Shown: piece after piece, positions 1-39,243 of the stretch | How the letters are laid out: every line of letters begins with the position of its first letter | Numbering within the stretch: the first letter of the stretch is position 1 | Notes under the pieces: model-generated | What the model was told of the DNA's origin: nothing | The model's input: the letters and a program-made list of their open reading frames with translations, nothing else | The model's database searches: none | DNA from: Thermoflexales bacterium | GTDB lineage: Bacteria; Chloroflexota; Anaerolineae; Fen-1058 | Assembly (NCBI GenBank): GCA_030834825.1 | Contig: JAUQXC010000430.1 | Location: forward strand, 1-39,243 | Direction: 5' to 3' | Length of the DNA stretch: 39,243 bases | Translations under genes and position numbers: made by a program

Positions 1-663
1 ACCCGTGCCGGTGAAGACCAATACACCCTCATCGCGGGGGAGCGCCGCTGGCGGGCCGCCCAATTAGCCGGTTTGGAAACCGTGCCCGTGGTGATCAAGG
101 ATGTCGCGCCGCAGCAGATGCTGGAAATGGCGCTGGTCGAAAACGTGCAACGCTCCGATCTGAACGCGCTGGAAGAGGCCCTGGCGTACAAGCATTTGAG
201 CGAAGAGTTCGGCCTGACGCAGGATCAGATCGCGCAGCGCGTGGGCAAGAGCCGTGTTGCAGTCGCCAACACCCTGCGCCTGCTCAAACTGCCGGAAGCG
301 ATCAAGGCCCGGCTGGCCGATGGCTTGGTCTCAGAAGGACATGCGCGGGCACTATTGACCATCACCGACGCCGCCGTGCAGCAACGGCTGCTCAGCCAGA
401 TCGTCAAGAACGGCCTCTCGGTGCGCCAAACTGAAGAGCTGGTGCGGCGCTTGATGGAAGATCATCCGTCTGCCAAGAAATCAGCAGCAGGTTCCGCACA
501 TCATCGCGGCAGCGGCGCCGATACGCGCGCGCTGGAAGAACGCATGCGCCGGGCCCTGGGAACCAAAGTGATCTTGTCGCGCTCCAAGAAGGGCGGCACG
601 ATCATGATCCATTTTTATTCTGAAGAAGAGCTTGACGCGATTTACCGTCGAATTGTCAGCTAA
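1..663 (+). CDS. parB: ParB/RepB/Spo0J-family partition protein (5' truncated by window edge)
   Basis: Frame 1 is open from base 1: TRAGEDQYTLIAGERRWRAAQLAGL (ParB box GERRWRA), followed by an HTH region ALAYKHLSEEFGLTQDQIAQRVGKSRVAVANTLRLLKLP. Confidence 0.93.
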   Translation, partial: TRAGEDQYTLIAGERRWRAAQLAGLETVPVVIKDVAPQQMLEMALVENVQRSDLNALEEALAYKHLSEEFGLTQDQIAQRVGKSRVAVANTLRLLKLPEAIKARLADGLVSEGHARALLTITDAAVQQRLLSQIVKNGLSVRQTEELVRRLMEDHPSAKKSAAGSAHHRGSGADTRALEERMRRALGTKVILSRSKKGGTIMIHFYSEEELDAIYRRIVS

Positions 664-755
664 GCGCAATTCAGTGGAATCGCTGCTGAGGTATCTCACA
701 CCCGTCTGGCGTATTACCTGCCCAACTTCCCAATCCGCATTCAGGAGCCCACCTC

Positions 756-1955
756 ATGTCCGATCGCAAAATCGTTCTTGAAAAAGTTGATCAGGCCGTG
801 CAGATTCTGCAGGAGAAAGACGTCGATATGTGGTTGACCTTCGTGCGCGAGACAAGCCACATGCACGATCCCAGCCTGTCACTCGTTGTCAGCCCGGCGC
901 TGCAAGTCACGTGGCATTCAGCCTTTATCCTGACCCAACGCGGTCAACGCATTGCGCTTGTCGGCCGCTTTGATAAAGACAACATTGAACAGACAGGGGC
1001 CTACCAGGAAGTGATCGGTTACGACGAAAGTATCCGCCCGGTGCTGGTGGACACCTTGAAGCGCCTTAACCCGCAGTGCATTGCCATTAACTACAGCGAA
1101 AACGATTCGGCAGCCGACGGTCTGACCCACGGCCTGTGGACGCAATTGTTCCGGTTACTGGATGGCACGCCGTATGCGTCCTGCTTCATCTCAGCCGAAG
1201 ACATCATCGCGGCACTGCGCGGCCGCAAAACGAATTTGGAAGCGGAGCGCGTGAAAGCGGCGATTAAGGTGACGCTGGATATCTTTGGTGAAGTGACGCG
1301 CTTTCTGCGCGCAGGCCTGCGCGAGACAGACATCCGCGATTTCATGTACGATCGCCTGGCCGATCGTGAACTGGCGACTGCCTGGGAGATGGAGTTCTGC
1401 CCGATCGTGAATGCGCACCCCAATAGCTCGATCGGCCATGCGGCTCCCGGCGACAATCGCACCGAACGCGGGCACACCTTACAGATCGACTTTGGCGTCA
1501 GCAAAGATGGCTTTGTCTCCGACCTCCAGCGCATGTGGTACTTCCTCGATCAGGGCGAAACCAAACCGCCGGACGACGTGCAGCGGGCCTTCGATACGGT
1601 GCGCGGCGCAATTCTGGCCGCGGCCGAAGTCTTGAAACCCGGCGTGCTGGGCTGGGAGGTCGATCAAGCCGCGCGCTCGCATGTGGTGAACGCGGGCTAT
1701 CCCGAATATCAACATGCGACCGGCCATCACATCGGACGCACCGTGCACGATGGCGCTTCACTGCTTGGGCCTCGCTGGGAACGCTATGGCGAGACGCCGA
1801 ATATGGAAGTGGAAGTCGGCAACATCTTCACGCTGGAACTCGGCGTGCAAGTCCCCCAACGGGGTTACGTCAGCCTGGAAGAAGACGTGTTGGTCACGCC
1901 CCACGGCATTGAATGGCTCAGCACGCCGCAGACCGAGCTGTGGTGTGTGAAGTGA
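756..1955 (+). CDS. M24-family metallopeptidase (Xaa-Pro aminopeptidase-like)
   Basis: N-terminal creatinase-like domain, then HTLQIDFGVSKDGFVSDLQRMWY, HATGHHIGRTVHDG, NIFTLELGV, SLEEDVLVT metal-ligand motifs. Confidence 0.88.
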   Translation: MSDRKIVLEKVDQAVQILQEKDVDMWLTFVRETSHMHDPSLSLVVSPALQVTWHSAFILTQRGQRIALVGRFDKDNIEQTGAYQEVIGYDESIRPVLVDTLKRLNPQCIAINYSENDSAADGLTHGLWTQLFRLLDGTPYASCFISAEDIIAALRGRKTNLEAERVKAAIKVTLDIFGEVTRFLRAGLRETDIRDFMYDRLADRELATAWEMEFCPIVNAHPNSSIGHAAPGDNRTERGHTLQIDFGVSKDGFVSDLQRMWYFLDQGETKPPDDVQRAFDTVRGAILAAAEVLKPGVLGWEVDQAARSHVVNAGYPEYQHATGHHIGRTVHDGASLLGPRWERYGETPNMEVEVGNIFTLELGVQVPQRGYVSLEEDVLVTPHGIEWLSTPQTELWCVK

Positions 1956-2049
1956 TAGAAGCGATCTGCCGAAAACAGCATTGCGCATGATCCTCAAGCA
2001 GGAGAACGCAATTACTTCTTTTTCTACTCTATCAGGCAGGCGATAAACC

Positions 2050-2280
2050 ATGAAAGTCTGGGCTTACGTTTTCATCACCACGAATCAACCTCGCAAGGTC
2101 GTGCACGCCATCCGCCAGATTCCGGGTGTCGTCAAAGCCGACGCCCTCTTCGGCACACCGGATGCGATTGCCATCGTCGAAGGTGAGGACATCGCACAGA
2201 TGGATGCCGTGATCGATCGGATGGTGGAAGTCCCCGGCATTCTCGGGACGGATTCCAAGGTGGCGCGCTGGATCGAGTAA
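2050..2280 (+). CDS. Stand-alone Lrp/AsnC ligand-binding (RAM) domain protein
   Basis: 76 aa KVWAYVFITTNQPRKVVHAIRQIPGVVKADALFGTPDAIAIVEGEDIAQMDAVIDRMVEVPGILGTDSKV; no HTH domain. Confidence 0.8.
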   Translation: MKVWAYVFITTNQPRKVVHAIRQIPGVVKADALFGTPDAIAIVEGEDIAQMDAVIDRMVEVPGILGTDSKVARWIE

Positions 2281-2320
2281 CGCTGTTTTCCCTTAGTAAG
2301 CATGGTCTGCGCTTACCCCA

Positions 2321-3649
2321 ATGCAACTATTGACTTCAGGAGATTCCACCATAACGCGCAAGTTATTATTCTCGCCGCAAGTATCCGTTATCGCCGCGTT
2401 GGCTCTGTGCCTTGTCAGTTTACTAATAACAACCCAGGTGTTCGCCAGTGATAGCGCTGACCCTGGGCGATCCTCGCTTATCACTGATATGGCTGCGGGG
2501 CCTTTCGCTCCAATTACCAGCACGGGCTGGATCACGAATTCCGCTAATGGACATCGGTATAAGGAAATCGAGTGTAGTTCTTTCGCAGCTTGTGAGACGA
2601 ACGCCATCAGCGAAAGCGCTCATCTCGTCACCATTAATGATGAAGCCGAACAAATCTGGCTAATCACCACCTTCGGTGCTGAAGCGAATCGTTGGATTGG
2701 CTATTCCGATGCAGAAACTGAAGGTCAGTGGAAATGGGCCAGTGGCGAACATTCAACTTATACCAACTGGGCGCGGGGTGAACCTAACAATTACAATTGT
2801 GATCAAGACCACGCCCTCATGACACTCTACTTTGGGGTATGGGACGATATCGGCACCTGTGACGCACAGTGGTCGTCAACCACGCAGGCCATCATTGAGA
2901 AAGATGAAGAGCCAACCTGGATTTTCAATCCGGCCAACCGACACAAGTATAAGGAAATTGAGTGTGCGCCTTTCGCTGCATGTGAAACGATCGCCATTAC
3001 TGAAAGCGCGCATCTGGTCACCATCAATGACCAAGCGGAACAAATCTGGCTGGTCACAGTCTTTGGTACTGGATTTAACCGTTGGATTGGTTATACCGAC
3101 GTGGTGACTGAAGGACAATGGGGGTGGGTGAGCGGCGAGCAGTCGAATTATACCAATTGGGCTCCTGGCGAGCCTAATAACTGGCATTGCGGCGAAGACC
3201 ATGCCATCTTATCCATATACTTCGGAGGCTGGAACGATACGGGCACTTGTTCTCCAGATTTTTCATCAGTCACGCATGCCATTATTGAGAAGCCAGCGCA
3301 AATCTCGTTGGACATTGGCAAGCAGGTCTACCCGGATCCCGTACCGGCGGGTGCACAACTGACTTACACCATCCGCGTCACAAACACTGGGGACGTCAGC
3401 CTAAACGGCATGGTCACCGATACATTGCCCTCGCATGTCATGCCCACTGGCATCCAAACCTGGCCGGTCACCAATTTGGCACCCGGCCATGTATGGACCC
3501 AGTTCATTGCTGTTACCGTCACACCAGGTTACAGTGGCACACTCACCAATCATGTGCTAGTTACAACTCAGGAAGGTGCGAGTGGCGAGGCCCAGGTGAG
3601 TGTCAAGGCCAGTGGCTACCAAGTCTTCCTACCCAGCATATTGCAGTAA
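2321..3649 (+). CDS. Secreted protein: two tandem C-type-lectin-like domains plus a DUF11-type repeat domain
   Basis: Signal peptide; two repeats SAHLVTINDxAEQIWL...RWIGYxD...EGQWxWxSGExSxYTNWAxGEPNN...CxxDHAxxxxYFGxWxDxGTC; then DIGKQVYPDPVPAGAQLTYTIRVTNTGDVSLNGMVTDTLP; ends YQVFLPSILQ. Confidence 0.85.
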   Translation: MQLLTSGDSTITRKLLFSPQVSVIAALALCLVSLLITTQVFASDSADPGRSSLITDMAAGPFAPITSTGWITNSANGHRYKEIECSSFAACETNAISESAHLVTINDEAEQIWLITTFGAEANRWIGYSDAETEGQWKWASGEHSTYTNWARGEPNNYNCDQDHALMTLYFGVWDDIGTCDAQWSSTTQAIIEKDEEPTWIFNPANRHKYKEIECAPFAACETIAITESAHLVTINDQAEQIWLVTVFGTGFNRWIGYTDVVTEGQWGWVSGEQSNYTNWAPGEPNNWHCGEDHAILSIYFGGWNDTGTCSPDFSSVTHAIIEKPAQISLDIGKQVYPDPVPAGAQLTYTIRVTNTGDVSLNGMVTDTLPSHVMPTGIQTWPVTNLAPGHVWTQFIAVTVTPGYSGTLTNHVLVTTQEGASGEAQVSVKASGYQVFLPSILQ

Positions 3650-3654
3650 ATCAA

Positions 3655-3686
3655 GTTGCGGGAGTGTTGACACAGCACTCCCGCAA
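3655..3686 (+). terminator. Stem-loop downstream of the lectin gene, candidate terminator
   Basis: Perfect 11-bp inverted repeat TTGCGGGAGTG...CACTCCCGCAA six bases after the stop codon; no T-tract. Confidence 0.5.
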
Positions 3687-3925
3687 AGTAGCAGATTAGA
3701 TTGAATGATGCATCTTTACTTCAACAAGCCCGCGACATTCGCCAAGTCGTGATTGGTGCGGGCGTTGGCCTCAGGAGTAGAAGTCTTCCAGCAGTCATCT
3801 TTCCCGGTCGGCCCCAGCTGCCTAGCGGAAAGTGTCGAGGCGCTCTTTGCACCGGGGGGTTGCTGGTTCGTAGCCTGAGCGCACCGTGCTGACCTCGCAC
3901 CATTTCACCGAGGAGTAAAACTTTC

Positions 3926-4501
3926 ATGTTGGTTCCAGACACAGCCGCGCTGCTCATCATCGATGTGCAGCAAGCCATCGATCATCCCCAGTGGGCGCGC
4001 TGGGGACCGCGCAACAATCCGGCGGCTGAAGACCATATCGCGCAGCTGTTGGCGGTATGGCGCGCCACGCAGCGGCCCATCATTCACGTGCGCCATATGT
4101 CGCGCGAACCCCACTCACCGTATCGCCCGCAACAACCCGGCAACGAGTTTAAACCGCCGGTCGCACCCTTGCCCCTCGAACGCATCGTCGATAAAACCAC
4201 GAACAGCGCGTTCATCGGCACAACCTTGGAGGCCGATCTCCGGGCCGCCGGAATCGACACGTTGATCATCACCGGCGTGATCACCAACAACTCGGTGGAA
4301 GCCACCGCCCGCATGGCTGGTAACCTGGGATTCAACACCATCGTCGTAGCGGATGCCACCGCGACCTTTGCGCGTCCCGATTTCAACGGTGTGCTACGCT
4401 CGGCCGAGGAAGTCCACGCGCTGTCGCTGGCCAATCTGCAAGATGAGTACGCCGCCATCAGGTCCACACGGGAAGTCCTGGCCGCACTGGCCCGTGCTTG
4501 A
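3926..4501 (+). CDS. Isochorismatase-family cysteine hydrolase
   Basis: TAALLIIDVQQAID, VDKTTNSAFIGTTLEADLRAAGIDTLIITGVITNNSVEATARMAGNLGFNTIVVADATAT. Confidence 0.88.
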   Translation: MLVPDTAALLIIDVQQAIDHPQWARWGPRNNPAAEDHIAQLLAVWRATQRPIIHVRHMSREPHSPYRPQQPGNEFKPPVAPLPLERIVDKTTNSAFIGTTLEADLRAAGIDTLIITGVITNNSVEATARMAGNLGFNTIVVADATATFARPDFNGVLRSAEEVHALSLANLQDEYAAIRSTREVLAALARA

Positions 4502-4521
4502 TACAGGAAATGGAATACCGT

Positions 4522-5247
4522 ATGTCCACCCTGAGATCGGCCTGCGTTGCGATCGTGATCCTCTTCGTTATCGCCTTAAGCACAAGCGGTTGCGCCGGCC
4601 CGACGCCGACGCCGGTACGATCTTACACATTGCGGCCTCAAGCGGAGCCGTATGTGCGCGCAGAACCGATCGAGTATTATCTGTATTTGCCGCAGCAGTA
4701 CACATCTGAACGCGACTGGTCGTTGTTCATGGGATTGCATGGTTACGGCGGATCGGCTCACGATTGTCTCAACGCGTGGCAACCTTATGCCGATCAAGCC
4801 GGATTCGTGCTGGTCTGCCCATCGCTCAACGATCCCTATGGCGGCTGGGAGCAAGACGTGATGAAGAAGTCACTGCACGAGGTCAGCGTACAGGTACAGG
4901 CTGAAGTCCGTGTAAAGCCGCGCATATTTGTGGCGGGCTTTTCGGCAGGCGGACACCTGGCCCAGCGTTATACTTGGGCCTATCCAGACGAGGTGGCGGC
5001 GGTTGCGGTTTTATCCGCGGTGACTTACGATCAACCTGAAGCGCAAGCGAAGGATATTCCCTTCCTCGTGGTATTGGGCGATGGCGATCATCTGGGTGGC
5101 GTGGAACAGATCGAGCAGTTCGCACAGGGCCTACAGCGCGCTGGATTCAAGGTCGAGCTGCGCGTCCTGTCCGGCGTCGGCCACACCCTCAGCGCTGAGG
5201 CGCGCGAGTTGACCCTGGAGTTTTTCAAACAAACGATGAGTCAGTAG
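4522..5247 (+). CDS. Lipoprotein alpha/beta hydrolase (esterase/PHB depolymerase-like)
   Basis: Lipobox [28 protein letters not shown], nucleophile elbow [11 protein letters not shown], late Asp/His region GDGDHLGG...GVGHTLS. Confidence 0.8.
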
Positions 5248-5261
5248 ACAAGGACAAGGTT

Positions 5262-5603
5262 ATGCGTTGGGTGGTCCGTTCCAAAATTCATAATGCCACT
5301 GTGACGGAAGCGAACCTCGCTTACATTGGCAGCATCACCATCGACGAAGATTTGATCGAACGAACCGGGCTGTGGCCGGGCGAGAAGGTGCTGGTCGTCA
5401 GCAACACCTCGGGCGCGCGCCTGGAGACGTACGTGATCGTCGGGCCGCGCGGTTCCGGCACGATCTGCATGAATGGCGCAGCGGCGCATTTGGTTAAGGC
5501 CGGCGAGGAGATCATCATCATGGGCTTCGAATTGACCGATCGACCCATTGCGCCGAAAATCATTCTGGTCGATCAAGATAATCACTTCGTGCGCGATTTG
5601 TGA
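5262..5603 (+). CDS. panD: Aspartate 1-decarboxylase
   Basis: [25 protein letters not shown] contains the Gly-Ser self-cleavage site; [38 protein letters not shown]. Confidence 0.93.
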
Positions 5604-5653
5604 GGCTATCCCGACCTCGCAGCTGATAGGGTAGCAACGCCCACTCTCAGGAG

Positions 5654-6067
5654 ATGACCATGGTCACTACGTCCAATTCATTTATGATCCTGCTGGGTGC
5701 GACCGCATGCAGTCTGCTCGTGCTCATCGTTCTCGTCGCCAGCGCGATCCGGATCGTGCCGGAAAATTCCAAGCTGTCGATCTTTCGGCTGGGTCGGTAT
5801 ATCGGCGACCAGGGTCCCGGCTTGGTGTTCGTGATGCCGCTAATCGATAGGGCTATTCGCATAAATGTAAACGATCAAGTGCAGCATGCCCAAGCACTGC
5901 AACAGATGTGGGGCGTCATCGGCGAGACGCAAACCCCGGTGCACACTGACGGCCACGTTGAAGTGTCCGGACAAGTCTGGAGCGCCGTGAGTCACGCGCC
6001 ACTGCCCGCAGGGACGAAAGTGCGTGTAGTGAAAGTGGTGCTTGAAGTGGAGAAACTGGGACCATGA
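5654..6067 (+). CDS. Short SPFH/band-7 N-terminal segment joined to an NfeD-like C-terminal domain
   Basis: ASAIRIVPENSKLSIFRLGRYIGDQGPGLVFVMPLIDRAIRIN (band-7 start), then GETQTPVHTDGHVEVSGQVWSAVSHAPLPAGTKVRVVKVVLEVEKL (NfeD OB-fold-like). Confidence 0.72.
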   Translation: MTMVTTSNSFMILLGATACSLLVLIVLVASAIRIVPENSKLSIFRLGRYIGDQGPGLVFVMPLIDRAIRINVNDQVQHAQALQQMWGVIGETQTPVHTDGHVEVSGQVWSAVSHAPLPAGTKVRVVKVVLEVEKLGP

Positions 6068-7779
6068 TCCGCACGATCGGGTTGCACCGGTTGATGATCG
6101 TTGTGGGCATTTTAGGTCTGGGCGCTATCAACCTCTTCCTCGCCTGGACCCTCACGGGTGGTCGTCTGTTCGACACGCCGGAGCCGGGACTTCGGCAGTT
6201 AACGCACTTCACGGAGATCTCGACCGACCCTGTCTGGTCGCCGGATGCCCGTGCGATCGTCTTTCAGTCAAACCACGAACATCCAGATGGTAAGCTTTAT
6301 GAGCTGTACAGTGTTGCTGTTAACGACGGCCAGATCCGACGCCTGACCAACGAACAGCAAAGCCCGCATGATCCCGCGTGGTCACCCGATCAGAAGTATC
6401 TGGCATTCGTCGTGCACGAAAACATCTGTGTACAGCGCATGGATGGCGATCCAGCCACGGCCTGTACGCCGGCCCCGAATGCCGAGCGGTTGGCCTGGTC
6501 ACCTGACGGACGAATTCTCGCTTTTGATACCAGCGGACGCACTGGGGGAAAAATTCATGCGCTGGTCATGGAAGGGGGTCATCCCAGCGGGCCGCCGCAA
6601 CCGATCGGGCCAGGCGCCTACGCCACGTGGTCGCCCGACGGACAGTGTCTGGCCTATGCCAATGGTGTTGGGCTGAGCGGCAGCGAAGTCTGGGTCAGTC
6701 GCAAGGATGGGACCCAGCCACTGTTGTTGTTGCAAGCCAAACAAGATATCTATCCCTTTGGCTGGTCGCCTGATGGACAGTTCTTGTTGGTCAAACGCGA
6801 CGATTCTTCCGGCACAGGTCAGCTGTTGGCGGTCCGCCTGGCAGATGGTGCAGAGTTTCAATTGACGAATAACCATGAATCACACACCAGTCCCAGGCTC
6901 TCACCGGATGGCACACGGATTGCCTTTCATTCCCTGCGCGAAAGTGATTCTCCGCCGGGAGATCACTTCAACATCTACGTGATGGATATGCCCGCGTTGC
7001 CCGCGGCTGAGACAAAGGCCTTGTCAGGCGAGTGTTTGCCCAGTGCGGCGGTCGGCCGTGTGACTCCTCCAGCTCCGCAGGGGATTCCGCGCTACCACGG
7101 AATGGTTCTGCCGCCTGCGGTGGACAGTACTCATCTCATGATCGGATTGGTCATCGTCGTCGCATTGGTTGTGATGGGATCGCTCTTTTTGTTTACGGCG
7201 CTGCTCAAGGCAGGTCTGGGGCAGCGTCCTTTTCGCCGAGAGGCACACGCGATCGTCCTGGTCTTCTATCTGCCGGCGATCCTGGTGAGTGGGTACCTTG
7301 CCATTCAATCGGGCATTTTTCTTAGCCCAGCGCAACGGCTCGGCTGGCAAACTTATCAGTCAGAAGATGGCTTCTTCGCAGCAGCCTTCCCAGGTATGCC
7401 CGACGTCAAAACTCAAGGGACTGGGGACAACGTCAGCTACCGAGATAAAGGTTTCACTTACACGGTCTTGGTTACCAGTTTACCCAATGGGAGCGCCTCC
7501 GATTTCAACGCAGATCAAAAACTGGATGAGCTACAGCAAGCTTTGATTCCACCCGGTGGCGAAGTGATTGACGCGGCAGACATCACGCTGGACAAGTATC
7601 CAGGCCGCGAATTACACATACGCACCACGGCTGCGCTACTGTCACCATTCATCGAGGCGCGTCTCTACGTGATAGGAAATCGCATCCTTCAGGTGATAGT
7701 CCACGATTCAAATTCGATCCCACTTTCGCCAAACAGCGCCGTGTTTTTGGATTCATTCCAACTGTTGGAGTCGAAATAG
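6064..7779 (+). CDS. Membrane-anchored TolB/PD40-type beta-propeller protein with a C-terminal extracytoplasmic domain
   Basis: Repeated xxWSPDGxxLAF / LSPDGTRIAF motifs; N-terminal TM and two central TM segments; ATGA-type overlap with the upstream gene. Confidence 0.8.
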   Translation: MIRTIGLHRLMIVVGILGLGAINLFLAWTLTGGRLFDTPEPGLRQLTHFTEISTDPVWSPDARAIVFQSNHEHPDGKLYELYSVAVNDGQIRRLTNEQQSPHDPAWSPDQKYLAFVVHENICVQRMDGDPATACTPAPNAERLAWSPDGRILAFDTSGRTGGKIHALVMEGGHPSGPPQPIGPGAYATWSPDGQCLAYANGVGLSGSEVWVSRKDGTQPLLLLQAKQDIYPFGWSPDGQFLLVKRDDSSGTGQLLAVRLADGAEFQLTNNHESHTSPRLSPDGTRIAFHSLRESDSPPGDHFNIYVMDMPALPAAETKALSGECLPSAAVGRVTPPAPQGIPRYHGMVLPPAVDSTHLMIGLVIVVALVVMGSLFLFTALLKAGLGQRPFRREAHAIVLVFYLPAILVSGYLAIQSGIFLSPAQRLGWQTYQSEDGFFAAAFPGMPDVKTQGTGDNVSYRDKGFTYTVLVTSLPNGSASDFNADQKLDELQQALIPPGGEVIDAADITLDKYPGRELHIRTTAALLSPFIEARLYVIGNRILQVIVHDSNSIPLSPNSAVFLDSFQLLESK

Positions 7780-7781
7780 TC

Positions 7782-8276
7782 ATGCGCTTATACGACGTGC
7801 TCATCCAACCAGCCTCTCTCGCCGACGCCTCCGCCATTCTCGATCTGCAGCGCCGCGCCTATCAAAGCGAAGCGGCGTTATACGACGATGACACTATTGC
7901 GCCGCTCACGCAGACCCTGGCTGAGCTGGAAGCCGATTTTCAGCAGCAGTTTTACTTGAAAGCCGTGCTCGATGGTACAATCGTCGGCGCAGTGCGCGGT
8001 TACGAACGGGACGGGACGTGTTTCATCGGGCGGCTGATCGTGCACCCCGACTGTCAAAACCGGGGACTTGGTACACAGTTGCTGCGCGCGCTCGAAGCGC
8101 ACTTCCCCACGGTACAGCGTTACGAATTGTTCACCGGCACGGGCAGCGCGCGCAACTTGCATCTCTATCAAAAACAGGGCTATCGTCTCTTCCGCACCGC
8201 GCGCTTGACGGACAAAGTGACCCTGGTCTATTTAGAAAAAACAAAGCGCGTCAGCAGCATAGAAACGATGACATGA
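7782..8276 (+). CDS. GNAT-family N-acetyltransferase
   Basis: IVGAVRGYERDGTCFIGRLIVHPDCQNRGLGTQLLRALEAHF (acetyl-CoA binding motif). Confidence 0.88.
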   Translation: MRLYDVLIQPASLADASAILDLQRRAYQSEAALYDDDTIAPLTQTLAELEADFQQQFYLKAVLDGTIVGAVRGYERDGTCFIGRLIVHPDCQNRGLGTQLLRALEAHFPTVQRYELFTGTGSARNLHLYQKQGYRLFRTARLTDKVTLVYLEKTKRVSSIETMT

Positions 8277-9103
8277 CCACACCTGGGTTCTTCTTACTGG
8301 TCGCCCTCTTCGCAGGCGACCTGGTCCTCTGTGCGACGATGGGGTACGATACCGTCACTTCCCGGCGGAACTATGTCTCACTTAGTCAGGGCTTCAAGCT
8401 GGGCGCGGCCAACGGTCTGACGATCGGCGTTATATTTTTTATGCTCTTCATCCTGCTGGCTATCCAGGCGGTGAAAGACAATCGCTTCTTCGAGGGCTGG
8501 CGGGCGGTCTTAGTGATCTGGTTGACCCTGCCGCTGCTCAGCGGCCTACTCGGCGGGTTGGGTGGCTACTGGGCGGCGCGAGATTGTCTGGTGCCGTGGT
8601 GCAAGCAGGCCCTGCTCATTGCGCCCAAATACTTCGGGCCTGGCTCGCAGCACAACTTCAGCTGGTATCTGGAGCAAGACAGCGCCGTGGCCGCCCGTTC
8701 GATCGGCGAGATTTGTCGCTGGCTGCAAGCGTGCGAGTATCTAACCGATCTCGATCAGTTTCGCACGATTGATCACTGGCAGCATCCCAGCGAGTTCGAG
8801 TTAACCCGCCAGGGCGATTGCGAAGATCACGCCTTGTGGGCGTGGCGCAAACTGATCGGGCTGGGGTATGCCGCCGAGTTCATGGTCGGCACATCCTATC
8901 GCCACAATCGATCAGGGGAATACCATGCCTGGGTGGTTTTCACCCGCAAAGATCGACGTTATCTGCTGGAAGCCGCTTACAAGCAAGCGCAGATGATCGC
9001 GCCGCTGCAGCAAGTCCAGCGTCTGTACGATCCTGATTTCAGCGTCGACCAACAATTGCAGACGTATTCCTACGCGGCTGTGCGCAAACCGGTGGGCTTA
9101 TGA
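8273..9103 (+). CDS. Membrane protein with transglutaminase-like cysteine-protease domain, paralog 1
   Basis: Internal start MTTPGFFLLV overlapping the GNAT stop (ATGA); 2-3 TM segments then QGDCEDHALWAWRKLIGLGYAAEFMVG...YHAWVVFTRKDRRYLLEAAYK. Confidence 0.75.
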   Translation: MTTPGFFLLVALFAGDLVLCATMGYDTVTSRRNYVSLSQGFKLGAANGLTIGVIFFMLFILLAIQAVKDNRFFEGWRAVLVIWLTLPLLSGLLGGLGGYWAARDCLVPWCKQALLIAPKYFGPGSQHNFSWYLEQDSAVAARSIGEICRWLQACEYLTDLDQFRTIDHWQHPSEFELTRQGDCEDHALWAWRKLIGLGYAAEFMVGTSYRHNRSGEYHAWVVFTRKDRRYLLEAAYKQAQMIAPLQQVQRLYDPDFSVDQQLQTYSYAAVRKPVGL

Positions 9104-9138
9104 TTCGCGAAGTCACCGCCAAGACTTGGCTCTCCTCG
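9100..9138 (+). pseudogene. Fragment of the 5' end of the radical SAM gene (duplication remnant)
   Basis: atgattcgcgaagtcaccgccaagacttggctctcctcggccaa matches atgattcgtgaagtcaccgccaagactttgctctcctcggccaa at 10108 almost exactly. Confidence 0.9.
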
Positions 9139-9147
9139 GCCAACTGT

Positions 9148-9285
9148 CCGCTCTCGCCGACCACTGCTATGCTCGATCGACAACGCCGCGCCTATCAAAG
9201 TGAAGCCGCCCCGGAAGTCGTTTTCAGCAGCAGTTCTACTTGAAAGCGACGCTCGATGGTACAATCGTTGGCGCGAGACGCGATT
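9148..9285 (+). pseudogene. Internally deleted fragment of the GNAT gene (duplication remnant)
   Basis: caacgccgcgcctatcaaagtgaagccgcc and ttttcagcagcagttctacttgaaagcgacgctcgatggtacaatcgttggcgc match the GNAT gene near 7845-7995. Confidence 0.9.
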
Positions 9286-9301
9286 GTGAGCAGACGGTAA
9301 T

Positions 9302-10111
9302 ATGACAGCACTTGGTTTCTTCGTGTTAATGATCCTCTTTCTGGGTGGTGTGGCCCTCTGTATGAAGCTAGGGCGCCATGCCGTCGCTTCCCGGCGGATT
9401 TATCTTTCACCCGAACAAGGCTTCACCCAAGGCGCGGTTTATGGGTTATCAACGGGGATGATCATTTTCATGCTTCTCCTGGCGCTGGCGGTCCAGGCAG
9501 TGAAAGATAGTTTCTTTTTGCTCTGTGTGACACTACCGCTACTCAGCGGCCTGTTCGGTGGGCTGGGCGGCGTCTGGGCGGCAGGCGAAGGTGTAAGAGG
9601 GTCATGGGGCAAGAAGGCTGTGCGCAAGGCGCCCCAATACTTTGGGGCTGGTTCGAAGCGTGACTTCAACTGGTACTTGCAACAAGAGAGCGCCGTGGCC
9701 GCCCGTTCGATCGACGAGATCTGCAGCTGGCTGCAGGCGTGCACCTATGAAATCGACCCCAAGCAATTTCACACCCCCGATTACTGGCAGCATCCGATCG
9801 AGTTCGAGCGAACGCGCCGGGGCGATTGCGAAGATCATGCCTTGTGGGCGTGGCGCAAGCTGATCGAGTTGGGCCATACCGCCGAGTTCATGGTCGGTAA
9901 GACGTATCTCCGCAATCCATCGGGCGATTATCATGCCTGGGTGGTTTTCACCCGCAAAGATCGATACTATCTGCTGGAAGCCGCTTACAAGCAAGCGCAG
10001 ATGATGGCACCGCTGGAAGAGGTACAACAGCTTTATGCTCCCGACTACAGTGTCGATCACCAACTACAGACATATTCTTATGCGGCTGTGCGCAAGCCGG
10101 TGAACTTATGA
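9302..10111 (+). CDS. Membrane protein with transglutaminase-like cysteine-protease domain, paralog 2
   Basis: Same architecture as 8273-9103; RGDCEDHALWAWRKLIELGHTAEFMVG...YHAWVVFTRKDRYYLLEAAYKQAQMMAPL; long stretches of near-identical DNA in the 3' half. Confidence 0.78.
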   Translation: MTALGFFVLMILFLGGVALCMKLGRHAVASRRIYLSPEQGFTQGAVYGLSTGMIIFMLLLALAVQAVKDSFFLLCVTLPLLSGLFGGLGGVWAAGEGVRGSWGKKAVRKAPQYFGAGSKRDFNWYLQQESAVAARSIDEICSWLQACTYEIDPKQFHTPDYWQHPIEFERTRRGDCEDHALWAWRKLIELGHTAEFMVGKTYLRNPSGDYHAWVVFTRKDRYYLLEAAYKQAQMMAPLEEVQQLYAPDYSVDHQLQTYSYAAVRKPVNL

Positions 10112-10977
10112 TTCGTGAAGTCACCGCCAAGACTTTGCTCTCCTCGGCCAAACGGCCCGATCCGTGGTTCGGCATCAAGTACACCATGAACCTGTATCGT
10201 GGCTGTCCGCATCAATGCATCTATTGCGATTCGCGCAGTGAGTGTTATCAGATCGAGAATTTCACCGACGTGCTGGTGAAGGTCAACGCGATCGACCTGC
10301 TAAAGAAGGAACTGCCGCGCAAGCGCGTCATCGGCACCATCGGCACCGGCTCCATGAGCGATCCGTATCAGCCAGTCGAGGCCGCCCGCCGCCTCACCGC
10401 ACAGGCGTTGGAAGTGATCGCCGAACAGCGATTTCCCCTGCACGCGCTGACCAAAAGCGATCTGGTCGTCCGCGATCTGGATACCCTGCAGCACATCGCA
10501 CAGGTGTATGCCGCGGTTAGCTTTACAATTACCACTGCGGATGATGAGCTGGGCAGGAAAGTGGAACCCGGTGCACCGCTCGTCTCACGGCGCTTTGCGG
10601 CGCTGCGCAAACTGGCGGAAGCCGGCCTCTTGACCGGCGTGCTCATGATGCCCATCCTGCCCTTCATCGAAGACCAGCCGGAGAATATCACGGCGCTTGT
10701 GGCTCGCGCGAAAGCCTGCGGCGCAACGTATATTCTCGCTTCATTCGGCATGACGCTGCGCGATCGACAGCGCGTGTATTACTATACCCAACTCGATCGG
10801 TTGTTTCCCGGCTTACGCAGACAATACGAACAGCAGTTTGGCGCACGCTACTCGGCAACGGCCCGCGCGGCCAAGCGCCTGGAACAGATCTTCACCGAAG
10901 CCTGTGAGCATCACGGCCTCGCCACGCGCATGCCGTTTTACGAACCCGCCCCGCCGCTGCAACCGGCACTGTTCTGA
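10108..10977 (+). CDS. Radical SAM protein (SPL/Rv2578c-like)
   Basis: NLYRGCPHQCIYCDSRSECYQI (CxxxCxxC cluster motif); GTGSMSDPYQPVE; LTKSDLVVRDLD. Confidence 0.88.
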   Translation: MIREVTAKTLLSSAKRPDPWFGIKYTMNLYRGCPHQCIYCDSRSECYQIENFTDVLVKVNAIDLLKKELPRKRVIGTIGTGSMSDPYQPVEAARRLTAQALEVIAEQRFPLHALTKSDLVVRDLDTLQHIAQVYAAVSFTITTADDELGRKVEPGAPLVSRRFAALRKLAEAGLLTGVLMMPILPFIEDQPENITALVARAKACGATYILASFGMTLRDRQRVYYYTQLDRLFPGLRRQYEQQFGARYSATARAAKRLEQIFTEACEHHGLATRMPFYEPAPPLQPALF

Positions 10978-10981
10978 AAGG

Positions 10982-11599
10982 ATGAAGCAGATGAACCCTG
11001 AGATGCTGGCCCAGCACGCCCTGCGCCACGAACACGCTCTGCAAGATTTGCTGCAGGGCATTTCGCCCAAGACGCAGAAATCGGTTATTCGCGAGAGCAG
11101 TTCCAAAGCCGTGCTCTATCTGAGCGAGCAGCATCCGGCGGTACTGCTGCCGCACTGGGCCTACTTCGTCAAGCTCCTGCGCAGCGACAACGGCTTCTCC
11201 AAGTACGTGGCCATTCACGCCCTCGCCAATCTGGTGACGGCGGGTGACGAGGGCCACTTCGCTAAGGCCTTCAACACCTTCTACAAGCTGCTGGATGATG
11301 AAAGCGTGATGGTCGCCTCACACGTCGCAGGCGTCTCGGGACAAATCGCCCGCGCCAAGCCGCAGCTGCAAAGCAAGATCACCCAACGCCTGCTGACCAT
11401 TCCGCAGACGCATTTTCCACCCGATCGGCAGGCGCTCATCATCAGCTATGCCATTCAATCCTTCGACCAGTATTTTGCGGACACGGCCGCGCGCGATCAA
11501 GATCGCATCCTGGCCTTCGTACAGCAGCAGCTCGATTGCGCCAGCCCCAAGACGCGCAAGCTGGCTAAAGAGTTCGTTAAGAAATGGACTGAGGCGTAA
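10982..11599 (+). CDS. HEAT-like helical repeat protein, hypothetical
   Basis: Internal ATG at 10982 (MKQMNPEMLAQHALRHEH...); helical repeat pattern, conserved-looking ORF downstream of the radical SAM gene. Confidence 0.6.
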   Translation: MKQMNPEMLAQHALRHEHALQDLLQGISPKTQKSVIRESSSKAVLYLSEQHPAVLLPHWAYFVKLLRSDNGFSKYVAIHALANLVTAGDEGHFAKAFNTFYKLLDDESVMVASHVAGVSGQIARAKPQLQSKITQRLLTIPQTHFPPDRQALIISYAIQSFDQYFADTAARDQDRILAFVQQQLDCASPKTRKLAKEFVKKWTEA

Positions 11600-11643
11600 C
11601 ACACTACGCCTCTTACCGGAGCCTGACTTACGAAAGGAACAAT

Positions 11644-12507
11644 TTGACTTCACGCTTTCACCTCTGCCGGAGTTGGATCCTCTTGAGCGTGGTGGCTTTG
11701 CTGGCAGGCTGCACGCCGGCCACCGCCACACCCGATCGTTCCACGGCGACTCCCACGGCGGGTTCGGCGGCCGCCACCTCGGAAACCCAACCGGAATTCG
11801 AAAAATACTTTAACGGCGCGCCCGGCACCTTCGTGCTGTACGACCTCAAACGCAATCACACGCTGCGCTACAATCCAGAGCGCAGCACCGAGCGTTTTCT
11901 GCCCGCCTCGACGTTTAAGATTCTCAACTCGTTGATCAGCCTGGAAACTGGCGTCATTCCCGACGAGCAGACGGTGATCAAGTGGGACGGCACATCCTAT
12001 GGTATTCCGGCCTGGCAGCAAGATCATACGCTAAGGTCGGCCATCCAGGATTCGGTGGTGTGGTACTACCAGGAGCTGGCGCGGCGCGTGGGAGCGGAGC
12101 GCATGCAAAAATACGTCGAGGCCGTCCGCTACGGCAATCACGACATCACCGGCAAGATTGATTCCTTCTGGTTGGACGGGGCACTGCGCATTTCGGCCGA
12201 CGAGCAGGTAGAATTTCTAAAGCGCTTGTATCAGAACGATCTGCCCTTTTCACAACGCGCCCTGGACATCGTCAAGGATATTTTGATCCTGGACCAGACG
12301 CCCGTCTCGCAACTCAGCGGCAAGACGGGAACCCAGCTGCGCGTGAAACCCGGCGTTAACTGGTTCGTGGGCTATGTGGAAAAAGACAACGAGGTCTACA
12401 TCTTCGCCACCAACCTGGAGCTGCCGGAAGGTGTCAGCGACAATGTGCGCGCCAAAGAAACTGCCCTGCGCATTTTGCGTGACCTGGAATTGATTCAAGC
12501 GCACTAG
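11644..12507 (+). CDS. Class D (OXA-like) beta-lactamase family lipoprotein
   Basis: Lipobox VALLAGC; STFK, SVVWYYQ (SxV), YGN, KTGT motifs in class D order and spacing; WFVGYVE. Confidence 0.85.
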   Translation: MTSRFHLCRSWILLSVVALLAGCTPATATPDRSTATPTAGSAAATSETQPEFEKYFNGAPGTFVLYDLKRNHTLRYNPERSTERFLPASTFKILNSLISLETGVIPDEQTVIKWDGTSYGIPAWQQDHTLRSAIQDSVVWYYQELARRVGAERMQKYVEAVRYGNHDITGKIDSFWLDGALRISADEQVEFLKRLYQNDLPFSQRALDIVKDILILDQTPVSQLSGKTGTQLRVKPGVNWFVGYVEKDNEVYIFATNLELPEGVSDNVRAKETALRILRDLELIQAH

Positions 12508-12539
12508 AGCAGTTTCCAGGTTGATTTACGGTGTTTCTT

Positions 12540-12600
12540 GCTCCCGGCGGATGTGACCATCCGCCGTTTGAGCCGCTGGATGTGACCATCCAGCGGGAGC
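12540..12600. repeat. REP-like element: outer inverted repeat enclosing two hairpins with identical TGAC loops
   Basis: GCTCCCG-GCGGATG-TGAC-CATCCGC-...-CTGGATG-TGAC-CATCCAG-CGGGAGC. Confidence 0.8.
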
Positions 12601-12724
12601 GAAGTCGTAAACCAAAGTGGAATTCGCTCTAAACGAGGATGACGAGTCCGGTTCACCAAGAAACGGGGACTCCCAAAAAGATGGGACTTCGTGTTCCATC
12701 CCACCAAGAAATGGGGACTATGCC

Positions 12725-13231
12725 GTGATCATTCGACACGAAGCACCAACGGATATGGCGGCCATCCGTTTCGTCAACGAGCAAGCCTTTGGCGGATCAG
12801 GCGAGGCGAATGCCATTGATGCCCTGCGCGCGCGGGGCGCCGCCACGCTCTCCCTGGTCGCCGTGATCAGCGGTCAGGTTGTAGGGCATATTTTCTTCTC
12901 GCCGGCCACCATCCAGGGACCCGATCGATCGTGGGTCGCTCTGGGGCTGGCCCCCCTGTCGGTGTTACCCGACTATCAACGGCAGGGCATCGGCACAGCC
13001 TTGATGAACGCCGGCCTGGAGGAATGCCGCCAGTTAGGACATGAGCGCGTGGTGGTCCTGGGACATCCCAATTACTATCCACGCTTTGGATTCGTAACCG
13101 CCAAGCCGCGCGGCATTGACAACGAATACAACGCGCCGGAAGAAGCCTTTATGATCCTGGAACTGCAACCCGGCGCATTCGCGGAGGTCACCGGCGTGGC
13201 CCAGTATCAACCGGAATGGAACGGGGTATGA
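12725..13231 (+). CDS. GNAT-family N-acetyltransferase (YhbS-like)
   Basis: GTG start; VIIRHEAPTDMAAIRFVNEQAF; GLAPLSVLPDYQRQGIGTALMNAGLEECRQLG; VVLGHPNYYPRFGF. Confidence 0.87.
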   Translation: MIIRHEAPTDMAAIRFVNEQAFGGSGEANAIDALRARGAATLSLVAVISGQVVGHIFFSPATIQGPDRSWVALGLAPLSVLPDYQRQGIGTALMNAGLEECRQLGHERVVVLGHPNYYPRFGFVTAKPRGIDNEYNAPEEAFMILELQPGAFAEVTGVAQYQPEWNGV

Positions 13232-14022
13232 GCGATGTCGCCCTCACGCTCATTCAGCACGATCCCTCCGGTACGTTGTTCGATCAAACGGTGCGGATCA
13301 TGCCGCGCTTGCAGCAAGTCTTTACCGAGATCGCCGTCTTCGCCAATGCGGACACGGCGCCCTCCTCGATCGAATATTTGGCCCAACATGGGGTACGCCT
13401 GGTGGCTGAAACGCGCCGTTTGGGCTTGAACCAGGTGGGCTGGTTGCGTCGTGCGGCGGTGGAGTTGGCACTGCAGGGTCCGTGCCCCTTCATCCTCTAC
13501 TGCGACTTCGATCGCATTCTCCATTGGATGGAATTTCATCCACAAGAGTTGAGTGACGTGGCGCAGCAGATTGGCGCATATGACTTCACCGTGTTGGGCC
13601 GCACGCCGCGCGCCTTTGCCACCCATCCGCGGATTCAACGCGACACGGAAGCGATTATCAATCACGTCTTCGAGCGGGTGAGCGGTTGGGCCTGGGATAC
13701 CGGCGCCGGGGCGCGTGGTCTCGCGCGGCGCGCCGCCGAAGCGATCGTGACCGGCTGTCTCGACGATCAAATTAGCAACGATGTCACGTGGCCGCTCTAC
13801 TTGGCGCAGCGCGGCGGCTTCACCCTGGGCCATCTCGAAACGGAAGGACTGGAATTTGAAACGCCCGATCGGTTTCCGACCGAGGTCGCACAAGCGGGCG
13901 GCGTCGCTCAATGGAGCGAGCAACTCGACGACGATCCGCAGCATTGGGCCTATCGCCTGGAATTGGCGCGTATCGAAGTGGAAGCGATGTTGCCCTACAC
14001 CCAACCAGGAGATAGGGCGTGA
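13228..14022 (+). CDS. Putative nucleotide-sugar-transferase-like protein, uncertain
   Basis: ATGA-coupled start; YCDFDRILHWME resembles a DxD-type motif; N-terminal alternating beta/alpha pattern. Confidence 0.5.
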   Translation: MSDVALTLIQHDPSGTLFDQTVRIMPRLQQVFTEIAVFANADTAPSSIEYLAQHGVRLVAETRRLGLNQVGWLRRAAVELALQGPCPFILYCDFDRILHWMEFHPQELSDVAQQIGAYDFTVLGRTPRAFATHPRIQRDTEAIINHVFERVSGWAWDTGAGARGLARRAAEAIVTGCLDDQISNDVTWPLYLAQRGGFTLGHLETEGLEFETPDRFPTEVAQAGGVAQWSEQLDDDPQHWAYRLELARIEVEAMLPYTQPGDRA

Positions 14023-14546
14023 GCCTCAACCCCGTGGCCGCAGCGTTTCAGACCATGCGTTATGCGTTGACAGGTCGCGTGCATTTTTCGCAGCAGCGGG
14101 TAGGCGATGTATTTATCGACGAACGCGGCTGTCGTTTCCGTGTTTTTCGCTATGTGGAAGTAACACCTTCACCCGATCGGCCGGCGCGGCCCGGCGCAGT
14201 CTTCATCCCGCGCTTTCACGTCAAAGGCATGTCGCCGCACGTAAACCAACTGTTTTCCTGGCTGCCCATGCCCTGCTTTGTAGGTCTGCCCGGCTTTCGC
14301 AGCAAACGTTGGATGATGGCTGAGACCACGGGCGATGCCGCCGGCTACTACGAATGGGACAGCGTACAGGATGTGGAAAACTATGCGCGATCGTTTGCCG
14401 GGCGGTTCATGACGGGCCGATCGGTTCCCGGCTCGATCCAGTTTAGCATTTACTCCAGCGAATCGGCGCCGCCACCGCCCGCGCCAGGCTATGCCGCGAC
14501 GATCACCACCGAGGCCTATCCGCCGCTGGTCGTGATCAAACGTTGA
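14019..14546 (+). CDS. Hypothetical protein
   Basis: Coupled to the upstream stop; codon pattern consistent with neighbours; no family recognised. Confidence 0.6.
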   Translation: MSLNPVAAAFQTMRYALTGRVHFSQQRVGDVFIDERGCRFRVFRYVEVTPSPDRPARPGAVFIPRFHVKGMSPHVNQLFSWLPMPCFVGLPGFRSKRWMMAETTGDAAGYYEWDSVQDVENYARSFAGRFMTGRSVPGSIQFSIYSSESAPPPPAPGYAATITTEAYPPLVVIKR

Positions 14547-14558
14547 TTACACGAGGTA

Positions 14559-14930
14559 GTGTTTATGCTTCACGGTCTACTGCTCTTAGAGAGTCTCACC
14601 CAGCTCGAGGTGCTTCAACGGCTGCGCATCACCCGGACGGAAACATGGAATGTCGCCCATGCGGCCGAATATCAACCCAAGGTGTGGACGGCTATCTCAT
14701 TTGAAGTGGATGACGATCAAGCGGATGCCCTCGCGGAGGAACTCAGCCGCACGCTCAAGTCACCGGGCTGGTATATCGATGCGCGGCTGAACGACAAGGT
14801 CTATGTGATCTTTCCACAACGTGTCTTCAAATACTGTAAAGGCGATCGGGCCGGCCAGCTTGAAGCGCAAGCGTACGCGCGCGCGATCGGCATTCCGGCC
14901 AGTCAAATCGATTGGGAGACTGACGCATGA
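14559..14930 (+). CDS. Hypothetical protein
   Basis: 123 aa ORF, ATGA-coupled to the next gene; no family recognised with confidence. Confidence 0.6.
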   Translation: MFMLHGLLLLESLTQLEVLQRLRITRTETWNVAHAAEYQPKVWTAISFEVDDDQADALAEELSRTLKSPGWYIDARLNDKVYVIFPQRVFKYCKGDRAGQLEAQAYARAIGIPASQIDWETDA

Positions 14931-15313
14931 ACAAGAGCAGCGCACTGATCCTCAGCGTCAGCGTCCTATTGAGCGGCTGTCTCACAGCCGAAGTGATGCA
15001 TCTGAGCAGTGGTAGCGCCGACAGCGTAATGAACTACATCCGCGATAGTGATCCCACGGCGACGTTTCCCGACGCTTTCACTCTGTCCTGTACCGTGACT
15101 GAAGGTAACTTCTGTGATGTGACCGACCTACCAGCGGAACTGCCGCGCGACTTGAGCAAACAAGTCATTCAAGAGGTGGGACCCAAGTATGTGGAGCATT
15201 CCAAAAACAATACGGTGCAAATCCGCTGTGCGCAGCGTTCCGCAGGTCTGCTGCGCACGTGGAACTGTGAGATCGATCGGGGCGGCGGCTGGCAGTCGCT
15301 GCCTGTGCCATAG
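14927..15313 (+). CDS. Small lipoprotein, hypothetical
   Basis: MNKSSALILSVSVLLSGCLTAE lipobox; four further Cys residues. Confidence 0.65.
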   Translation: MNKSSALILSVSVLLSGCLTAEVMHLSSGSADSVMNYIRDSDPTATFPDAFTLSCTVTEGNFCDVTDLPAELPRDLSKQVIQEVGPKYVEHSKNNTVQIRCAQRSAGLLRTWNCEIDRGGGWQSLPVP

Positions 15314-15323
15314 GGAGGGATAA

Positions 15324-16571
15324 ATGAACGGGTTGCAGCACATTTTCAAATTACGCCAGCTGGTCGTACTGGCTGGTCTAACAAGTGTCTGCTTGATCTT
15401 TCCCCAACTCGATCGAGTGGCCGCCACACCGCCGCCTCCACCGCGGGAGGCGACTTCTTCCATTACACGGACGGATACTTCGTCACAGCCCACTGCTCCT
15501 GAATTCTCCGGCTGCGGCGGAGTCGATCAGCCCGTCGTGAATGCTGACTACGAACAACAAGTGGTCGATCTCGTCAATCTAGAGCGCGCCAATCGCGGCC
15601 TGCCGCCTTACAAGCGGAACACGGACCTGGATCGAGCTGCGCGCTATCATTCCGCCGATCTGGGCCAGGACAATTACTTCGATCATGACACATACGATCG
15701 TTCGGGCGGCAACCTGGTCTATGTCTGCGGCACCTGGACGCGCGTCGGCAAATATTATCCCAGCGCCACGGGCGAGAACATCGCCGGCGGATATGCCACG
15801 CCGCAAGCTGTGATGAATGGCTGGATGAACAGCACCGGCCATCGCAACAACATCCTCAGCACGGGCAGTCGGGAAATCGGCGTGGGGTATGCTGTCGTGG
15901 ATGGATCGAAGTACTATCATTACTGGACGCAAGACTTTGGACAGCGTGAGGGCGTCTATCCGCTCATCATCAATCGCGATGCGGCCAGCACCGCCACGCG
16001 CGGCGTCTCGCTCTACAGCTATGGCAGCTTTCAACAGATGCGTCTGAAGAATGATAACGACGACTGGGGAGCATGGCAGACTTTTTCCAACAACATGAGC
16101 TGGGTCTTGAAAGACGGCGTCGGCTCTCACACCGTGTCCATCGAGCTAAAGAGCGGCAGCACGGTCGTGTCGAGTAGTGATACCATCTATCTGAGCCAGG
16201 CTAATCCACCCCAGTTGGGCAACCTGCCCTCTGCCATGCTCTTTCTGTACAGCATCCCTGAAGGACGGCTGATACCCTCATCCCTAACGCTGCAACCCGC
16301 CAGCGTGACCTGGCCCGATGCGTTAACCTGGTCGCTCAGCAAAACAGGGGCATGGGTTACCGTGTCGCCGTCGGCAGGCACCACGCCGCAGTCGTTTCAG
16401 ATCACGCCCCCTGGATTTGATACCGGCACGCCCGGCACATATACCGGCAAAGTCACGGTGAATGTTTCTAATCCGGCAGGCACCCTGAATTCGCCGCACG
16501 AGATCAATCTAACCCTGCGGGTGATCGACACGCCGCTGCACGACACCTATCTGCCGCTGATCGATCGCTGA
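15324..16571 (+). CDS. Secreted CAP (SCP/PR1)-domain protein with BACON-like C-terminal domain
   Basis: VNLERANRGLPPYKRNTDLDRAARYHSADLG, GENIAGGYATPQAVMNGWMNSTGHRNNIL, YHYWTQDFG; C-terminal Ig-like region; ends TYLPLIDR. Confidence 0.87.
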   Translation: MNGLQHIFKLRQLVVLAGLTSVCLIFPQLDRVAATPPPPPREATSSITRTDTSSQPTAPEFSGCGGVDQPVVNADYEQQVVDLVNLERANRGLPPYKRNTDLDRAARYHSADLGQDNYFDHDTYDRSGGNLVYVCGTWTRVGKYYPSATGENIAGGYATPQAVMNGWMNSTGHRNNILSTGSREIGVGYAVVDGSKYYHYWTQDFGQREGVYPLIINRDAASTATRGVSLYSYGSFQQMRLKNDNDDWGAWQTFSNNMSWVLKDGVGSHTVSIELKSGSTVVSSSDTIYLSQANPPQLGNLPSAMLFLYSIPEGRLIPSSLTLQPASVTWPDALTWSLSKTGAWVTVSPSAGTTPQSFQITPPGFDTGTPGTYTGKVTVNVSNPAGTLNSPHEINLTLRVIDTPLHDTYLPLIDR

Positions 16572-16575
16572 CCAA

Positions 16576-16620
16576 ACTTCCGAAGTCGTGCGAACTTCTT
16601 TCGCCGAAGACTTCGGAAGT
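16576..16620. repeat. Inverted repeat (hairpin) after the CAP gene
   Basis: ACTTCCGAAGTC ... GACTTCGGAAGT, 12-bp perfect arms. Confidence 0.75.
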
Positions 16621-16634
16621 CTGAAACACCGCTC

Positions 16635-17171
16635 ATGATCACACTCGTCATCGCCTCCACCAATCCCGTAAAAGTGCGCGCCGCCATCAACGGCTTTCAG
16701 CGCTTATTCCCCGGCAGCCAGTTGAATGCCGTGCCCATCGCCGCTCCCTCGGATGTGGCTCAGCAGCCCATGTCCGACGAAGAAACGCTGCAAGGCGCAA
16801 TGAATCGAGTACGCAACGCGCGGGCGGCTCATCCGCAAGCTGATTACTGGATCGGCATCGAAGCCGGAGTGCAAGCGCGAGACAATGGACTGACTTCTTA
16901 TTCGTGGATCGTTGTTCAATCAGCAACGCTGACGGGCAAGGCGCGCACCGGCACGTTCTTTTTGCCGCCGGCAGTGGCCGAGCTCATTCGTCAAGGCCAG
17001 GAACTGGGCGAGGCCGACGACATCGTCTTTGGCCGCTCGAATTCCAAACAGGAGGGCGGCGCGGTAGGTCTACTGACCGCTAACGTGATCGATCGCTTGC
17101 AGTTGTATGAGCATGCCATGATCCTGGCGCTGATTCCATTCAAGAATGAAATTTTCTACACCCGGAGCTGA
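16635..17171 (+). CDS. yjjX: Inosine/xanthosine triphosphatase (YjjX family)
   Basis: VIASTNPVKVRAAINGFQRLFP; PMSDEETLQGAMNRVRNA; DYWIGIEAGV; QEGGAVGLLTANVIDR. Confidence 0.88.
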   Translation: MITLVIASTNPVKVRAAINGFQRLFPGSQLNAVPIAAPSDVAQQPMSDEETLQGAMNRVRNARAAHPQADYWIGIEAGVQARDNGLTSYSWIVVQSATLTGKARTGTFFLPPAVAELIRQGQELGEADDIVFGRSNSKQEGGAVGLLTANVIDRLQLYEHAMILALIPFKNEIFYTRS

Positions 17172-17173
17172 TC

Positions 17174-17809
17174 ATGTCTGGACTAAAACTTTCTGCGATC
17201 TCGTGGTTAGCGCTCATCGCCTTGAGCTGGCTGACGGCCTGCGGTTCGGCGGCAACACCTGTCACTCCGACGGCGACCGTTATCACATCCGTCGTACCCA
17301 CCCTGGCCGCACGCTGGAAACACTTTGCGGGCAACGGCGTATCCCTGAGCCTGCCTGACACCTATACGGACTACGTCAAAGTGATCAAAGCTGAAGGAGG
17401 GCCGCAGGCCACTCTGGCAGAGGCTGCACAAAGCAACCCGGACATGTATCGTTTGTGGCTGGTCGATAGCACGACACTCACTTCAGACCCTCCAGTCCAT
17501 GTGCTGATTAGCGTGTTACCGGGGACCAACGAGCCTATGGATCTCAAGGCCTTACTCGACAGCTATGCCCGATCGGCTTCAAAGCAAGCCCAATTGGGAC
17601 CCGCTGAGAAGGTGGTGATCGGTCCACACTCTGGACTACGCGCCCTCATCGACGTGCCAGAAGCCGGGCTGACCCAGGTCGTCTGCATCCTGCAAGCCGG
17701 CAACCGGATTTATTCGGTGATTTATACGGCAGCCACAGATCGCTTGCAAGATGTGTTGCCCGTCTTCGAGCAAAGTATCCAGACCTTCACCCCAAGTCCA
17801 TCACCCTGA
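17174..17809 (+). CDS. Lipoprotein, paralog 1
   Basis: Lipobox LSWLTACG; paralogous to 18355-19008 (GNGVSLSLPDTY; VLPVFEQSIQTFT). Confidence 0.75.
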   Translation: MSGLKLSAISWLALIALSWLTACGSAATPVTPTATVITSVVPTLAARWKHFAGNGVSLSLPDTYTDYVKVIKAEGGPQATLAEAAQSNPDMYRLWLVDSTTLTSDPPVHVLISVLPGTNEPMDLKALLDSYARSASKQAQLGPAEKVVIGPHSGLRALIDVPEAGLTQVVCILQAGNRIYSVIYTAATDRLQDVLPVFEQSIQTFTPSPSP

Positions 17810-17818
17810 GAGAGGCCT

Positions 17819-18358
17819 ATGTCCGATCTCATTCTCACCAACGCCCGTATCCATACTCTGAATGCGACTCAGCCTACAGCCCGATCGATCGCCATCCGCG
17901 ACAACCAGATTCTGGCGCTGGGCACTGCTGACGCCATGCGCTCGCTGCTGCCCAACGCAGCCGTGATCGATCTACACGATCGCTGCGTCATCCCCGACCT
18001 GAGCGATGCGCACCTGCACGCCGAATGGACGGCTTTCGGCTTGAAGAACGTCGACGCCGAAGCGCCGACGCTGGTCGATCAGCTCACGCCGGAGTGGGTC
18101 GAATTAACTACCGAACAGCGCGAACGCCGAAGCGCCGATCACACGCTGGTCAATTGCATCATCGGCGAGACGGTTGACGTGCAAGATCATGTGATCGATC
18201 GGCATTTGCCGTGGTTTGATTTCGTCGATAAAATATTGGGGCCGATCGATGAATGGCTCGACCTCGCGCCTCATCAACCGCTGGCGCGAAGATATGTGGA
18301 AGAACGCAGTACGCTATCTGGCTCTGCACCAACGTATTTTCAGAAACTTTCAACATGA
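17819..18358 (+). pseudogene. Truncated amidohydrolase copy fused to an unrelated C-terminal tail
   Basis: First ~85 aa match the amidohydrolase at 19018, including a 70-bp identical DNA stretch; homology then stops and the tail LTPEWVELTTEQRERR... is unrelated. Confidence 0.85.
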
Positions 18359-19008
18359 AACCTGGTTTCGCTATTGCCTTGGTCAGCCTCGCTTTTGTAA
18401 CGCTAGTGGGTTGCGGGCAATCATCCACTCGCCCGACAGCCACGCGTCTACTCGAGCCGACAGCTACTCTTATATCAGGTTGGCATCGTGTAACGGGCAA
18501 AGGTGTTTCCATATCTCTGCCGGACACTTTTGTAGGTGGCGATTTTTCTGAGAGCAATCGTAAAGACATTCGCCAACGGCTCAATCCGTCCAATCAAATA
18601 TCCATCGGGTTGATAGACGCACTTGAGCGGACTTCCACCAATTTGATACTCTTATTTGCAGTCAACACGGAGTCGAGCGAATCAGACTCGTCCTCAACGC
18701 TAACTATCATCAGTGAGACAGTGCCGGAGGCTCTGCACCCCCTGACGCATTTAGAATCTCGAACGAGAACAGACCTGGCATTTCCATTCACAGTGAAAGT
18801 AAAAGAAGAACTCAAAGTCGATGGGAATCCAGCCGGGCGCATGATTATCGAGTGGGGAGAAAAGGGCGCGCGAGAGATTACCTACGCCATTAGATACAAG
18901 ACACGTATGTACGTGATAAGTTTTTCCATTTCCCATAACGAATTCGAAAAGATGTTGCCCATCATCGAACAAAGCATCCAGACCCTCACCATCAATCCAC
19001 ACCCCTGA
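18355..19008 (+). CDS. Lipoprotein, paralog 2
   Basis: MKPGFAIALVSLAFVTLVGCGQ lipobox; GKGVSISLPDTF; MLPIIEQSIQTLT, parallel to 17174-17809. Confidence 0.75.
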   Translation: MKPGFAIALVSLAFVTLVGCGQSSTRPTATRLLEPTATLISGWHRVTGKGVSISLPDTFVGGDFSESNRKDIRQRLNPSNQISIGLIDALERTSTNLILLFAVNTESSESDSSSTLTIISETVPEALHPLTHLESRTRTDLAFPFTVKVKEELKVDGNPAGRMIIEWGEKGAREITYAIRYKTRMYVISFSISHNEFEKMLPIIEQSIQTLTINPHP

Positions 19009-19017
19009 GAGATACCC

Positions 19018-20610
19018 ATGTCCGAACTTATTCTCATCAACGCCCGCATTCATACCCTGGATGCCATACAACCTGCCGCCCGATCGGTTGCGATCCGCGA
19101 TAACCAGCTCCTGGCGCTGGGCAGCGCTGACGCCATGCGCTCGCTGCTGCCCAACGCAGCCGTGATCGATCTACACGATCGCTGCGTCATCCCCGGCCTG
19201 ATCGATGCGCATCTGCACGCCGAATGGACGGCGCTTGGCATGAAGAACGTCGACGCCGAAGCACCGACGCTGGACGAATTGCTGCGTCGCGTGGAAGAAC
19301 GCACGAAGATCACACCGCCCGGTCAATGGATTCGTGGGCACGGCTGGAATCAAAATATCTGGGGTGGAGCGTTTCCTGCGAAGGCCGATCTCGATCGCGT
19401 TGCGCCGGAGCATCCGGTCTATCTCACCGCCAAGAGCGGACATGCCGCGTGGGCGAATTCACTGGCGCTGAAGCTGGCAGGCATCACCGCAAACACACCC
19501 AATCCACCCAATGGCGAGATCGTGCGTGAGACGGCGGCGGGCGCCGGGGGCGAGCCAACGGGTATCTTCTTCGAAGACGCCATGGCGCTGGTCGGCAAGA
19601 TCATTCCTGAACCCACCGCGTCACAATTGGCCGACGCCTTACGCGACGCCCTGCCCTTGTTTCAGCGCGTTGGGTTGACAGGCGTGCACGACTTCGATGG
19701 CGCCCGCGCGCTGCAAGCGTGGCAGATTCTCAAAGAGAACGGCGAACTCAACTTCCGCGTGAGCAAGACGATCCCGATTGCGCTGCAAGAACACGCCATC
19801 GCTCTAGGAATTCGATCGGGCTTTGGCGACGACTGGCTGCGCCTCAACAGCGTCAAGTCCTTCGCCGACGGCGCACTCGGTCCGCAGACCGCGCTGATGA
19901 TCGAACCCTATGAAGGCACAACCGCCATTCGTGGCATGAGCACGCTGGACAAAGAAGAGATGTTCGAGAACGTGCGCCGGGCCAGCGCGGCAGGCCTATC
20001 GTCCACCATCCACGCCATCGGTGATAAAGCGAATCATGACGTGCTGGATGTGTTCGCCATGGTGCGTCAGCAAGAAGGCAACGCGCGCCTGCGTCATCGC
20101 ATCGAGCATGTGCAGTTGCTGCACCCCGACGACTTCAAGCGCCTGGCGCAGCTGAACGTCATCGCGTCGATGCAGCCCATTCACGCGACGAGCGACATGC
20201 TTATCGCCGACAAGTTTTGGGGCAAACGCAGCGCGGGCGCTTATGCGTGGCGCACACAACTCAACGCGGCCGCGAGGCTGGCCTTTGGGTCCGATTCACC
20301 CGTCGAGTCATTCAATCCGTTCCTGGGCATTCACGCCGCCGTCACGCGCCGCCGCACGGATGGATCACCTCAGCCTGACGGCTGGTACCCTGAACAACGC
20401 CTCAGCGTCGAACAAGCCGTCCATGGCTTCACGCTGGGCGCAGCTTACGCGTCTTACGAAGAAACCCGCAAGGGATCGCTCGCGCCCGGCAAGCTGGCGG
20501 ACCTCATCGTCCTCGATCGCGACATCTTCTCGAGCGATCCGATGGAGATTGCCGGGACGCAAGTGCTCGCGACGATGATTGATGGGAAACTGGTGGCAGG
20601 TGGGTGGTAG
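19018..20610 (+). CDS. Amidohydrolase family protein (YtcJ-like)
   Basis: VIPGLIDAHLHAEW; GWNQNIWGG; LTAKSGHAAWANSLAL; AIGDKANHDVLD; RIEHVQ; AFGSDSPVE; GKLADLIVLDRD. Confidence 0.92.
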   Translation: MSELILINARIHTLDAIQPAARSVAIRDNQLLALGSADAMRSLLPNAAVIDLHDRCVIPGLIDAHLHAEWTALGMKNVDAEAPTLDELLRRVEERTKITPPGQWIRGHGWNQNIWGGAFPAKADLDRVAPEHPVYLTAKSGHAAWANSLALKLAGITANTPNPPNGEIVRETAAGAGGEPTGIFFEDAMALVGKIIPEPTASQLADALRDALPLFQRVGLTGVHDFDGARALQAWQILKENGELNFRVSKTIPIALQEHAIALGIRSGFGDDWLRLNSVKSFADGALGPQTALMIEPYEGTTAIRGMSTLDKEEMFENVRRASAAGLSSTIHAIGDKANHDVLDVFAMVRQQEGNARLRHRIEHVQLLHPDDFKRLAQLNVIASMQPIHATSDMLIADKFWGKRSAGAYAWRTQLNAAARLAFGSDSPVESFNPFLGIHAAVTRRRTDGSPQPDGWYPEQRLSVEQAVHGFTLGAAYASYEETRKGSLAPGKLADLIVLDRDIFSSDPMEIAGTQVLATMIDGKLVAGGW

Positions 20611-20645
20611 CTGGTTATTGGCTGCTGGCGGCTAGCGGCTGGCAT
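20608..20645. repeat. Degenerate GGCTGGCxGC-type simple repeat beginning at the stop codon
   Basis: TAGCTGGTTATTGGCTGCTGGCGGCTAGCGGCTGGCA; similar tracts at 26421-26467 and 32981-33020 (reverse strand). Confidence 0.6.
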
Positions 20646-20742
20646 ACGACAAAACTGTTGGGCAGGCTCAAGGCGGACGAGAGTCCGCCGGGCTGAATTG
20701 GCCGTTGGCAAGGGTTCATCTTTTTCAAATCACGGAGCGATC

Positions 20743-22899
20743 ATGGCACAGAATTCTTCCTCATCCGATCGCCGCAGCCATCGCTTGAACGCTTTACTCT
20801 TGGTGCCGGTGGTTCTCCTCATTAGCGTAACGATCTTGCACTACCAAGGCGAGCTGCACCTGAGATTGCAACAACTTGGTAGCGAGAGTGTCGCGTCCGG
20901 ACCGGCCTTGGATTGGTCCTTCTGGGCACAACCAGTGATGGGCAACATCGCTTGGCTTCTGTTGGGGATTTTGCTCATCTTAACGCTCTTCTGCGCCCAG
21001 CGACATTGGTTGTCTCCGCGCGGTGCGGCTGTGGCGATTCCCACCATCTTGATTGCGACAGCGGTGCAGCTGGCCCAACCCGCCAGCATTCAGGCCCAGG
21101 TGGTGGCGAGTGAACAAGCAGTGTATCAAAACGCCATCGATCTTTTCCGCGCCGGAGATTATGCGCTTTCGGTTGAAAAGTTCGAACGCCTCCGGCAGAC
21201 AGCGGAAGATCAATCTGTCCGAGTGGAGGCCAACGGTTGGTTCAGCGGCGCTCGCTACCATCAAAACGATTACGAGGCCAGTGTAGTCGCGGCCTGCGAC
21301 TATGCGCGGCAAGCTTCACCGGCACAACGTTATTGGCAACCCAACATGATTACGCTGCATTGGGCCATTTATGAATTAGGGCAGACCAGTGCCAGCCTGG
21401 ATGAGGCCATTCAACGCCTGGATCGCATCACCGCTTGCGAGGGCGTGGCCGAAGCGTCTCACCACTGGCTGACCATTTCGCCCAAGCTCTATCTCGTCGC
21501 CACTGAGCTATACGCTTTTGAACAAGCCGATCCTGATCCACAAACACGCGCTGCGCTGCAACACCTGGCTGAACAATATCCGCACGAGGCTTATGCCGAC
21601 CTGGCCTTGCTGGCATTAGGCGATTACGATCGACTGATACAGCAGTACCCGGAAAGCAGCTGGCTCGATCGGGCCTACTATGGTCGTGCCATACACGCCG
21701 ATGAAAGCGGGAATCTCGATCAGGCTCGCCTGGCCTATCAAGCCTTTATCGATCGGTTCCCTGAACATACCCACACGCTGAAAAGTACTCAACGTGTGGG
21801 GCGTATCCTGGAAGAACAAGGCGATCTAGCGGCGGCTTTGCTCTACTTTCTGCAAGCCCCTTATCCCGCCGGAAAACCGGATGAGACAGAAGGGTATACG
21901 ACGCCTTTCCAGAAAGACATCCTGTATCTGCTTGATGTCAAGATGAACGCTGCCGACGTCCAAAGTTTCATCACACAACATCCCACCGCACCCGCGCCCA
22001 CTCTGCTGCGTTTCTCGCTGGCCGCCAACTTATTGGCTGAAGATCGCTATGCTGAGGCAAAAACGATCTTTCGTGCCTTGGCACAAGCGTCGCCTGCTGG
22101 AACCAAGCTACAGCAGTTGAGCCAGGACAATCTCGACAAGATCGCGCTGATCCAAGCAGCGTTGAACGACCCAGATCCAGACGCTACACTGAATCTGGCG
22201 CTGTATCTGCTCCAAGATCAGCCCGTCTTCTACAATGAGCTATGGCGTAGAAACCGCCGTTATGCTGTGGCCGGGCGCGGCGCGCCGTGGTCCTACTATT
22301 TACAGCGCAACGATCACCTCCGCGCTGTCGCACTGCTGCAAAAATACCTGAAGCAATATCCCGACACGCCGCGTGCCGAAGAAGCACTGTTTGCCTTAGG
22401 TCAGGCCTATGCCACGCTCGGCAGTTCGAGCAGCTTCCTGCCCTTCGATGCTCCAACCGGTTATGATGTCAAAACCCTGCGGCAAAAAGCTGTAGAAACG
22501 TTCATGACATTCGTGCACAAATACCCCAACAGTATATACTTTGATACCGCACTCGCCGAGACCGCTCTGGTGTATATTGAAGACGAGCCGATTGAACCGG
22601 AACCCGCCATCAAGCAATTTCGTGTTTTAGCACAGACTTATCCGGAGCATCGCCTGGCGAACAATGCTCTTAATTGGGTCGCTTACCTAGAATGCGAATT
22701 GGCCGACAAAGAACAGTCTGGCAGCACCGCCTGGCGCGCGATGTTTCAAAAGGCCCAGGCCGATTACCAAATCATCTTAGATAAGTACCCCGAAGGTCAT
22801 GTCGCCCGAACGGCCCAGGCCAATATCCAGATTATTCAAGACGTGCTAGCCCGACCCGACGAGTGGGTATATTCGCCATGTCGCTTCGATGTGCCCTAG
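20743..22899 (+). CDS. Membrane-anchored TPR-repeat protein
   Basis: Two N-terminal TM segments; repeated helical units such as ALFRAGDYALSVEKFERLRQ and KYLKQYPDTPRAEEALFALGQAYATLG. Confidence 0.82.
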   Translation: MAQNSSSSDRRSHRLNALLLVPVVLLISVTILHYQGELHLRLQQLGSESVASGPALDWSFWAQPVMGNIAWLLLGILLILTLFCAQRHWLSPRGAAVAIPTILIATAVQLAQPASIQAQVVASEQAVYQNAIDLFRAGDYALSVEKFERLRQTAEDQSVRVEANGWFSGARYHQNDYEASVVAACDYARQASPAQRYWQPNMITLHWAIYELGQTSASLDEAIQRLDRITACEGVAEASHHWLTISPKLYLVATELYAFEQADPDPQTRAALQHLAEQYPHEAYADLALLALGDYDRLIQQYPESSWLDRAYYGRAIHADESGNLDQARLAYQAFIDRFPEHTHTLKSTQRVGRILEEQGDLAAALLYFLQAPYPAGKPDETEGYTTPFQKDILYLLDVKMNAADVQSFITQHPTAPAPTLLRFSLAANLLAEDRYAEAKTIFRALAQASPAGTKLQQLSQDNLDKIALIQAALNDPDPDATLNLALYLLQDQPVFYNELWRRNRRYAVAGRGAPWSYYLQRNDHLRAVALLQKYLKQYPDTPRAEEALFALGQAYATLGSSSSFLPFDAPTGYDVKTLRQKAVETFMTFVHKYPNSIYFDTALAETALVYIEDEPIEPEPAIKQFRVLAQTYPEHRLANNALNWVAYLECELADKEQSGSTAWRAMFQKAQADYQIILDKYPEGHVARTAQANIQIIQDVLARPDEWVYSPCRFDVP

Positions 22900-23537
22900 G
22901 GGTGTTTTTTTTAAGTATGCTACTGATGTTGTCACTGACGGGGTGTGACTCTTCCTTGACGCTACCCACAAGCAGCCCAAGCGCACCACGCGTGACACCA
23001 CTTGATACCATGAATGTTATTGGCCTATTAGCGGGTCATCAGGGAGCGGGCCGCGGCGCTACCTGCTCCGATGGCGTGGAAGAAGTCACCATCACGACGG
23101 ACATTGCCGCTCGGCTGCAGAAAAAATTGCGAGAAGCTGGCTATCAGGTCGATCTACTTGATGAATTCGACGCTCGTTTGGATAATTATCAGGCAGCGGT
23201 TTTCGTCGCCTTGCACGCTGATTCCTGCATTCGCGGCGCGAGCGGTTTTAAAATCGCCAGCCGCAAGATAGCTGACTCTATTACCACTCGCGCGTTGCGC
23301 GACTGCCTGCAAGGACATTATCACGAGGCCACACATTTGGAACCTCAACCCTTTGGCGTTACGCCTGCGATGACTCATTACTATGCCTTTGATCGATTAG
23401 CACCTGAGACGCCGGCGGCCATTATTGAGTTGGGCTTCATTAGCACCGATCGTGCCATCTTACTCGATCAACCTGAGCAAGCTGTGCAGGGGCTATACGC
23501 TGGGATCATTTGCTTTTTAGAGCGGGACAAACGTTGA
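22878..23537 (+). CDS. N-acetylmuramoyl-L-alanine amidase (Amidase_3) lipoprotein
   Basis: Lipobox LSLTGCD; GLLAGHQGAGRGATCSDGVEEVTITTDIAARLQKKLREAGYQVDLL; FVALHADSC; PAAIIELGFISTDRA. Confidence 0.85.
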   Translation: MSLRCALGVFFLSMLLMLSLTGCDSSLTLPTSSPSAPRVTPLDTMNVIGLLAGHQGAGRGATCSDGVEEVTITTDIAARLQKKLREAGYQVDLLDEFDARLDNYQAAVFVALHADSCIRGASGFKIASRKIADSITTRALRDCLQGHYHEATHLEPQPFGVTPAMTHYYAFDRLAPETPAAIIELGFISTDRAILLDQPEQAVQGLYAGIICFLERDKR

Positions 23538-23566
23538 ATGGATCGATTAACTGAAGAGCACCCATC

Positions 23567-24166
23567 ATGAATGCCCTTAACCTTATCCGCACCCGCCGCT
23601 CGATCCGGGGTTACGCCGATCAACCGGTACTGCCCGATCTGATCGATCAGCTCCTCGAAGCGGCGACCTGGGCGCCTTCGTCGCACAATCGCCAGCCGTG
23701 GCGCTTCGCTGTGATCACGACGCAGGACGCCAAAGATCAGTTGGCCGATCGGATGGGCGAACGCCTGTGGTCTGATCGAGCACGCGATGGCGATCCAGCT
23801 GAGGCGATCGAGCGGGACGTGAATCGATCGCGCGAACGGATCATCTCGGCTCCGGTAATCATTGTGGCGTGCTTGTCGCCGATCGATTTGGATCACTATC
23901 CCGACGAGCGGCGCAACTCGCTCGAACGAACGATGGCCGTGCAGAGTGTGGGCGCCTCGATTCAGAATCTGCTGCTGGCCGCGCACGAGTTAGGCCTGGG
24001 TGCATGTTGGATGTGCGCACCGTTGTTCTGTCCTGACGTGGTACGCCAGGTGCTGCACTTGCCGGACGATTGGGAAGCACAGGCGTTGATCACCCTCGGT
24101 TATCCGGCAAATGTGGGTAAGTCCAGAAGCCGCGTTGATTTCCGAGAGATAACGGTTTGGAGATAA
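23567..24166 (+). CDS. Nitroreductase-family protein resembling the FbiB C-terminal domain (candidate dehydro-F420 reductase)
   Basis: RTRRSIRGYADQPV, WAPSSHNRQPWRF, YPDERRNSLERTMAVQSVGASIQNLLLAAHELGLGACWMCAPLFCPDVVRQVLHLPDDWE; adjacent to cofD/cofC. Confidence 0.75.
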   Translation: MNALNLIRTRRSIRGYADQPVLPDLIDQLLEAATWAPSSHNRQPWRFAVITTQDAKDQLADRMGERLWSDRARDGDPAEAIERDVNRSRERIISAPVIIVACLSPIDLDHYPDERRNSLERTMAVQSVGASIQNLLLAAHELGLGACWMCAPLFCPDVVRQVLHLPDDWEAQALITLGYPANVGKSRSRVDFREITVWR

Positions 24167-24262
24167 CCGCGAAGACGCAAAGGACGCGAAGGATATAGAT
24201 CTTTTTTGTGCTCTTTGTGCCTCGCCCAGCGCGCCCCCGACGCTCCGCGTCGGACAGGGCGT
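24160..24262. repeat. Composite intergenic repeat with nested hairpin
   Basis: aaccgcgaagacgcaaaggacgcgaagg ... ctttgtgctctttgtgcct interrupted by cgccc...CCGACGCtccGCGTCGG...gggcg then ttgtggttcg. Confidence 0.6.
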
Positions 24263-24281
24263 TGTGGTTCGTTTGGGGAGA

Positions 24282-25331
24282 ATGATGAATATTGTGGCGT
24301 TAGCCGGCGGTGTCGGCGGTGCAAAGTTAGCGCAAGGATTGATGCTGGCCCCCTCCCCCCTTCAGGGGGTCTCCCGTCCGCCCAAAATGCGGACAGGGGA
24401 GGGAGAACTCCCTTCCCCTGTCACATCTTTCCGTGACGGGGGAAGGGTTGGGGGTCTCACCATCATCGTCAACACGGGCGATGATTTTGAGTGGCACGGC
24501 CTGCACGTCTCGCCGGATCTGGATACGGTCACCTATACGCTCGGTGGATTGGCGAATTCGCAGACAGGTTGGGGCGTAGCCGGTGACACGTTTGAAGCGC
24601 TCGGCGCGCTGCGGCGGCTGGGTGCCGAGGCCTGGTTTAACATCGGCGATCGCGATCTGGCGACACACGTGTATCGCACGTCGCTGCTGCGCCAGGGCAA
24701 GACGCTAACCGAAGCGACGCAGGCGATCACTCAAGCCTTGGGAATTCAGGCTACGCTCCTGCCGATGACGGACGATCGCTTTCGGACAATGGTTGAGACC
24801 GATCAGGGCACATTGGAATTCCAGGATTACTTCGTGCAGCAACGCTGGCAGCCGGTGATCAGGCACATTCATTTTGATGGCGTTGAAACGGCGCGAGCCA
24901 CGCCGCAAGTCATCACGGCCCTGCAACAGGCCGATGCGATCATCATTGCGCCGTCGAACCCGTTCGTGAGTGTGGATCCGATATTGAAAGTAACCCCCAC
25001 CCCCACCCTCCCCAGTCACGACGGGGGAGGGTGTAAGGGAGGGGGTCGGCCAATCGCCGCCGTGTCGCCCATCGTCGGCGGGCAGGCGCTCAAAGGCCCG
25101 GCGGCCAAGATGTTTGCGGAGTTGGGCTGGGAACCGTCAGCTTATGCAGTAGCGCAGCACTATCACGGCCTTGTTACCCACTTCGTGCTCGATCGCATCG
25201 ACGCCGATCAGGAAGGCTGGATACAAGCTTTGGGTATGCAAACGTTGGTGACAGACACCATCATGCAGTCAGTGGAAGATCGGAAACGACTGGCCGCGGA
25301 AGTGGTAGAATTCGTAAAACGTGATGCGTAA
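24282..25331 (+). CDS. cofD: 2-phospho-L-lactate transferase (CofD/FbiA) containing two repeat-encoded insertions
   Basis: MNIVALAGGVGGAKLAQG, IIVNTGDDFEWHGLHVSPDLDTVTYTLGG, FNIGDRDLATHVYRT, PSNPFVSVDPIL, AAVSPIVGGQALKGPAAKM. Confidence 0.93.
   Translation: MMNIVALAGGVGGAKLAQGLMLAPSPLQGVSRPPKMRTGEGELPSPVTSFRDGGRVGGLTIIVNTGDDFEWHGLHVSPDLDTVTYTLGGLANSQTGWGVAGDTFEALGALRRLGAEAWFNIGDRDLATHVYRTSLLRQGKTLTEATQAITQALGIQATLLPMTDDRFRTMVETDQGTLEFQDYFVQQRWQPVIRHIHFDGVETARATPQVITALQQADAIIIAPSNPFVSVDPILKVTPTPTLPSHDGGGCKGGGRPIAAVSPIVGGQALKGPAAKMFAELGWEPSAYAVAQHYHGLVTHFVLDRIDADQEGWIQALGMQTLVTDTIMQSVEDRKRLAAEVVEFVKRDA
24349..24455. repeat. REP/MITE-like GC-rich palindromic element inside cofD (insertion 1)
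   Basis: ccctcccccc-ttcaggggg..., GTCCGCccaaaatGCGGAC, CCCCTGTCAC...GTGACGGGGG, flanking CofD core motifs. Confidence 0.85.
24993..25046. repeat. REP/MITE-like GC-rich palindromic element inside cofD (insertion 2)
   Basis: cccccacccccaccctccccagtcacgacgggggagggtgtaagggagggggt, imperfect inverted repeat CACCCTCCCC/GGGGGAGGGTG. Confidence 0.8.
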
Positions 25332-25981
25332 TGGGTAATTCAGCCTTCGTCCCTCAGTCTTCATCCTTCAAGACCTACGCCATTCTCCCCGTCAAGCCGC
25401 TGGCGCGCGCCAAAAGCCGCCTGGCCCGCGCGCTGAAAGCGCCGACGCGCGCTGCGCTGGTGCGATCGATCTTTTCACGCACGTTGGATGTGATCGCCCA
25501 GGTGCCGCGCATCGACGGCGCGATCGTCGTGAGCCGCGATCTGACAATCCTGGAACTGGCCCGGCAGCGCAACGCCATCACCTTGATGGAATCCGATTCG
25601 GGATTGAATCCCGCCCTTACACAGGCGGCACACTGGGCGGCACAGCACCTCGCCCGATCGGTGATCGTCATCCCGGTCGATCTGCCGCTGATTACAGCGG
25701 CCGATCTCGACGCGCTGCTCGATCGGGCGGCGGAAGAGCGCTGCCTCGTCATTGCCCCCGATCGACATGAAGACGGCACTAACGTTCTGCTCGCGCGCCC
25801 GCCAGACGCCGTCCACTTTGCTTACGGCGCAGCATCCTTCAACGCGCATCGTACGCAGGCGATCGCACACGGTCTGATCGTCCATGAATATCGATCGCCG
25901 ACAACGGCCTTCGATATCGACGTGCCGGATGATCTGGCGTGGTATCGCGCCGTGCTTGACGCACAGGTATTTTCAGAATAA
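25331..25981 (+). CDS. cofC: 2-phospho-L-lactate guanylyltransferase (CofC/FbiD)
   Basis: YAILPVKPLARAKSRLARAL, GAIVVSRD, NPALTQAAHWA, VIVIPVDLPLITAADLDALL, APDRHEDGTNVLLARPP, AFDIDVPDDLAWYRA. Confidence 0.92.
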   Translation: MGNSAFVPQSSSFKTYAILPVKPLARAKSRLARALKAPTRAALVRSIFSRTLDVIAQVPRIDGAIVVSRDLTILELARQRNAITLMESDSGLNPALTQAAHWAAQHLARSVIVIPVDLPLITAADLDALLDRAAEERCLVIAPDRHEDGTNVLLARPPDAVHFAYGAASFNAHRTQAIAHGLIVHEYRSPTTAFDIDVPDDLAWYRAVLDAQVFSE

Positions 25982-26017
25982 GATAGCGAAGAGCGCATAG
26001 CGTTCAGCACTCAGCAC

Positions 26018-26412
26018 TCAGTGTTCAACTTTCAGCGCTACGGACTGTCAATATGAAGGATTTCAGGGAATTGAAGATCTGGGAAAAAGCGCATCACTTG
26101 ACACTGGCAATCTATCACACAACTGCCGCATTCCCTTCAGAAGAACGATATGGCTTAACAAGCCAAATGCGCCGTTCGGCAGCCTCCATCCCGACTAATA
26201 TCGCCGAAGGCTGCGGTCGTGGCAGCGACGACGACTTCCGCCGCTTTCTTCAAATAGCAATGGGCTCAGCTAGCGAACTGGAATACCAACTAATCCTCGC
26301 ACATGATTTAGGATATCTGGCCTCAGCCGACCATGAGCGCCTGTCAACAGCTGTCATCGAGGTCAAACGTATGTTGGCTTCACTTATCACGAAAATCAAA
26401 AGTGAACACTGA
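26018..26412. mobile_element. Candidate S23 cassette bounded by 10-bp inverted repeats
   Basis: TCAGTGTTCA (26018-26027) and TGAACACTGA (26403-26412) bracket the S23-type ORF. Confidence 0.35.
26053..26412 (+). CDS. Four-helix-bundle protein (S23 ribosomal/23S rRNA intervening-sequence family)
   Basis: FRELKIWEKAHHLTLAIYHTTAAFPSEERYGLTSQMRRSAASIPTNIAEGCGRGSDDDFRRFLQIAMGSASELEYQLILAHDLGYL. Confidence 0.93.
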   Translation: MKDFRELKIWEKAHHLTLAIYHTTAAFPSEERYGLTSQMRRSAASIPTNIAEGCGRGSDDDFRRFLQIAMGSASELEYQLILAHDLGYLASADHERLSTAVIEVKRMLASLITKIKSEH

Positions 26413-26486
26413 TTCTAAACACTGATTGTCGACCGCTGATGGCCGATGGCTGACGGCTGATTGCTAACCACACCAAGGAGACCCCC

Positions 26487-27482
26487 ATGCCTGAACGAGT
26501 TGCTCTTTACTTGCAAGACGCCCATCCCATCCGCGAAGGGATGGAGTTGGCGCAGTATGCCGAAGCGCGCGGCTTTGAGGCCGTCTGGCAGGCCGAATCG
26601 CGCCTGGTGCGCGATGCCATCGTGCCCATGGCCGCCTTCGCCGCCGTAACCGATCGGATCAAGATCGGCTCCGGCGTGATCAACAACTGGACGCGCAACA
26701 TCGGCTTGCTGGCGGCGACGTATCTGACGCTGGACGACCTGGCGCCCGATCGCATCATCTGCGGCATCGGCGCGTGGTGGGATCCGCTGGCGCGCAATGT
26801 CGGCATTGAGCGCAAGAAACCGCTAAAAGCCATGCGCGAAACGATCGAGGTGATGCGGCGCTTGCTGCGCCTGGAGAACGTGACGTTCGAGGGTGAATTC
26901 CATCACGTGAAAGGGATCGAACTCGACGTAGTGCATGGCCGCCGCGAGCCGCGCCATGTGCCCATTTACCTCGGCGCAACGGGCGATGAGATGATGCGCA
27001 TGACGGGCGAGATCGCCGACGGCGCACTGCTCAACTACTGCGTACCCCCGGAATACAACGATAATGCACTACGCCTATTGGAAGAAGGCGCCAAGAAAGC
27101 GGGCCGCAACTGGCTGGACATCGATCGGCCACAGTTGGTGGTGTGCTCGGTGGACACCGATCACGCGAAGGCGCTCGACGGCGCGCGCGGGCTATTGACG
27201 CAGTACCTGGCGCAGCAGCCGCACATCGCCAAGGCGAGCGGTGTGAGTGAAGACGTGGTGAAGCAGATTCAATCGATTCTGGGTTGGCCCGCCACCAAGG
27301 AACAGATCGCCCAAGCCAAGAAGTTCGTGCCCGACGATCTGGTGGAACGCATCACGGCCAGCGGCACACCCGATGAAGTGCGTGCCAAAGTGGAGGAGTA
27401 TCGCAAGCACGGTTGTACTTGCCCGGTCCTCTATCCCCTGGGCGATCCGAAGTTGATGATCGATACGTTTGCGCAGAAGTAA
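26487..27482 (+). CDS. LLM-class F420-dependent oxidoreductase
   Basis: [98 protein letters not shown]. Confidence 0.9.
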
Positions 27483-27540
27483 ATTGTCCTTTGCTCCTCT
27501 CCCAGAATTCAACGAATAATTTTGGGAGAGGATACAATTC
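27483..27540 (+). terminator. Stem-loop after the LLM gene, candidate terminator
   Basis: CCTCTCCCAGAATT-caacgaat-AATTTTGGGAGAGG, with outer arms AATTGT...ACAATT. Confidence 0.55.
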
Positions 27541-27701
27541 AGTTTTCACGGTGATCTACTGAGCATTGCACGATTAGCTAAACTCGCGCATGTCATGACA
27601 ACGTGCGAAACGCCTTGAAAACAGGCGGATTTCGTGTGACAGACTGCCGAAAAAGGTTAGTAAATCATGCAAAGGCTGTAATATGCAAAAAGTCTGATAG
27701 T

Positions 27702-28223
27702 ATGGAAGCTGACAAGAGGAAGCCTTCTTTAGAAGCAGTGGGGCTTAGATTCGGGGCAAAGCTAGGACTTGTGTTATCAACACTCTATCTAATCCTGCTT
27801 ACATCCCTGCAATCTTTGCATTATTTCACCACCCGGACCAGAGAACCTATTTCAGAGCGCTGGGAAACGGTTGGCGACTTAATCCGCGCGAATCTTTCAG
27901 TTGGATGGTTTGCCGGTATTGCTCCCGCCATTATTTTAGGAGCAATCACAAGTTGGATCCTTGTGCAGATCATCGAAACGTTTAGGTATAAGCTGACTCG
28001 AAAGACTGTCGCAATAATGGGAATATTCGTATGCTTTAGCCTGATGCTTATATTACAAGGTCTGCTAATGCTTCCGCTTAACCGCAGCGAAGTGATCGCA
28101 AACGACTTCCGCGGCTTATATTTCCCCTATCTGGGCATTCCCACCATTATCTACATCTTGGCAGGTGGATATACAGCTGTACATCTGTATAACAAGAGCA
28201 TCGAAGACAGTACAGCACATTAG
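27702..28223 (+). CDS. Hypothetical membrane protein, about four TM helices
   Basis: MEADKRKPSLEAVGLRFGAKLGLVLSTLYLILLTSLQSLHYF...; hydrophobic segments; AT-richer than surroundings. Confidence 0.55.
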   Translation: MEADKRKPSLEAVGLRFGAKLGLVLSTLYLILLTSLQSLHYFTTRTREPISERWETVGDLIRANLSVGWFAGIAPAIILGAITSWILVQIIETFRYKLTRKTVAIMGIFVCFSLMLILQGLLMLPLNRSEVIANDFRGLYFPYLGIPTIIYILAGGYTAVHLYNKSIEDSTAH

Positions 28224-28355
28224 TTACCGAAATCTCTCAAGGAAATCGGATTCCTCCGATCAGAGTGGAAACGCATTCGAGAATGGAGAAACCCGGTTTC
28301 TTTATCCAGCCGGCTAATGCTGTTGTCAACCAATACCAGATATTTCAGAACTGTA

Positions 28356-28379
28356 GAACAGGCATCCTTATGCCTGTTC
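28356..28379. repeat. Perfect hairpin in the intergenic region
   Basis: GAACAGGCAT-CCTT-ATGCCTGTTC. Confidence 0.7.
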
Positions 28380-28426
28380 AATCACGCATGGGGATGCGCG
28401 ATCTATGGTTTTGAAATAAACTCTAC

Positions 28427-29113
28427 TTATTCGTTAGGACCTTTCATCCGATCTTCTATCTCCCAAATGTGATCGAGGACATGCCAGGCCTCCCGGCGAA
28501 CAAAGTAGCGTGGTGACCAGCGTTTACCACCACGCGGCCCGTATGGGGCGATCTCGCCTCGGGCCGAGGCCTTCAAGGTTTTCAGAATGGCCTGGCGGGT
28601 TCGCTCCAGGGACTCAGACTGCGACACCTTTCCGCCTAGCTGCGAGAGATAACCCTTCTCAGCCCCAAGCACGTGCTCAGCGACTCCGGCGAGAGTTCGC
28701 CCGCCACCCCGCGGACCTGTGCGCAAGGTCTTGCCTTCGGCCAGCTCAACCGCCGCATCAAACGCTCGCCAGCACGCTTTCAATATCGCCTGCAGGCGAT
28801 GCAGCTCAGCATCATCCAGCGGTTGTGCATCGCCAGCCGGGGCCATATCAGGCGCGCCGAAGTCCGTGGTCGCATTACCTTTCAAATGGTCCACGACGAC
28901 GAAAGCCGAGACATCGTTGGGCGGTTGAAAGCCCAACCGCGCCGGGCGCAGAACGCGCGCATAGCGCGGACCATACTCAAAGAGAGCCTGGAGCGCGCCG
29001 GCTTCATCCCGACCCACGCGGCACCAGCCCGGCCAATCGAGCGCTGCTGCAAATGTACGGCGGTCTCCCACTTCCAGGTAGACTTTGAGCTTGTTCGTCA
29101 ATTTACGATTCAT
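28427..29113 (-). CDS. DinB-like-domain protein
   Basis: Internal start MNRKLTNKLKVYLEVGDRRTFAAALDWPGWCR; C-terminal AGVAEHVLGAEKGYLSQL...REAWHVLDHIWEIEDR is DinB-like. Confidence 0.65.
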   Translation of the reverse strand: MNRKLTNKLKVYLEVGDRRTFAAALDWPGWCRVGRDEAGALQALFEYGPRYARVLRPARLGFQPPNDVSAFVVVDHLKGNATTDFGAPDMAPAGDAQPLDDAELHRLQAILKACWRAFDAAVELAEGKTLRTGPRGGGRTLAGVAEHVLGAEKGYLSQLGGKVSQSESLERTRQAILKTLKASARGEIAPYGPRGGKRWSPRYFVRREAWHVLDHIWEIEDRMKGPNE

Positions 29114-29400
29114 TCTCGCTCCTTGCGTTGGGATCCGGATCACTTCCCAACCATCGAGCGTCACTCTCCAGAGAGAAACTCGATCTCCAGGAATGAATTT
29201 ACTTTGTGATGCCCACACCTAACTTACATGGCCTTTTTCATCCAGGCGCTGGACTTTGATCAGCGCCCATCAGAGGACCTGATGGTATACGGGATTGTGT
29301 GTAAAATCGTTAGCCCGCAGTTCAACTGCGGGGAATCTACACAATTTTTGGCAAACTGCAGAGGACCTTTCGTCCCGCGCTCAACGAACAGCAGACCCCG

Positions 29401-30684
29401 CTACTTTAACACCAATGGGAGATACGTTCGCTCCCGGCCATCGTACAACCAGATTTCATCCTGTCCAGAAATAATACCTTGACTCAAGAAATCGGAGTCA
29501 CTGCGAAAGGCGACCAGCCGACCACTCGCCGCTATGCTGGGCGTTCCGCTATCGCGGCTCGTATCAGAAGCCTGGGTCAGACGCGTCAACTGTCTGGTGG
29601 GAACATCGTAAAGCCAGATTTCGTAGGCGCCCGGATCCAGGTCTTCGTGGAGCAAGTCGGAACTGCTGGAAAAGGCCACTTTGCTTCCCGTTCCATCCAG
29701 GCTGGGTTCCCTGCTCTCGCGGTAGCCATAGCCGGTCGCCGTCGTGACGCGCGTATACGTCACGGCAACAATATCGTACAGCCAGATTTCATGATAGTCA
29801 TTCGTGATAACCTGGCTCGCGAGGTTCGAGTCACTCTCAAAGACGATTTTGGTGCCATCGCGACTGATGGCGGGATTCCGGCTCTCACGATCGGTGCCAC
29901 TAGCCGTCGTAATCCGGGTAAAGGTCAGCGTCTGAGTATCATACAGCCAGATTTCTGGCCGGGTGACGGGCGCATCCGGCACGCCGAGCAAGTTCGTACG
30001 GCTCTCAAAGGCGATCCGGGTGCCATCGCCGCTCAGGCTGGGATTGTTGCTGGGCCCCAATCCGGCGGTTGTACCGGTCGTGATACGAGTGTATGTGGCC
30101 GACTGAATATCATACAACCAGATTTCAAATTGGCCGACAGGAATTGTCACGCCCTGGAGCGCGGAAGTACTAGCAAAGGCAAGCACCGTGCCGGCGTCGT
30201 TCAGACTGGGATTCTGGCTTTGCCGGTTAACGGGACTACCTGTGGTCACTCGCGTGTAAGTCAGATTAGCAATATTGTACAGCCAGATTTCATCCTGGCC
30301 TTCGGGAACGGTATAGCCGGGGAAATTGGAATCACTCTGAAAGGCAATCTTCGTGCCGTCTCCGCTCAAGCTGGAGTTATGGCTGTATCGACTACCACTG
30401 CCGCTGGCCGTCGTAACGCGCGTCACTGTCAGGGCCTTTCGATCATAGAGCCAAACCTCGAATTGGTCGTCCACGATCCCTTGACCGAGAAGATCAGAGT
30501 CGCTCTCAAAGGCCACGCGGTTGCCCTCATTACTTAGGCTGGGTTGAAGGCTCTGCCGTGTCCCTCGCGTCAGGCGGACTAACCGCTCAATTGATGGGGC
30601 GGCCATCAGGTTGCTGACCAGCAACAGCACAAGAATCGCTGCACTTCCCACGGCTACGATCAACCGACAACAAATTGCCTTCAT
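29401..30684 (-). CDS. Secreted TolB/PD40-type beta-propeller protein with ~7 internal repeats
   Basis: Signal peptide; repeated (I/V)AF(E/Q)SDS(D/N)...EIWLYD...TYTR(V/I)TT...PSLSxDGTK; ends RTYLPLVLK. Confidence 0.85.
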   Translation of the reverse strand: MKAICCRLIVAVGSAAILVLLLVSNLMAAPSIERLVRLTRGTRQSLQPSLSNEGNRVAFESDSDLLGQGIVDDQFEVWLYDRKALTVTRVTTASGSGSRYSHNSSLSGDGTKIAFQSDSNFPGYTVPEGQDEIWLYNIANLTYTRVTTGSPVNRQSQNPSLNDAGTVLAFASTSALQGVTIPVGQFEIWLYDIQSATYTRITTGTTAGLGPSNNPSLSGDGTRIAFESRTNLLGVPDAPVTRPEIWLYDTQTLTFTRITTASGTDRESRNPAISRDGTKIVFESDSNLASQVITNDYHEIWLYDIVAVTYTRVTTATGYGYRESREPSLDGTGSKVAFSSSSDLLHEDLDPGAYEIWLYDVPTRQLTRLTQASDTSRDSGTPSIAASGRLVAFRSDSDFLSQGIISGQDEIWLYDGRERTYLPLVLK

Positions 30685-30909
30685 GCAACCTCCTGAAAAT
30701 GAATGAATATGAGAAGATCAACTGCCTGACCCCATGCGCTTGTCGCTTTCCTGTGTGTGCAGCCCCTTTATAGCATTCTTTGCCAGTTACAACAAACTTC
30801 GCCCAGATAAGCCGAACAAAGAATTCGGACAACAATTCAGATCCCATTTTGCTAGCGCGACGAGTAAACAAAACCGCCCGTGAATCTGAATTCACGAGCG
30901 GCTTTTCTG

Positions 30910-30983
30910 TCGGGGCGGCCGGACTTGAACCGGCGACCCCTCGCTCCCAAAGCGAGTGCGCTACCGGACTGCGCTACGCCCCG
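30910..30983 (-). tRNA. tRNA-Pro (anticodon TGG)
   Basis: Reverse strand cggggcgtagcgcagtccggtagcgcactcgctTTGGGAgcgaggggtcgccggttcaagtccggccgccccga: acceptor CGGGGCG/CGCCCCG, anticodon stem CTCGC/GCGAG, T-loop GGTTCAAGTCC. Confidence 0.95.
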
Positions 30984-31006
30984 AAATTACTGTAATCTTC
31001 AAAGGC

Positions 31007-31098
31007 ATGCGCTACTCCCATACGGCTGCGCTACGCCCCGAAATTACTTCATGAATTTTTGAAAGTGCACTACTTCCTACGGCTCTGCTACGCCCCGA
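31007..31098 (-). repeat. Two tandem 5'-partial copies of tRNA-Pro (copies 31007-31041 and 31065-31098)
   Basis: Reverse strand tcggggcgtagcgcagccgtatgggagtagcgcat and tcggggcgtagcagagccgtaggaagtagtgcac versus tRNA tcggggcgtagcgcagtccggtagcgcac; exact 57-bp spacing of the ends (30984, 31041, 31098). Confidence 0.85.
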
Positions 31099-31099
31099 A

Positions 31100-31540
31100 T
31101 CACTTCAGATCCTTATACCAACCCTGTTCTCTTGCCGTTTTTCTTCGATGACAATTTGCGCACCGTACTTCACACTTGTTAATTTCATCGTACAGCATTG
31201 TTAGTGAAGAAGCGCTACTCACCATCCGCGAAATGTTGCTATGCTTAGAGCCTGTCACTTGATCAAATTCCAAACACGTTGGATCGTTTTCTCCACAATC
31301 TACGCACGGATGACTTTTGAGATAATCGTACAGTGTTTGACGCAGTTGTTTGATTTGTTGTTTTCTGCGCTGCGCCGCTTTGTTGCAGTAATAGGCATGC
31401 TTATGTTGATACTGTAACCGGGAAATCTCTCGAAAACAATCCTTGCAATAAGAGTGACGCCGATGCTTACTTTGCTCTTTCCATGAAAACTCTGTCAGCG
31501 GCTTCACTTTGCCACAACGAGTGCACTTCTTGGTCTCCAT
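31100..31540 (-). CDS. HNH endonuclease with N-terminal zinc-ribbon
   Basis: METKKCTRCGKVKPLTEFSWKEQSKHRRHSYCKDCFREISRLQ ... HPCVDCGENDPTCLEFDQV ... EINKCEVRCANCHRRKTAREQ. Confidence 0.87.
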   Translation of the reverse strand: METKKCTRCGKVKPLTEFSWKEQSKHRRHSYCKDCFREISRLQYQHKHAYYCNKAAQRRKQQIKQLRQTLYDYLKSHPCVDCGENDPTCLEFDQVTGSKHSNISRMVSSASSLTMLYDEINKCEVRCANCHRRKTAREQGWYKDLK

Positions 31541-31673
31541 GGCGGCATGGATTGTACCTTGTCGATCCACTTCGGTCAAGCAGGCTTTACCGCGCCGATC
31601 ATGAACGACGAATCGGCGCACGCCGGTTCCCGAGTGCCGCCTGTGGCTGCCGTCCGATCCGTGTCCAAAAATT

Positions 31674-32936
31674 CTACCCAGCCACCGCATCCAGCGCCGC
31701 CGCAAAGATCTTCAGCGCCTCATCCAGCTCTTGCTCATTCACCACCAACGGCGGAATCCAGCGAATGACGTTGTCGTACGTGCCGCACGTCAGCAGCATC
31801 AAGCCGCGATCGAACGCGGCTTTTACCACGGCCTTCGAAGTGGTCGTGTCCGGCTCGCCGTTGCGCGTGAACTCGGTCGCCACCATCAAGCCTTTGCCGC
31901 GCACGTCGCCGATGACGGAGAAATCCTGCTGCAGCCTCCGCAGGCCGGCAAGCAACTGTTCGCTGCGAGCATTCACGTTGTCCAACAGATACTCTTCTTT
32001 GATCACGCGCAGTGTCGCGACCGCCGCCGCACAGGCCACCGCATTGCCGCCATACGTCCCGCCATGCGAGCCGGCGATCCACTTCAGCATCAAATCCTGG
32101 CGCGTCACCAGCGCGCTCAGCGGCATCCCCGACGCCAGGCCCTTCGCCGTGATCAACACATCCGGCTCCACGTCGAAGTGCTCCGAGGCAAACCACTTAC
32201 CGGTCCGCCCGACGCCGCTCTGTACTTCGTCGGCCACCAGGAGAACACCAGATTGATCGCAGAGTACGCGCAGTTCCCTCATGAACTCGACCGGTGGCAC
32301 CACGTAACCACCCTCCCCCAGCACCGGTTCCACCACGATGCACGCCGTCTCCTCGGGCGCGGTCTGACTCTTGAGCAGGCGTTTCAACTCGCGCAGACAA
32401 TAAGCGGTTGTTTCCGCTTCAGTCATCTTCAACTGATAAGCATAAGGATACGGCGTCACAAAGATGCCGGCGACCAACGGCTGATACCCGATCTTATAGA
32501 TCGTCTTGCTCGTCGTCATCGCCATCGTTAGATGCGTGCGTCCGTGGAATGAGCCGTTGAACACGATGACGTTCTGCCGCTGCGTGGCATGTTTGGCTAG
32601 CTTCACGGCGGCCTCCACGATCTCTGCGCCGCTGTTGCTGAAGAAATACTCACTCAAGGCCGGCCAGGCCATGATCGAGCTTAGTTCGTCGATGAGGTCC
32701 ATCATCGGCCGGTGATAGACCAGGTTGGCCTGACCGTGAATCAGCTGCGTCGCCTGATCGGCGATGGCGTGGGCCACTTTAGGATGCGCGTGCCCGGTGC
32801 TCGTCACGCCAATACCGCACGTGAAGTCGAGATAGCGGCGGCCTGCCGTATCGATCAGATAAACCCCCTCGCCGCGATCGACCATGACGTTGAACGCGCG
32901 GCCCCAAACTGTTCCGATGTGATCTATGCCAGGCAT
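31674..32936 (-). CDS. Class III aminotransferase (4-aminobutyrate/putrescine aminotransferase-like)
   Basis: FSNSGAEIVEAAVKLAKHATQR, IVVEPVLGEGGYVVPP, LLVADEVQSGVGRTGKWFA, ITAKGLASGMPLSA (PLP Lys). Confidence 0.92.
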   Translation of the reverse strand: MPGIDHIGTVWGRAFNVMVDRGEGVYLIDTAGRRYLDFTCGIGVTSTGHAHPKVAHAIADQATQLIHGQANLVYHRPMMDLIDELSSIMAWPALSEYFFSNSGAEIVEAAVKLAKHATQRQNVIVFNGSFHGRTHLTMAMTTSKTIYKIGYQPLVAGIFVTPYPYAYQLKMTEAETTAYCLRELKRLLKSQTAPEETACIVVEPVLGEGGYVVPPVEFMRELRVLCDQSGVLLVADEVQSGVGRTGKWFASEHFDVEPDVLITAKGLASGMPLSALVTRQDLMLKWIAGSHGGTYGGNAVACAAAVATLRVIKEEYLLDNVNARSEQLLAGLRRLQQDFSVIGDVRGKGLMVATEFTRNGEPDTTTSKAVVKAAFDRGLMLLTCGTYDNVIRWIPPLVVNEQELDEALKIFAAALDAVAG

Positions 32937-33017
32937 AAGCCAGCTCCTTGACAGTGTGAAAATTCATCAACACGTAAGTCCACGTCCGGCCAGCAACCAG
33001 CCGCCAACGGCCAGCCG

Positions 33018-34310
33018 CTAATTTCCGCTCTTCACTTCGGTCCACAAACTATCGTACAACGGCAGCGCATCGCCCACATCCTTGATGTTGATACCGTTTT
33101 GCCAGATCTCCGCCGGCGGATTGGTGATGTTGGACTTCATGTAGGCTTCATACAACTCTGCCGGGCTGACCTCGTTGCCATCGGCATCCTTCACCTTGAA
33201 CGTCGCATTCCTGGCATACTCCAGCGCGGCCTGATTGGGATTGGTATACGGGAAGTCGCGCAGCATCAACCAGAAGACGTCAGGCTGCAGCATGTAATTC
33301 AGCCAGGCATATGCCGCGTCGGGGTGCGGCGCTTCTTGCACCAGGCCAAAACCATCCTGCCATAAGAATGTACCCTCCGTAGGATACACATACGTGAAAG
33401 CCGGATTCTCCTGCGCTGCCAGGAACGCCTCGCCATTGTACACATAGCCCAGGTCGACGTCTCCCGCAATGAGCGCGCTCTTGGGACTGTCGCTATCAAA
33501 CAACCTGACGTTGGCGATCAGTTCGGCCAACTTTGGCTTGATGGCAGCCAAATCAGCTGGATTCGTCGTGTTAGGATCTTTGCCTTCCGTCAGTAGCACT
33601 GCACCGATCACGTAGCGCGGATCGTCCACAAACACCATGCGATCGGCATATTCGGCGTTCCACAAATCTTTCCACGACTGCGGTGGAGTCTTGATCGTGT
33701 CGGCATTGTACACCAGCGATTCAGTGCCCGCCTGATAGGGCACGATGTACTGGCCGTTGGGATCACCGGGAACGTGAGCGAGCGCCGGGGCCAGGTTCTT
33801 CAAGTTCGGCAGCCGGCTTTTATCGAGCTGATCCAGAAGGCCGGTGCGTACCATCACAGCGATGATGTAATCGCTGGGCTGCGCCAGATCGAACTGCGAA
33901 CTGCCCTGTGCCAGCTTGGCGTACATCTCTTCGTTGGATGAGTATTCCGACCGGTTGATCGTCATCCCGTAGACCAGTTCGAAACAGTCGAGCATGTCCT
34001 GCGGGATGTACTCGGACCACACGAAAAGGTTGAGTTCCGTCGATGTGACGGGCAATTTGGGTTGGGGCGCGGGGCAGCCAAAGCCTGACGCAGTTTGCTG
34101 GCCGCTGGGCCGAGAAACAAACGGCGCTTCTGCAGCAGGTGTGCCGGACTGCGGCAGCCCGGTCGGTTCTTCAGCGGGCGCAGAGACTGTCGCTTCGATC
34201 GGGTTGGGCGTGGCCGGGGGCATACCGCAGGCCGCCAGGAACAGCGCCAGCACAACGGCGGTCATCAAACCGAGCGACCCACGGCGACAACGGAATTTCT
34301 TCATGCTCAT
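33018..34310 (-). CDS. potD: Polyamine ABC transporter substrate-binding lipoprotein, PotD/PotF-like (paralog 2)
   Basis: Lipobox FLAACG; ELNLFVWSEYIPQDMLDCFELVYGMTINRSEYSSNEEMYAKL; close paralog of 34443-35771. Confidence 0.88.
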   Translation of the reverse strand: MSMKKFRCRRGSLGLMTAVVLALFLAACGMPPATPNPIEATVSAPAEEPTGLPQSGTPAAEAPFVSRPSGQQTASGFGCPAPQPKLPVTSTELNLFVWSEYIPQDMLDCFELVYGMTINRSEYSSNEEMYAKLAQGSSQFDLAQPSDYIIAVMVRTGLLDQLDKSRLPNLKNLAPALAHVPGDPNGQYIVPYQAGTESLVYNADTIKTPPQSWKDLWNAEYADRMVFVDDPRYVIGAVLLTEGKDPNTTNPADLAAIKPKLAELIANVRLFDSDSPKSALIAGDVDLGYVYNGEAFLAAQENPAFTYVYPTEGTFLWQDGFGLVQEAPHPDAAYAWLNYMLQPDVFWLMLRDFPYTNPNQAALEYARNATFKVKDADGNEVSPAELYEAYMKSNITNPPAEIWQNGINIKDVGDALPLYDSLWTEVKSGN

Positions 34311-34356
34311 CTTCGTTGTGACTCCTTTGCCTGAAACCGGGTGGAAGGGAAAGCAT

Positions 34357-34411
34357 AACGGAATACGCCACACGAAAGCGGTGGACCGCTTTGCGCACGA
34401 CGTATTCCGTT
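34357..34411 (-). promoter_or_regulatory. Nested hairpins between the two potD genes
   Basis: Outer AACGGAATACG...CGTATTCCGTT (11 bp), inner AAAGCGGT-gg-ACCGCTTT (8 bp). Confidence 0.7.
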
Positions 34412-34442
34412 GACCAGGCGACGGGTGCTGATCTGTATCAGT

Positions 34443-35771
34443 TTACTGCTTGATCTCTGTCCAAATCTGATCGTACAATGGCGTCGCAGCGCCTACGTCT
34501 TCGATGCGATGACCCTTCTTCAAATCCTCGGGCGGCGTGTTGGTGATGGGCGATTCCGTGTAAGCCTGGTAGAGATCGGCCACGGCAATCTCATTCCCGT
34601 CCGCGTCTTTCACCGTGAGCGCACTGTCCCTGGCAAACTCCAGCGCGCCCTGACTGGGATTGGTGTACGGGAAATCACGCAGCATCAGAAAGAACAGATC
34701 GGGCTGCAGAGTGTAGTTCATCCAGGCGTAAGCCGCATCGGGATGCGGCGCCTCTTTGGGCATGGCATAATTGTCCTGCCACAAGATGGCGCCTTCCGTG
34801 GGATAGACGTACTTGATCGCCGGGTTTTCCTGTGCGGCCAGGAACGCTTCACCCGTCCACGTGATGCCCAGATCGACATCGCCCGCGATCAGCGCGCTCT
34901 TGGGACTGTCGCTGTCGTACAACGTGATGCCCTGGGCCAGCTCGGCCAGCTTGGCCTTCGCCTCGGCCAACTGCTTTTCGTCCGTGGTGTTGACGTCGTA
35001 ACCCAGCGTCAACAAGGTGGCCCCGATCACCGCGCGTGAATCATCCAGGGATAACAGCTTGCCCGCGTCCACGAACTTCCACAAATCGGCGTATGAGGTG
35101 GGTGCCTCTTGGATGACATCCGAGTTATAGACAATCGCGTCAGTGCCGCCCTGATACGGAACTGTGTACTCGTTGTTCGGATCGAATTCCAAGTTCAAAT
35201 AGTTGGGGTCGAACGTCGCCAGCACGGGCAGCTTGCTATGATCGAGCTTCTGCAGCAGGTCCTGCCGCTTCATCAAGCCTACCAGGTAGTCGGTGGGCTG
35301 CACCAGATCGTAGGTGGAACTGCCTGCCGACAACGTGGCATACATCTCTTCGTTGGAAGAGTATTCTTTGCGGTTGACCGTCACGCCGTAGACCAATTCG
35401 AAGCACTCGATCGCGTCCTGCGGAATGTACTCGGTCCACACAAACAAATTCACTTCGGTGGACTGCACGTCCAGCTTGGGCTGCGGTTCAGGACACTCAA
35501 ACCCGCTGGAGGTCGTCTTGCCGCTGGGCTTGGACACAAACGCGCCGGATGGCGCTGCTGCTGTGGCGGGAGCCGCTTCTGTCGGTTGCTCCATGGCCGC
35601 TTCAGTTGGCTGGGGCATATCCGTCGGTTTTTCGGCCGGAGCCTGCGTGGGTTGAGCGGCTGACGGCGTCTGAGTTGCAGGCGCAGCGCCGCCTCCGCAA
35701 GCCGCCAGCGTCATACTCATGCTAACCAACAGCACCAGCCCCAGCCAAATGATTCTGCTCGATTTCAACAT
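34443..35771 (-). CDS. potD: Polyamine ABC transporter substrate-binding lipoprotein, PotD/PotF-like (paralog 1)
   Basis: Lipobox LAACGG; EVNLFVWTEYIPQDAIECFELVYGVTVNRKEYSSNEEMYATL; ...PNPDAAYAWMNYTLQPDLFFLM-type C-terminal region. Confidence 0.9.
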   Translation of the reverse strand: MLKSSRIIWLGLVLLVSMSMTLAACGGGAAPATQTPSAAQPTQAPAEKPTDMPQPTEAAMEQPTEAAPATAAAPSGAFVSKPSGKTTSSGFECPEPQPKLDVQSTEVNLFVWTEYIPQDAIECFELVYGVTVNRKEYSSNEEMYATLSAGSSTYDLVQPTDYLVGLMKRQDLLQKLDHSKLPVLATFDPNYLNLEFDPNNEYTVPYQGGTDAIVYNSDVIQEAPTSYADLWKFVDAGKLLSLDDSRAVIGATLLTLGYDVNTTDEKQLAEAKAKLAELAQGITLYDSDSPKSALIAGDVDLGITWTGEAFLAAQENPAIKYVYPTEGAILWQDNYAMPKEAPHPDAAYAWMNYTLQPDLFFLMLRDFPYTNPSQGALEFARDSALTVKDADGNEIAVADLYQAYTESPITNTPPEDLKKGHRIEDVGAATPLYDQIWTEIKQ

Positions 35772-35821
35772 CTTCTCCTCCTTAAAGTGATTGAGATATT
35801 GGCCTTACGCGCCTCATTACT

Positions 35822-35852
35822 AATCCGATCGGGCGCGTGGCGCGATCGGATT
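35822..35852 (-). promoter_or_regulatory. Hairpin immediately after the potC stop codon, upstream of potD1
   Basis: AATCCGATCG-ggcgcgtggcg-CGATCGGATT, 10-bp perfect arms. Confidence 0.65.
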
Positions 35853-36691
35853 TACGCCACCCGCCGCTGTACTCGATTGGAAACAACCAGCGCCGCCAAG
35901 ACGACCAGGATCCACATCGTTGACAGCGCGTTGACCTCCGGAGTCACGGTGCGCCGCAGCAAACCATACACATAGATCGGCAGCGTCGTCGAACCCGGTC
36001 CGTTGGTAAAGAATGTGATGATAAAGTCGTCCAGCGACAGCGTGAAGGCCAGCATCGCTCCGGCCAGCACGCCAGGCATGATCAGCGGCAGCGTGATACG
36101 GCGGAACGTCGTCCAGGCATTCGCGCCCAGATCGGCGGCCGCTTCTTCCACCGCGCGATCGAAGCTATGCAGGCGCGTGCGCACCGTCAAGGTGACGAAG
36201 GGCACACTAAACGCCACATGCGAGATGATGACGGTGCCCAGACCCAGGCCCAGCCGTTGAGCCGGAGCCAGATCGAAGGTGGTGTTAACAAAGCGGAACA
36301 CGGTGTTGAATAACACCAGGATACCGATGCCCATTACGATCTCCGGGATTACAATGGGAATGTACAACGAGGCCTCGGCGAACAGTTTCAACTTGAAGGT
36401 GTGCCGCTGTAAAGCCAACGCCGCCATTGTGCCGATAAGGGTGGACAACACGGTGGATGTGAGGGCGATCTTCAGGGTGTTCACGGACGCATCCAGCGCG
36501 TCCTGATTCTGGAAGACGCGGCAGAACCAGTAAAATGGTCCGCAGGCGTCACGATTGACAATCCCCTCGAAGACCACGTTCTGCCGCGAGGAGTTGAACG
36601 CAAACACCACCAGCACGACAATGGGCAGGTAAAGAAAACCGTACACCAGAATGGTCGACAGCGTCAGCCAGGGCGAGCGGCGGCGGCTCAT
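35852..36691 (-). CDS. potC: Spermidine/putrescine ABC transporter permease PotC
   Basis: Multiple [79 protein letters not shown]. Confidence 0.92.
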
Positions 36692-37536
36692 GTGATCGCC
36701 ACCTCCTCGCCGAAGCCAAACTTCCGCGTGTAGATGATCATGACGATCAGCGTCATGCCCATCAAGATCACCGAGGCCGCCGAACCGAAGGTAGGATCAC
36801 GCGCATCCAGGAACTGGCCCTGAATCAGGTTCCCGACCAGTTCAAATTGCTTGCCGCCCAGAATATCGGAGACAACGAAGGTGCCCATGACGGGCACGAA
36901 GACCAGCAACGTCCCGGCCACCACGCCCGGCAATGACAGCGGCAGCGTCACTTTTAAGAACGTCCGCAGCGAGTTCGCGCCCAGGTCGGCCGCCGCCTCA
37001 TACAGCGACGGATCGATCTTCTCCAACGAGGTGTACATCGGCAGGATCATGAAGGGAATGAATTCATACACCATGCCCACCAGCACGGCCTGCGGCGTAT
37101 AGAGCAGGTCGAACGCACGCAGGATGCGAATCCAGGCATAAACGCGGATCACAAAGTTGGTCCACAAGGGAATGAGGATTAGAAACAGCAGCATATTCCG
37201 GCGGCGAGCGGGGGCGCGTGCAACATAGTAGGCCAGCGGATATCCCAGCACGATGGTCAAGAGCGTCGTCGCCAGGGCCAACCCGACTGAGCGCACCAGG
37301 ATTCTCAAGTACAGTGAATCGAAACAAACGGCAGCGCCGTCGCCGCAATTTGTCTTGATGCCGGCCAGCCGGATGTAATTATGAAGCGAGAAAGTGTAGA
37401 TGACATTGCCATCGGGATCGCGCTGCCCGAAGGAGGTGACGACAATCAAGATGAGCGGCACGATCAACAGTCCGATCATCCACAGCATGGCCGGTGTCGC
37501 GAGCAGCGTCCCCTGCACTGATTTGCTCTCACGCAT
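36688..37536 (-). CDS. potB: Spermidine/putrescine ABC transporter permease PotB
   Basis: [64 protein letters not shown]. Confidence 0.92.
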
Positions 37537-37541
37537 CACGC

Positions 37542-38648
37542 TTACTCCACCAGCACCCGGGCGGACTCGACCGCAAAGCCCACCCACACACTGTCGCCTT
37601 CATTCGCCAGCGGGCGCGAATAGCCCGGCATGTCGTTCTGCTCGCGCACGCGCACCAGTTGGTCGCCTGGCAGCCTCACACTGTAGTGGGTATCGGTGCC
37701 GATGTAGACGATGTTGGTCACCCGGCCTTCAAACCAGTTGGGCAGCCGCGTGCCCGAGCGGATGTGCATCTTCTCCGGGCGGACCGCCACGGTGACAGAC
37801 TGCCCGGTGTTAAGCGCCTGATCGGATTTGGCTTCCACCCACACGCCGCTCGTTAACTCGACGCTGACGGTGTCGCCGTGCCGGGAATGAACCTTGCCCG
37901 TGATGAAGTTGGTATCGCCGATGAAGTCTGCGACGAAACGACAGTTGGGGCTTTCGTAAATGCCGCTCGAATCGCCCACCTGCAGCAGTTTACCGCGATT
38001 CATCACCGCGATGCGATCCGACATCGTTAACGCTTCTTCCTGATCGTGTGTCACGTAGATGAAGGTGATGCCCACCTCGCGCTGCAAGGTCTTCAATTCC
38101 AACTGCATCTCTTTGCGCAGTTTCAAGTCCAATGCGCCGAGCGGTTCGTCCAGCAGCAGCACTTCCGGTCGATTGACCAACGCGCGGGCCAGGGCCACGC
38201 GCTGCTGTTGACCGCCGGACAGCTGTTTGGGCTTGCGTTTTTCGTAGCCCGGCAAGCGGACCATGGCCAGCGCTTCCTGCACGCGCGGTTTGATCTCGAG
38301 CTGGGAGACGCCCTTCATTTGCAGGCCAAACGCCACGTTGTCGAAGATGGTCAGGTGGGGGAACAGCGCGTAGCTTTGGAAGACCGTGTTGACCGGTCGC
38401 TGGTAGGGCGGAGTTTTACCCATCGCTTTGCCGTGAATAAAAACCTCGCCGGAGGTGGGGAGTTCGAATCCCGCGATCATCCGCAGCGAGGTGGTTTTAC
38501 CGCAGCCCGAAGGGCCTAATAGCGAAAAAAATTCGCCGTCGTTGATTTGAAGGTTGACGTGGTTAACAGCGGCAAAGGCCTCACCTTTCTTTTCCGGCTC
38601 GGCAAATTCTTTCACCACGTCTCTCAATTCGACTGCAATCGCGGCCAT
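37542..38648 (-). CDS. potA: Spermidine/putrescine ABC transporter ATP-binding protein PotA
   Basis: Walker [26 protein letters not shown], Walker [31 protein letters not shown]-terminal TOBE-like region. Confidence 0.94.
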
Positions 38649-38855
38649 CCCAGCTCCTGTTGAAACGCTCGGGGACCCCACCGGGCGCAGGGTTAAAAAC
38701 AAAGCTGCGCGATTATAGCATCGCGCGGGATGAGGTGCAATACCCAAATACACCCGCTTGGTTAATGGTAACACGCCTGTCACGTAGCAGCCACGCTTGC
38801 AGGAAATCTCGCTCTGCGGTTCAATTGCAACACCTTGGCCATTCAGGAAGATTGA

Positions 38856-39243
38856 TTGACGACGACTACCCTCACTCCTCTGCCGCGCGCGGTGCGCCGC
38901 CGCGGGCTTATGGTTCTGTTGACGACGACCTTTTTGATGTGGGCCGGTTTTTTCATGGTGGTGCCGCTGCTATCGGTACACTTTGTAGACCAACTAGGCT
39001 GGGCCGCCGCCTCCATCGGACTGGTGCTGGCTCTGCGCCAGTTCGTGCAACAGACGCTGACCATCGTCAGCGGCGCGCTGGCCGATCGATTTGGCGCGAA
39101 GCAATTGATCCTGCTGGGCCTGATCGTGCGCACGATCGGATTTGCCGGAATGGCACAGGTGGACGCTCTATCTGCTTTGATCTTGACCGCCCTGCTGGCC
39201 GGAATCGGCGGGGCCTTGTTCGATTCGCCGACCGGCGCGTTGA
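38856..39243 (+). CDS. MFS transporter, N-terminal part (truncated by window edge)
   Basis: TTG start; TTTLTPLPRAVRRRGLMVLLTTTFLMWAGFFMVVPLLSVHFVDQLGWAAASIGLVLALRQFVQQTLTIVSGALADRFGAKQLILLGLIVRTIGF, open to the window end. Confidence 0.82.
   Translation, partial: MTTTTLTPLPRAVRRRGLMVLLTTTFLMWAGFFMVVPLLSVHFVDQLGWAAASIGLVLALRQFVQQTLTIVSGALADRFGAKQLILLGLIVRTIGFAGMAQVDALSALILTALLAGIGGALFDSPTGAL

Follow-up and report, generated by a model that had tools for sequence, protein, structure and literature searches.

Genes of one HNH endonuclease-like family appear to behave as free-standing genes of homing-type nucleases and to invade tRNA genes, overall a new form of homing-endonuclease behaviour of which the bacterial locus described here would be a decayed example. 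Comparison of sequences shows two modes of entry. In the clean mode (mode a), the HNH gene enters the short spacer immediately upstream of a tRNA gene and uses the transcription unit of that tRNA. In the second mode (mode b), an HNH gene together with a complete tRNA of the same anticodon enters the anticodon arm of the resident tRNA gene, leaving a 5' and a 3' half-tRNA as relics. In the window (the whole stretch of 39,243 nucleotides that was analysed, one contig of a draft assembly of an 8-Mb draft genome), the HNH gene would have entered by mode a, between the promoter of a tRNA-Pro gene and a pre-existing 5'-tRNA relic, the relics being most likely older scars of mode b. Taken as a whole, this explanation is judged reasonably probable from the comparison of sequences.

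The components of the locus all lie on the minus strand and are arranged, in the order in which that strand is read, as follows:

31551 to 31579, minus strand: tRNA-Pro promoter (TTGACC-17 nt-TACAAT), now 5' of the HNH ORF; from sequence reading and relatives
31100 to 31540, minus strand: HNH endonuclease-like ORF of 146 aa, P0001 (ATG at 31540, TGA at 31102-31100); from the PHROG match and AlphaFold2
31043 to 31099, minus strand: copy 3, a putative 5'-tRNA-Pro relic plus spacer, abutting the HNH stop, with a degraded hairpin (z -1.0)
30986 to 31042, minus strand: copy 2, a putative 5'-tRNA-Pro relic plus spacer, with a hairpin fold (z -2.0)
30909 to 30983, minus strand: intact tRNA-Pro(UGG), called by both ARAGORN and Rfam (67.6 bits)
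30866 to 30903, minus strand: terminator-like hairpin 3' of the tRNA-Pro; from sequence reading

The earlier note on this DNA had described a tRNA-Pro with a 57-bp array of 5' partial copies abutting an HNH gene, and this arrangement is confirmed. A 23-nt block, CTGCGCTACGCCCCGAAATTACT, is repeated perfectly at 30969 and 31026 and as a 70% copy at 31083, in steps of 57 and 57, and the HNH stop codon directly abuts copy 3. The copy ends given as 31098, 31041 and 30984 have the right spacing, but the positions are 1 nt off. Elsewhere in the window the block is absent, the remaining matches to its 16-mer core all carrying 4 mismatches. The -35 and -10 elements 5' of the HNH ORF are the tRNA-Pro's own promoter, which is conserved in three relatives. 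No tRNA relic is seen upstream of the HNH gene in the window, and no 3' tRNA relic downstream of the tRNA-Pro. A search of the genome for its own tRNA-Pro isoacceptors returned GGG, CGG and a single UGG, which is the tRNA-Pro of the window. A group I intron in this tRNA was considered and rejected, as Rfam found only a tRNA there. ARAGORN also calls a tRNA-Trp at 28934-29023, which lies inside an ORF (28427-29218, minus strand), lacks Rfam support and is probably false.

The similarity of the copies to the tRNA spans the acceptor 5' strand and the D-stem and possibly runs on into the anticodon region, an extension that is not significant for copies 2 and 3 (p about 0.2) or for the copy of the relative G001 and reaches p 0.03 for that of G003. 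Copies 2 and 3 and those of G001 and G003 have a D-loop of 14-15 nt in common, which the real tRNA does not have and which relates the copies to each other. Copy 2, whose orthologues are the single copies of the relatives (loci L012 and L013), is identical to copy 3 at 31/57 ungapped positions, the 3' parts having diverged. Against shuffled sequences, the G001 and G003 copies form strong hairpins (z -3.5 and -3.7), in which the 5' strand of the copy pairs with a CTCTGAA- or TTTTCGA-like segment downstream; the window copies fold more weakly, and the 5' half of the present tRNA shows no such fold (z about 0). With four sequences to hand, the hairpin may be fortuitous, may have a function, or may have been selected because it disarms a tRNA fragment in the leader.

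The HNH protein (P0001) matches PHROG 2255 (phrog_2255, E 6.2e-31, residues 4-148) and contains two N-terminal Cys pairs and a C-terminal HNH motif. Its AlphaFold2 model has a pLDDT of 95.8. Sequence searches of Pfam and the PDB yielded no useful assignment, and a Foldseek search of the model against the PDB gave no significant match, with weak matches to HNH proteins such as Cap5 and VcaM4I. The first catalytic His, present in 27/27 other aligned homologs (LEFDH), is a Gln in the window protein (LEFDQ), so that the set of HNH catalytic residues is incomplete; Asn129 and His131 are kept. Due to the loss of this His, the protein is probably inactive and its gene decaying, though the ORF is open. 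Homing genes are expected to degenerate after fixation.

The comparison within the family covers five genomes, and three of the four relatives were compared at the tRNA-Pro(UGG) locus itself. The window HNH protein is absent from all four, and the HNH-free tRNA-Pro loci that the earlier note had proposed to look for are found in G001, G002 and G003. The promoter element, TTGACCGAA..CAAGGTACAAT, lies 7 nt before a GTTCGG that belongs to the partial copy in G001 and G003 and to the tRNA in G002. Thus, in G002 the promoter is followed by 7 nt and then by GTTCGGGGCG, which is the tRNA itself. In G001 (same genus) and G003 (same family) the promoter and 7 nt are followed by GTTCGGAGCG of one partial copy and then by a complete tRNA-Pro, and the relic therefore occupies the exact position of the G002 tRNA, 7 nt past the -10 element. 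The relic-bearing genomes share a tRNA-Pro with anticodon and T stems unlike those of G002. A pattern search for 5' tRNA-Pro doubling among 396 genomes of the class returned only the window's genome (G000), G001, G003 and one unrelated palindromic repeat. The latter, in G266 (L267), is a tandem palindromic GTAGCGCAGGCC..GGCCTGC repeat that is not tRNA-related. In two species, fragments resembling the 3' part of tRNA-Pro lie past the terminator of a tRNA-Pro(GGG) (L002, about 1634-1677; L016, about 1612-1650) and may be integrase scars.

It had been suggested that the HNH gene itself gave rise to the partial copies. Since one copy is present with the same tRNA-Pro and the same promoter in two HNH-free relatives, an outcome that the earlier note had itself listed as refuting its reading, the window HNH is probably not their maker. 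The simplest order of events would be that the relic came first, and that the HNH gene then entered the 7-nt spacer in the window's lineage, where a second copy also arose. It would be less parsimonious for G001 and G003 each to have lost the HNH gene and regained a perfect spacer. Nested invasion, in which successive insertions push the relics upstream, was set aside for the window on the ground that the HNH-free relatives have a single relic at the exact promoter spacing.

Homologs of the HNH gene are strongly associated with tRNA genes. tRNAs are nearby in 6/6 of the first homologs read, and at L005, L006, L007 and L009 the ORF stops inside the tRNA or within about 10 nt of its start. A set of 215 distinct copies was selected from genomes, phages and viral contigs for their similarity to the query; of these, 103 have a tRNA on the same strand within 100 nt and 13 have one on the opposite strand within 300 nt; many of the viral copies are related, and these counts are not counts of independent events. 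About half of the copies have no detected tRNA close by. The commonest junction (17 copies) places the HNH stop exactly at tRNA nt 8-10, the conserved U8A9G10. No comparable flush junctions are seen at thirty generic PF01844 HNH loci of the same class. A lack of tRNA association among homologs, named in the earlier note as what would refute a homing-like insertion, is thus contradicted, and insertion beside tRNAs by this family is borne out by these associations and by pairs of empty and occupied sites.

Several further features of the family loci deserve mention. In two genomes of the window's class (G183 and G300; L102 and L106), the HNH stop lies inside a tRNA-Met with a group I intron in its anticodon (Rfam RF00028), and a second HNH gene lies between tRNA-Pro and tRNA-Gly, a possible case of collaborative homing. 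Inverted repeats surround the HNH start codon or ribosome-binding site at L055, L035, L092 and L096; hairpins that sequester the ribosome-binding site are known from T4 homing endonucleases. Long proteins (230-530 aa) are encoded at L008, L225 and L228-L235, and several of them consist of two or more tandem HNH units. A 392-kb phage contig (L035, about 1850-1925) may carry a circularly permuted tRNA gene: a 3' half (..GGTTCGAGTCCAACCCCCTCC) comes before a 5' half (GGAGGGGTAGCTCAG..), and the acceptor strands of the two are perfectly complementary.

Clean entry is seen in pairs of empty and occupied sites. EC6 (Felixounavirus) has a tRNA-Gly, the spacer AAATTA|AT and a tRNA-Thr without an HNH gene, whereas FelixO1, Ro111lw and pEC-M719 carry the HNH gene at the bar; FelixO1 has no relic, and its tRNA-Thr differs from that of EC6 by one base. 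In bacterial chromosomes, the HNH gene lies directly 5' of tRNA-Met in G170 and G015 and is missing upstream of tRNA-Met in the genomes with which they were compared (G073 and G050, respectively). The arrangement in the window is of this kind, as in FelixO1: the HNH gene lies between the -10 element and the tRNA-like copy 3, with its stop codon abutting the latter. A clean-mode insertion is thereby supported for the window HNH.

The second mode is seen in two pairs of phages, Bonray and Wally and Sushi23 and Peebs, which differ by about 540-600 bp that comprise an HNH gene and a complete tRNA. In Wally a tRNA-Lys(CTT) is intact. Bonray has the first 29 nt of this resident tRNA, a 543-bp insert with a different, complete tRNA-Lys(CTT) and the HNH gene, and then the last part of the resident, of which 21 nt from the anticodon arm and variable region are lost. 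Similarly, the tRNA-Thr(TGT) of Peebs is intact, and in Sushi23 it is split after its first 43 nt by an insert that carries a complete tRNA-Thr(TGT) and the HNH gene, beyond which the 3' half follows; the flanks are identical and 9 nt are lost. Mildred21 and PacManQ look like a further case, for tRNA-Arg(UCG), the phages being only 85% alike there. The Mildred21 tRNA annotated as Phe(gaa) (L257, 1937-2012; loop CTTCGAA) may be an Arg(UCG), and it sits at the position of the PacManQ tRNA-Arg(UCG). Joining the flanks in silico restores a tRNA with the anticodon of the inserted one at four loci (L055, Lys; L215, Glu; L050, Val; L052, Thr), against a mean of 0.3 and at most 1 in 20 controls with swapped flanks. 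Both tRNA halves can be recognized by eye at L053, L183 and L047, and a 5' remnant at L174 and L030. 5'-half relics lie upstream of 11/104 HNH copies and of 1/57 other tRNAs, which is nominally significant (p 0.035), and the 3' halves sit downstream. The insertions, their positions and the replacement by a tRNA of the same anticodon are thus shown for the family at the level of sequence. The earlier note had proposed cleavage in the tRNA 5' region, which is not the best account of those loci where relics were formed, since their breakpoints lie in the anticodon arm. In the window, the relics are all 5' ones and lie downstream of the HNH gene; with no relic 5' of this gene and no 3' relic, the locus does not present the full signature found in Bonray and Sushi23.

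The relics of the window would be either scars of an older invasion or products of tandem duplication. Scars of an earlier split-and-replace event, whose HNH gene has since been lost, are the most likely origin of these old copies, which the HNH-free relatives have in common with the window. This is supported by the relic at the original promoter and by the tRNA-Pro stems unlike those of the relic-free G002; it is weakened by the missing 3' relic and by the absence of the HNH gene from G001 and G003, and because the relics are HNH-free in these two relatives, their link to an HNH gene is drawn by analogy. A plain tandem duplication of the 5' part of tRNA-Pro, in which no nuclease had a role and the HNH gene landed later before a tRNA-like sequence, is possible and yet rather unlikely. 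It would account for the HNH-free single copy in two relatives, for the second copy of the window being exactly one 57-bp unit off and for the lack of a 3' relic. However, phage relatives of the HNH gene leave exactly such 5' halves, the difference in tRNA-Pro stems between relic-bearing and relic-free genomes is what tRNA replacement predicts, and copies 2 and 3 are poorly alike across the 57-nt unit.

Alternatively, copy 3 might be donor tRNA sequence that arrived together with the HNH element, copy 2 being an older relic. Flush HNH-tRNA junctions are typical of the family, the window HNH stop abuts copy 3, and copy 3 has diverged from copy 2; nevertheless, the unusual long D-loop common to copy 2 and the relics of the relatives suggests a local origin, and a donor origin is considered unlikely. 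The 5'-tRNA copies could also be functional leader hairpins, for example for tRNA processing or for blocking mispairing with the tRNA 3' half. The strong folds in G001 and G003, compared with the present tRNA 5' half, are in favour of this, as is the 3' side of the closing stem, which varies by genome yet still pairs with TTCGGAG. The fold is nonetheless weaker in window copy 2 and lost in copy 3, and the four sequences contain no double compensatory change, so that a function of this kind appears distinctly improbable. As for the RNase P-like processing decoys suggested in the earlier note, the hairpin fold of the copy in the relatives is the one observation in their favour. Least of all would the copies be att duplications of a lost genomic island, a reading with a very slight chance. 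Integrases often use tRNA genes, and it is on this general knowledge that the reading draws. Neither a duplicated 3' tRNA end nor an island between the copies is seen here: what is duplicated is the 5' end and D-arm, and the copies follow one another at 57-bp intervals upstream of the tRNA, leaving no cargo of integrase size between them.

Returning to the preferred reading of tRNA-invading HNH genes, the nuclease would cut the resident tRNA gene in the region of the anticodon arm, and repair would then copy the HNH gene and its adjoining tRNA from the donor. The diverged replacement tRNA would maintain viability and protect the genome from being cut again. In its broadest form, the proposal is that widespread mobile modules of an HNH gene and a spare tRNA break tRNA genes at the anticodon arm and put diverged tRNAs of the same anticodon in their place, as a natural cleave-and-rescue drive that acts on RNA genes in phages and bacteria, and that the window is a repeatedly invaded bacterial locus whose half-tRNA relics record earlier rounds. 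This broader claim could equally well prove right or wrong.

Among known systems, the closest parallel to the supply of a replacement is found in fungal mitochondria, where mobile ORFs of Allomyces atp6 and of Glomus atp6, atp9, cox2 and nad3 carry a replacement gene end (PMC3630166). In both cases a free-standing endonuclease ORF in an essential gene supplies a foreign substitute, and a fragment of the native gene persists as a relic. By contrast, the mitochondrial elements concern protein genes, LAGLIDADG or GIY-YIG enzymes and hybrid C-termini, and here an HNH gene is accompanied by a complete tRNA of the same anticodon that it brings into tRNA genes of prokaryotes or phages. T4 SegB is a free-standing GIY-YIG homing gene among tRNA genes, for which a tRNA intergenic target is listed (PMC2988022; SegB amplification, PMC13096335). 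Like SegB and other free-standing phage homing endonucleases, the genes described here lie among tRNA genes and would promote inheritance of the tRNA region; the HNH modules split and replace a tRNA, which the available excerpts do not describe for SegB. The anticodon region of a tRNA is also the homing target of a known intron-encoded enzyme (compare the intron-bearing tRNA-Met of L102 and L106), but that enzyme relies on splicing, and the HNH modules have no intron and would rescue function by a spare tRNA. The window protein is a family match to the phage HNH endonucleases of PHROG 2255, an entry that records no tRNA association; unlike these phage members, the window copy is encoded on a bacterial contig, and its first HNH histidine is missing. 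Searches of the open-access PMC literature, with hits assessed mostly from titles, abstracts and passages, found no description of a module of HNH gene and replacement tRNA.

Homing genes usually spare the host by residing in introns, inteins or intergenic regions. Destroying a tRNA while providing its substitute, as these modules would do, is a different solution. The Bonray/Wally and Sushi23/Peebs pairs make this model directly testable in laboratory phages. If true, it would account for some of the unusual tRNA arrays, split tRNAs and divergent isoacceptors of phages, would link HNH genes to tRNA turnover, and would provide a natural counterpart of engineered cleave-and-rescue drives.
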